Assembly: GCA_903839695.1 (NCBI GenBank)
Contig: CAIMDI010000017.1
Span: 1-51,887, forward strand
Source of the DNA: Candidatus Tayloriibacteriota bacterium
Lineage (GTDB): Bacteria; Patescibacteriota; Minisyncoccia; Phycocordibacterales; PALSA-1337
Length of the DNA: 51,887 bases
Direction of reading: 5' to 3'
The notes beneath the pieces were generated by a model. That model saw only the letters and a program-made list of their open reading frames with translations, had not been told where the DNA came from and did no database searches. Of this stretch, positions 1 through 51,887 are shown one piece after another (positions within the stretch are counted from its first letter, which is position 1; the number at the start of each line of letters is the position of its first letter). Both the position numbers and the translations under genes were made by a program.

Positions 1-81
1 GCTGTTATGAAAAAAGAGATTGATAGATTGAAGACAGTCCTATATGATATTCAGAGGAAACACGGGAAAAACCAAAAATAG
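1..81 (+). CDS. C-terminal fragment of a protein truncated by the window edge (…AVMKKEIDRLKTVLYDIQRKHGKNQK*)
   Basis: Frame 1 open from base 1 to TAG at 79-81; too short for a family call. Confidence 0.4.
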   Translation, partial: AVMKKEIDRLKTVLYDIQRKHGKNQK

Positions 82-146
82 TCGAAAAATTAACAAAAAT
101 TCTAGTATGATTTGGGTATCATTTTATTATTAGCTATTACGGAAAA

Positions 147-221
147 TGGTGCGCCCGGAGGGATTCGAACCCCCAACAACGGTTCCGAAGACCGGTATGA
201 TATCCATTTCACTACGGGCGC
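147..221 (-). tRNA. tRNA with encoded CCA; anticodon reads UCC (Gly) in loop CUUCCGA, but the body is Arg-like
   Basis: Reverse complement GCGCCCGTAGTGAAATGGATATCATACCGGTCTTCCGAACCGTTGTTGGGGGTTCGAATCCCTCCGGGCGC-ACCA folds as a cloverleaf; 7-bp acceptor and T-arm GGGGGTTCGAATCCCTC. Confidence 0.85.
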
Positions 222-232
222 ATTATGCTTTA

Positions 233-802
233 TTACACTTCCCCACTAACAATATCATAATACTGTATTAATAGCTTTTGCCAAGCTATCACTTTCCTCA
301 ATATATTTACACCTGATATTGTTATTCTTGAATATGAATCATATTTTGATAACTTTATACTATCTAAGCCGATATTTAGATACTTTGTAGCCCATAACTT
401 CATTATTCTAATTATAGATGGGTTTGAACTTGAAAATTGAAATGAATTCCCTACCTTTGAACCCTTTGCTAAATACAGCGATAAACCACATACAAAAAAT
501 GAATCCTTTACTAAAACTGGAAATTCTCTTATAGCATCATCATATATCTTTTTACTTCTGAATACCTTATTTGATTTCAAAATAACCAATGCATTTAATC
601 TCCCCCTTTTTGCACTAATACTCGTTCTTTCCTTCAATTCCAAAATTTGTTTTTCACTTAAAACTATGTCACGAAGCCATAATGACAATGTACTTTTTGA
701 TATATCGATAACTTTTGAGATTTCTGACAGTGAACGACCAGAAAGGCGCATTTCTCTAGCTTTTTTTACATTCTGTATATTAGATATCATATTGTACAAC
801 AT
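233..802 (-). CDS. HTH protein with a possible LAGLIDADG-like C-terminal domain
   Basis: N-terminal HTH 'LSGRSLSEISKVIDISKSTLSLWLRDI'; C-terminal 'GLSLYLAKGSKVGNSFQFSSSNPSIIRIMKLWATKYL' resembles the LAGLIDADG-like domain of CPR HTH proteins. Confidence 0.55.
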   Translation of the reverse strand: MLYNMISNIQNVKKAREMRLSGRSLSEISKVIDISKSTLSLWLRDIVLSEKQILELKERTSISAKRGRLNALVILKSNKVFRSKKIYDDAIREFPVLVKDSFFVCGLSLYLAKGSKVGNSFQFSSSNPSIIRIMKLWATKYLNIGLDSIKLSKYDSYSRITISGVNILRKVIAWQKLLIQYYDIVSGEV

Positions 803-857
803 TATATCACATATTTAATATATGAAAAATACTAAATAGATGCTAACATTGTATACA

Positions 858-2336
858 ATGAAAAACAGTGTAATACCCAAAGAAATAGTAGACATTGTTG
901 AGACGCTAGAGAAAGCTGGTTTCGAGGCATTTCTCGTTGGTGGATGTACTAGAGATATTCTGCTTGGAAGAACTCCCAAAGACTGGGACATAACCACAAA
1001 TGCTACCCCGGAACAAATAATCCCTCTTTTTGAAAAAACATTTTATGAAAACTCTTACGGTACTGTTGGTGTGGTAAATGAAAAAACAGAGGATGAGAAA
1101 TTGAGAATAGTAGAAGTTACTCCATACCGTCTTGAAAGCTCCTATACCGACCGCAGACACCCTGACGATATAAAATTTAGTAAAAGTATTAATGACGATC
1201 TTAAACGTCGGGATTTTACAATTAACGCGATTGCGGTGAGTTTATCTAAAGGGGCAATAAAAGATATAATTGACTTATTCGATGGCTTAAAGGACATAAA
1301 GGACAAAGTAATAAAAGCTGTTGGAAATGCTGACGATCGCTTCAGTGAAGATGCTTTGAGAATGATTAGGGCCGTAAGACTAGCTTCAGAAATAGGTTTC
1401 ACGATTAACATCGATACTGAAAGGGCTATAATTAGCCATTCTTCATTGATTAAGGAAATTTCTATTGAAAGAGTAAGGGATGAATTCTCAAGGATACTGA
1501 TGTCTAAAGATCCAAAGATAGGAATAGAAACCTTGGATAGGCTAAATATCCTTATAAACATCATTCCTGAACTAGTATCTGCAAAGGGTGTAGAACAAAA
1601 CCAAGCCCATTCGTATGACGTTTGGGAGCATTTGCTTAGAACACTTCAACATTCAGCAGATAAGAACTGGCCACTAGAAATACGCCTTTCTTCCCTTTTC
1701 CATGATATTTCAAAGCCAGAAACAAGAAGAATTTCACGTGAAACAAATCAATTCACCTTTTATGGACATGAAGTCGTTGGTTCACGTGTAACAAAAAAGA
1801 TTCTTGAAAGATTAAAATACCCGACAAAAACAGTAGAAAAGGTTTGTAAACTTATACGTTGGCATATGTTTTTCTCAGACACCGAGATGATTACCCTTTC
1901 TGCTGTAAGAAGAATGATAGCAAATGTTGGCAAGGAAAATATTTGGGATTTAGTAAATATTAGAATTTGCGACAGAATCGGCACCGGAAGACCCAAAGAA
2001 AGCCCTTATAGATTAAGAAAGTATGAATCAATGATAGAAGAAGCGATGATGGATCCAATATCCGTTTGTATGCTTAAAATCGATGGTAATCGCATAATGG
2101 AGGTTACACGTGTAACACCTGGACCTAAAATAGGCCTTATTTTGAATGCTTTACTTGAAGAAGTACTAGAGAATCCTAGTCTAAATACGACTGAATATCT
2201 AGAAAAAAGGGCTGTAGAATTGATGGAAATGCCGCTAGCTGACTTAGAAAAAATGGCAAATATGGGTAAAATGATGAAAAACAAATTGGAAAGTGAAAAT
2301 ATAGAGGAAATACACAAAAAATACCATGTTTCATAA
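858..2336 (+). CDS. CCA tRNA nucleotidyltransferase / poly(A) polymerase family protein with HD domain
   Basis: 'FLVGGCTRDILLGRTPKDWDITTNATPEQ', 'RRDFTINAIAVSL', HD 'LFHDISKP'. ORF opens at 840; the ATG at 858 is equally plausible. Confidence 0.9.
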   Translation: MKNSVIPKEIVDIVETLEKAGFEAFLVGGCTRDILLGRTPKDWDITTNATPEQIIPLFEKTFYENSYGTVGVVNEKTEDEKLRIVEVTPYRLESSYTDRRHPDDIKFSKSINDDLKRRDFTINAIAVSLSKGAIKDIIDLFDGLKDIKDKVIKAVGNADDRFSEDALRMIRAVRLASEIGFTINIDTERAIISHSSLIKEISIERVRDEFSRILMSKDPKIGIETLDRLNILINIIPELVSAKGVEQNQAHSYDVWEHLLRTLQHSADKNWPLEIRLSSLFHDISKPETRRISRETNQFTFYGHEVVGSRVTKKILERLKYPTKTVEKVCKLIRWHMFFSDTEMITLSAVRRMIANVGKENIWDLVNIRICDRIGTGRPKESPYRLRKYESMIEEAMMDPISVCMLKIDGNRIMEVTRVTPGPKIGLILNALLEEVLENPSLNTTEYLEKRAVELMEMPLADLEKMANMGKMMKNKLESENIEEIHKKYHVS

Positions 2337-2343
2337 GAAACAT
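2326..2343 (+). terminator. Hairpin ATGTTTC-ATAA-GAAACAT spanning the stop codon of the nucleotidyltransferase gene
   Basis: 7-bp perfect stem, 4-nt loop; no long T tract, so terminator function is uncertain. Confidence 0.35.
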
Positions 2344-2404
2344 AGTCTGCTATTGGTTATTCTGTTATAGGTATTTATTCTGTTATAGATAATCATATTC
2401 ATAA

Positions 2405-2810
2405 ACAAAACAACCGCGCCAAGAATGAAAGGTTGCCTCGAGGTTAGTTGAGACTTCCTACAAACTGTACGCAGTTGTGTAAAATTCCACTACAAGGAAT
2501 CATTTGGGTCCACAGACCCGATTCAACGAAGGCTGACCTAACAAATTCCACAAAAGGGAGCGTTGCGTAATACTTTTAAATTAACATGATCCGGCGAGCG
2601 CCAGATATAAATTGTTTTGATGTAAAGTTATGCAATTGCTCAACTTAAGCAAAATAGGGGTTGTCTTCTCCTGTGAGAATTTCAATACCTACTTATTACT
2701 TACTACCTATTACTTATTTACTTATTACTATTACTACCCTAAATTTTGGAAGAGCTGTGATGCGACTACCCTCGGTTGAAGCCTCATCTGATCTGGTATC
2801 ATTGTATCAA
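2405..2810. ncRNA. Candidate structured non-coding RNA locus, class unassigned, strand uncertain
   Basis: No convincing ORF; nested helices: 2441-2447/2533-2539, 2459-2467/2472-2481, 2484-2488/2496-2500, 2506-2510/2515-2519, 2656-2663/2683-2690 enclosing 2666-2670/2675-2679, and long-range 2411-2416/2773-2778. Confidence 0.5.
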
Positions 2811-2904
2811 TTATAAAAGACATGTAAAGGACATTAACAATAAAAACTGTGGATAACTCATTTTCTTTTGTCCTTTATAAAATATATTTAAAAAATATTT
2901 TAAA

Positions 2905-3693
2905 TTAATCTAAAATTAATTCTATAGGACAATGATCTGAACCCATAATAGTGTTGAGAATACTGGCTTTTTTTGCTTTATTCAAAAGGGCAGGGGATAT
3001 GAAAAAATAATCAATTCTCCAACCAACATTTCTTTCTCTTGCAAATGTTTTCATATCCCACCATGTATATGCAGCTATTTTTTTAGGATTTGTATGTCTA
3101 AAAATATCTATATACCCATCATTAATCACTTGATCAATCCATTCTCTTTCTTGTGGTAAAAATCCTGTATGATTTTCATTTGCTTTTGGTCGTGCCAAAT
3201 CTATTTCATTATGAGCTGTATTAACATCGCCACAGAAAATAATTTCGTAACCATTTTTTCTCTGTTTATTTATATATTTTAAGAACTCATCATAAAAATT
3301 CATTTTGAAAACCAATCTTTCTGGGTCAGTACCCGCATTAGGAAAATAACAGTTAATCAGCACAAATTTGACCCCCAGTATCTTTTTATCATCGAAAAAT
3401 AGGGCTATAAATCGTCCCTCTTTATCATATTCTTCAATTCCAAAGCCGTATTCCACGTTACTTGCCTTATTTTTGGAGTAAATCGCAACACCACTATAAC
3501 CCTTCTTTTCCTTTGAATGATCAAAATATGAATGATAACCAAGTGGATTCCTGACACCAGCGTCTAATTGTTCTGGATGCGCCTTTGTCTCTTGATAGCA
3601 CATAAAATCAGGTGATTTCTGCAAAAACCAATCAAATCCACCCTTTTTTACATTTGCCCGCAATCCATTTACATTCCAAGAAATGATATTCAT
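2905..3693 (-). CDS. xth: Exodeoxyribonuclease III
   Basis: 'MNIISWNVNGLRANVKKG', 'CYQETKAH', 'GDVNTAHNEIDLARP', 'GSDHCPIELIL'. Confidence 0.95.
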   Translation of the reverse strand: MNIISWNVNGLRANVKKGGFDWFLQKSPDFMCYQETKAHPEQLDAGVRNPLGYHSYFDHSKEKKGYSGVAIYSKNKASNVEYGFGIEEYDKEGRFIALFFDDKKILGVKFVLINCYFPNAGTDPERLVFKMNFYDEFLKYINKQRKNGYEIIFCGDVNTAHNEIDLARPKANENHTGFLPQEREWIDQVINDGYIDIFRHTNPKKIAAYTWWDMKTFARERNVGWRIDYFFISPALLNKAKKASILNTIMGSDHCPIELILD

Positions 3694-3730
3694 ATATGAA
3701 TTATAGCAGAAATTGTATTAATATAAGTAT

Positions 3731-4669
3731 TTATTCACTTTTTCTGTGAAACTTTTTGTGTATTTTTCTTAATTCAGTGTCAGTAACATGTGTATAAATC
3801 TGAGTTGTATTGATATTTGCATGTCCAAGAAGCATTTGAACAGAACGTAAATCAGCCCCATTTCTCAATAAATCAGTAGCAAAAGAGTGACGAATAACAT
3901 GGGGAGTTACTTTTTTTGAAATTCCACACATAGAAGCATAGTGTTTTATTATTCTCTCAACTGAACGTGGTGTTAATCTTAGGGAATCCTTATTTTTAGC
4001 CAGTTTATCGTTTTTCTTTGCTGTAATTTGCACAAACAATGCATCGTCCATATCATCTCTTTTGTCTAAATATCTTTGAACTGCGTTTTTGGCATTTTCT
4101 GATATAAAAACCACCCGAACTTTTTCGCCTTTCCCTCGAACCGACATTTCCTCCAATTTTAAATTAATATCCCTGGGTAAAGCGCAAAGCTCAGAAACAC
4201 GAAGACCTGTGGAGAAAAATAGCTCTAACATTGCCTTATCTCGAAGACCCTTCAGGGTTTTCAAATCTGGAATATTTAGTAATCTCTCCAATTCTTCTAT
4301 TGTAATCAAGTCCAAAGACCTTTCTGGTACCTTTGCCAATTCTATTCTATCTGGAGCAAGGGAAACTATGTTTTGTCTAGCTAAATACTTCAAAAATGCC
4401 CTTAATGCTATCAAATAGTAATTCTGTGTTCTCTTTTTTAATGTAGTCGCAGCCATACCTTTTTCATTTTTTGTCTCTTGTCTGTTAAGCCAAATACGAA
4501 AATCACGCACAACTAAATCAGTTATATCCTTTGGATCTTTTATTTTGGTATGGTCAATAAAACGGCTAAGATATTGGTCATAATTCCTTACAGTATTAAG
4601 GCTTCGTCCTTTTTCAATCTCAATATACTGTAAAAATTCAGTCTTTAAAGTAGAAATATTTTGCGACAT
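3731..4669 (-). CDS. Tyrosine recombinase XerC/XerD-like
   Basis: 'FFSTGLRVSELCAL', 'TPHVIRHSFATDLLRNGADLRSVQMLLGHANINTTQIYTHV'. Confidence 0.93.
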   Translation of the reverse strand: MSQNISTLKTEFLQYIEIEKGRSLNTVRNYDQYLSRFIDHTKIKDPKDITDLVVRDFRIWLNRQETKNEKGMAATTLKKRTQNYYLIALRAFLKYLARQNIVSLAPDRIELAKVPERSLDLITIEELERLLNIPDLKTLKGLRDKAMLELFFSTGLRVSELCALPRDINLKLEEMSVRGKGEKVRVVFISENAKNAVQRYLDKRDDMDDALFVQITAKKNDKLAKNKDSLRLTPRSVERIIKHYASMCGISKKVTPHVIRHSFATDLLRNGADLRSVQMLLGHANINTTQIYTHVTDTELRKIHKKFHRKSE

Positions 4670-4736
4670 ACATTAATTATCTGCTATTTAGCGTCCACTT
4701 GCAATATAAAGCAATTGATGCTAGTATGTTCAAATC

Positions 4737-5006
4737 ATGTTAACAACACGACAGAAATCAAATATTATAAAAAACGTAGCAATACACGACAAGGACACTG
4801 GCTCTCCAGAGGTTCAAATTTCAATATTAACAAAGAGAATTGAAGAATTAGCTGGTCATTTGAAAAAGCATAAGAAAGACAATCACTCAAGACGTGGTCT
4901 TCTAGCAATGGTAGCTGATAGACAAACACATATGAACTATTTGAAAAAAAAGAGCACCAAGCGTTATAACAGTATTGCAAAGAAATTAGACATAAAGGCA
5001 AAATAA
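4737..5006 (+). CDS. rpsO: 30S ribosomal protein S15
   Basis: 'DTGSPEVQISILTKRIEELAGHLKKHKKDNHSRRGLLAMVADRQTHMNYLKKKS'. Confidence 0.97.
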   Translation: MLTTRQKSNIIKNVAIHDKDTGSPEVQISILTKRIEELAGHLKKHKKDNHSRRGLLAMVADRQTHMNYLKKKSTKRYNSIAKKLDIKAK

Positions 5007-5010
5007 TTCA

Positions 5011-5045
5011 AACAAGCCACCGCCATCAGGCGGTTTGTGCTTTTA
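5011..5045 (+). terminator. Rho-independent terminator after rpsO
   Basis: ACCGCC-ATCA-GGCGGT (5019-5034) with flanking ACAA/TTGT, followed by TTTT. Confidence 0.7.
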
Positions 5046-5125
5046 ATGATATACTTTAGTCTAGTAGGTAATTTTAATAATCGTGTTATTAATTTTAATA
5101 AGTAATTAATAAGAAATAATTTTAT

Positions 5126-5770
5126 ATGTCAGTAATAAAACATAAAGAGCAACGTGTTGGAGTTTTTATAGATACTCAAAATATTTATCATAGTGCAAAA
5201 ATGCTATATCATTCAAGAGTAAATTTTGGAGCTATAGTAAAGGACTCTGTGGGTGATAGATCACTTATAAGAGCAATCGCATACGTAATAACAACAGAAG
5301 CAGGGGACGAGAAGGCCTTTTTTGAAGCATTAACAAAAATGGGCATAGAAACAAAGACAAAAGATCTTCAAATATTCAGCAGTGGAGCAAAGAAAGCTGA
5401 TTGGGACGTAGGAATGGCAATAGATGCAGTAAAGTTAGCACCAAAACTTGATGCAGTAATATTAATAACAGGGGATGGAGATCATGTTCCTTTGGTAGAA
5501 TATTTACAAGTAAATCAAGGTTGCCAAGTAGAAGTAGTTTCATTTGGAAAATCAACTTCAACAAAGCTACGCGAGGTAGCTGATGATTTTATTGATTTAG
5601 ATGAAAATGTACAGAAATACCTGATTGGAGGTGCTCATCAAAATAGATTTCAAGGAAATGTGAAAGGGAAGCCAAATATTAAGCATTTCAATAAAAGAAA
5701 AGGAGGACCAAAAGATGCAACATTGGGAAATGTAGCAGATGAAATAGCAGATTTAAGTGGGCAAGAGTAA
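5126..5770 (+). CDS. NYN domain (LabA/DUF88-like) putative RNase
   Basis: 'RVGVFIDTQNIYHSAK', 'KKADWDVGMAIDAVKLAPKLDAVILITGDGDHVPLVEYL'. Confidence 0.85.
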   Translation: MSVIKHKEQRVGVFIDTQNIYHSAKMLYHSRVNFGAIVKDSVGDRSLIRAIAYVITTEAGDEKAFFEALTKMGIETKTKDLQIFSSGAKKADWDVGMAIDAVKLAPKLDAVILITGDGDHVPLVEYLQVNQGCQVEVVSFGKSTSTKLREVADDFIDLDENVQKYLIGGAHQNRFQGNVKGKPNIKHFNKRKGGPKDATLGNVADEIADLSGQE

Positions 5771-5788
5771 AAATCAGTGTCGAATTTG

Positions 5789-6763
5789 CTACACCTCACT
5801 AATTACATCGAAGCCCTTAAAACTACCAGTAATTGCAAGGCCAATTATCTTACCCCTGCAAATACCTTTCGCTCTGATCTGAAGCGCTGTCTCATTTAAT
5901 GTGGCTCCAGAGCCTACAGCATCATCAATTAGCAGAATATTATTATAAATTTTATTTTCATTAATAATAATAGATTTCTTTGCATTTTCAATTCTATCTT
6001 CAATTTTATTCAAGGTTTTTTGCGGTACAGCAATATCTCCCGAGATTTTAATTAAATTGATTCTGGGAATAGATAGATTGAGAGACTTTTCAAGTTCTTT
6101 CATTAATTGAATCTCTCTTTTTACAGTTGGTGGTATAAAACCTATAGCATTAATATTATTTTTCTTAATTATATCCATAATACTAGGCCTTATGGCTTCT
6201 CCAATTTGACCTATCAAATTTCTATCCTGACTTTGCTTTGCATAAAGAAGAATTTGACCCAATTTTGTCTTTCCAAATCTTTCAACACTATAAAAATCCT
6301 TATAATATAGCTTATTGAGTCCAGCTTCTTTAAAACTATCTTTAATTTTAGTAGTTGCGTCAATATATCCATCTTTTTTATATTTATTGTATTTTTCAAG
6401 AGTTTTTATATATTCAATCGCAGTTTTTTCCAAAGGTAAATTCTGCTTATTACACCAATATTCAAAACCAACAATTCCATCAAGTTTTTTACCATCTGGT
6501 GTGATTATTAAATAATTTTCCTCAATTATTTTCTTATTTTCAACTGAAATATTGTTTTTAACCGCTTCTATGATTATCTTTGGAAAATAGAAGACAGTGG
6601 GGGGCTTACCAACTTTATATATTAAATTTTCTCTCTGCAATCTGTTTATATGTTTAAAAATAGCTTGTCTTGAAATTTTGAAATGATTAAAAAGCTGAAC
6701 AATGGAAGCTTGGCCATTTTTAACAATAAATTGATATATTTCATTATATGTCTCGGTTGTCAT
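5789..6763 (-). CDS. Winged-helix/HTH protein fused to a phosphoribosyltransferase-type domain
   Basis: N-terminal wHTH 'IVKNGQASIVQLFNHFKISRQAIFKHINRLQRENLIYKVG'; C-terminal PRPP-binding-like 'ILLIDDAVGSGATLNETA'. Confidence 0.75.
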   Translation of the reverse strand: MTTETYNEIYQFIVKNGQASIVQLFNHFKISRQAIFKHINRLQRENLIYKVGKPPTVFYFPKIIIEAVKNNISVENKKIIEENYLIITPDGKKLDGIVGFEYWCNKQNLPLEKTAIEYIKTLEKYNKYKKDGYIDATTKIKDSFKEAGLNKLYYKDFYSVERFGKTKLGQILLYAKQSQDRNLIGQIGEAIRPSIMDIIKKNNINAIGFIPPTVKREIQLMKELEKSLNLSIPRINLIKISGDIAVPQKTLNKIEDRIENAKKSIIINENKIYNNILLIDDAVGSGATLNETALQIRAKGICRGKIIGLAITGSFKGFDVISEV

Positions 6764-6779
6764 GGGGTAATACTATCAT

Positions 6780-6808
6780 AGTTGATAGTTTACTGTCAAC
6801 TATCAACT
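6780..6808. promoter_or_regulatory. Perfect 11-bp inverted repeat, probable operator
   Basis: AGTTGATAGTT-tactgtc-AACTATCAACT in the divergent spacer, 16 nt upstream of the 6763 start codon. Confidence 0.7.
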
Positions 6809-6896
6809 AACAACCTTTAATAAAAACTTGGTCCAGCCTGGCTTGTTGTGGTAGTCGAAGTTGTTGATAGAGTAGACATAATGTTATAGTTAACCC

Positions 6897-9056
6897 ATGA
6901 AATCTAAACAATACACCCTTGAGGTCGGTGGCAAGACTCTCACAGCAGAATTTAATGACTTAGCAGAACAAGCAAATGGCTCTGTTATGCTTCGATACGG
7001 TAATACCATAGTACTTGCTACGGCAGTTATGGGTAAAGAAGAAAAAAAGGGCGATTTTTTTCCATTAACAGTTGATTATGAAGAAAGATTTTATGCTTCT
7101 GGAAAAATTCTTGGTAGCCGTTTTATAAGAAGAGAAGGAAGACCTAGTGATGAAGCTATTCTTTCTGGAAGAATTGTTGATAGAACTATTCGTCCACTTT
7201 TTGAACAACATATTCGTTTTGAAGTACAAGTTGTATTGACTGTGCTTTCTATAGACGAAGATGATCCTGATGTTATTTCAGTTATTGCCGCTTCTCTTGC
7301 TCTAGGAACTTCAAATATCCCTTGGAATGGACCTGCTTCTGCAATACGAATAGCAAAGAATGAAGGATTTCATGTAAATCCAAATTACAAACAACGCGAA
7401 GAAGCCGGCATTTCTTTTGACCTAGTCGCTTGTGGTAAAGACGGACTTATAAATATGATTGAAGTTGGTGGAAAGGAAGTAAGTGAAGATGATGTAAATA
7501 CAGCTTTAGCAAAAGCAAGCGAAGAAATAGAAAAAATACAAAATTGGCAAAACAAAATAATTGCAGAAATTACAAAAGAAAGAAATATTGTAAAAATAAT
7601 AATACCAAAGCCAGAACTAACTCCAGGAACAAAAGAACTTTTTGATACAAATATAAAACCAAAATTAGCAGAATATGTTTTCAGTGGCCCAGGAAAAGAA
7701 AAGATGTCAGAAATAGCCAGTATTTGGACAAAGCTTTTTTCAGAAAAATTACCAGAAGGAAATATTGCTCTTGCACAAGAACTTCTTGACGGCGAGATAA
7801 ATGATTTAATACACAAAGAAGCAATTGAGAATGAAAAACGACCAGATGGCAGAAAGATGGATGAGATAAGAACACTTTTTGTAAAAGCTGGAGGTATTTC
7901 TCCAATACTTCATGGTTCAGGCATATTCTACAGAGGAGCTACGCATGTTATGTCAGTACTTACTCTTGGTGGACCAGGTGATGCCCAAGAAATAGACGGA
8001 ATGGAAGAATCAAAAAAGGGAGGCGAGGGAAAACGCTTTATGCATCATTACAATTTTCCTCCATTCTCAACAGGCGAAACAGGAAGAGTTGGCGGAACAA
8101 ATCGCAGAATGATTGGCCACGGTGCTTTGGCAGAAAAGGCATTGCTTCCTATTATCCCAGCAAAAGAAGTTTTTCCTTACACAATACGTATAGTATCAGA
8201 GGCATTTTCTTCAAATGGCTCTACTTCTATGGGCTCAGTATGTGGATCAACACTTGCACTTATGGACGGAGGAATTCCAATAAAATCACCAGTTGCAGGT
8301 ATAGCCTCAGGACTTATGATGCGTGAAGCGAAGGCAGGAGTGATTGGTAAACTTTTTGGTAAGAAAAATTATGAATACAAAGTCCTAACAGATATTCAAG
8401 GACCGGAAGATCATCATGGAGATATGGATTTTAAAGTTGCTGGAACAAGACAGGGTATTACTGCAATACAAATGGATGTAAAAGTTGATGGTATCCCATT
8501 GGAAATACTAAAAGAGGCATTTGAAAAGGCAAAGATTGCTCGTTTCCAAATTCTTGATCTAATAGAAAAGGAAATTGCTAAACCAAGAGAAAAAATATCT
8601 CCAAATGCACCTGAAATAGTTATTACAGCAGTAAAACAAGATCAAATAGGATTGGTTATTGGTACTGGTGGAAAAACTATAAAAGAAATAAAAGAAAAAA
8701 CTGGTGTAGATGATATTACAATAGAAGATGATGGAACTATATTCATTACAGGTAAAAATGGTACAGCAGAAAAAGCAAAATCAGTCATTTACAATATGAC
8801 ACGTGAGTACAAAGCAGGTGAAAAATTTGATGGTGAAGTAACAAAGATAACAGACTTCGGTGCATTTGTAAGAATTGCTGGATCAACAGAAGGCCTTGTA
8901 CATGTTTCAGAAATAGCAACATTCCGAGTTGATAAAGTTTCTGATTATTTGAAAGAAGGAATGAAAGTTCCAGTTATTATACGTGAAGTAGATGAAAGGG
9001 GTAGATTGAGTTTATCTATTAAACAAATTGATCCAAACTTCATTAAGAAAAAATAA
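6897..9056 (+). CDS. pnp: Polyribonucleotide nucleotidyltransferase (PNPase)
   Basis: Two RNase PH domains, KH ('IGLVIGTGGKTIKEIKEKTG') and S1 ('GEKFDGEVTKITDFGAFVRI'). Confidence 0.97.
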   Translation: MKSKQYTLEVGGKTLTAEFNDLAEQANGSVMLRYGNTIVLATAVMGKEEKKGDFFPLTVDYEERFYASGKILGSRFIRREGRPSDEAILSGRIVDRTIRPLFEQHIRFEVQVVLTVLSIDEDDPDVISVIAASLALGTSNIPWNGPASAIRIAKNEGFHVNPNYKQREEAGISFDLVACGKDGLINMIEVGGKEVSEDDVNTALAKASEEIEKIQNWQNKIIAEITKERNIVKIIIPKPELTPGTKELFDTNIKPKLAEYVFSGPGKEKMSEIASIWTKLFSEKLPEGNIALAQELLDGEINDLIHKEAIENEKRPDGRKMDEIRTLFVKAGGISPILHGSGIFYRGATHVMSVLTLGGPGDAQEIDGMEESKKGGEGKRFMHHYNFPPFSTGETGRVGGTNRRMIGHGALAEKALLPIIPAKEVFPYTIRIVSEAFSSNGSTSMGSVCGSTLALMDGGIPIKSPVAGIASGLMMREAKAGVIGKLFGKKNYEYKVLTDIQGPEDHHGDMDFKVAGTRQGITAIQMDVKVDGIPLEILKEAFEKAKIARFQILDLIEKEIAKPREKISPNAPEIVITAVKQDQIGLVIGTGGKTIKEIKEKTGVDDITIEDDGTIFITGKNGTAEKAKSVIYNMTREYKAGEKFDGEVTKITDFGAFVRIAGSTEGLVHVSEIATFRVDKVSDYLKEGMKVPVIIREVDERGRLSLSIKQIDPNFIKKK

Positions 9057-9091
9057 ATAAAAAGTTGTAGTGTTGTGTTATAATAATTATG

Positions 9092-10156
9092 ATGAACGAA
9101 GAAAAACCAACTCTACAGAGCGTTTTGGCTCCGAATTTAGATGTAGGCTCACCAGTACCCGGAGCGCATCCATTGCACATGCTTGATAATCAAGCTGATC
9201 CTCAGACAAAACCTAAAATAGTATTACAAAAACCAATTCGCACCTATGAAAGCGATATGGCTGAATTGTTGGCAAAAAAGAATGTATCTGTGACTACTAT
9301 GGCCATTGCTGAACAACAAAAGAGAGTTGTAAATATACCAGCGACAAACACAACCCCAAGTGCCACCAAAAATTATTCTGAAGATGATGTACCAAAAGGA
9401 AACTTTAGTAAAAAACTCTTTATGTTTATATTGAGTCTCATTTTTATTATAAGTGGAATAGGTGGGGGTTATTATCTTTATTTAAAAAGTCCTTTGGCAA
9501 TAGTAGTTCCTGATGTACCTGTAGAGAAATTTTCAGGATTATTAAAAGCTAATTCTCAAAAATCTATACCCATAGGTAGTCTTAGAAATGACTTATTGGC
9601 AAACAAAATACAAGTAGCCATGACAACCAATTCTTCAAGTCAACAAAAAATATCAGAATTTGTACTTACAGATAATCAAGGATCCACAACAATAAAATTA
9701 TCTTCTTCTAAATTTATTGAAGTAATGGGCTATAGTTCACAAGATATGTTCAATAGATCACTATTGGATAGCTGGATGCTTGGTACTTATGCCGAAAATG
9801 AAATAAAAACTCCTTTTATTATTCTTAAAACTGATTTTTTCCAAAATGCTTTCGCAGGAATATTAAGATGGGAGCAAGCAATGCCTGACGAATTGGCAAC
9901 ACTTTTAAATTATAAAGAAAAAATACGTCAATTAAGTAGTACTGGTACTAGCAGCGTAACTTCATATTTCTCAGTTAAAGGTAAATTTGAGGATAGGGTA
10001 ATACTCAATCGAGATGTGAGGGAATTTATAACAGAAAATAGAACAACATTACTTGTTTATTCATTTGTGGACAAAGATACTATAGTTATTACAACATCAG
10101 AAAGCATTTTAAAAAGTCTTATTTTAGAGCTTGAAAAACAAACCTATATAAGATAG
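9092..10156 (+). CDS. Hypothetical single-pass membrane protein
   Basis: TM 'KLFMFILSLIFIISGIGGGYYLYL'. ORF opens at 9089; ATG at 9092 is preferred because TATAAT lies 7 nt upstream. Confidence 0.7.
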   Translation: MNEEKPTLQSVLAPNLDVGSPVPGAHPLHMLDNQADPQTKPKIVLQKPIRTYESDMAELLAKKNVSVTTMAIAEQQKRVVNIPATNTTPSATKNYSEDDVPKGNFSKKLFMFILSLIFIISGIGGGYYLYLKSPLAIVVPDVPVEKFSGLLKANSQKSIPIGSLRNDLLANKIQVAMTTNSSSQQKISEFVLTDNQGSTTIKLSSSKFIEVMGYSSQDMFNRSLLDSWMLGTYAENEIKTPFIILKTDFFQNAFAGILRWEQAMPDELATLLNYKEKIRQLSSTGTSSVTSYFSVKGKFEDRVILNRDVREFITENRTTLLVYSFVDKDTIVITTSESILKSLILELEKQTYIR

Positions 10157-10166
10157 AATTACGTAT

Positions 10167-10538
10167 ATGAATAAAACTGATTTACTACATTTTAAGGAGA
10201 AGCTAAACAAAGAAAAAACTTTATTGGAAGAAGAGTTAAGTACTGTAAGCCGTGTTAATCCCAGTAATGCAAATGATTGGGAGGCAACAACAACAGACAT
10301 TGAAGTTGATTCTGCGGATGAAAATGAGGTTGCAGACAAAATGGAGGAACTAGATGAAAATAAAGCTATTCTAGATCAATTAGAACCACAATTAAACGAG
10401 GTTAGGGCAGCATTAGAAAGAATAGAAGCAGGAACTTACGGTATTTGTGAAGCTCACGGTGAACACATAGAAAAAGAAAGGCTTGAAGCAAATCCCTCTG
10501 CAAGAACTTGTATGGCTCATATGAACACAAAAAAATAG
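10167..10538 (+). CDS. TraR/DksA-family zinc-finger protein
   Basis: Coiled coil plus 'GTYGICEAHGEHIEKERLEANPSARTCMAH'. Confidence 0.88.
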   Translation: MNKTDLLHFKEKLNKEKTLLEEELSTVSRVNPSNANDWEATTTDIEVDSADENEVADKMEELDENKAILDQLEPQLNEVRAALERIEAGTYGICEAHGEHIEKERLEANPSARTCMAHMNTKK

Positions 10539-10554
10539 GCTTAGCCTATTTTTT
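10529..10554 (+). terminator. Rho-independent terminator overlapping the DksA-like stop codon
   Basis: AAAAAATAGGC-TTA-GCCTATTTTTT. Confidence 0.85.
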
Positions 10555-10655
10555 CTTTATGGACTTTTATTAGATATTATTTTCTAATGCAAATCTTTAT
10601 CATTTCTTAAGTTTCTCTTTAGAACTTCTTAATAACTTTATTATAAATTGTGCAT

Positions 10656-12185
10656 ATGAGTATATCAAAAACTTATAGCGCACAACTTTCAGGTTTACAA
10701 ACTAATATTATTAATATCGAGGTAGATTTATCAAATGGTTTACACGCCTTTGCGATTATTGGATTGGGTGACAAAGCCGTTGAGGAATCGAGGGACAGAA
10801 TATCAGCAGCAATAAAAAACACCGGCTACACATCACCAAAACAAAAAAATCAAAAAGTTGTTATCTCTCTTGCTCCTGCTGATATAAGAAAAGAAGGTCC
10901 ATCTTTTGATTTAGGTATGGCTCTTGCATATTTGAGTGCTAGCGGGGACATATTTTTCAATCCTGATGGGAAAATTTTTCTTGGTGAATTATCTTTAGAG
11001 GGAAATATAAGAAAAATCAGTGGTGTATTACCATTGGTGAACGGTGCGCACAAACATGGTTTCAAAGAAATATTTATACCAAAGGAAAATGCCGAGGAAG
11101 CTGCTTTGGTCAGTGGAATTAAAATATATCCAGTGAGTACATTAGATGAAATAATAAGCCATTTAATATCAAAAAACGGCTATAAAATAAAAACGCAAAA
11201 AAGGACAAAAATAAAATTTGATAATTATAAATTTGATATTGATTTCAATAATGTACACGGTCAAGAAACAGCAAAAAGGGCACTCGAAATAGCCGCAGCG
11301 GGTGGCCATAACATAGCAATGTACGGTCCACCTGGTACTGGCAAAACAATGTTAGCAAAAGCATTTCAAACAATTCTCACACCACTAGACAAAGATGAAA
11401 TCCTTGAAGTCACCAGTATTCACTCTATTGCCAAAATTTTAGAAAAACCATTTATTACGAAACCTCCATTTAGATCTCCTCATCACACATCTTCTTATGC
11501 TTCCCTTATCGGAGGTGGGCCTTTTCCAAAACCTGGGGAAGTTACTTTAGCTCACAAAGGGGTTCTTTTTCTTGACGAATTTCCAGAGTTTGATAGAAAA
11601 GTCATTGAGTCTTTGCGCCAACCATTAGAAGACCGTTCGGTTACTATTTCCAGAGCAAGAGGAACACTGAGTTTTCCGGCTCATTGCATTCTTATTGCCT
11701 CAATGAATCCGTGCCCATGTGGTTATGGAAAGGGTAATAAATGTAAATGCACAAACTATGACATCAACAATTATAAAAAACGTATTTCTGGACCAATAGT
11801 TGATAGAATTGATATTTGGGTATCAGTATCAAAAATTGAATATGCAAAATTAGCAGAAAAATCATCTTCAAATGAAAGCTCGGAAGATATAAGGAAAAGG
11901 GTATTTGAAGCACAGAAAACACAGAAAAAACGTTTCTTAAACAATAAAATAGTAAATAAAAAATATAATAGCGAAATGACTGTTTCAAATATAGAAAAAT
12001 TAATAAAACTAGATAAAGAAGTTAGTGAATTATTGGCAAAATCTTCGGAAACATTAGGATTATCAGCAAGGGCGTATCACAAAATAATAAAATTATCACG
12101 AACAATTGCAGATTTAGATAAATCAACAAATATAAAAACCAATCATTTACTTGAAGCTATTCAATATAGACAGAGAGATCTTTAA
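10656..12185 (+). CDS. YifB/ComM family Mg-chelatase-like AAA+ ATPase
   Basis: 'MYGPPGTGKTMLAKAF', 'FRSPHHTSSYASLIGGGPFPKPGEVTLAHKGVLFLDEFPEF', 'NPCPCGY'. Confidence 0.95.
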   Translation: MSISKTYSAQLSGLQTNIINIEVDLSNGLHAFAIIGLGDKAVEESRDRISAAIKNTGYTSPKQKNQKVVISLAPADIRKEGPSFDLGMALAYLSASGDIFFNPDGKIFLGELSLEGNIRKISGVLPLVNGAHKHGFKEIFIPKENAEEAALVSGIKIYPVSTLDEIISHLISKNGYKIKTQKRTKIKFDNYKFDIDFNNVHGQETAKRALEIAAAGGHNIAMYGPPGTGKTMLAKAFQTILTPLDKDEILEVTSIHSIAKILEKPFITKPPFRSPHHTSSYASLIGGGPFPKPGEVTLAHKGVLFLDEFPEFDRKVIESLRQPLEDRSVTISRARGTLSFPAHCILIASMNPCPCGYGKGNKCKCTNYDINNYKKRISGPIVDRIDIWVSVSKIEYAKLAEKSSSNESSEDIRKRVFEAQKTQKKRFLNNKIVNKKYNSEMTVSNIEKLIKLDKEVSELLAKSSETLGLSARAYHKIIKLSRTIADLDKSTNIKTNHLLEAIQYRQRDL

Positions 12186-12187
12186 AA

Positions 12188-13279
12188 CTAGAGAGGATTT
12201 TTTGCTCCTCTAAATTCTATATGTAGATGTGGACCTGTAGAATTACCAGTTGATCCGCTTTTAGCTATCATTTGTCCTTGTTCTACATGATCTCCAACAC
12301 TAACAAAGTTCTTTTGTGTATGAGCGTATAATGTTTGTGAACCATTTGGATGAGAAATAATAACATAACTACCATATCCTCCGTGCCATCCACCCATTAC
12401 ACTGGCAATTACAGTACCTTCTGCCACAGCGTGTATTGGTGTTCCCAATGGAACAGCTATATCTACTGCATTATAACCATGTAAACCTTGTGATTTATAG
12501 CCACCATCTACAGGACGAATATAATAACCAGGATAATATGGTCCATCTGTACCGTGCAGGGAAGGATTTATTGGAATCTTTTTCATAGAAAAGAGGCCTG
12601 TTGTCTGAATGGAAACTGGTTCTGCATCTGGTATTACTATAATATCTCCAACTTTTAGATTAGAAGATAGGCTAAGATCGTTAAACTGCAATACTTCATT
12701 TAAATCAGTTTTATATCTAGTAACTATGTTTTTTATGGTATCACCCTTCTTAACAGTGTATTTTACGCCTGAAATAGGCAATATAATCAATTTTTGACCC
12801 TCAACTAACGGTGCGCCATTTGATAAATCATTGGCCCATTCAATAGTATTTACACTAACCTTAAACATATTAGCGATTTTTGATAATGTGTCGCCATTAT
12901 GTACTATGTATAAACTAATCTGAGTATTTGTTGATTCTTTATCAACATCAGTAGGAGTTCCATATGGTCCGATTTCTGCAATCAAGGCATTTCCAGAAAC
13001 CAAAGGAGTTTCGTCTGAAACCTTATTTGGGGTTGGATCTGTATTTGTGACTGCCTGTAAGACAAGCATGTTTTGAGAATTTATAGATGAAGTATCATCT
13101 GGAACCTTAGCTGATACATTGTCAGTTGTTGCTCCCGCTAAAAATGAAAAAAAGCCCGCATGCGTAGTGTTTGGGCTCAATAAACTTATATAAGTAATGG
13201 CAAGAGAAATAACAATTCCTTTATAAATCGGGGTAAAAAAGATAGTTAACTTTTTATTTTTTTCTGATATAAATTGCAT
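12188..13279 (-). CDS. LysM-repeat M23 metallopeptidase (secreted)
   Basis: Two LysM motifs and M23 'LHGYNAVDIAVPLGTPIHAVAEGTV…GNSTGPHLHIEFR'. Confidence 0.93.
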   Translation of the reverse strand: MQFISEKNKKLTIFFTPIYKGIVISLAITYISLLSPNTTHAGFFSFLAGATTDNVSAKVPDDTSSINSQNMLVLQAVTNTDPTPNKVSDETPLVSGNALIAEIGPYGTPTDVDKESTNTQISLYIVHNGDTLSKIANMFKVSVNTIEWANDLSNGAPLVEGQKLIILPISGVKYTVKKGDTIKNIVTRYKTDLNEVLQFNDLSLSSNLKVGDIIVIPDAEPVSIQTTGLFSMKKIPINPSLHGTDGPYYPGYYIRPVDGGYKSQGLHGYNAVDIAVPLGTPIHAVAEGTVIASVMGGWHGGYGSYVIISHPNGSQTLYAHTQKNFVSVGDHVEQGQMIAKSGSTGNSTGPHLHIEFRGAKNPL

Positions 13280-13557
13280 AAGATAAATAGTCTTTCGTCA
13301 ATATCTGCAATGTATCTTTTACGATACTTTCTGTCTATCTGTAATATCAGTAAATGGCTTTGTAGAGCCACCTTTGTACATATATTTAATAGGTACCTAT
13401 ATAGCGTACGTGACATGATATTTAAAGTCAATAGGTATTGTGGATAGACTGTTTACAACGATAATTATGAGATTTTGTCAAATTTTGATTTGAATGAGCT
13501 AAAAAAAAGTTGCATAATATTTTTAAATAATTAGCTCATACGTGCTATAGTGATGAC

Positions 13558-15501
13558 ATGTCATTAGACAATTTAAATCAAAGACAAAAAGAGGCGGTGG
13601 AGACCCTAAAAGGACCTCTACTTATAATTGCTGGTGCTGGTGCAGGGAAGACAAACACAGTAACTCACAGAATCCTTAACCTCATCAAAACAGGAATTCA
13701 ACCATCAAAAATTCTTGCTATTACTTTTACAAATAAAGCCGCGAAGGAAATGCGTGAGCGTGTTTTTGATATGATCGAGCAAGACAAAAGCTTAAACATA
13801 CCGATTTCCTTTTCAGAAAGACCATTTATAAGCACTTTTCATGCTATGGGTGTGCATATTATTAAGGAAAATAGCGCCATATTGGGAATTCCAAGGCATT
13901 TCACCATATATGACAGATCCGATTCTAAAAGGGCAGTAAAAGATGCATTGGAGGAAATAGGGCTGGATCCAAAACAACATGATCCCGGGGCTATTTTAAA
14001 TGCCATTTCAAGAGAAAAGGGTGATGGAGTTACACTTTCGGAATACAAAAGTAGAAATCTAAAGGCATTTTTTCAAAAAAATATTGCTCAAGTTTGGGAA
14101 AAGTATGAAATAACCTTAAATAAAGAGAAATCTTTAGATTTTGATGATTTATTGCTTAAAACAGCTACATTACTCAGAGAAAATGAAATTGTAAGAAATC
14201 ACTATCAAAAAATATGGGAATATATTCATGTTGATGAATATCAAGATACAAACAATGTACAATACGAAATCGTAAAACTACTAGGCGGACACAATAATGT
14301 TTGTGTTGTGGGTGATGGTGATCAAAATATTTACAGTTTTCGTGGTGCTAGTGTAAAAAATATTTTAGACTTTGAAAAAGATTTTGCTAATGCAAAGGTA
14401 ATTACACTTGAGGAAAATTATCGCTCAACGCAAACAATACTTACTGCCGCAAACAATGTAATAAAGAAAAATACCATGCGCAGAGACAAGAATTTATTTA
14501 CAAAAAATGAAGAGGGAGAGAAAATTGAATTACTAATTTCATATACAGAACAAGAAGAGGCGAGAGTGGTAGCTGACAATGCTAGAGAATTAATAGAAGG
14601 TGGTGCAGATCCGAAAGAGATTGCAGTTTTGTACAGAGCAAATTTTCAATCACGTACTTTAGAGGAGGCATTCTTAAATAAAAATGTTCCTTATCAAGTT
14701 TTGGGAGTACGATTTTTTGAAAGAAAAGAAGTTAAAGATATATTATCTTTTATAAAAGCATCTCTAAATAGAGATAGTACAAATGACCTCGTAAGAATAG
14801 TAAATGTACCTCCGAGAGGTATTGGAAAAGCGACTATATTAAAAGTAATTACCAAACAAGAAAATACTTTAGGTCCATCTCTAAAAAATAAAGTAATGGA
14901 GTTTTTGAATTTACTTGATGGTATAAAAAACATTGCCATAAATCAAAAACCTTCCCAATTAATCAAATATATTATAAGAGAAACTGGTATAGAAAATGCA
15001 TACAGAAATGGTACGGCAGAAGAGCAAGAAAAGCTTGAAAACCTTAGGGAATTGGTCACTGTTGCATCACAATACGATTCACTTCCACCAGAAGAAGCAA
15101 TAGAAAAATTACTCGAAAATGCTGCACTAGCAACTGATCAAGATGAAATGGAAAAAGACAATAATGCTGTAAGACTTATGACAGTACACGCTTCAAAGGG
15201 TTTGGAATTCAACTATGTATTTATTGTTGGACTTGAAGAAGATTTATTTCCTCATCAACGCTTGGGAAAAGAAGAAATAAGTCAAAGTGAAGCCGAAGAA
15301 GAGCGTAGACTTTTTTATGTTGCATTGACACGCGCAAGAAAAAAAGTATTTTTAAGCTATGCACAATTACGAACAATTTATGGAGCTCAAAAAGTAAATA
15401 CTCCATCAAATTTTATTTCCGACATAGGAGATGAGTATATAAATTCAATTGGTGATGTTGAAGCTCCTAGAGGAATGAAAGCTATTTTTATTGATTTTTA
15501 A
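13558..15501 (+). CDS. UvrD/PcrA-type superfamily 1 DNA helicase
   Basis: 'LIIAGAGAGKTNTVTHRI', 'VDEYQDTNNVQYEIV', 'VTLEENYRST', 'LMTVHASKGLEF', 'ERRLFYVALTRA'. Confidence 0.95.
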   Translation: MSLDNLNQRQKEAVETLKGPLLIIAGAGAGKTNTVTHRILNLIKTGIQPSKILAITFTNKAAKEMRERVFDMIEQDKSLNIPISFSERPFISTFHAMGVHIIKENSAILGIPRHFTIYDRSDSKRAVKDALEEIGLDPKQHDPGAILNAISREKGDGVTLSEYKSRNLKAFFQKNIAQVWEKYEITLNKEKSLDFDDLLLKTATLLRENEIVRNHYQKIWEYIHVDEYQDTNNVQYEIVKLLGGHNNVCVVGDGDQNIYSFRGASVKNILDFEKDFANAKVITLEENYRSTQTILTAANNVIKKNTMRRDKNLFTKNEEGEKIELLISYTEQEEARVVADNARELIEGGADPKEIAVLYRANFQSRTLEEAFLNKNVPYQVLGVRFFERKEVKDILSFIKASLNRDSTNDLVRIVNVPPRGIGKATILKVITKQENTLGPSLKNKVMEFLNLLDGIKNIAINQKPSQLIKYIIRETGIENAYRNGTAEEQEKLENLRELVTVASQYDSLPPEEAIEKLLENAALATDQDEMEKDNNAVRLMTVHASKGLEFNYVFIVGLEEDLFPHQRLGKEEISQSEAEEERRLFYVALTRARKKVFLSYAQLRTIYGAQKVNTPSNFISDIGDEYINSIGDVEAPRGMKAIFIDF

Positions 15502-15511
15502 AAAAAATATT

Positions 15512-16354
15512 ATGAATAATTTTATAGAAGAAGATAACACAACAGAAGAAAATAATTTCCCAGAAAATAAAAACTTTGTTGCCAAAAAATCATTAGGGCA
15601 AAATTTTTTACATGCACCAAATGTAATTTCTGCAATGGTTCATGCTGGAAAAGTATCTGCTGAAAGCACTGTGTTGGAAGTTGGTCCGGGGAAGGGTGCA
15701 TTAACTATAAAATTATTAGAAACTGGTGCAAAAGTCATTGCTATAGAAAAAGACGATAGAGCAATTCCATTTTTACAAGAAAAATTTGCAAATGAAATAA
15801 AAGAGGGTAAATTGAAGCTAATTCATGATGATGTTTTAAAATTTAATGAACAAAATTTAGCAAATTACATACTAATTGCAAATATTCCGTATTATATTAC
15901 CGGTGAATTCATCAGAAAATTCCTAGAAACCAAGAATCCACCGCTAAGAATGGTTATTATGCTTCAAAAAGAGGTTGCGAAGAGAATAACCGACAAAAAA
16001 GAGAGTATTTTGTCATTATCTGTAAAGGCCTATGGTGAACCAAAATATTTAGTAACAGTACCCAGAAAATTCTTTAGACCCATGCCAAATGTCGATTCTG
16101 CAGTGTTAATTATAGAAAATATATCCAAAAGATTCTTTGAGGATTCAAGAATAGATGAAAAATACTATTTTGAACTAATAAAAACAGCTTTTTCGCATAA
16201 AAGAAAGGTTGTAATAAAAAATCTTGAGACCAAAATTACCAAAGAAGCACTTACGGCCATCTGGGAAAAGGAAAAAATATCAAGAAATACTAGGGCAGAG
16301 GACTTATCCCCTGAAATGTGGAAAAAAATCATAGGAAATATATTAATTAGCTGA
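15512..16354 (+). CDS. rsmA: 16S rRNA (adenine1518/1519-N6)-dimethyltransferase
   Basis: 'KKSLGQNFLH', 'VLEVGPGKGALTIKLLE', 'ANIPYYITGEFI'. First ATG at 15512; the ORF-track start at 15491 is a TTG. Confidence 0.95.
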   Translation: MNNFIEEDNTTEENNFPENKNFVAKKSLGQNFLHAPNVISAMVHAGKVSAESTVLEVGPGKGALTIKLLETGAKVIAIEKDDRAIPFLQEKFANEIKEGKLKLIHDDVLKFNEQNLANYILIANIPYYITGEFIRKFLETKNPPLRMVIMLQKEVAKRITDKKESILSLSVKAYGEPKYLVTVPRKFFRPMPNVDSAVLIIENISKRFFEDSRIDEKYYFELIKTAFSHKRKVVIKNLETKITKEALTAIWEKEKISRNTRAEDLSPEMWKKIIGNILIS

Positions 16355-16386
16355 TATAATTTCATCAGTATTTTTAATACTGCCCT

Positions 16387-17259
16387 GTGAAGTATCCAAA
16401 CACAAAAAATGTGTTCATGATTCTTATCTCAATCATCCTAGTGGGTGGTGCTTTCTTATTTGCTGAGTACAGAAATAAAAATGGCAAGGAAGTATATATA
16501 AAAAATGATGTTTCACTAGAAAAGACCTCAACATCAAGCTTAAAATACTCTGATAATAATACTGATTGGAAAAAAGTTCTATTAACAAACGAAATGTTCG
16601 GTTCAACTACCATAACCGACCTAACAAAAAAAGCGGAGAAATTAGAACAAATCGACTCTGTTAGTAGGCAATTTTTTGCTCAATACATGGAGTTAAGACA
16701 AATGGGTAATTCTGGTGTCAAATTAAGCCAACAAGAACTTATAGATAAAACTATTGGAAATATAACTTTTTCAAGCCCAGTAGACTATACTTTAAATAAA
16801 ATTGTTACAAAAAAAGATTCCACCTTTGACTCCATAAAGAAATATGGTAACGATGTTGGAGACATATTTAATAAATATTCAGTAAAATCTAGAAATGAAG
16901 GCGTTATTGTCAGAGATTATCAATTAAAAGATGACGAGAGCGTTCTAAATGAGCTTGATCCTATTATTAAAAGTTACAAAAATATAATTAATGCCTTATT
17001 AAAATTGGAAACGCCTTTAGAATTAAATAAAATTCATCTTGATATAATAAACTCCACAAATAAATGTCTTTTTATTGCTGAATTATTTAAAAAAGCTGCG
17101 GTAGATCCATTATCAGGATTACAAGCAGCTTCTCAATATAAAACTGTATCTTCCGGCCTTTTTTCATCAGTTGTTGCGCTTAAAACATATCTATTATCAC
17201 AAAATATTAAATATCTTCCGAATGAAGGGGGTTATATATTTACAAAACAACAAATATGA
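16387..17259 (+). CDS. Hypothetical membrane-anchored protein, first gene of the T4SS-like locus
   Basis: N-terminal TM 'VFMILISIILVGGAFLFA'; tight linkage to the downstream genes; GTG start. Confidence 0.7.
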   Translation: MKYPNTKNVFMILISIILVGGAFLFAEYRNKNGKEVYIKNDVSLEKTSTSSLKYSDNNTDWKKVLLTNEMFGSTTITDLTKKAEKLEQIDSVSRQFFAQYMELRQMGNSGVKLSQQELIDKTIGNITFSSPVDYTLNKIVTKKDSTFDSIKKYGNDVGDIFNKYSVKSRNEGVIVRDYQLKDDESVLNELDPIIKSYKNIINALLKLETPLELNKIHLDIINSTNKCLFIAELFKKAAVDPLSGLQAASQYKTVSSGLFSSVVALKTYLLSQNIKYLPNEGGYIFTKQQI

Positions 17260-18881
17260 AAAAAATAATCTCTTTTACACTTATATTGTCAATAATTTTT
17301 AGTTATTTAACCTTTCCAGTAAACAAAGCTAATGCCACCATGGTTACAGACCTTGGAAATATATTTCAGAGTACAATATCTGCAATTAGTAATGTAGCTC
17401 AAGAAGCCTTAGATCTTTCTGATAATTATAAAGAAATGGTTCTGGATCCAATGGTTAATGGTTTAGCGAAAATGATAGTTCAACAAATCACAGCTAGTAT
17501 AGTGCAATGGATAAACTCTGGTTTTGAGGGAAGTCCATCATTTATGCAAGATCCTGGTTCATTTTTTCTTGATATAGCTGATCAAGCAACGGGCCGATTT
17601 ATAACAGGAGATATACTAAAAAGCATGTGTTCTCCTTTTAGTATAAACATCAAACTTGCACTTCTTCTTACATATCGTCCACGCACACTTAAGAGATATA
17701 CTTGTACAATAGGAACTATAATAAAAAATAGTAAAAATGCAATAAAAAATGCGTCTATAAATGGTTTTACGGCAGGAGATTTTAAACAAGGAGGTTGGCC
17801 AGCGTTTGTTTCTCTAACGACAGAACCACAAAATAATATATATGGGTCTTATCTACAAGCAAAATACGATTTAGCTGTTCAAATAGCTGATCAAAAAGAC
17901 AAGAAAAATGATGAAATAAATCGAGGAAGAGGTTTTCTATCTTGGAGGGATCCAAAATGTAAAAAAGAAATAGCTGCTGCTAAAAAGATAGAGGCTCAAA
18001 ATAATTCAGCTGTTTATGATCCAAAAACAGATACTTACATAAACAATCCATCAGGATCGATAAGTAGTACAGGAGGGGAAGTTACCTCTAAGGCATCCAT
18101 GAGTCCTGATGATTGCCCGATACAAACACCTGGATCTGTTATTGCTGGTGCATTAGACAAACAACTTGGTTCCGGAACAGATCAACTTAACCTTGCTGAT
18201 GAGTTTGGTGAAATCGTTAATGCATTATTCGCTCAACTTGTTTCAGTGGTAATTGGAGGCTCAGGACTTGGTGGTTCATCTCAAAGAAATTCATCAGGTA
18301 ATTCATATATAAGTACCATGAACGAAGATCTTGGTAGAGGGGCTACTGAACTTAATGGTCAGAAGAAATCATTAATAGATGCTGTTAAATTATCAAAAAC
18401 TAAAACAATTATCTACAGAAACTTTAGGGAGGAAGCATTCCAAGTGGTAGCAAATGTTATAAAGGAATATAATTCAGTAAAGAGTTGTTATTCAGAAAAA
18501 ATAAATGCAAACCCAAATACACTAACACAGGCACAAATAAGTGTAGCGCAATCAAGAATAGGAGAGGTGACTTCTATACTTTCTGATGAAATAAATACAA
18601 CAGCTGCCAAATTACTTGATTTAGTAAAAGACGCTGATGAAAGATTAAATAAACTTAAAGACATAGAGTCTACGGCATCTTCATCAACATCGCTAATAGA
18701 CATCAGTACACCTATATCAAATTATAATAGCATGCTTCAAAGTGGTGAATTAATTAATACTATTAACACAAACAATGCAGAAGCCGATTTAACAAATATA
18801 AAAACTATCTATGAGGGCAAATCTAGTGATGCAAAAAGAAAACTTCAAACATGCCAGATATTCCCAGCTGGTATATATTAA
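17256..18881 (+). CDS. Secreted T4SS-associated protein
   Basis: Signal peptide 'MKKIISFTLILSIIFSYLTFPVNKANA'; overlaps the upstream stop by 4 nt. Confidence 0.65.
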   Translation: MKKIISFTLILSIIFSYLTFPVNKANATMVTDLGNIFQSTISAISNVAQEALDLSDNYKEMVLDPMVNGLAKMIVQQITASIVQWINSGFEGSPSFMQDPGSFFLDIADQATGRFITGDILKSMCSPFSINIKLALLLTYRPRTLKRYTCTIGTIIKNSKNAIKNASINGFTAGDFKQGGWPAFVSLTTEPQNNIYGSYLQAKYDLAVQIADQKDKKNDEINRGRGFLSWRDPKCKKEIAAAKKIEAQNNSAVYDPKTDTYINNPSGSISSTGGEVTSKASMSPDDCPIQTPGSVIAGALDKQLGSGTDQLNLADEFGEIVNALFAQLVSVVIGGSGLGGSSQRNSSGNSYISTMNEDLGRGATELNGQKKSLIDAVKLSKTKTIIYRNFREEAFQVVANVIKEYNSVKSCYSEKINANPNTLTQAQISVAQSRIGEVTSILSDEINTTAAKLLDLVKDADERLNKLKDIESTASSSTSLIDISTPISNYNSMLQSGELINTINTNNAEADLTNIKTIYEGKSSDAKRKLQTCQIFPAGIY

Positions 18882-18887
18882 AAACAA

Positions 18888-20702
18888 ATGAAGAAAAAAT
18901 ACATTACAATTTTTCTTACAATCACACTGATAATAGTCGGTTTTGCATTGATACCAAATAAGGCTGATGCTGCTTGTATAAGTTTTACGTATTTTCATCC
19001 AACAGAATGCGCTAGTGAAATTGCTGCTGTTGTCGGTAATCTTGTATTGTCGATTTTTGGAACTGTTGTCACGTTCACCGGTGCATTACTTAATTTTTCA
19101 ATTAAATTAACACTTAATATAGGTGAAATTTATAATGCTACACCAGCCATAAGAAATGTGTGGATTATTATTAGAAATATTTCAAGTATATTAATAATAT
19201 TCTTTTTACTTTACTCCTCTATTAAAACTATTATTGGTTCATCAGGTAATGATACGAAAAGTTTAATTGGAAAAATAATTATGGCTGGTTTATTAATAAA
19301 TTTTAGTCTATTCTTTACAAAAACAGCCATAGACGCATCAAATCTTATTTCAATGCAATTCTATAGAGCAATAACAACTGATTCAACTGATTCAGCAACC
19401 TGGAGATCAAGTCTGGATGGTGGACTATCTGATGTTTTTATGGGTAGTTTGAAAATTCAAAAAATATACCATCCGCTGGACGCTGAAATCGCAAAAGTTA
19501 ACAATATAACTACTGAGCCCACCCTAGTTTTCTCTATAATAGTAGCGACCTACTGTGGTATTGCGCTAATGCTTTTTGCATCAATAAGTTTTCTAGGTGC
19601 AGCTATTGCCATTTCCATAAGAACGGGTATGTTATTACTGCTCATGATATTCTCACCATTATATTTTATGGGGGCAATATTTCCTAAAATCAAAAGTGAA
19701 GTGTCGGACACATGGCTTAAGAATCTTAAGAGTCAATTGTTATTCATGCCTTTATATCTTCTGCTGTTGTATGTGGCATTGTCTATAATTAGCGATCCTA
19801 AATTTTTGTCTTTTGTAAATGCTCCGTTAGCTAATGGACCACAACAAAGTCAGATGCAGATATTAATAGGGGTAGTTATTCAATACATGATTGCTATTTT
19901 ATTCATTAACTTTCCACTATTTGCTGCAATAAAATTTGGAGCAATGGGAGCAGGATTTGCAGAAAACATGACGAAGTCATTGAAACAGAGAATATATAGT
20001 CAGCCAAAAGCATTGTGGACAAATACAGGTGGTAGATTTGCAAGTAAAATTGCAGAGAGTGAAAGATTAAAAAATTATGCTTCAAAATCAGTAATTGGTG
20101 AAATGGCATTAAAAGGTGTTCGTGGCCAAGCAGTAGACTACAACAAAAAACTAGAAGAACAAGTATCTGCACGAACAAAGTTTGGAGAGTCACTAGGACA
20201 TGACCGCGGCCAAATGAATATAGCGCAAGGCGAATTAAGAAAACTAAATTCCGATCTCGTACAAGCACAAGCGAAAGGAGAACCAACAGACGAACTCAAG
20301 AAAAAAATAGGTCAGGCCAAGAAAGCTATAACAAAACTAGAAGATCGCCGAAAGATTGACTACGCAACAAAGACCAACACCAGGTCAGTTGATACACTGT
20401 ATTCAATGGTTGCTAGAAAAGACAAGGTTGCAGCAGCAAAACTTAAAATACCGATAGAAGAGGCCAAGTTATCACGCCACAAAGATGATCTAAAATCAAC
20501 AAAGGATGAGATTAAGCAACTTCAACAAGCAATCACTAATAATCCAAAAGAAACTGGAAATAAAACCATAACTGGAGTAAATGGCTTAGCAACAGCAACA
20601 CAAGAAACAAGATATAAGCAACTATTAGATGACCAGGTGACACATACAAACGACATAAATACGCAGGAGGCTTTATTAGATAACTTAAAATTAATTAATT
20701 AA
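18888..20702 (+). CDS. VirB6/TrbL-like polytopic membrane protein with a long charged C-terminal tail
   Basis: Signal/TM segments; hydrophobic core 'AIRNVWIIIRNISSILIIFFLLYSSIKTIIG', 'GKIIMAGLLINFSLFFTKTAID'. Confidence 0.75.
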   Translation: MKKKYITIFLTITLIIVGFALIPNKADAACISFTYFHPTECASEIAAVVGNLVLSIFGTVVTFTGALLNFSIKLTLNIGEIYNATPAIRNVWIIIRNISSILIIFFLLYSSIKTIIGSSGNDTKSLIGKIIMAGLLINFSLFFTKTAIDASNLISMQFYRAITTDSTDSATWRSSLDGGLSDVFMGSLKIQKIYHPLDAEIAKVNNITTEPTLVFSIIVATYCGIALMLFASISFLGAAIAISIRTGMLLLLMIFSPLYFMGAIFPKIKSEVSDTWLKNLKSQLLFMPLYLLLLYVALSIISDPKFLSFVNAPLANGPQQSQMQILIGVVIQYMIAILFINFPLFAAIKFGAMGAGFAENMTKSLKQRIYSQPKALWTNTGGRFASKIAESERLKNYASKSVIGEMALKGVRGQAVDYNKKLEEQVSARTKFGESLGHDRGQMNIAQGELRKLNSDLVQAQAKGEPTDELKKKIGQAKKAITKLEDRRKIDYATKTNTRSVDTLYSMVARKDKVAAAKLKIPIEEAKLSRHKDDLKSTKDEIKQLQQAITNNPKETGNKTITGVNGLATATQETRYKQLLDDQVTHTNDINTQEALLDNLKLIN

Positions 20703-20703
20703 C

Positions 20704-21345
20704 ATGGACTATGATAATAATATATTAGATGAAAAAATGCGATCTTTGCCAGAAGACCTCCAGTCAGCAATGAATTCTGTTGATTTGATAAATAATATTA
20801 AAGAAATAGCAAATTCTTACTCATTGAATATTGATCAAACTGGTCAACTGGAAGACGTCATAAGCTCAACAATATTAGGATTAACAAAATCTGAAAACTT
20901 TGTGAGTGAATTAGTTAAAAAAGCTGAAATAAAATCAGAAATTGCTATGCAAATAGCTAAGGATGTAAATAAAAGAATTTTTGACAGTGTTCGTGATTCA
21001 CTTAGAAAAATCCAATCTCAAGCTGAATCTGAAAGTCAAAACCAAACACCTGTTGAAGAAGAGGTTGCCGCTGTAGAGCCAACCTTAAACAAAGAGGAAA
21101 CTGTTGCATCTATTGAACATGCTGGTGATTTTAAAATAGAAAATACACAACCACAATCCTCATCTCCTCAATACAAAGAAACAGATATAAACAGGGAGGC
21201 ATTACTGAAGGGAATAGAGGATGCTCCTGTTCCTCTTGTTGACCATTTACTAACTACTCCCATAAGTAATGAGAAAGTTGTAGAAGTAAAAGATGTTACG
21301 GACACAAAAGCAGACGCATTAGATCCTTACAGAGAAAAGATATAG
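20704..21345 (+). CDS. Hypothetical acidic protein of the T4SS locus
   Basis: 213-aa ORF starting 2 nt after the upstream stop. Confidence 0.65.
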   Translation: MDYDNNILDEKMRSLPEDLQSAMNSVDLINNIKEIANSYSLNIDQTGQLEDVISSTILGLTKSENFVSELVKKAEIKSEIAMQIAKDVNKRIFDSVRDSLRKIQSQAESESQNQTPVEEEVAAVEPTLNKEETVASIEHAGDFKIENTQPQSSSPQYKETDINREALLKGIEDAPVPLVDHLLTTPISNEKVVEVKDVTDTKADALDPYREKI

Positions 21346-21367
21346 ATAAGTGTGTTAAAATATAATA

Positions 21368-21796
21368 ATGCAATACCAAGTTCCACAATTCATAGAAGTT
21401 GAGGACAAGATATTTGGACAATTAACGTTCAAGCAATTTATCTATATTGCGGGAGGAGCAGGATTATCTTTTCTTATTTACAAAACTCTTTCTTCTCTTT
21501 TATTATCCGCAATTCCTATATTGTTAGTAATGGGATTTTCATTGGCATTGGCTTGGGGTAAACTTTACAAACGCTTTCCTCTTATACAAGTCCTTGAGTG
21601 GGCATTCAAATACGTGACATCTGCAAAATTATATATATGGAAAAAGGTGGACAGAGTACCCACAGATAATCCCATACAAGAAGCTAAACAATATGCTTCA
21701 ATAATGGTTCCTAAAATATCAGATAGTAAATTAAAAGATTTAACATGGAGTTTAGATATCAAGGAAAGCATGTATACAAACAAGAATCAAAAATAA
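21368..21796 (+). CDS. PrgI family membrane protein
   Basis: 'MQYQVPQFIEVEDKIFGQLTFKQFIYIAGGAGLSFLIYK' is typical PrgI. Confidence 0.88.
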   Translation: MQYQVPQFIEVEDKIFGQLTFKQFIYIAGGAGLSFLIYKTLSSLLLSAIPILLVMGFSLALAWGKLYKRFPLIQVLEWAFKYVTSAKLYIWKKVDRVPTDNPIQEAKQYASIMVPKISDSKLKDLTWSLDIKESMYTNKNQK

Positions 21797-21797
21797 T

Positions 21798-22430
21798 ATG
21801 TCTCAGACATCAAAAACAACTCAAGACTTTGTACCAATACAGGAAATACGAGATGGTATTGTAGTACTTAAAGATGGATCCTTAAGGTCTCTAGTTTTGG
21901 CTTCATCATTAAACTTTGCTTTAAAATCATCAGACGAACAAGGCGCTATTATTTCACAATTCCAAAATTTCTTGAATTCATTAGATTTTGCTGTACAGAT
22001 TTTTATTCAATCAAAAAGACTAGATATTAGGCCGTATATTGCACTTCTTGAAGAAAGATACAAAGAACAGGTCACAGAATTAATGAAAATACAAACAAGG
22101 GAATATATTGAATTCATTAAAACTTTTGTTGATAATTCTAGTATAATGACAAAGAGTTTTTTCATAGTAATACCATATAGCCCGGCATCAATATCAAGTA
22201 CAAAAAATCCGATTAGTAATTATATGCGGAGGGATGAGTCAGAAAAAGTACTTGCAAATGAGCAATTTGAAGAATATAGAAGTCAGCTAGAACAGAGAAC
22301 TGGTGTTGTAGAGCAGGGATTAGTGCGTTGTGGTATAAGAGTTGCAGAACTTGGTACTGAGGAGGTTGTTGAATTGTATTATAAAATATTTAATCCAGGA
22401 GAAACTGAGAAACCAATTCAAATTAATTAA
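21798..22430 (+). CDS. VirB4 N-terminal-domain-like protein (stand-alone)
   Basis: 'FVPIQEIRDGIVVLKDGSLRSLVLASSLNFALKSSDEQ' resembles the N-terminus of VirB4/TraC proteins; no Walker motif. Confidence 0.65.
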   Translation: MSQTSKTTQDFVPIQEIRDGIVVLKDGSLRSLVLASSLNFALKSSDEQGAIISQFQNFLNSLDFAVQIFIQSKRLDIRPYIALLEERYKEQVTELMKIQTREYIEFIKTFVDNSSIMTKSFFIVIPYSPASISSTKNPISNYMRRDESEKVLANEQFEEYRSQLEQRTGVVEQGLVRCGIRVAELGTEEVVELYYKIFNPGETEKPIQIN

Positions 22431-22438
22431 AGAAAAAA

Positions 22439-24265
22439 ATGAGTATATTTTCAAATTTATTTAAAAAGAAAGAAGCATCACCAATAGTATCCTTAATGCC
22501 TCAAGAAATATATGAGGCCGGTATTCTTGAATTAAAGGATGTTATTGCTCCTTCTGCATTAAAAATAACACCAAAAGAAATCAATCTTGGAGAAAAGGTT
22601 GCCAGAACTTTCTTTGTCATTTCATATCCTAGATTTTTAACTGATAGTTGGTTTGCGCCTATAATAAATTTAGATAAAATTTTTAATATTTCTATATTTA
22701 TACATCCTATAGATACAGCAAAAATCTTGAGACATTTTCAAAAGAAAGTAGCTGAAGTCCAAAGCCAAATATCAACAAGAGAGGACAAGGGCCTAGTCCG
22801 TGACCCGATGCTCGATACAGCATACCAAGACTTAGAAGCCTTGAGAGACAACCTGATGCAGGCACAAGAAAAACTTTTTGATGTTGGAGTTTACATTACA
22901 ATTTTTGGTGACAATACTGCTGATTTAGACAAAATGGAATCTGAAATAAAATCAATACTTGAATCCAAACTAATATACGTAAAACCAGCATTATTCCAAC
23001 AGGAAAGTGGTTACAAAAGTGTTTTGCCTATAGGTGATGATCAATTAATGGTCCATTCTAAGCTTAATTCTTCTCCACTCTCAAGCCTATTTCCTTTTGT
23101 GTCTTTTGACCTTACCTCTAATAAAGGGATACTGTACGGCATAAATAGACACAATTCCTCTCTTGTTCTGTTTGATAGATACGATTTGGAAAACTACAAT
23201 TCTGTGACATTCGCCAAGGCGGGTTCTGGAAAATCTTATTGTACAAAATTAGAAATACTTAGGACATTAATGTTTGAAACTGAAGTTATTGTTATTGACC
23301 CAGAAAAAGAATACGAGTACATGGCTGAAGCGACAGGAGGTAAATATTTCAATATTTCACTAAATTCTGAACATCATATAAATCCATTTGACCTACCCAT
23401 ACCTGGTCCAGATGAATCTGCAGCTGATATATTACGTTCCAACATTATAAATCTCGTTGGATTATTTAGAATAATGCTTGGTGGACTATCTCAAGAAGAA
23501 GATGCAATTATCGACAGGGCAATAACCGAAACATATGCATTAAAAGATATTTCTGCAGAATCTGATTTTAGAAATGTTGAACCACCACTTCTTTCTGACT
23601 TTGAACTCGTCCTTGCTGGAATGGAGGGTGCAGAATCACTTGTTGAAAGATTAACAAAATATACAAAAGGAACATGGTCTGGATTCATAAACCGCCCATC
23701 AAACGTTGATATAAACAAAAAATTCGTAGTATTTTCATTAAGAGACATGGAAGATGAATTAAAACCTGTAGCAATGTATATAGTTACACATTATATATGG
23801 AATGCTATTAGAAAAAATCTTAAAAAGAGACTGTTGGTTATAGATGAGGCTTGGTGGATGATGAAATCAGAGGATACGGCCTCATTCCTACTTGGTTTAG
23901 CCAAAAGAGGTAGAAAATACTATCTCGGTTTAGCTACAATAACCCAAGACGTCGACGATTTTCTAAAATCTCCTTATGGTTTACCGATTATTACAAACTC
24001 TTCAATTCAAATTCTCCTTAAACAATCTCCATCTTCTATAGATAATGTACAAAAAACATTCAACTTAACAGATGAGGAAAAATATCTTCTATTAGAATCA
24101 GATGTAGGAGAAGGTATATTCTTTGTGGGATTAAAACACGTAGCCTTGAAAGTTATAGCTTCGTATACAGAAGATCAAATCATAACCACAAACCCTGCCC
24201 AAGTTCTTTCAATAAGAAAAGCAAAAATGGACCTAGACGCGTCCCAGCAGGGAGGTGTACAATAA
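22439..24265 (+). CDS. VirB4-like type IV secretion ATPase
   Basis: Walker A 'FAKAGSGKSYCTKLE', Walker B 'RLLVIDEAWWMM', 'ITQDVDDFL'. Confidence 0.92.
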   Translation: MSIFSNLFKKKEASPIVSLMPQEIYEAGILELKDVIAPSALKITPKEINLGEKVARTFFVISYPRFLTDSWFAPIINLDKIFNISIFIHPIDTAKILRHFQKKVAEVQSQISTREDKGLVRDPMLDTAYQDLEALRDNLMQAQEKLFDVGVYITIFGDNTADLDKMESEIKSILESKLIYVKPALFQQESGYKSVLPIGDDQLMVHSKLNSSPLSSLFPFVSFDLTSNKGILYGINRHNSSLVLFDRYDLENYNSVTFAKAGSGKSYCTKLEILRTLMFETEVIVIDPEKEYEYMAEATGGKYFNISLNSEHHINPFDLPIPGPDESAADILRSNIINLVGLFRIMLGGLSQEEDAIIDRAITETYALKDISAESDFRNVEPPLLSDFELVLAGMEGAESLVERLTKYTKGTWSGFINRPSNVDINKKFVVFSLRDMEDELKPVAMYIVTHYIWNAIRKNLKKRLLVIDEAWWMMKSEDTASFLLGLAKRGRKYYLGLATITQDVDDFLKSPYGLPIITNSSIQILLKQSPSSIDNVQKTFNLTDEEKYLLLESDVGEGIFFVGLKHVALKVIASYTEDQIITTNPAQVLSIRKAKMDLDASQQGGVQ

Positions 24266-24272
24266 AACAACA

Positions 24273-24725
24273 ATGGGTGAAAAACCAAAATACAGACTAA
24301 GCACTAGCACATCAATAATACTGGTGATATTTGCTACAATAGCAGACTTAATTTCACTTATCCCTTTTGCAGGTGATATTGTAGGCTGGCTATTTTGGTC
24401 AATAATGGCTGTGGTATTTTGGAAACTTGGACTGGGATTAATAAACTACAGGAGATTTTTACCATTAATCATGTCTACTGTCGCAGAATTTATACCATTT
24501 ATACAAGAATTCCCTACTATTATGGCAGGAATGATAGCTGTAATAATACTTAGCAGAATCGAAGATAAAACAGGTATTAAAATGTTACCATCAAAAGGAA
24601 AGGGTGGTGTTAGAATGCCACAAAAAACAAGAGAGCCTGTAAATTTACAAGAGGGGGTGAGACAACCCAGAACACCGATTAGAGAATTAGAATTGGAGGC
24701 GGTAAAAGACAGCAAATCTGCATAA
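24273..24725 (+). CDS. Small membrane protein of the T4SS locus
   Basis: TM segments 'STSIILVIFATIADLISLIPFAGDIVGWLFWSIMAVVFW'; ATG at 24273 preferred over 24255. Confidence 0.6.
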   Translation: MGEKPKYRLSTSTSIILVIFATIADLISLIPFAGDIVGWLFWSIMAVVFWKLGLGLINYRRFLPLIMSTVAEFIPFIQEFPTIMAGMIAVIILSRIEDKTGIKMLPSKGKGGVRMPQKTREPVNLQEGVRQPRTPIRELELEAVKDSKSA

Positions 24726-24778
24726 GTGGGGAAATGTATTAAGCGTATTGTTATAAAAAATATGTTAAAATAAGTTAA

Positions 24779-25774
24779 ATGAAAAAGATCTCAATAATAA
24801 TTTCAATATTTACTTTTCTTTTATTCTCAGCATATGCAAATGCTCAAATGCAAACATCAATTGATGGGGTAAATATTTCTTCTTTTCCAGACTTTCCAGC
24901 TGAAGGAACAAATGTGTCAATCTCAATTGAAAGTTATTTAATTGACCTAGATTCTGCGTCTATAGTTTGGATGGTTAATGAAAAAACAAAAGCTCATGGT
25001 GTGGGAATGAAAGAATTTCAAGTACCAGCTCCAAAAATAGGAAGTATTTTAAATGTGAAAGCTATTATAAAAGCGAGCAATGGTAGAGAAGTAATTAAAA
25101 CAACAGCAATAAAATCTGGAACAGTTGAAATCATTTGGGAAAGCAAGGGTTACTACCCACCATTTTTTAAAGGAAAAAACTTATTTTCATATCAAAACAC
25201 TATACACCTGGTAGCCTTTCCGCACCTAGCATCAACAGTTTCAAACGAAATAAACCCAAAAAACATAATATATAAATGGAAGCTTGGTGGAAAGTACATA
25301 GAAAATGGAAGCGGGCAGGGTAGGCAAAGTATTGATATACAAGGAGATTTGCTTCCTAAAAATCTTGAAATTTCTGTAGAGGCATACTCACAAGATCAGA
25401 AAGAATTTGCAATGGGCTCGATTGAGATTTCTCCAACCGAACCGTCAATTGTTTTTTATGAAATGAATCCTCTTTATGGAATAATGTACAATAAGGCTAT
25501 ATATGATAGTTTTTCTTTATATAAAACAGAAGTAAGTTTAATCGCAAGTCCATATGGATTTAATTCAAACAAAAAGGGCGACAATCTTGAATACACATGG
25601 TCAATAAACGATGTAGAACAACCAGATTTATCAAAAAATCAGAGTATTACCCTAAAGAGAGACGTCAAAATAACAGGAGTTTCAAATATAAATTTGGTTA
25701 TTACTAATGCCCAAGAGATTATGCAGAGGGCTATTTCTTCATTAAGTGTAGATTATAGAGAAGATGTACAATAA
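24779..25774 (+). CDS. Secreted protein with beta-rich (Ig-like?) repeats
   Basis: Signal peptide 'MKKISIIISIFTFLLFSAYANAQ'. Confidence 0.65.
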   Translation: MKKISIIISIFTFLLFSAYANAQMQTSIDGVNISSFPDFPAEGTNVSISIESYLIDLDSASIVWMVNEKTKAHGVGMKEFQVPAPKIGSILNVKAIIKASNGREVIKTTAIKSGTVEIIWESKGYYPPFFKGKNLFSYQNTIHLVAFPHLASTVSNEINPKNIIYKWKLGGKYIENGSGQGRQSIDIQGDLLPKNLEISVEAYSQDQKEFAMGSIEISPTEPSIVFYEMNPLYGIMYNKAIYDSFSLYKTEVSLIASPYGFNSNKKGDNLEYTWSINDVEQPDLSKNQSITLKRDVKITGVSNINLVITNAQEIMQRAISSLSVDYREDVQ

Positions 25775-25793
25775 AATAATAACAAAGAATAAC

Positions 25794-26969
25794 ATGAAAA
25801 AACTATTTATTTATTTTGCCATAATAATGCTAGTCATGCCCTTATTATCTAAGGCACAAGCAACAACTTCAGACTCATATAAACTACTCGAGCCACTTCC
25901 ATGTATTCCTGGTACATCTTCTGATGTATCATGCGATAAAAAAATGGTAACAGAAATGAAATTTACCGACTATCTTGGTTATGTTTTCAAATTTGCAATT
26001 GCAATATCTGCTTTTTTGGCTGTTGTTATGATAATTTGGGGAGGTTTTGAAATAATGCTTAGCGAAGCGATACCGTCAAAAATGGATGGTAAGAAAAAAA
26101 TTATTGATGCTATCACAGGCTTATTGATGGTACTATCTTCCTACCTTATTTTAAGAACAATAGATCCTAGACTTGTGCAAATAAATTTAACACTTAAAAA
26201 AGTTGATACTACAAACTTGATTAAAGGTATATCAACTTTCAAGAATTCGGTTGATTCAAAGCTTGTTGCATATAGCACAATCCAACAAAATGAATTGGGT
26301 CAATTAGACATTGATATTTCAAAAAAACAATCAGAAATTGATGATGTTGAAAAAAGACTTAAAGACACAAACTTATCTGAACAAGAAACAAATAACCTTA
26401 AAGAGAGATTAGAAACAGCTAAAGTTTCGAAGAAAGATTTGCTTGCTAAAAAAACAACAAAATCCTTAGAATATGCCTCGACAATATCTTTTAAAAAGAC
26501 ACGTGAACTTATAAACAGCACGGATAATGACTCAAATAATCAGTCGAATATTGATTCAAATATAGAAAACATAACTAAGCAATACGACATACAAATATTT
26601 GAGGCTATGGGAAAAGCCACAAATACAACCCCAGACACAGGGTTAGTTGTCAAACTCAAAAAGCAAAAGGAATATTTTTTGAAACAGATAGATGAGGAGG
26701 TAAAATTAAATGACATTAAAAAAGGTTGTTTAACTAATGATATAGACAGATCTATACCAATACTTGAAAACACAATAGGGGAGATAAACAAAAACAGACT
26801 AACAGAAAACTATTTAGATGGTATAGGTATTGATTCTGATATTTATAATGCGGTCGTTGAGGATAGAATAAACACAATACAGCTAGAAATAAATTTTATC
26901 AGGACTGGAGAGGAAAATTCTAATAACACTGGACAAGACTTAAATAATTATGACCAAGGCATTTTCTAA
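25794..26969 (+). CDS. VirB2/pilin-like membrane domain fused to a coiled-coil tail
   Basis: Signal 'MKKLFIYFAIIMLVMPLLSKAQA', two TM 'AISAFLAVVMIIWGGFEIML…KKKIIDAITGLLMVLSSYLILRTIDPRLV'; ORF opens at 25764. Confidence 0.6.
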   Translation: MKKLFIYFAIIMLVMPLLSKAQATTSDSYKLLEPLPCIPGTSSDVSCDKKMVTEMKFTDYLGYVFKFAIAISAFLAVVMIIWGGFEIMLSEAIPSKMDGKKKIIDAITGLLMVLSSYLILRTIDPRLVQINLTLKKVDTTNLIKGISTFKNSVDSKLVAYSTIQQNELGQLDIDISKKQSEIDDVEKRLKDTNLSEQETNNLKERLETAKVSKKDLLAKKTTKSLEYASTISFKKTRELINSTDNDSNNQSNIDSNIENITKQYDIQIFEAMGKATNTTPDTGLVVKLKKQKEYFLKQIDEEVKLNDIKKGCLTNDIDRSIPILENTIGEINKNRLTENYLDGIGIDSDIYNAVVEDRINTIQLEINFIRTGEENSNNTGQDLNNYDQGIF

Positions 26970-26984
26970 AATATAATCAAAAAA

Positions 26985-28286
26985 ATGCGAAAATCTACAC
27001 TTACAATCATCATAATAATATCAGTAGCTGTTATAGCTGCAGGCATGTATTGGTTTTTCTTTTATAATAAAACTGTTACACCAGTAACACCTGTAGCTGG
27101 GGATCAAGGTTTTACTACAATTAACAGAAATCCACCTACATCAAAAGGCGCAACCTCCACCACAACCTCAACAACCACTACAGGTATTACAAAAACAAGC
27201 ACGACCACATCACAATACGGCACAAAGATGAGATTACCAAAACTTCGTCAATTAAGCACAACACCTGTTGCTGGTATGTTTGCAAGTACAACAAAAATAA
27301 AATCATCCGCATTGGCAAGCACAACAATAGACGAAACAATAGTTAGGTTTATTGATAGGGGTGCGGGACATATTTTTCAAGCAAATGATTTGAATTTAGA
27401 TATTGAAAAAATTTCAAATACCACTTTACCTAAAATATATGAAGGGTATTGGAATAAAAATCTCACGGCCATGGTGCTTAGATATCTAAAGGATGATACC
27501 GACTACGTTACAAATTTTTATGCTGAATTACGCAAACCTGCAACATCTACAAACCTTTCAACAACACAGTACGAAATTAAAGGTAAATATCTTTTACAGA
27601 GTATAGATCAGGTTGTTGTATCACCACTTGGAGATAAAATCTTTACTTGGAATATCGAGGGTGGAAATGGTGTTGGTTACTTGTCTTCATTTGATGATAA
27701 AAGTAAAGTAAAACTAATAGACACACCACTTACTCAAATGAATATTGATTGGCAAGATCCATTAAATGTTTCTATGACAACAAAAGGTTCTGGGCTATCG
27801 TCAGGATATTCTTATTTAGTAAATACAAAAACTGGCTCAATAACAAAATTTCTTAGTGGTATAAAAGGTTTATCAGCAAAATACAGCAAAGATTCAAAGA
27901 ATATCATATATTCTAGTGGTGGAAGCACAATAAAAACAAGTGTTTTGGGTACACAAAATTCTACATCTACAGAGGTTATTTTTGGTACCATTGTAGACAA
28001 ATGTGTATGGAGTTCATTAAGAAAAAATGAAGTTTATTGTGCTGTGCCAAATGAAATACCAGAGGGTCTATATCCTGATGATTGGTATAAAGGTAAAGTA
28101 TCCTTTGTAGACAAAATATGGCACCTCGATACAGTAACAGGAGAGGTGCACTTAATCGCCAATCTATCATTGCTTTCTAAAGATCTCATTGACGCAACAC
28201 AACTCACACTAGACCCTAAAGAGAATTATCTGTATTTCATAAACAAACAAGATCTTACACTTTGGTCTCTTGATTTAAATCAGTAA
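26985..28286 (+). CDS. Membrane-anchored protein with Thr-rich linker and probable beta-propeller
   Basis: N-terminal TM, 'TSTTTTGITKTSTTTS' linker, repeated beta-rich C-terminal region. Confidence 0.6.
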   Translation: MRKSTLTIIIIISVAVIAAGMYWFFFYNKTVTPVTPVAGDQGFTTINRNPPTSKGATSTTTSTTTTGITKTSTTTSQYGTKMRLPKLRQLSTTPVAGMFASTTKIKSSALASTTIDETIVRFIDRGAGHIFQANDLNLDIEKISNTTLPKIYEGYWNKNLTAMVLRYLKDDTDYVTNFYAELRKPATSTNLSTTQYEIKGKYLLQSIDQVVVSPLGDKIFTWNIEGGNGVGYLSSFDDKSKVKLIDTPLTQMNIDWQDPLNVSMTTKGSGLSSGYSYLVNTKTGSITKFLSGIKGLSAKYSKDSKNIIYSSGGSTIKTSVLGTQNSTSTEVIFGTIVDKCVWSSLRKNEVYCAVPNEIPEGLYPDDWYKGKVSFVDKIWHLDTVTGEVHLIANLSLLSKDLIDATQLTLDPKENYLYFINKQDLTLWSLDLNQ

Positions 28287-28306
28287 TAGATTTCGATAAT
28301 AAGTTA

Positions 28307-29035
28307 TTATAGTGGTTGATGTTTACTAATATGTCTTCTTACAACAAGCTCTTGGGCTAGAGTAAATAGACTTCCAACTGTCCAATACAGTGCAACAACG
28401 GCTGCAATTTTGTATGTAAACATAAACACCATAACAGGGAGTACATATTTCATGCTTTTCATCATGTTTTGAGTCATATCTGCCTGTGGAGACGAAGATT
28501 TTTGATTACTACCTGCAGATGCAACAGAAAAATGTAATTGTACATACTGAGCGATAGAGGCAATAATGGCTAAATATATATTTGGTGATCCAACATCTAT
28601 AATACCCAAAAAGTGCATACTAATAGTTGGTACAGAAACAAAGCTGTAAAGTAAGGTTGTTTTTACTACTGGCAAACCAGACCTTATAAAAATAGAGTAC
28701 AGAGCAAAGATAATTGGTATTTGAATAAACAACATAAAGAAGCTTGAAAATGGATTTACTCCTCTTTCTTTATATAAAGCCATTATTTTTAAGGTCTGTT
28801 GTTGTTTGTCTGTAACAGTATTCTTTATTTTATTTAATTCTGGCTCTATTTCTTTCATTCTGACTTGAGTAACAATAGACTTTTTTGAAAGGGGGAAGAG
28901 TATAAGTCTAACAACTATAGTTAAGATAATAACCGCCATACCAGCGTCTACCCAAGGAAAAACATCCATCAAGTAAATAAGACTGTTATAAAGTGGGTTA
29001 AAGACAAAAACATTGTATAAATATGACATATACAA
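28307..29035 (-). CDS. yidC: YidC/Oxa1 membrane insertase
   Basis: 'GMAVIILTIVVRLILFPLSKKSI', 'FSSFFMLFIQIPIIFALY', 'ALYWTVGSLFTLAQELVVRR'; oriC synteny. Confidence 0.95.
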   Translation of the reverse strand: MYMSYLYNVFVFNPLYNSLIYLMDVFPWVDAGMAVIILTIVVRLILFPLSKKSIVTQVRMKEIEPELNKIKNTVTDKQQQTLKIMALYKERGVNPFSSFFMLFIQIPIIFALYSIFIRSGLPVVKTTLLYSFVSVPTISMHFLGIIDVGSPNIYLAIIASIAQYVQLHFSVASAGSNQKSSSPQADMTQNMMKSMKYVLPVMVFMFTYKIAAVVALYWTVGSLFTLAQELVVRRHISKHQPL

Positions 29036-29039
29036 TATT

Positions 29040-29375
29040 CTACTTTAAAAGACCACATTTAACAAAGGCATTTTCTATTTCTTTTTTCAATTCTATTTGC
29101 TTTAATTTCAAGGTTTCTGCTTTTACTACAATAACCACCTTTTGATTTGATATTATATTTGGAATCAAAGCCTCAATAATTGAATAAACTCTTCTTTTCG
29201 TCTTATTCCTTAAAACTGCAGTATTTGCAACCTTTTTTGAAATAGAAATAGCAAAACGACTATGTGTATCACTCATCGACTTACGTATAACAAAATAAGG
29301 TGAATGTGAAATTTCACCTTTTTTTATTATATCCTTAAACAGACGCACCGAAATCCTCTTTGAGCGAGGTAGCAT
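29040..29375 (-). CDS. rnpA: Ribonuclease P protein component
   Basis: 'MLPRSKRISVRLF', 'RFAISISKKVANTAVLRNKTKRRV'; between rpmH and yidC. Confidence 0.92.
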   Translation of the reverse strand: MLPRSKRISVRLFKDIIKKGEISHSPYFVIRKSMSDTHSRFAISISKKVANTAVLRNKTKRRVYSIIEALIPNIISNQKVVIVVKAETLKLKQIELKKEIENAFVKCGLLK

Positions 29376-29380
29376 ATGTG

Positions 29381-29515
29381 TTATACAGCTATTTTCTTGC
29401 GTCCTTTTGTTCGACGGCGTCTCAGAACGTTTCTTCCTGTAGAAGATTTTGAACGAACTAGGAAACCATGTGTCTTTGCTCTCTTTCTTTTCTTTGGTTG
29501 ATATGTAAATGACAT
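29381..29515 (-). CDS. rpmH: 50S ribosomal protein L34 (absent from the ORF track; 44 aa)
   Basis: Reverse-strand translation [44 protein letters not shown]. Confidence 0.97.
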
Positions 29516-29648
29516 AGTTAGAATACTATACATCACGAGGAGAAAAAATTCAAGGACTCAAAGAAAAATTACTATTCCACAGCTTATCAACATGTTTATC
29601 AAGGTTCCACAAGTTTGCTAATTTATAAACAGGTATATAATTGCTTGC

Positions 29649-30995
29649 ATGAAAGATTATTCAGAATTATGGACACAAGCATTAACAGAAATAGAATTGG
29701 CGGTATCTAAAGCTAATTTCTCTACATGGTTCAATGATACATATATAGTCAAATCAGAAGAGGGGGTTATATTCCTTGGAGTACCAAATTCTTTTATACA
29801 ACAATGGTTATATAAGAAGTTTCACAACACAATTTTAAAATCATTAAGACAGTTAGATGAAAGTGTTAGGGCGTTGGAATACATAATCACAAAAGATTCA
29901 GACAAGAAGCGCTTGGTTGAGAAGAAGGTTCAACAAGTAAGCCCTACTATTTCTATGCCTCTTCATGATTTTTATATAGACAAAGATGACAACCTAAATC
30001 CTAGATATCTCTTTGATTCATTTGTTGTAGGGCCATTCAATGAACTTGCTCATGCAGCCTCAAAAGCTGTAGTAAAGAATCCTGGTTCAACATACAATCC
30101 ATTATTTATATATGGAAACACTGGATTAGGAAAAACCCATCTTATTCAAGCTATCGGTAATCATATAAAAAAAGATTTTCCTCAAAAGAAAGTTTTTTAT
30201 TTAACATCGGAACGTTTTGGTTCAGAATACTTTTCATCTTTGCAAACAAATAGCGCTCAGAAGTTTAAGGAGAAATATAGAAAATATGATGTTATTATCA
30301 TGGACGATGTTCAATTCTTTGCTAGTAAGGAGAAATTTCAAGAAGAGCTTTTTCACTTATTTGAAACTTTCTATCAATCAAATCGTCAATTGGTTTTTTC
30401 TTCTGATAAACATCCCAATTTCATACCAGGCCTTGAAAACAGACTAAAATCTCGTTTTGTTGCTGGAATGATTATAGATATACCAACCCCAGACCAAGAA
30501 TCAAAATTAGCCATAATTAGGGCTAAAAGCTTAAATAATAATATCGAATTAAACGAGGAAATACTTAATTTTCTTACCTTAAGTATTGAAAGTAATGTTA
30601 GAGAGATAGAGGGTACAATAAACGCAATCGCCTGCCAAACACAATTAAAAAATAGACCTTTATCTCTATTAGAAATTAAAAGTCTTATCAAAAACAATAC
30701 CAAACCTAAGAAAAATATTTCAGTTAAAGATGTTATTAAACTTATTACAGGATTTTATAATATTTCTGAAGATAGTATTTTTGATAAAACAAGAAAAAAA
30801 GAAGTTGTTAGGCCAAGGCAAATCATAATGTACATACTTCGTGAAGATTTTAATTTATCATTTCCTTCAATTGGAGAGAAGTTGGGTGGTAGGGATCATA
30901 CAACAGTTATTCATTCATGTGAAAAGGTTAAAGAGGATTTAAAAACAAATCCTATATTAATAGGGGAGATATCACAAATAAGAGCTATGTTATAA
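29649..30995 (+). CDS. dnaA: Chromosomal replication initiator DnaA
   Basis: 'NPLFIYGNTGLGKTHLIQAIGN', 'IIMDDVQFFASKEK', 'GGRDHTTVIHSCEKV'. Confidence 0.98.
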   Translation: MKDYSELWTQALTEIELAVSKANFSTWFNDTYIVKSEEGVIFLGVPNSFIQQWLYKKFHNTILKSLRQLDESVRALEYIITKDSDKKRLVEKKVQQVSPTISMPLHDFYIDKDDNLNPRYLFDSFVVGPFNELAHAASKAVVKNPGSTYNPLFIYGNTGLGKTHLIQAIGNHIKKDFPQKKVFYLTSERFGSEYFSSLQTNSAQKFKEKYRKYDVIIMDDVQFFASKEKFQEELFHLFETFYQSNRQLVFSSDKHPNFIPGLENRLKSRFVAGMIIDIPTPDQESKLAIIRAKSLNNNIELNEEILNFLTLSIESNVREIEGTINAIACQTQLKNRPLSLLEIKSLIKNNTKPKKNISVKDVIKLITGFYNISEDSIFDKTRKKEVVRPRQIIMYILREDFNLSFPSIGEKLGGRDHTTVIHSCEKVKEDLKTNPILIGEISQIRAML

Positions 30996-31233
30996 AACTG
31001 TTAATAATTGTGGGAAAACTGTGAAGAAAATTGTTTATCCTGTTAATAAAAAACACTAAAACAAAACAAATTAACAAAAAATTTAAATTAAAAAATACTT
31101 ATTAAATACTATGAGAATTTTATCCACAAAATCACATCAAATAATAAGCCTTAATATAAGGATATAAAATAGTTATCACCATATCCACAGGACTAATAGT
31201 AATAATAAATTATTTATATAATAATCAAACAAA
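30996..31233. other. oriC: Putative oriC (dnaA-dnaN spacer)
   Basis: Perfect DnaA box TTATCCACA 31120-31128, near-match ATATCCACA 31181-31189, AT-rich tract at ~31055-31110; dnaA-dnaN synteny. Confidence 0.75.
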
Positions 31234-32340
31234 ATGAAAATTGAATGTGTACAAGAAAAAATAAAAGAAGCAGTAGGGTTAGCTGAAAGGGTAGCTGGCA
31301 AGCATATGACTCTTCCAGTACTTTCTTGTTTACTTTTAGATGCAACATCAAAAAATAATTTAATAATAAAATCAACAAATCTTGATTTGGGTATTGAAAT
31401 TTCTATACCAGCAAAAATAGACGAGGTTGGTATGGTTGCAGTTCCATCACAAATACTAAAATCTTTTATTGAAAGCGTCACAGCTGAAGATAAAAGTATA
31501 AAACTAGTAACTGATCAAAATAATTTAAAAGTAGTCACTGCGCGCAGTTCTGGGTCAATCAAGACTATAATAGCTGACGACTTCCCAAGTATTCCTAGAA
31601 TCACAGATGGTAATAAATTCTATTTAAATGGAAGTGATTTTGCTAGAGGATTGAAATCGGTTTGGTATAGTTCATCTGTTTCTAGTATTAAACCTGAGCT
31701 TTCAAGTGTTTATGTGTATTGCGACGGTGATTTTGTTGTTTTTGTTGCTACAGATGCATTTAGATTGGCCGAAAAAAGAATAAAAATTAAAAAAACAAAA
31801 GATTTTGGACAAATACTTATTCCTTTTAAGAATGTTCCTGAAATTATAAGGATACTAGAGAATATAAATGATGAAATTGAAGTTAATTTAGATAAAAACC
31901 AAATTTCCTTTACCTATAAAGGTATATTTCTTGTTTCTAGAGTAGTAGATGGTGTTTTTCCTGATTATAAACAGATTATCCCCAAGAGTAGTAGTACAGA
32001 AGTTATTGTTCTTAAACAAGACTTATTAAACGCACTTAAAATATCAAATATATTTTCTGATAAATTTAATCAAATTAATTTTAAAATAAATCCAAGTGGT
32101 AAGATTTGTGAAATAAAAACGAAAAATAATGATGTTGGGGAAAACAATACGAGTTTAGACTCCACGATAACAGGGGAGCCAATAGAGATAAATTTTAATT
32201 ATAAATATATAGTTGATTGTTTTCAGTCTATAGAATCCGATAGTCTTACTATTTACTTCAATGGAATGACTAAACCTATGATTATTTCTCCTATTTCAGA
32301 CAGCACATTTAGATATTTAGTTATGCCAATGAATAAATAA
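31234..32340 (+). CDS. dnaN: DNA polymerase III beta subunit (sliding clamp)
   Basis: 'LPVLSCLLLDATSKNNLIIKSTNLDLGIEISIPA', 'FVATDAFRLAEK', 'YLVMPM'. Confidence 0.97.
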   Translation: MKIECVQEKIKEAVGLAERVAGKHMTLPVLSCLLLDATSKNNLIIKSTNLDLGIEISIPAKIDEVGMVAVPSQILKSFIESVTAEDKSIKLVTDQNNLKVVTARSSGSIKTIIADDFPSIPRITDGNKFYLNGSDFARGLKSVWYSSSVSSIKPELSSVYVYCDGDFVVFVATDAFRLAEKRIKIKKTKDFGQILIPFKNVPEIIRILENINDEIEVNLDKNQISFTYKGIFLVSRVVDGVFPDYKQIIPKSSSTEVIVLKQDLLNALKISNIFSDKFNQINFKINPSGKICEIKTKNNDVGENNTSLDSTITGEPIEINFNYKYIVDCFQSIESDSLTIYFNGMTKPMIISPISDSTFRYLVMPMNK

Positions 32341-32342
32341 TT

Positions 32343-32591
32343 ATGAAAGGAATAGGAAATTTACTAGATAAATTCAAATCCATTGCCGTTCAAGAAATAA
32401 ATAAAAGAGTTTTTATTGTAGAAATAATAAAAAATAAAATTGGCGTTGATATAAAAATGGAGGACATTTCTATTAAAGACGGAATTGTGAGTATTAAAGT
32501 AAAATCAATAGTTAAAAATCAGATTTTTATAAAAAAACAGGCCTTAATTAAGGAAATATCTAAAAAGATTAATATAATTGATATTAATTAA
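32343..32591 (+). CDS. DciA/DUF721-like small protein
   Basis: 82 aa starting 2 nt after dnaN; 'ISIKDGIVSIKVKSIVKNQIFIKKQALIKEISKKIN' matches the DciA-core pattern; location fits. Confidence 0.5.
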   Translation: MKGIGNLLDKFKSIAVQEINKRVFIVEIIKNKIGVDIKMEDISIKDGIVSIKVKSIVKNQIFIKKQALIKEISKKINIIDIN

Positions 32592-32607
32592 GTATTTTGT
32601 ATAAATT

Positions 32608-35154
32608 TTATTGAGAAATCATTATATCAACAGAAGCTTCTGTTCTATTGTAAACAGAGTCATAGGATATTATTTTTATAGAATTTCTATTTGGAAGAAT
32701 GTCACCAATATCAGTAGGTATAAAGCTTAAAGACGAAGGATCTCTTTCATTAGACAATACATATTTATTATTAATATATAATTCAGATTTTTTTAAAGGA
32801 TATTTTCCTGTGTATTCAAGTTTTATGGTTAATCTAGAATTAATACTTACAGATTCATCTTGAATAGGGGACTTTATGGATATTTTAGGCATATTTGCCT
32901 CTACGTGAATATCATCAGTTTCTTTTGGTATGGTATAAGTTGTTGTTTCTTTAAAATTAGGATTATTTTTTTGCCATTCATCAAACCATTTTCTAACACC
33001 ATATTCCCAGTATTCAAATTGACCTTCTTTTTTAGGATCAGATGGAATATCTCCAGTAGGATTGTCTTTATCTACCCAATTTAATATTGTGTGAACACTA
33101 GGAAATACAACTTCTTCTGTGGTTTGTTGAGGTGTAAGGTTTGTAGCAACTTTTTTTGATATAGAATCAATTTTATAAGAAACACCACCTTTCCATATTC
33201 CACGTAGCACAGGTTTTGTGTCAATATTTATTGGATCTGGTTTTTTGAATGATTCTTTTGGAAACATATCATTGATTTCTGTCATAAATGCACCCCATAC
33301 AGGAACAATTACTAGTCCGGCAACCTTTTTTATCATGGGTGTATTGTCGTTTTTACCAGCCCAAGCACCAACTACAATATTTGGTGTATAGCCTTCAACC
33401 CATACATCTCTATAGTCATTTGTTGTTCCTGTTTTTATTGCCACCTGCCTACCAAGACCGTTTATTATAGGGTTAAGGCTAGAGGTTCTTACAGAAGGAT
33501 CAGATAAAATGTCAGAAATTTGTCTTACTGGTTGTGGTGGAATAACCTGAACAGGGTTTATTGTTGGTTCTTCCAAAACAACACCTTTTGAATCTTCAAT
33601 TCTTAAAATAGAACGATAAGGATTTCTTATTCCATCATTTGCAAAAACACCATAAGCACTAGTTAAATCTAATAATGAAACCTCTCCACCCCCGAGAACA
33701 AGTGTTAAACCGTATTTATTGGGATCCTTAAGGCTGGTAATACCCATAGCTTCAGCGGTATTCATGGCTTCTTTTATCCCTACAAGATATAGTGCTTTAA
33801 CAGCTGGAATATTCCTAGATCTAGCTAGGGCCATTCTAATACTCTCCGGACCTTCATATAAACCATCAAAATCCTCGGGAGAATAACAAACCTTTTCCGG
33901 ATTAGCTTTTGGATCTTTGGGTTTACCCTCAACAGTGCAATTTGTTGAAAATTCGGTTTTTGTATCGAATAAAACAGTTTCAGGATTATATCCTTTCATA
34001 AAAGCAGTGGCATAGACGAATGGTTTGAATGTTGATCCTGGTTGTCTATATGCTGTTGAAATGTTGAAATTACCTTGAATTTTTTTATCAAAATAATCTC
34101 TTGATCCGACCATTGTTAATATATCACCAGTTTTAGGGTCAATAGCTATCATTGCTGTATTACTAGCGTTAAATGAAGATTCAAGTGTAGGAGCAAAGTT
34201 TGTTATTACCTTTTCTGCTTTTTCTTGCATTCTGTAATCGAGAGTTGTTATAACTTTTAGACCACCTTCTTCTACAACCGCTTCACCATATTTGCTTACT
34301 AAATAATCTTTCACATATAAGGAAAAATGGGGAGCCCTTATTCCTGTTGTGTTTTTCTCCAAAAAGACAACTTCCTGTTTTAATGCTGCCTGATACTCGT
34401 CCTCATTTATAAAGTTGTTTTCTTTCATCTTTAATAACACAAGTTTTTGTCTGGCATCTAGAGAGTTTTTGTTTTTTCCATATGGTGAGTAAAAGGTTGG
34501 GGCTTGAGGTATAGCACCGAGATATGCCGCCTCAGCCAAAGTTACATCTTTTGCAGATTTTCCAAAAAAAGTTTTACTAGCTTCTTCAACTCCGTAAACA
34601 CTTCCACCATATGGAGTATCGTTTAAATAGGTATCTAATATTTGATCTTTTGTAAGTACCTTTTCTAGTTTAATAGCCAAAACCCATTCTTTAAGTTTTC
34701 TTGTTATGGTTTGGTCTTTTGTAAGAATTGAGTTTTTTATTACTTGCTGAGTTATAGTCGAACCTCCTTGTTTTGGTCCTGATCCAGGTGTTATGTCGGC
34801 AAGAATCGCGCGAAATATTGCTGTTGGTTTTATTCCGATATGCTGATAAAACTCATTATCTTCTATTGCTATTGTTGCATTCTTAATGTCTTTAGAAATA
34901 TCATCAAAAGCAATAATCGTTCTTTTTGTGTCATTGTGAATATTATATAAAAGTATTTGTCCTGTTCTGTCAAAAATTTTTGTTGATTGAGATACCTTTC
35001 TGGCTTCAAATGCGCTTAAGTCTGGTATTTGTAGGGAAGAAAACCATAATATAGCGATACCAGAACAAAGAAAAAACCCTGAAAACATAACAAGCACAAA
35101 TATTTTTGTTAGTTTACCAAATGATGTGTTAAAAAATTTTCTTCTTTTTGGCAT
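32608..35154 (-). CDS. Class A penicillin-binding protein (PBP1A family)
   Basis: Transglycosylase 'AIEDNEFYQHIGIKPTAI', 'QGGSTITQQVIKN'; transpeptidase 'STFKPFVYATAF', 'KTGTTNDYRDVW'. Confidence 0.96.
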   Translation of the reverse strand: MPKRRKFFNTSFGKLTKIFVLVMFSGFFLCSGIAILWFSSLQIPDLSAFEARKVSQSTKIFDRTGQILLYNIHNDTKRTIIAFDDISKDIKNATIAIEDNEFYQHIGIKPTAIFRAILADITPGSGPKQGGSTITQQVIKNSILTKDQTITRKLKEWVLAIKLEKVLTKDQILDTYLNDTPYGGSVYGVEEASKTFFGKSAKDVTLAEAAYLGAIPQAPTFYSPYGKNKNSLDARQKLVLLKMKENNFINEDEYQAALKQEVVFLEKNTTGIRAPHFSLYVKDYLVSKYGEAVVEEGGLKVITTLDYRMQEKAEKVITNFAPTLESSFNASNTAMIAIDPKTGDILTMVGSRDYFDKKIQGNFNISTAYRQPGSTFKPFVYATAFMKGYNPETVLFDTKTEFSTNCTVEGKPKDPKANPEKVCYSPEDFDGLYEGPESIRMALARSRNIPAVKALYLVGIKEAMNTAEAMGITSLKDPNKYGLTLVLGGGEVSLLDLTSAYGVFANDGIRNPYRSILRIEDSKGVVLEEPTINPVQVIPPQPVRQISDILSDPSVRTSSLNPIINGLGRQVAIKTGTTNDYRDVWVEGYTPNIVVGAWAGKNDNTPMIKKVAGLVIVPVWGAFMTEINDMFPKESFKKPDPINIDTKPVLRGIWKGGVSYKIDSISKKVATNLTPQQTTEEVVFPSVHTILNWVDKDNPTGDIPSDPKKEGQFEYWEYGVRKWFDEWQKNNPNFKETTTYTIPKETDDIHVEANMPKISIKSPIQDESVSINSRLTIKLEYTGKYPLKKSELYINNKYVLSNERDPSSLSFIPTDIGDILPNRNSIKIISYDSVYNRTEASVDIMISQ

Positions 35155-35234
35155 TTAGAAATTTTATCATAAATATGTTACATTACATAGTAATAGATCA
35201 TATAAATTCAATGAATAATTTAAATAATATACAA

Positions 35235-36437
35235 ATGAATACAAATGAGGCAGACATAGAAAAAGTGCTTTCTCGCGGAATAGAGGCTCTTTTTCCAAAT
35301 AAAGATTTTTTAAAAAGTAAAATGATCAAGGGCGAAAGACTAACCCTTTATTTGGGGGTTGATCCTACAGGTCCAACGCTTCACCTTGGTCATGCTATAC
35401 CATTAAAGAAGTTAGGTGAATTTCAAAAACTCGGTCATCAAATCATATTATTGATAGGGGATTTTACTGCAATGATAGGAGATCCTTCAGATAAAACAGC
35501 AGCAAGAAAAAAACTTACTAGGGATCAAGTATTAGAAAATTGTAAAGAATATAAAAAACAAGTATCACCTTTTATTTCCTTCGAAGGATCAAACCCAGCA
35601 TTATTAAAATTTAATTCTGAATGGTTGTCTAAAATGAATTTTGGAGATGTTTTAGAACTTGCTTCACTTATGACTGTTGATCAAATGTTAAAAAGAGATA
35701 TGTTTGCGCGTCGTATTGAAGAGGGGAGGCCTATTTATATTCATGAATTTATGTATCCCTTAATGCAAGGCTATGACTCTGTTGCTATGAATGTAGACGG
35801 AGAAATAGGTGGAAATGACCAAACGTTTAACATGCTTACTGGCCGAGACCTTATAAAAACATTAAAAGGTAAAGAAAAATTTGTCGTTACAACAAAACTT
35901 CTCACAGACTCTTCTGGTAAAAAAATGGGAAAAACAGAGGGTAATATGGTAAGTTTAAATCAATCACCAGAAGATATTTTTGGAAAGATCATGAGTTGGT
36001 CAGATGAACTTATTTTGCCTGGACTTGAAATAGCAACATCGATACCCAATGAGGACATAGAGTCTATCAAAAAAATGCTTGAGTCCGGATCAAATCCAAA
36101 GGATTATAAAATGATACTAGCAAAAGAAATTGTTACCATGATACATGGAGCAGATTCTGCCGAAGTTGCACAAAAATCTTTTGAAAATACTTTTTCAAAA
36201 GGTGAAATACCAGAAGATATAAAAGAAATAGAAGCTAGTTCGGGTTCTTTGCTTAGAGATTTGTTGGTAAAGGGTGGTATTGTAAGTTCAAATGCTGATT
36301 GGAAAAGGTTGGTGGAGGGCAATGCTATATCATTTTTGGAAAAAGATGAAACAGTTTCCGATATACTTATTAAAATAGAGAAAGACTGCACAGTACGTGT
36401 TGGTAAAAAGAGATTTGCTAAAATAAAGATTAAGTAA
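35235..36437 (+). CDS. tyrS: Tyrosyl-tRNA synthetase
   Basis: 'YLGVDPTGPTLHLGHAIPLKKL', 'KMGKTEGNMVSL', S4-like C-terminus. ORF opens at 35148, but that overlaps the PBP start; ATG at 35235 (or 35211) is more plausible. Confidence 0.95.
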   Translation: MNTNEADIEKVLSRGIEALFPNKDFLKSKMIKGERLTLYLGVDPTGPTLHLGHAIPLKKLGEFQKLGHQIILLIGDFTAMIGDPSDKTAARKKLTRDQVLENCKEYKKQVSPFISFEGSNPALLKFNSEWLSKMNFGDVLELASLMTVDQMLKRDMFARRIEEGRPIYIHEFMYPLMQGYDSVAMNVDGEIGGNDQTFNMLTGRDLIKTLKGKEKFVVTTKLLTDSSGKKMGKTEGNMVSLNQSPEDIFGKIMSWSDELILPGLEIATSIPNEDIESIKKMLESGSNPKDYKMILAKEIVTMIHGADSAEVAQKSFENTFSKGEIPEDIKEIEASSGSLLRDLLVKGGIVSSNADWKRLVEGNAISFLEKDETVSDILIKIEKDCTVRVGKKRFAKIKIK

Positions 36438-36505
36438 AATAAACAAACAAAATCAATTTAACTGGTTTGAAATATCTTGTATTTAAAACCAATGTCGGGT
36501 ATTTA

Positions 36506-36733
36506 TTATTGCTCCCACTTGTCTTTAAAAGGATCAACTTCGTCGTCATCAAGTATTCCTGATTCCTCGTCTTCATCCTCTTCGTCAATTTCTTCGATTA
36601 AGACAATAGCCTCGTCTTCTAATAGTAAATCTGGGTCAAGGATTTTTTCTGTTTCTTTTTCTTCACCAACTACGGCCTTTTTTTTACCAACCTTTTTTTC
36701 TTCTGTTTTTGCTTTAACTTTTGCTTTTGGCAT
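36506..36733 (-). CDS. Small bipolar protein (Lys-rich N-terminus, Asp/Glu-rich C-terminus)
   Basis: MPKAKVKAKTEEKKVGKKK…LIEEIDEEDEDEESGILDDDEVDPFKDKWEQ. Confidence 0.6.
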   Translation of the reverse strand: MPKAKVKAKTEEKKVGKKKAVVGEEKETEKILDPDLLLEDEAIVLIEEIDEEDEDEESGILDDDEVDPFKDKWEQ

Positions 36734-36825
36734 ATTTTTTATTTAATTTATTAAATAATCTTTAGGATTTCATATTTGTAACAAAACTAATTAACTTTTG
36801 CAAATTATTGAGGCTGTGGAAAACT

Positions 36826-37296
36826 TTAAATAGCCTTTTCTTTAACATGAGCCTGGCAGGTGAGTGCGACAGCTATGGCGTCATATTCGTCATCAAGCGC
36901 CTTTTTAGCCTTAATTTTTAACAATAATGGAATCATTTTGATTATTTGTGATTTATCACTAGCGCCATGACCAGTAACAGCCACCTTAATTTCTGGTGGA
37001 CTATATTCATATATTTTTATATTTTTTAAACTTGCTTCATAAGATATTACTCCACGTGCTTCTGCTACTCGCATGGCTGTTTTTTGATTTTTTGTAATAA
37101 AAAGTGATTCTAAAGCCATAACATCCGGAGAAAACTCTTTTATTATTTGACCTATTCTAATACCAATTTCCCTAAGCCTTTTGTGAAAATCATCTTTTGG
37201 TGAAGTAGAAAAACACTCTGAGTGAAGTAAAATATTTTTCTCCACAATGGCAATTCCAACTCTATCGTATCCAGGATCTATTCCTAGGATTCTCAT
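36826..37296 (-). CDS. ruvC: Holliday junction endonuclease RuvC
   Basis: 'MRILGIDPGYDRVGIAIVE', 'MALESLFITKNQKTAMRVAEARGVI', 'DEYDAIAVAL'. Confidence 0.95.
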   Translation of the reverse strand: MRILGIDPGYDRVGIAIVEKNILLHSECFSTSPKDDFHKRLREIGIRIGQIIKEFSPDVMALESLFITKNQKTAMRVAEARGVISYEASLKNIKIYEYSPPEIKVAVTGHGASDKSQIIKMIPLLLKIKAKKALDDEYDAIAVALTCQAHVKEKAI

Positions 37297-37298
37297 GA

Positions 37299-37832
37299 TT
37301 ATTCAGCGTTAGTGTACACTTCCTGAACCTCATCATTTTCTTCTAGAGCTTCAACAAGTGCATGTAATTTTTCTATATCTTCATCTTCAAGTGGCATTGT
37401 TGTTGTTGCTGTGATTATTCCATCTGAACCTTTTGAGAATGCCCAAGCAGCACTACCAGGGGAGGCGAGCTCTGCTCCATGTCTAGCTAGTATAGCTTTT
37501 ATTTCCTGAGCCGCTTTGTTTCTATTGTCTGTTAATGCCTCAATAAGAATAGCAATACCACCTGGTCCGTATGACTCATATTGAATATTCTCCATTTGAG
37601 CACTATTGTCTGTGGTAGCTTTCTTTATGGCTCTATCAATGGTGTCGTTTGGCATATTTGCTTTTCTTGCCTTTTCAATTGCCAAAGCTAATCCAGGAGA
37701 TTTTAAGTTTCCTCCAGCTTTCTTTGCCTCTACTGTGATAAAGCGAACAAGTTTACCAAATACATTACTTTTCTTTGCGTCATTCGCCGCCTTTTGATGC
37801 TTTATTTTTGAAAATTTATTATGTCCTGACAT
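37299..37832 (-). CDS. YebC/PmpR family transcriptional regulator (short form)
   Basis: 'MSGHNKFSKIKHQKAANDAKKSNVFGKLVRFITVEAKKAGG', 'YGPGGIAILIEALTDNRNKA'; 177 aa. Confidence 0.93.
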   Translation of the reverse strand: MSGHNKFSKIKHQKAANDAKKSNVFGKLVRFITVEAKKAGGNLKSPGLALAIEKARKANMPNDTIDRAIKKATTDNSAQMENIQYESYGPGGIAILIEALTDNRNKAAQEIKAILARHGAELASPGSAAWAFSKGSDGIITATTTMPLEDEDIEKLHALVEALEENDEVQEVYTNAE

Positions 37833-37833
37833 A

Positions 37834-38700
37834 TTATTTATTTTTAATTAATTTTAATGCGTTTTTAATTTCTTCCTTTTGTTTTTTTTCCAATTCCTTC
37901 ATTTCTTTCTTGTGTCTCGCTTGCATTTTCTTTATATCCTCCGCGGGTGGTAGGGATTCTGGATAAATATTTGACTTAATTAACACACCCCTTACATTTC
38001 TGTTGTTTGCCACATGTTCATTAAGTATACTACCTTTACCCTGAAGATTTTTCTTTTTAGTGTTTTCTGTTGTTATTGCTGTGGCGAATTCTTTTGCGGA
38101 TATTGTTACTTTTGGTAATGCATCTGCTAGTGGTTTATCTTTCGAAACACCAAGTCCCTTCTTCATGTCATCAGTTGTTTTTCCACCAAACAAAGCCTTG
38201 TCGCCAAAACTGCGTATTTCAGATATACCTCGTCCATCAACACCTCTAGAAAATGCAACTACTACAAATTCTTTTTCTGCCAAAGTAAGTTTTTCCCTAG
38301 CACTAATCCTTTCAAATTCCTCAATCCTTTTTTCTATTAATTCCATTTTCCTTGTCTGTGTTATGAAATATGCCTGTGCGAACGCAATCTCAGTTTTTCT
38401 AGGATCTCCATTTAGGGCGATCAGATAACAGGCATATCTTGTAAGTTTTATATCTTTTATCTCTTTTTCCAAATTCATGCCCATTTTTACGATTTTCGTG
38501 ACCTCACGAAAATGGTCTGGAACCGAACCTTTTGATTTCTCACACGCCTCTTTTGCTCTTTGAACAGCTGTTTCAAAGTTTTCCCAACGCAAATATCCTA
38601 GTAGAGGATATAAATCTCTGGCATACCAATACTCTATACCATTTTCTCGACGGGCGTCATCAAAGGTTTTGTAAAGTGTTTGTAATTCTTTGTTCTCCAT
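37834..38700 (-). CDS. dinD: DinD-like DNA-damage-inducible protein
   Basis: 'GIEYWYARDLYPLLGYLRWENFETAVQRAKEAC', 'DIKLTRYACYLIALNGDPRKTEIAFAQAYF', 'FGDKALFGGKTTDDMK'. Confidence 0.88.
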   Translation of the reverse strand: MENKELQTLYKTFDDARRENGIEYWYARDLYPLLGYLRWENFETAVQRAKEACEKSKGSVPDHFREVTKIVKMGMNLEKEIKDIKLTRYACYLIALNGDPRKTEIAFAQAYFITQTRKMELIEKRIEEFERISAREKLTLAEKEFVVVAFSRGVDGRGISEIRSFGDKALFGGKTTDDMKKGLGVSKDKPLADALPKVTISAKEFATAITTENTKKKNLQGKGSILNEHVANNRNVRGVLIKSNIYPESLPPAEDIKKMQARHKKEMKELEKKQKEEIKNALKLIKNK

Positions 38701-38880
38701 TATCACATTCTACTCCTTGAAAGTGACTTGTAAACTTATCATCAACAAAGAATTGTTTTGTAATTATTTCCTTTGTAATGGGCACCTTTATTTTAAAATA
38801 CTCTACATTGACCTTTATTAATTTCCTCTCACTACCAGGTGTTTCAAACACCACCTTTCCTGCACCTATTCCATAATATT

Positions 38881-39879
38881 TTATTTTTTTAGTTCCAAAT
38901 GCCCATAAGCCTTTTCTGTAGCAGTTCTTCCGCGTGCCGTACGCTCTAGCAACCCTAATTGTATGAGATATGGTTCATACACCTCCTCTATCGTTGCCTG
39001 TTCTTCTGATAGGGCAGCAGCTATGGTATTCAATCCCACCGGACCACCTTTAAACTTCTCAATCATAACTTTTAATATATCTCGGTCGGCGCCATTTAAA
39101 CCTAGATTATCAATACCTAGCATTTTTAATGCTTTTTCTACAGACTCTTTTGTTAAAGAGGTTTTGTTTATTTGTGCATAATCTCTACATCTTTTTAAAA
39201 AGTAATTTGCTGTTCTTGGTGTGAAACGACTACGTAAAGAAATTTCCTTAACAGCTTCTGGATGAATGTTTATATCAAGGATTTTTGCCGATCTTTTGAT
39301 GATTTCACCTATCTCTGATTCTGTATAAAATTCAAGTTTAAAAACACCACCAGAAAATCTTGATCTAAGTGGAGAAGATATCATTGCTATACGAGTAGTA
39401 GCTGCGATAAGTGTAAAAGAGGGGAGCTCAAGTTGAATTGTTCTTGCCGAAGGACCTTTTCCTATAATAATATCCAAAACACCGCTTTCCATCGCGGGAT
39501 AAAGTACTTCCTCAATAGCTTTGTTTAGTCTGTGTATTTCATCAATAAAAAGTATATCGCCGTGTGATAGATTTGTGAGAATTGATGCAAGATCACCAAC
39601 CTTAAGAATGGCTGGGCCTGAAGTTACTTTCATTTGTGTGCCGGTTTCCTTTGCTATCAGGTGAGCAAGAGTGGTTTTTCCTAAACCAGGTGGGCCGTAA
39701 AATAAAATATGCTCAGGAGGATGCTTTCTTTCTTGTGCGGCTGTCAAAAGTATATGCAAATTGTCTTTTATTGATTGTTGTCCTATGTAATCAGCCCACT
39801 TAGAAGGACGGAGTGTCTGGTCTAAATACCCAGTCTCTTTTTCTTGTTCAGAATTATTTTTAGAAATATTACTTGACAT
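38881..39879 (-). CDS. ruvB: Holliday junction branch migration helicase RuvB
   Basis: 'LFYGPPGLGKTTLAHLIA', 'ILFIDEIHRLNKAIEEVLYPAME', 'ERTARGRTATEKAYGHL'. Confidence 0.97.
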   Translation of the reverse strand: MSSNISKNNSEQEKETGYLDQTLRPSKWADYIGQQSIKDNLHILLTAAQERKHPPEHILFYGPPGLGKTTLAHLIAKETGTQMKVTSGPAILKVGDLASILTNLSHGDILFIDEIHRLNKAIEEVLYPAMESGVLDIIIGKGPSARTIQLELPSFTLIAATTRIAMISSPLRSRFSGGVFKLEFYTESEIGEIIKRSAKILDINIHPEAVKEISLRSRFTPRTANYFLKRCRDYAQINKTSLTKESVEKALKMLGIDNLGLNGADRDILKVMIEKFKGGPVGLNTIAAALSEEQATIEEVYEPYLIQLGLLERTARGRTATEKAYGHLELKK

Positions 39880-39962
39880 AACTATTAATATATGCTAAGC
39901 TACTTGGGTAAGTGAATAGCGAAGCAATTATAGCATTTTTACAGGAATCCTTCGGATTCATA

Positions 39963-40111
39963 AATCTCTAAACAATATAGTCCGTTTACTCGAACTATCT
40001 GGTGTAGTTTTGAGGACGTTCTGGTTATAAACCTTGTGTTTATTTACTGGGATTATCCTTGAGGCTACGTTTAACTTTTGGTGATCGCATTGAAAGTATT
40101 GTTTAGAGATT
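39963..40111. ncRNA. Candidate structured RNA, 6S-like rod; strand unknown
   Basis: Perfect 15-bp closing stem AATCTCTAAACAATA/TATTGTTTAGAGATT around a symmetric unpaired bubble and a terminal arm with ATAAAC/GTTTAT; no ORF. Confidence 0.4.
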
Positions 40112-40234
40112 CATGCACCCGATTTTCTTAAGAAGTTTATATAAGAAAGAAAATCAAAACTCTATCTGCAATCAATATTACCTACTCTCCACTAAAAATT
40201 CAATTGACAGTGGTTTTCTTTTGCTTCGTAACAA

Positions 40235-41905
40235 TTAGTCTACAATAGAAATCACTCTTTGTAGTTCGTCAAAGGATGTGGTGCCCTGCAGTATCTTTAT
40301 AATACCATCTTGTTTAAGTGTAAGTATTGCTTGAGGTGCTGCAGCCTTTTCTATTTGATCAGCACTAGGATTATTTTCCAGTGTAGCGTTTACTTCAGGG
40401 GTCATAAGTATTCCTTCATAAATACCTATTCTTCCTTTGTATCCAGTGTGATTACATTTTTCACATTCGCTGGCCACAAAAATATTTGCTGGTATAGGGG
40501 GTATATCATTTTTATCATATATTGTTGAAATGATTTGGTCTATCATTATTTTATTTTCTCCATCAATAGGGACTGGTTTTTTACAGAACTCACAAAGTTT
40601 TCTAACCAAACGTTGAGCAAGAACTATATTTATTGCCGAACTAATAATTTTAGGATTTACTTTTAGATCTATAAGTCGAGGAAATGAACCAGCGGCGCTA
40701 TTTGTGTGAAGGGTAGAGAACACCAAGTGACCTGTAAGTGCAGAGTTGATAGCTATTGCCGCTGTTTCTCCATCTCGGATCTCACCAACCATTATTATAT
40801 CTGGATCTTGTCTAAGAGCTGCACGCAATCCATCTAGAAATGTGTATCCTTTATCATTAACTTGTGTTTGCACAATACCTTGTAGATGGTATTCGATAGG
40901 ATCCTCAATGGTAATAATTTTTACAGTTGGATTGTGTGCTTTTTTTAAGAAGGCATAAAGGGTTGTCGTTTTTCCAGAGCCTGTTGGTCCTGTTGTTAAA
41001 AGCATTCCATTGGGTTTGTCTATTTCTTTTAAAATAATATCAAGTAATTTTGGTGGTATACCAAGCTCCTCTAATGGAACACCGATAGACTTTGGATTTA
41101 GAATACGCATAACAATGGACTCGTTGTACGCTCCAGGAAGTATAGATGTACGTATTTCTATGTCCATATCTTTTACATGCACACTGAATCTTCCGTCTTG
41201 AGAGTCTTTTTTAATATTTAATTTTAATCCAGATAATAGTTTTACTCTTGAAAGTAATAGCCCATAAGTGTCTGCATCAAAATCTAAAACTTTTACAAGC
41301 ACTCCGTCCAATCTATATCTAAGTCTTATATAGTCCTCCTCTGGCTCAATGTGTATATCGGATGCTCCGGTTGCTAGGGCACCGGCAAGTATTGTTTCAA
41401 GTATTCTAGAAACTCTGTAACTCTTTTTCATAGAGAGGGTGTTTTCTAGTATAGAAATAATTGTTGGCAATCCGTTTGCTTTTTCTATGATTTCAGATAT
41501 TTCATCGCTCGCTACTTCCAAAGAGCCGGCTTTACTTTCATATGCAAAAGAAAGGTCTTTATAAGAATTCCATGCTTTTTCTAAACTGACCGTAGAACAA
41601 ATATAAAGTACAGGCAATAAACCTTTTGCTTTTAGATTGTTTAAAATTTCTTGAACCTTTGGGTCTTCTGGTATTCTTGTTGCAATTTTGACTTTTTTAT
41701 CTATAAGAGCAAATGCAGCCATTTTGTTTTGTCTGGCAGTATTTTCTTCTATTAATCTTAATGCATCAGTGTTTATAGAATTTACAGTTAGGTCAATGTA
41801 TTCAATACCATATTTACCTGAAAGGAGTTGTACTAATTCTTCCTCCTCTCTTTTTAATAGATCACCAACTCTTCTATTTTGTTTATCTTCGTCAAATTGA
41901 ATCAT
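40235..41905 (-). CDS. PilB/GspE family type IV pilus/type II secretion ATPase
   Basis: 'LLTTGPTGSGKTTTLYAFL', 'TIEDPIEYHLQGIVQTQVN', 'RQDPDIIMVGEIRDGETAAIAI'; start set at MIQFDEDKQNRR (ORF opens at 42001). Confidence 0.95.
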   Translation of the reverse strand: MIQFDEDKQNRRVGDLLKREEEELVQLLSGKYGIEYIDLTVNSINTDALRLIEENTARQNKMAAFALIDKKVKIATRIPEDPKVQEILNNLKAKGLLPVLYICSTVSLEKAWNSYKDLSFAYESKAGSLEVASDEISEIIEKANGLPTIISILENTLSMKKSYRVSRILETILAGALATGASDIHIEPEEDYIRLRYRLDGVLVKVLDFDADTYGLLLSRVKLLSGLKLNIKKDSQDGRFSVHVKDMDIEIRTSILPGAYNESIVMRILNPKSIGVPLEELGIPPKLLDIILKEIDKPNGMLLTTGPTGSGKTTTLYAFLKKAHNPTVKIITIEDPIEYHLQGIVQTQVNDKGYTFLDGLRAALRQDPDIIMVGEIRDGETAAIAINSALTGHLVFSTLHTNSAAGSFPRLIDLKVNPKIISSAINIVLAQRLVRKLCEFCKKPVPIDGENKIMIDQIISTIYDKNDIPPIPANIFVASECEKCNHTGYKGRIGIYEGILMTPEVNATLENNPSADQIEKAAAPQAILTLKQDGIIKILQGTTSFDELQRVISIVD

Positions 41906-41958
41906 TTTGTTAATGTTATTTGTATTTATTATAACGTATAAGATGATTTTGCTATCTA

Positions 41959-41986
41959 TTGACATTGCCATCAAATATGATATAAT
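41959..41986 (+). promoter_or_regulatory. Consensus sigma70-type promoter
   Basis: TTGACA (41959-41964), 16-nt spacer, TATAAT (41981-41986). Confidence 0.8.
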
Positions 41987-41993
41987 ATAGGTA

Positions 41994-42014
41994 AAGCTCA
42001 AATGTCTTGAGCTT
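41994..42014 (+). promoter_or_regulatory. 5'-UTR stem-loop
   Basis: AAGCTCAA-ATGTC-TTGAGCTT, 8-bp perfect stem at the predicted transcript start. Confidence 0.7.
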
Positions 42015-42036
42015 GTGAAAGGAAAAAAGAGAAAAT

Positions 42037-42522
42037 ATGAGAAGTTCTTTTAAAATCTTGTTGGTAGCATTTGTGTTGGTTATGTTTGGTAGTATGGCAG
42101 GGCACGCTGAGACTTCGCTGAAAAAACTTTTCAGCCTTAAGAAAGCGGAGGGTGAAAGCCCTTATGTCCGTACACCACCGGCTCCACCAATGCCAACGGA
42201 AACGAACCCGAGCAGTGTCCAAGTGTTCGTACTCATGCCCAATGAGGCGATACCTTGGAGCCGGGTTGCACCAAAACCAGCCGACAGAACGGGTGAAACC
42301 GTTTTGTATAAAGACGGTTTAGAAATGGTCCGGTACTACTATGTGCGCGGCGACCAGTGGGTCGCCGAATACAGTGAAGTACGAAAGGGAAGATGGGTGA
42401 AAGTTGTGACAGTCACAACCACACTCTCTTGGTCCTATGGTGCATGGACCAACAAGGTGGTGGTCTCACCACCAGTCATGGTTCCAGACCGTGGAACCAA
42501 AAGCAGTAGAGGTAGACATTAA
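42037..42522 (+). CDS. Small secreted protein of unknown function with hairpin-dense mRNA
   Basis: Signal peptide 'MRSSFKILLVAFVLVMFGSMAGHAE'; own promoter and terminator; ~50-57% GC in the parts I counted. Confidence 0.75.
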   Translation: MRSSFKILLVAFVLVMFGSMAGHAETSLKKLFSLKKAEGESPYVRTPPAPPMPTETNPSSVQVFVLMPNEAIPWSRVAPKPADRTGETVLYKDGLEMVRYYYVRGDQWVAEYSEVRKGRWVKVVTVTTTLSWSYGAWTNKVVVSPPVMVPDRGTKSSRGRH

Positions 42523-42538
42523 TTGCTACCTCTGCAAC

Positions 42539-42574
42539 CCAGCCCCTCTCAAATTGAGATGTGGGCTGGTTTTT
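42539..42574 (+). terminator. Strong Rho-independent terminator
   Basis: CCAGCCC … TCTCA-AAT-TGAGA … GGGCTGG followed by TTTTT. Confidence 0.92.
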
Positions 42575-42642
42575 GTTTTATTTATATTAAATTTTCTTAT
42601 TTATGCTATATTTATTTTAATAAAATAATTTTGCCATATAAA

Positions 42643-43083
42643 ATGAAAAAAACATTTATTACACATTCTTTAGAGGAAACACAAAAATTTGCTAAAGATT
42701 GGTTGGCATCTTTGCCTTTTGAAAGTGATGAAGCAACAATAGTAGGACTTTATGGAAATCTCGGTTCAGGAAAAACAACTTTTACACAATCCGTAGCAAA
42801 GGAATTAGGTATTCATTCTTCAGTTACTAGTCCTACTTTTGTTATAGAAAAATTATATGAAACAAATCACTCACATTTTGCTAGACTTATTCACATTGAT
42901 GCATATAGATTAGAAAGCGGACGAGAATTACAAACACTTAATTTTGAGGATTTAGTTGATAATCCAAATAATTTAATAATTATAGAGTGGCCAGAAAATA
43001 TTAAAGAGATTTTACCAGAAAATCATTTGAAAATACTTTGTGAATTTGTCGATGAGAATTCTAGGAAATTTGAGGTACAATAG
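42643..43083 (+). CDS. tsaE: tRNA threonylcarbamoyladenosine biosynthesis ATPase TsaE
   Basis: 'GLYGNLGSGKTTFTQSVAKELG', 'VTSPTFVIEKLY', 'HIDAYRLE'; start set at the MKKTFITHSLEET ATG. Confidence 0.93.
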   Translation: MKKTFITHSLEETQKFAKDWLASLPFESDEATIVGLYGNLGSGKTTFTQSVAKELGIHSSVTSPTFVIEKLYETNHSHFARLIHIDAYRLESGRELQTLNFEDLVDNPNNLIIIEWPENIKEILPENHLKILCEFVDENSRKFEVQ

Positions 43084-43087
43084 GACT

Positions 43088-45499
43088 ATGAAAGAGGTAA
43101 TAGAAAAACAGAAAAAGACTGCAGGAACAGAGATAAAGCCAAAAATGAGTCCAAAGAGACTTGTGCTTCTTGATGCACACGCTATTTTACATAGGGCTTA
43201 TCATGCATTGCCAGATTTTATGTCTGCAAAAGGGGAACCAACAGGTGCTCTGTATGGCCTTACTACTATGCTCATAAAAATAATTGATGAACTTAAGCCA
43301 GATTATTTGGTTGCTTGCTACGATTTACCACAGCCAACATATAGACATGAAGCATATAAAGATTATAAAGCAGGAAGGGCAAAGGCGGACGATGAACTGG
43401 TTGCTCAAATGAAACGATCTAGAGATGTTTTTAAGGCTTTTGATATTCCTATATATGACATGCCAGGTTTTGAGGCCGATGATATGCTTGGTACTATCGT
43501 AGAACAATTAAAAGACAATTCAGAAATAGAAATAATTATTGCTTCTGGTGACATGGACACACTTCAACTTGTTACTGGAAAAAAAGTTCAAGTATATACA
43601 TTAAAAAAGGGTATAAAAGATACGATTATTTATGATGAAAGTGGTGTGAACGAACGTTATGGTTTTGGACCACTTCAGCTTCCTGATTACAAAGGGCTTC
43701 GTGGTGATCCATCAGATAATATTATAGGTATCGCCGGGATTGGAGAAAAAACCGCGACAACACTTATTTCTACTTTTGGGACAATAGAAAATATTTATAA
43801 AGAATTAGAGGATGGCAATGAAGCAAAATTTAGTAAAGCAGGCATTACCGCAAGAATTATAGGGCTTTTAAAAGAGGGCAAAGAAGACGCTGAATTTAGT
43901 AAAATGCTTGGAACTATACGCAGAGATGCTCCAATAAATTTCATATTGCCTAAAAATTTCAATGAAGGAATCGATTTCGATAAAATAATTTCTTTATTTA
44001 ATGAATTAGATTTTAGAACTTTAGCAAATAGACTACGAATGGTTCTTGGTGGAAAAGCTGAAGAAATTAAAAAAGAAGAAACCGAACAAAATATTTCAGA
44101 AAAAGATTTAACTGAGACAGGCATCGCTCTTTGGCTTATTAATTCCAATCTAACAAACCCTACTGTTGATGATGTTTTAGAATTTGCAAAGACAAAAGAT
44201 TTTTCAGATGCAAGAAAAATTATCTTTGCTGAGCTTGATAAAAGGGGATTAAAAAAGGTATATGAGGATATTGAATATCCCATAATTCCAATTATCAAAA
44301 ATATGGACGAAAAAGGTGTAAAAATTGATAAGGATTTTTTAAATGAATTATCAAAAACTTATCATACAGAACTTTCCAAATTAGAAAAGAAAATTTGGGA
44401 ACATGCTGGAGGAGAATTCAATATAAATTCACCAAAACAACTCGGCGAAATTCTTTTTGATAAAATGCTTTTAACAGCTAAAGGTCTAAAAAAGACTAGT
44501 GGCGGAGCTCGTTCAACAAGAGAGTCGGAGCTCGAAAAACTTAGAGATTCACATCCTATAGTTCCATTACTTTTTGAATATAGAGAACTTCAGAAATTAC
44601 TTTCTACATATATTGATACTATACCTACTCTTGTAGATGATAATAACCGCCTGCACGCTCATTTTTTGCAAACGGGCACTACAACCGGCAGAATGTCGTC
44701 TCAGGGTCCAAATCTTCAAAATATTCCAGTTAAGACAGAATTGGGAAGAGCGATAAGAAAAGCTTTTATCGCTGAAAAAGGATTTGTTCTTGCTTCTTTA
44801 GATTATTCACAAATCGAATTGCGCATAGCCGCTTTTCTTTCTGGTGATGAAAAACTAATTGAGATATTCACAAAAGGTGAAGACGTGCACACCGCAGTCG
44901 CCGCTGAGGTTTTTGAAGTTCCCTTAGATAAAGTTGATAGAGAAATGCGTAGAAAAGCCAAGGTTATAAATTTCGGAATACTTTATGGTATGGGTGTTAA
45001 TGCATTAAGACAAAATCTTGGAGAGGGAACAGAACGTGCTGAAGCCCAGAAATTTTATAATGATTATTTTCTAAAGTTTTCCGGTTTGGCATCATATCTA
45101 AATCAAGTAAAAGCTGATGCACAAAGAAAAGGCTATACTGAAACTTTTTTTGGAAGAAGAAGATATTTTGAAGGAATAAATTCAAAATTATCATTCATAA
45201 AGGCAATGGCAGAGAGAATGGCTATTAATGCTCCTATTCAAGGAACAAGCGCTGATATTGTTAAAATTGCGATGAAAAGAATAGATGAATATTTGATTAA
45301 AGAGAATTTACAAAGTGATGTACAACTTATTTTACAAGTTCATGATGAGCTTGTTTATGAAGTTAAAGAAAAGATGGCTGATAAAATAATTGAAAAAATA
45401 AAAAAGATAATGGAAACGGTTATTGATCCAAAAGATATTAAAGGTATAAAGTGTATAGCTAATGGAGTTATAGGAAAAAATTGGGGAGAATTGAAATAA
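43088..45499 (+). CDS. polA: DNA polymerase I
   Basis: 5' nuclease domain plus polymerase motifs 'DYSQIELRIAAFLSGD', 'RRKAKVINFGILYGMG', 'QVHDELVYEV'. Confidence 0.96.
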   Translation: MKEVIEKQKKTAGTEIKPKMSPKRLVLLDAHAILHRAYHALPDFMSAKGEPTGALYGLTTMLIKIIDELKPDYLVACYDLPQPTYRHEAYKDYKAGRAKADDELVAQMKRSRDVFKAFDIPIYDMPGFEADDMLGTIVEQLKDNSEIEIIIASGDMDTLQLVTGKKVQVYTLKKGIKDTIIYDESGVNERYGFGPLQLPDYKGLRGDPSDNIIGIAGIGEKTATTLISTFGTIENIYKELEDGNEAKFSKAGITARIIGLLKEGKEDAEFSKMLGTIRRDAPINFILPKNFNEGIDFDKIISLFNELDFRTLANRLRMVLGGKAEEIKKEETEQNISEKDLTETGIALWLINSNLTNPTVDDVLEFAKTKDFSDARKIIFAELDKRGLKKVYEDIEYPIIPIIKNMDEKGVKIDKDFLNELSKTYHTELSKLEKKIWEHAGGEFNINSPKQLGEILFDKMLLTAKGLKKTSGGARSTRESELEKLRDSHPIVPLLFEYRELQKLLSTYIDTIPTLVDDNNRLHAHFLQTGTTTGRMSSQGPNLQNIPVKTELGRAIRKAFIAEKGFVLASLDYSQIELRIAAFLSGDEKLIEIFTKGEDVHTAVAAEVFEVPLDKVDREMRRKAKVINFGILYGMGVNALRQNLGEGTERAEAQKFYNDYFLKFSGLASYLNQVKADAQRKGYTETFFGRRRYFEGINSKLSFIKAMAERMAINAPIQGTSADIVKIAMKRIDEYLIKENLQSDVQLILQVHDELVYEVKEKMADKIIEKIKKIMETVIDPKDIKGIKCIANGVIGKNWGELK

Positions 45500-45503
45500 C
45501 AAA

Positions 45504-46184
45504 ATGATTTATTTTTTTCATGGAAATGATACGGAAAAGGCGAGAATTAAAGCAAATGAGCTTGCCAATTCTTTACATAAGAAAAAACCAGAAGCATCTT
45601 TTTTTAAAATGGATGTAGAAAATTTTGATATTACTACACTTCAAGAATACATAGGCGGGCAGGGACTTTTTTCAAATAAGTATATCGTTTTATTGGATAG
45701 GCTTTGTGAAAAGAAAGATATTAAAGAGTTAGTCACCGATTTACTAAAAGAGATTTCTGAATCAGAAAACATTTTTATTATTTTTGAAGCGAAGATAGAT
45801 AAAGCAACAGCCACAAAAATAGAAAAAAAGGCAGAAAAGACTGCAACTTTTGATTTGTCAGAAAAAGAAGAAAGAGAATTGAAAAGTAAAAAAGAAGAGG
45901 GGATGAATATTTTTGATATAGCAAATGCGCTTGGAGAAAAAAACAAGAAACATATTTGGATTATTTATCGTCAGCTTCTTGAAGAGGGGAAGGCGGTAGA
46001 GGAAATTCACGGTGTTATTTTTTGGAAAGCAAAAAGTATGTTGCTAGCAAATGATTTTAGGATATGGACAAGCGAGGAATTAATGAAATTAATTGAGGAT
46101 TTAATTAATGTTTATCATCAATCTAGAAGGGGTAATACTGATTTTGAATGTGGATTGGAAAAGCTATTGTTAAAAATTAAATAG
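45504..46184 (+). CDS. holA: DNA polymerase III delta subunit-like (short)
   Basis: 'MIYFFHGNDTEKARIKANEL', 'GQGLFSNKYIVLLDRL', 'NIFDIANALGEKNKKHIWIIYRQLLEEGK'. Confidence 0.75.
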   Translation: MIYFFHGNDTEKARIKANELANSLHKKKPEASFFKMDVENFDITTLQEYIGGQGLFSNKYIVLLDRLCEKKDIKELVTDLLKEISESENIFIIFEAKIDKATATKIEKKAEKTATFDLSEKEERELKSKKEEGMNIFDIANALGEKNKKHIWIIYRQLLEEGKAVEEIHGVIFWKAKSMLLANDFRIWTSEELMKLIEDLINVYHQSRRGNTDFECGLEKLLLKIK

Positions 46185-46203
46185 CAATTTATTTCTGCTC
46201 TTT

Positions 46204-47781
46204 TTATTTGCTTCTTGCCAGAGGTAAAGAAAAGTAAAATGTACTACCTTGATCTATTCCATCAGATTCAACCCATATTTTTCCTTTATGATGTTTTATT
46301 ACTTCTTTTGAAATAAACATACCAATTCCCATACCCTCGGTATCTATGGTTCTTGCTTCTGTTGTTCTATAAAACTTTTCAAAAATAAAAGGAATTTCTT
46401 CTTTTGCTATACCAATACCTTTGTCCTGAACAGAGAAGACCGCATCATTTTTTACCTTTTTAATTTTTACCAAAATTATACCTCCGTCATTTGTATAGTG
46501 AATAGCATTTTCAATGAAAGATTGAATAACAAATTTTACCCTTGCTATATCACACATCACAAATAAATTTGGTTCAATATTTTTTACTAAATTTGTTCCT
46601 TTTGTTTGTATTTGTTTTGAAAGAGAATCTATTGCTTTAATTACTTCAGTAGATAAATTAGCTCTAACAGGACTATATCTATAATTAGAAGTCTCAGAGC
46701 TAGAAGTGTTAATTAATAAATCGGTTAATTCTACTAGTTTTTGACTTGAATTTTTTATATATTCTATTTGTTCTAAAGCTTTTGGGGGTAATTCCATAGA
46801 ATTAAGATTTTCTGTAGCCCATTTTATGCCAGTAAGAGGTGTGCGGAATTTGTGTGAAACTGTCGTAATGAATTCATACTTTACTAGATTTTTTCTTCTT
46901 ATAAAATCCCATGCTATTCCGCCAATTATTAATGCAATTATTGCTGAGATGATGGCTGTAATGCCAGAAGGATAACTAGGGAATACGTTCACTACCCAAA
47001 AATCAAAATAATTAAAAGTAATAATAATAACTGCCACAACGACTATACCTGTTGCGTATATTATAGCCTGTTTTGCTATTACTTTTATATTAAATAATTC
47101 ATATTTTATAGCACCATATATGAGCAGAATAGAAAACAAGACAGCAAATGACATTCCCCACAATGGGTCAATATCAATATTATAGATTAAGAAATTTGGT
47201 ATGAAACATAATAGATAAATAATGATAATAGCAAAAGTCACGTATGAGTATTTTTGTTTTTCGGATTCAATACTGGTAATAGATTGTGCTTTTGCTAAAA
47301 CATAAATCATATAGGGAAGAGCAATAATATAAAGAAAAATCAATCTTACCCAATTAAAAGCTCCTGGTACATAGTAATTTGGAAAATACATTTTATGCTC
47401 AGATTGAAGTAAAAAAAGATCGGGGTTTATTGAAAAAATAATAATTAGAGCAATACTAGAGAAATAGAAAAAAGATATAGAAAACAGATTCTTTTTATTC
47501 ATTCCAGTTAGTGTAAGTATTGCATGGACATTTGTAGCAACAACAAGAAACATTACTAGATTTAGCATTAATACAATTCTAGAGGCAGTAGGGTCGATAA
47601 TGTTTACACCAACGACATGAGATATGGCGAGAATTGTAGAAAAAAACATGGTTAAAGAGAGTATGCGACTACCATTTTTCTTTTCTCCTTTTAGAAAAAG
47701 AAATAAAGACATGCTGAGGGCGACAAGGGCAGAGAATATAGAGAGAATATTGTGAAGGATTAAGTTAATCTGATTATCCAT
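46204..47781 (-). CDS. Membrane sensor histidine kinase, multi-TM N-terminus
   Basis: 'TVSHKFRTPLTGIKWATENL', 'FIENAIHYTNDGGIILVKI', 'DKGIGIAKEEIPFIFEKFYR', 'GMGIGMFISKEVIKHHKG'. Confidence 0.93.
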   Translation of the reverse strand: MDNQINLILHNILSIFSALVALSMSLFLFLKGEKKNGSRILSLTMFFSTILAISHVVGVNIIDPTASRIVLMLNLVMFLVVATNVHAILTLTGMNKKNLFSISFFYFSSIALIIIFSINPDLFLLQSEHKMYFPNYYVPGAFNWVRLIFLYIIALPYMIYVLAKAQSITSIESEKQKYSYVTFAIIIIYLLCFIPNFLIYNIDIDPLWGMSFAVLFSILLIYGAIKYELFNIKVIAKQAIIYATGIVVVAVIIITFNYFDFWVVNVFPSYPSGITAIISAIIALIIGGIAWDFIRRKNLVKYEFITTVSHKFRTPLTGIKWATENLNSMELPPKALEQIEYIKNSSQKLVELTDLLINTSSSETSNYRYSPVRANLSTEVIKAIDSLSKQIQTKGTNLVKNIEPNLFVMCDIARVKFVIQSFIENAIHYTNDGGIILVKIKKVKNDAVFSVQDKGIGIAKEEIPFIFEKFYRTTEARTIDTEGMGIGMFISKEVIKHHKGKIWVESDGIDQGSTFYFSLPLARSK

Positions 47782-47842
47782 AGCATTATTTTAACACATA
47801 ATAATGTGGGTGAGTATTTTTTTATACCTTTTTTCTACGTTG

Positions 47843-47915
47843 TGCGCCCAGTTGGAATCGAACCAACGACCCACTCCTTAAAAGGGAGTTGCTCTACCGA
47901 CTGAGCTATGGGCGC
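47843..47915 (-). tRNA. tRNA-Lys (anticodon UUU), CCA not encoded
   Basis: Reverse complement GCGCCCATAGCTCAGTCGGTAGAGCAACTCCCTTTTAAGGAGTGGGTCGTTGGTTCGATTCCAACTGGGCGCA. Confidence 0.96.
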
Positions 47916-47964
47916 ATGCAAGTAATAGCACGTAAAATGATATTACCACAAAAAAGATAATTGG

Positions 47965-48333
47965 CTAGAGGGGTAGATCAAAAGCAAATGAACCTGCCCC
48001 CATAAATACTATTGATATTGCCATAGCAAGTAATAGTAAATAATAGTTAATTCCATTTGAAAGGAACTCTTTTTTGGTGATTTTATGTCCAAGTTTGATA
48101 ATCAAAATTACGACATTTATTGCTGCGGCCACTTGGCTGAATAAACCTATTACTAGGAATAGGGCCACTACGATTTCTACCGCCCCGTAAAGTCTGCTAT
48201 TGCTTCCAGAACTCTGTCCTTTGTCTAGTGTTTTTTGATATCCGAAGTATGCAAGAGTAATACCCAAAGTAACACGTATAATAAAAGGTCCGAAACCTTC
48301 AAACATTAATAAAGTTGGAAAAATTGATAACAT
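47965..48333 (-). CDS. DoxX-like membrane protein
   Basis: 'GPFIIRVTLGITLAYFGYQK', 'GAVEIVVALFLVIGLFSQVAAAINVVILI'. Confidence 0.7.
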   Translation of the reverse strand: MLSIFPTLLMFEGFGPFIIRVTLGITLAYFGYQKTLDKGQSSGSNSRLYGAVEIVVALFLVIGLFSQVAAAINVVILIIKLGHKITKKEFLSNGINYYLLLLAMAISIVFMGAGSFAFDLPL

Positions 48334-48368
48334 GTTGATATTTGATTAATTTAATATAGAGTAATGAT

Positions 48369-48872
48369 ATGATAACACAAAAAGCAGGGCACGAAAACAA
48401 TCAAACCTATTTGCTATTACACAATATACGCAGTGTTTATAATGTGGGGGCTATTTTTAGAACAGCAGATGCTGTGGGTGTATCTAAGATTTATGTTTCT
48501 GGCTATACTCCCGCACCAATAGATCGCTTTGGTAGGGAACGTAAGGATTTGGCAAAGGTTGCATTGGGAGCTGAAAAAACAATAGCATGGGAGTTTGTTG
48601 AAAATCCTATTATCTTGATTAAAAAATTAAAGAAAGAAAAAGTCGTAATCCTAGGTTTAGAACAAACAAAAAACTCTGTTGATTATAGAAAAATAAAAAA
48701 AGTCCCAAAAAGATTAGTTATTCTTGGTGAGGAAGTTTACGGAATAGAAGAAAAAATAATAAAATTATGTGATCAGATCGCAGAAATACCGATGCTGGGT
48801 AATAAAGAATCTCTAAATGTTTCAGTGGCTACAGGAATTTTATTATATAGTATTATCGATACAAAAAAATAA
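48369..48872 (+). CDS. SpoU/TrmH family RNA 2'-O-methyltransferase
   Basis: 'LLLHNIRSVYNVGAIFRTADAVGVSKIYVSGYTP', 'LVILGEEVYGIEEKII', 'IPMLGNKESLNVSVATGILLY'. Confidence 0.93.
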   Translation: MITQKAGHENNQTYLLLHNIRSVYNVGAIFRTADAVGVSKIYVSGYTPAPIDRFGRERKDLAKVALGAEKTIAWEFVENPIILIKKLKKEKVVILGLEQTKNSVDYRKIKKVPKRLVILGEEVYGIEEKIIKLCDQIAEIPMLGNKESLNVSVATGILLYSIIDTKK

Positions 48873-48880
48873 AAATAGTA

Positions 48881-49750
48881 TTATATTTTTGCTTGATGAA
48901 CATTGCAATAATGAGTACCTCTTCCTCCTACGACGATTCTAATTATTTTTCCTTTGCAATTTCTTTTTAAACAATTTGTACCAGTTTTTCTGTATGCCAT
49001 GTGCTGTTCTTGAAAATTTCCTCTTTCACCATCAATATTTCTATAATCTGACATGGAGTCGCCACCCAAGTTAATTCCTTTTTTTAATGTTGATTTTATG
49101 GCTAAAAATAACCTCTTCTTATCCTTTTCAGATATATTTTTAACAATTTTTTCTGGATTAATTTCTGCTCGCCATAAACTTTCATCAGCATAAATATTTC
49201 CAATTCCTGCTATTACACTTTGATCCATTAAGACTAATTTTATTTTTTTATTTAACTCTTTTTGTATTTGTCTGTTGAAAACAGGGAAAGTAAAATCATC
49301 ATTAAGAGGCTCCGGACCAATTGGTTTTAAATGTTTAGTATCAAACATTGTTTTGGTTTCCAAAAGTGTTACTTTTGCAAACTTTCTCGAATCACATAAG
49401 TCCATTGTTTTGCCGTTTGATAAATAAAAGATTAGGCGAATGTGGCGATTGAAAGGATCTTTTTTGTTATAGTCTCCATACATAACATGACCTGTCATTT
49501 TCATATGTATAAGAATTGTATAACCATTTGATAAATTTATAAGAATATTTTTCGCACGACGTGTCACATTTGATATTTTTGCATTAATTATTTTTTTCTT
49601 GAAATATGCAAAATACTTAGGATCCTTAATGGTTTCTGATCCATAAAAATATGGGCTATTGTATTCTGTCCAAACATCAGTAATAGTTAGGTTTCTTATG
49701 CTATTATTAAGACCTGAGACTGTTGTTTGTACTTCTGGTAATTCTGGCAT
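48881..49750 (-). CDS. mutM: Formamidopyrimidine-DNA glycosylase
   Basis: 'MPELPEVQTTVSGL', 'HMKMTGHVMYG', 'IAGIGNIYADESLW', Zn-finger-like C-terminus. Confidence 0.94.
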   Translation of the reverse strand: MPELPEVQTTVSGLNNSIRNLTITDVWTEYNSPYFYGSETIKDPKYFAYFKKKIINAKISNVTRRAKNILINLSNGYTILIHMKMTGHVMYGDYNKKDPFNRHIRLIFYLSNGKTMDLCDSRKFAKVTLLETKTMFDTKHLKPIGPEPLNDDFTFPVFNRQIQKELNKKIKLVLMDQSVIAGIGNIYADESLWRAEINPEKIVKNISEKDKKRLFLAIKSTLKKGINLGGDSMSDYRNIDGERGNFQEQHMAYRKTGTNCLKRNCKGKIIRIVVGGRGTHYCNVHQAKI

Positions 49751-49786
49751 ACAATTCTTATATCATATTTTTATTAAATTTGCATA

Positions 49787-51055
49787 ATGAAAAATAATAA
49801 ATACATTTTAATTTCCTTTATTTCTTTGATGGTTTTTGGTGTACCATGGCTAGTAAATAATTATCCAAAAAGTGCAAATTTCATCGATGGGCTATTTACT
49901 TATGTTAATGAAAGTTACGCACTTGTGTTCATGAGAAATTCTATAACAGTGAATCAATTACAAGATAAATATGATTCGGTTAAAAATGCAAAACAAAAAA
50001 TTCGCATACTCATAGCTCCTGGTCATGAGCCGGGTTATGGTGGGGCAGAATATTCAAATTTAAAGGAGCGCGAATTAAACGTTGAAGTTTCTAAATATTT
50101 GAAGGATTTTTTTACTAGAGATAATCATTATGAGGTGATTATAACTAGAAATAATAATTCCTGGGATTCTGAAATTCAGAAATATTTTACAGATAATTGG
50201 AATGAAATTATTTCTTTCACAAAGAAAAATAAAGAAGATATGATTCATTTAGTAAATACTGGTTCGATTGTTAAGGTTGTTGATGGAGTAAAGCATAATG
50301 CAGCGGCAGCTAATGTTGCTTTAAGGCTTTTTGGTATAAACAAATGGGTAAACGAGAATAAAATAGATATAGCAATTCACATTCACTTCAATGATTATCC
50401 AAGAAGAAATTCATCAATACAGGGTGATTATTCTGGTTTTTCTATTTATGTTCCTGAAAAACAATATTCAAATAGCACAACAACAAAGATTATCGCTGAT
50501 GCTGTAATGAAAAGACTTTCTAAATATAATGCTATAAGTAATATGCCTAAAGAAAATTCGGGAGTTACAGAAGATCAGGACCTTATTGCTATCGGTACTT
50601 TCAACACTCTTGATGCTCCTAGTATGTTAATAGAATACGGATATATTTATGAAACTCAATTTGCTGATGTAAAATCAAGAGAAATGATTTTGAAAGATTT
50701 GGCATTTCAAACATATTTGGGTGTGCAAGATTTTTTTGATGCACCAGATAATCCAGCTATTGCATATGATACGGTGATGTTACCTCATTTATGGAAGGAT
50801 AGTTTTGATATTAAAAATTTTGATAGGGGTGATGTATTGTCATTGCAAACTGCGCTTACTGTAGAGGGTTTTTATCCCGGAGAAGGAAAGACAAAAAATG
50901 ATTGTCCGATAACTGGAAAATTTGGTCCATGCACTATTCAGGCTTTAAGTAATTTTCAAAAAAAGTATGGTATCAATGACGAAAAGGGAATGGTTGGTAA
51001 TAAAACTATAAATATTCTTAATACAACATATTCACCTAGTTTAAGGCAAATTTGA
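49787..51055 (+). CDS. N-acetylmuramoyl-L-alanine amidase (Amidase_3-like) with C-terminal peptidoglycan-binding domain
   Basis: 'ILIAPGHEPGYGGAEYSNLKERELNVEVSKYL', 'IHIHFND', 'MLIEYGYI', C-terminal 'TGKFGPCTIQALSNFQKKYGI'. Confidence 0.82.
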   Translation: MKNNKYILISFISLMVFGVPWLVNNYPKSANFIDGLFTYVNESYALVFMRNSITVNQLQDKYDSVKNAKQKIRILIAPGHEPGYGGAEYSNLKERELNVEVSKYLKDFFTRDNHYEVIITRNNNSWDSEIQKYFTDNWNEIISFTKKNKEDMIHLVNTGSIVKVVDGVKHNAAAANVALRLFGINKWVNENKIDIAIHIHFNDYPRRNSSIQGDYSGFSIYVPEKQYSNSTTTKIIADAVMKRLSKYNAISNMPKENSGVTEDQDLIAIGTFNTLDAPSMLIEYGYIYETQFADVKSREMILKDLAFQTYLGVQDFFDAPDNPAIAYDTVMLPHLWKDSFDIKNFDRGDVLSLQTALTVEGFYPGEGKTKNDCPITGKFGPCTIQALSNFQKKYGINDEKGMVGNKTINILNTTYSPSLRQI

Positions 51056-51887
51056 TTTAATAATTACTTTTTTTAATTCCTCTCTAGCAACAGTAGCATC
51101 ATCCCATGGAATTTTTTCTCCATTTGCTATCATTATGTATGGATCGGTTCCTTTTCCAGTTATCAACAGGGTATCCCCAGTTTTTGCACATTTTATAGCC
51201 TCTGCTATAGCAAGCCTTCTGTCCATTATTATTTTAGGCTCTTGATCAACAATACCTTCTGCCACATTCGCAACTATTTTATCAGGATTTTCATCATAAG
51301 GGTCTTCATTTGTAAGAATAATTTCATCACAATACGCATCCGCGATACGGCCCATTTCCTTTCTTTTCCAATTATCTCTTCCTCCACCAGTTCCTCCAAG
51401 CACACATATATTCCTAGAGTTTTCAAATACCTGATATAGTTTTTCCAAAGAATCTGGAGTATGTGCGTAATCTACAATTACTGTAAAATCTTGACCTTCC
51501 AGTATCTTTTCAACTCTTCCTCTCACCCCGTTAAATTTCTCAACAGCACGTATAATGATTTCATCTGAAACTCCAAAATCTTTTGCGCATGTTATTCCGG
51601 AAAGGAGGTTGTATAGATTAAATAATCCAGAAAGTTTTGAATGCACGGTTTTTCCAGAAAAAGTAAAATCTATTCCATCACTTTTTATATTGAAAGGACT
51701 CAAGTCTTTTACACCGTAAGAAACTTTTTTATCAGAAGCGCATGCCAGGAAACGTGCTGATTCTTTGTCGTCCATATTAGCAATTATTGTCTTGTTCTTT
51801 TTGTTTGACTTGATCATTTCACAAGCAATTTTTACTTTTGCATTAATATAATTTTCATATGATCCATGCGAATCAAGATGTTCAGGA
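51041..51887 (-). CDS. murE: MurE-type UDP-MurNAc-peptide synthetase, N-terminus beyond the window
   Basis: 'HLDSHGSYENYINAK' just inside the edge, 'FNGVRGRVEKIL', 'VIVDYAHTPDSLEKLY', 'GTGGGRDNWKRKEMG', 'ILTNEDPYDENP'. Confidence 0.93.
   Translation of the reverse strand, partial: PEHLDSHGSYENYINAKVKIACEMIKSNKKNKTIIANMDDKESARFLACASDKKVSYGVKDLSPFNIKSDGIDFTFSGKTVHSKLSGLFNLYNLLSGITCAKDFGVSDEIIIRAVEKFNGVRGRVEKILEGQDFTVIVDYAHTPDSLEKLYQVFENSRNICVLGGTGGGRDNWKRKEMGRIADAYCDEIILTNEDPYDENPDKIVANVAEGIVDQEPKIIMDRRLAIAEAIKCAKTGDTLLITGKGTDPYIMIANGEKIPWDDATVAREELKKVIIKSNLP

Follow-up and report, generated by a model that had tools for sequence, protein, structure and literature searches.

The message of Escherichia coli lpp, which encodes the Braun lipoprotein, is heavily structured. 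It has a half-life of 11.5 min, whereas the average is 1.3 min (PMC10260701). RNases E and Y depend on AU-rich sites that are single-stranded, and structure at the 5′ end stabilises mRNA (PMC3997798). Selection on the folding of coding sequences is likewise already known, with a delta-LFE signal reported to be weak in bacteria that have a low GC content or depend on a host (PMC7063772). Such selection usually appears as a faint genome-wide average; here, individual genes display it so strongly that it can be seen by eye, at a fixed genomic slot and in otherwise dissimilar proteins.

The window, that is the whole analysed stretch of 51,887 nucleotides (contig CAIMDI010000017.1), belongs to a Candidatus Tayloriibacteriota genome of 732 kb in 36 contigs. 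Divergent pilB and tsaE flank a gene that resembles lpp in being short, monocistronic and coding for an exported protein, in having a strong promoter in AT-rich DNA and a strong terminator, and in combining this strong promoter with a heavily structured message. It differs from lpp in that its protein has neither a lipobox nor a family match, in that the lifetime of its mRNA is predicted whereas that of lpp mRNA was measured, and in that the proteins found at this position are hypervariable whereas Lpp is conserved. The features of the locus are the following:

40235..41905, - strand: pilB, divergent upstream neighbour, PilB/GspE-type ATPase (pilus ATPase), from the ORF and its translation, named from sequence motifs
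41959..41986, + strand: promoter TTGACA-16-TATAAT with extended -10, 12/12 matches to the sigma-70-type consensus
41994..42014, + strand: 5′ stem-loop AAGCTCAA-atgtc-TTGAGCTT, 8 bp, beginning at about +2 of the inferred transcript (+1 at 41993, from the position of the -10 box)
42037..42522, + strand: CDS of the family-less exported protein, 161 aa, with N-terminal signal peptide MRSSFKILLVAFVLVMFGSMAGHA
42117..42135, + strand: CDS hairpin GCTGAAAA-aac-TTTTCAGC, 8 bp
42296..42320, + strand: CDS hairpin AAACCGT/ACGGTTT, 7 bp, with a possible alternative overlapping stem AACGG-gtgaaa-CCGTT
42348..42367, + strand: CDS hairpin CGGCGACC-agtg-GGTCGCCG, 8 bp
42403..42419, + strand: CDS hairpin GTTGTGA-cag-TCACAAC, 7 bp
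42429..42452, + strand: CDS hairpin TTGGTCC/GGACCAA, 7 bp
42458..42474, + strand: CDS hairpin TGGTGGT-ctc-ACCACCA, 7 bp
42479..42499, + strand: CDS hairpin TGGTTCCA/TGGAACCA, 8 bp
42508..42533, + strand: hairpin AGAGGTAG/CTACCTCT, 8 bp, across the stop codon
42536..42576, + strand: Rho-independent terminator, CCAGCCC/GGGCTGG stem with CTCAAATTGAG nested in the loop, followed by a T-rich run
42643..43083, + strand: tsaE, downstream neighbour, TsaE-like P-loop protein, named from sequence motifs

The original prediction, made from the letters alone, had described a secreted-protein gene with perfect short hairpins following one another along its mRNA, arranged as a compact unit of consensus promoter, 5′ stem-loop and terminator with a GC content well above that of its surroundings. 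All the perfect stems that it listed are present at the coordinates given, one of them (TGGTTCC/GGAACCA, 42479-42499) being lengthened by our scan from 7 to 8 bp, and the hairpin at 42348..42367 sits within a 23-nt imperfect inverted repeat (42333-42382). The elements of the compact unit were likewise found, as were the signal-peptide-like N-terminus of the ORF and the difference in GC (0.49 in the CDS vs 0.33 in the window). Because the loop of the terminator is long (17 nt), a consensus terminator scanner missed it.

The signal-peptide-like N-terminus of the window protein ends ...SMAGHA-ETS, and inspection of the sequence found no lipobox cysteine in it. The protein matched no Pfam family, no NCBIfam family and no PHROGs entry. 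Searches by sequence gave weak, chance-like matches and nothing better in 53 family genomes, and no relatives in viral contigs or in GTDB contigs; four of the weak matches (L002, L003, L005 and L010) were rejected as homologs since they were other genes or antisense frames. Relatives of the window gene are thus detectable through their position and not through sequence search, the homology of the window protein to the lipoproteins encoded at this position in its genus being weak (17-29% identity). An AlphaFold2 model of the window protein alone was uninterpretable (pLDDT 49). The best explanation is that the gene product is a small, fast-evolving exported protein of the envelope or surface.

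We then quantified the folding of the message. The region 41990-42575 folds with an MFE of -233.9 kcal/mol, which corresponds to a z of -9.5 against dinucleotide shuffles, none of 100 being as low. For the CDS, shuffles that kept the protein and the codon counts gave a sense z of -6.05 (400 shuffles; values from different runs span -5.2 to -8.3), and the closest of the 400 was still more than 18 kcal/mol away from the native MFE. When perfect stems of at least 7 bp with a loop of 3-20 nt were counted, the CDS contained 7; over 1500 protein-preserving shuffles the mean was 0.66 and the highest count 4. The 5-bp CTCAT/ATGAG stem of the original list (42232-42246) is not significant alone. A sliding count over the window with a width of 550 nt found 10 perfect stems in the region vs a mean of 1.0. 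Stem bases of the CDS are spread evenly over the three codon positions (33/35/36), indicating that both synonymous and amino-acid-changing sites contribute to the stems. None of the 43 other ORFs of the window lies below z = -2.8, and the window gene ranks first for structure among the 537 ORFs tested in its own genome (out of 670, from 686 kb of the 732 kb). The ORFs ranked second and third do not resemble genes for short secreted proteins, and an EF-Tu-like ORF has a z of +1.2. Across this genome promoter score and structure z are uncorrelated; a strong promoter was accordingly rejected as the cause of structure, and abundance alone is an insufficient explanation.

To follow the gene through position, pilB and tsaE were used as synteny anchors. 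The named relatives of its TsaE belong to Candidatus Paceibacterota (Taylor-, Nomura-, Zambryski- and Kaiserbacteria). Among the six other genomes of the genus, four (G036, G037, G039 and G038, the last with two in tandem) carry next to tsaE a unit of promoter, signal-peptide gene and terminator, with a promoter of the window-gene type in the same place in every unit, including both of G038; G035 has no such unit, and tsaE was not found in G040. The proteins encoded in these slots share 17-34% pairwise identity, with the exception of G036/G039 (58%), whereas TsaE of the genus genomes is 64-88% identical to that of the window. The slot is comparable in this respect to hypervariable surface-protein loci, in which short exported proteins or lipoproteins vary at a fixed position beside conserved neighbours, and it differs from them in adding selection on mRNA structure and a raised GC content. 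A profile of the genus slot genes gave no convincing match outside the genus. Order-wide, we found 119 loci with divergent pilB and tsaE, of which 96 have a gap of at least 250 bp; 75 of these 96 gaps contain a short exported or lipoprotein gene, with signal peptides called by a simple hydrophobicity rule. The 78 distinct slot proteins (a set that retains the doubtful ORFs L068, L082, L113 and L190:26) include 46 with a lipobox-like motif, and in 72 of the 78 cases GC was higher in the slot gene than in the adjacent pilB (mean difference +8.7 points, p = 8e-13). Slot promoters reached a mean score of 9.7 of 12.5, compared to 7.0 in shuffled sequence, with 58 of 75 scoring at least 9. The window gene shares the divergent pilB/tsaE position, its own promoter, a signal peptide and a GC content above that of pilB. 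Some groups of homologs exist among the slot genes, and a comparison of homologs reveals far greater divergence at third codon positions than at the other two, which shows that slot genes are translated genes. A model for one group of slot proteins (L072/L071/L164/L171/L170; pLDDT 73) consists of a helical N-terminal part and a beta-sandwich; Foldseek returned no significant match for it, and the best Z of 7.0 in VIA-align may reflect just a common arrangement. All in all, a conserved accessory slot lies between divergent pilB and tsaE and holds hypervariable short exported genes. At one locus (L065, CAIPUJ010000024.1, 1945-3906), four short exported genes stand in a row within the pilB-tsaE gap, at least three of them with TTGACA-TATAAT promoters.

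Structure of the message turned out to be a property of this class. The mean synonymous-shuffle z was -2.15 for slot genes, compared to -0.35 for the first 480 nt of adjacent pilB (p = 8e-10; class p values include related, non-independent species, and GTDB and other genomes may overlap, only identical proteins having been removed). Short exported genes elsewhere in the slot-bearing genomes had a mean z of -0.65 and other short genes one of -0.36, and the difference between slot genes and controls remained in each of four GC bins, with p values from 0.001 to 0.04. With 12-25 shuffles per gene, single-gene values scatter. Some slot genes, for instance L072 (z -8.1, 7 stems) and L153 (z -8.2), match the extremity of the window gene. 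Some slot genes are unstructured, so this is a tendency and not a rule. The phenomenon may also be wider than the pilB-tsaE slot, since other high-GC accessory genes of the window's own genome, G000:C2:6490-6930 among them, tend to be structured as well (mean z -2.25 for 18 ORFs with GC of at least 0.43, window gene included).

G-U pairs form in RNA, and the opposite strand carries C-A mismatches instead, so that folding of the two strands can be compared. In 74 genes, including two structured genes of the window's own genome outside the slot, the mean z was -2.48 for the sense strand vs -1.80 for the antisense strand (p = 1.5e-4), the sense strand being lower in 70% of them; the values for the window gene were -6.05 and -3.4. 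The greater structure of the sense strand indicates that RNA is the target. Compared with synonymous shuffles, slot genes pair slightly less in the start region and more in the body, a small effect that agrees with the pattern described for genome-wide selection on CDS folding (PMC7063772), and the body of the window gene is itself folded beyond codon-preserving shuffles. The difference from that pattern is that here folding is extreme in a handful of accessory genes, in a genome that is reduced and AT-rich, whereas their neighbours do not have it. In addition, accessible AU-rich 6-mers were modestly depleted in slot genes (7.2 per kb vs 8.4 expected from shuffles, p = 0.006), whereas pilB had 19.0 per kb, the same as its own shuffles. 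The sense bias, the open start with a paired body and the depletion of AU-rich sites agree in pointing to selection on the transcript, and RNA-level selection for structure in the slot class is in our judgement very probable. The first of the two origins offered by the original prediction, selection for a highly structured mRNA, is thereby supported: the folding goes beyond codon-preserving shuffles, is stronger in sense than in antisense and is met again, across the order, in slot genes that are unrelated. It is improbable that a DNA-level process such as template switching or palindrome formation simply deposits inverted repeats in fast-evolving sequence while the RNA is unselected. Perfect, short-looped stems are what such a process would leave, and the antisense strands too exceed their shuffles, but it explains neither the sense bias nor the sparing of the start region; it may nevertheless supply the raw material for stems. 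What is favoured seems to be local structure in bulk, which arises anew while the protein diverges, rather than a defined RNA element. Between slot homologs, base pairs are mostly kept no more than synonymous shuffles predict (the window gene lacks a close-enough homolog), with the exception of one pair, L177 (the slot gene of G257) and L211 (that of G223), where compensatory changes preserve base pairs more often than in synonymous shuffles (p ~0.01 both ways). The original prediction had named homologs that lose the stems without compensatory changes as evidence against it; specific stems are indeed mostly not kept with compensation, and yet the homologs are structured again with other stems, suggesting that bulk structure and not a particular fold is maintained. 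We consider it quite improbable that the RNA is the product, or a second product (a protein sink, a regulatory or an exported RNA), with the ORF being secondary. The extreme folding energy and the compact transcription unit would suit such an RNA, whereas homologous slot genes evolve as protein genes, their base pairs are mostly unconserved, unlike those of a functional RNA, and Rfam gave no match at the gathering threshold and chance-level matches alone at E up to 10.

The second origin offered by the original prediction, a foreign one such as a structured-RNA replicon, is not supported, and a recent acquisition from such a replicon, for instance an RNA phage, is highly improbable. Although an orphan protein and a GC content far higher than that of the surroundings would fit an insertion, the same position, promoter type and architecture recur in 4/6 of the other genus genomes and in the wider order, raised GC is typical of the slot, and the gene had neither a PHROGs, Pfam, NCBIfam or Rfam match nor a relative in viral contigs. 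Near-consensus promoters throughout the class, together with the sense-strand bias, would also be expected if structure in the nascent RNA prevented R-loops or early termination in a strongly transcribed unit, with stability as a by-product, but the genome-wide lack of correlation between promoter strength and structure makes this improbable. Somewhat less easily set aside, though still unlikely, is the explanation that hairpins pace translation, slowing ribosomes to a rate that the export and folding of the surface protein can match, with mRNA lifetime not being the target. Nearly all slot genes encode exported proteins, and structure in the middle of coding sequences has been linked to co-translational folding (PMC7063772). 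Against pacing, little excess folding is seen in short exported genes at other places in the slot-bearing genomes (z -0.65), the stems span the whole message including the stop codon, and the second and third most structured ORFs of the window's own genome are unlike short secreted proteins.

Our preferred reading, to which we assign a probability of roughly 0.5, is that the window gene is strongly transcribed into an mRNA that is shielded from RNases, lives long and encodes an abundant surface protein, in a manner that resembles lpp in its working principle. The consensus promoter would ensure heavy transcription. The hairpins, first the stem-loop at about +2, then those that fill the body and finally that of the terminator, would deny enzymes of the RNase E/Y/J type both single-stranded AU-rich entry sites and a free 5′ end. 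An mRNA shielded in this way would be long-lived and would yield a variable surface protein in plenty, which is its likely purpose. Among the benefits of a structured mRNA that had been listed at the outset (stability, compaction, protein sink or RNA export), stability is the one that we favour. The 8-bp stem-loop that begins roughly 1 nt into the inferred transcript of the window gene recalls the stabilising 5′ stem-loops of the ompA/papA type, with the difference that it is not general in the slot class: with transcription starts placed by the -10 box, a hairpin at the very 5′ end was not enriched (7 of 54 slot genes vs 11.6 expected). A 5′-terminal hairpin was therefore rejected as a general mechanism of the class, the stem-loop being peculiar to the window gene and a few relatives. 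A broader proposal, which we regard as doubtful, is that across Paceibacteria slot messages might be rebuilt into RNase-resistant hairpin chains while their hypervariable surface proteins turn over, to serve free or attached life stages with low transcription. If that were true, cells with low transcription would continue to make contact-surface proteins from long-lived mRNA.

In the literature searched, we found no paper on the pilB-tsaE slot and nothing relevant on structured mRNAs in Patescibacteria. Selection on CDS folding being known (PMC7063772), what appears new relative to that literature is the occurrence, in low-GC and probably host-dependent bacteria, of hypervariable exported genes that share one chromosomal position and whose mRNAs are strongly structured. 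Slot genes and their neighbours, and homologs with different stems, provide a natural contrast for asking what mRNA structure is for. The slot also draws attention to a group of surface proteins, probably abundant ones, from bacteria that are uncultivated and probably depend on hosts, and of whose cell contacts little is understood.

Several further observations were made along the way. The AT-rich genome of the window contains high-GC accessory genes (GC 0.40-0.54) that are seemingly orphan, for instance L250:7403-8107, L241:8639-9379 and L239:5110-5661. The mRNAs of these genes tend towards structure, and their promoters score above average. Outside the slot, a second gene of this genome (G000:C2:6490-6930, that is L235:6490-6930) has the same architecture as the window gene, with a TTGACA-17-TATAAA promoter, a GC content of 0.44 vs 0.33 and a perfect terminator GCCCCGTTGCGCTAGCGCAACGGGGC. 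Its CDS is packed with hairpins (z -12 in a run of 12 shuffles and between -5 and -6 in others), and its product is a membrane-like orphan of 146 aa that is not present in the rest of the family. A stretch of L128 (1080-1680), in which hairpins and repeated blocks are densely packed, was rejected as a gene, being an intergenic repeat without a long ORF. Finally, structured 'ORFs' of L261 and L265 among the controls adjoin a tRNA and the 23S rRNA gene, and L265:774-1067 corresponds to a group I intron within the 23S rRNA gene in a genome of the same order.
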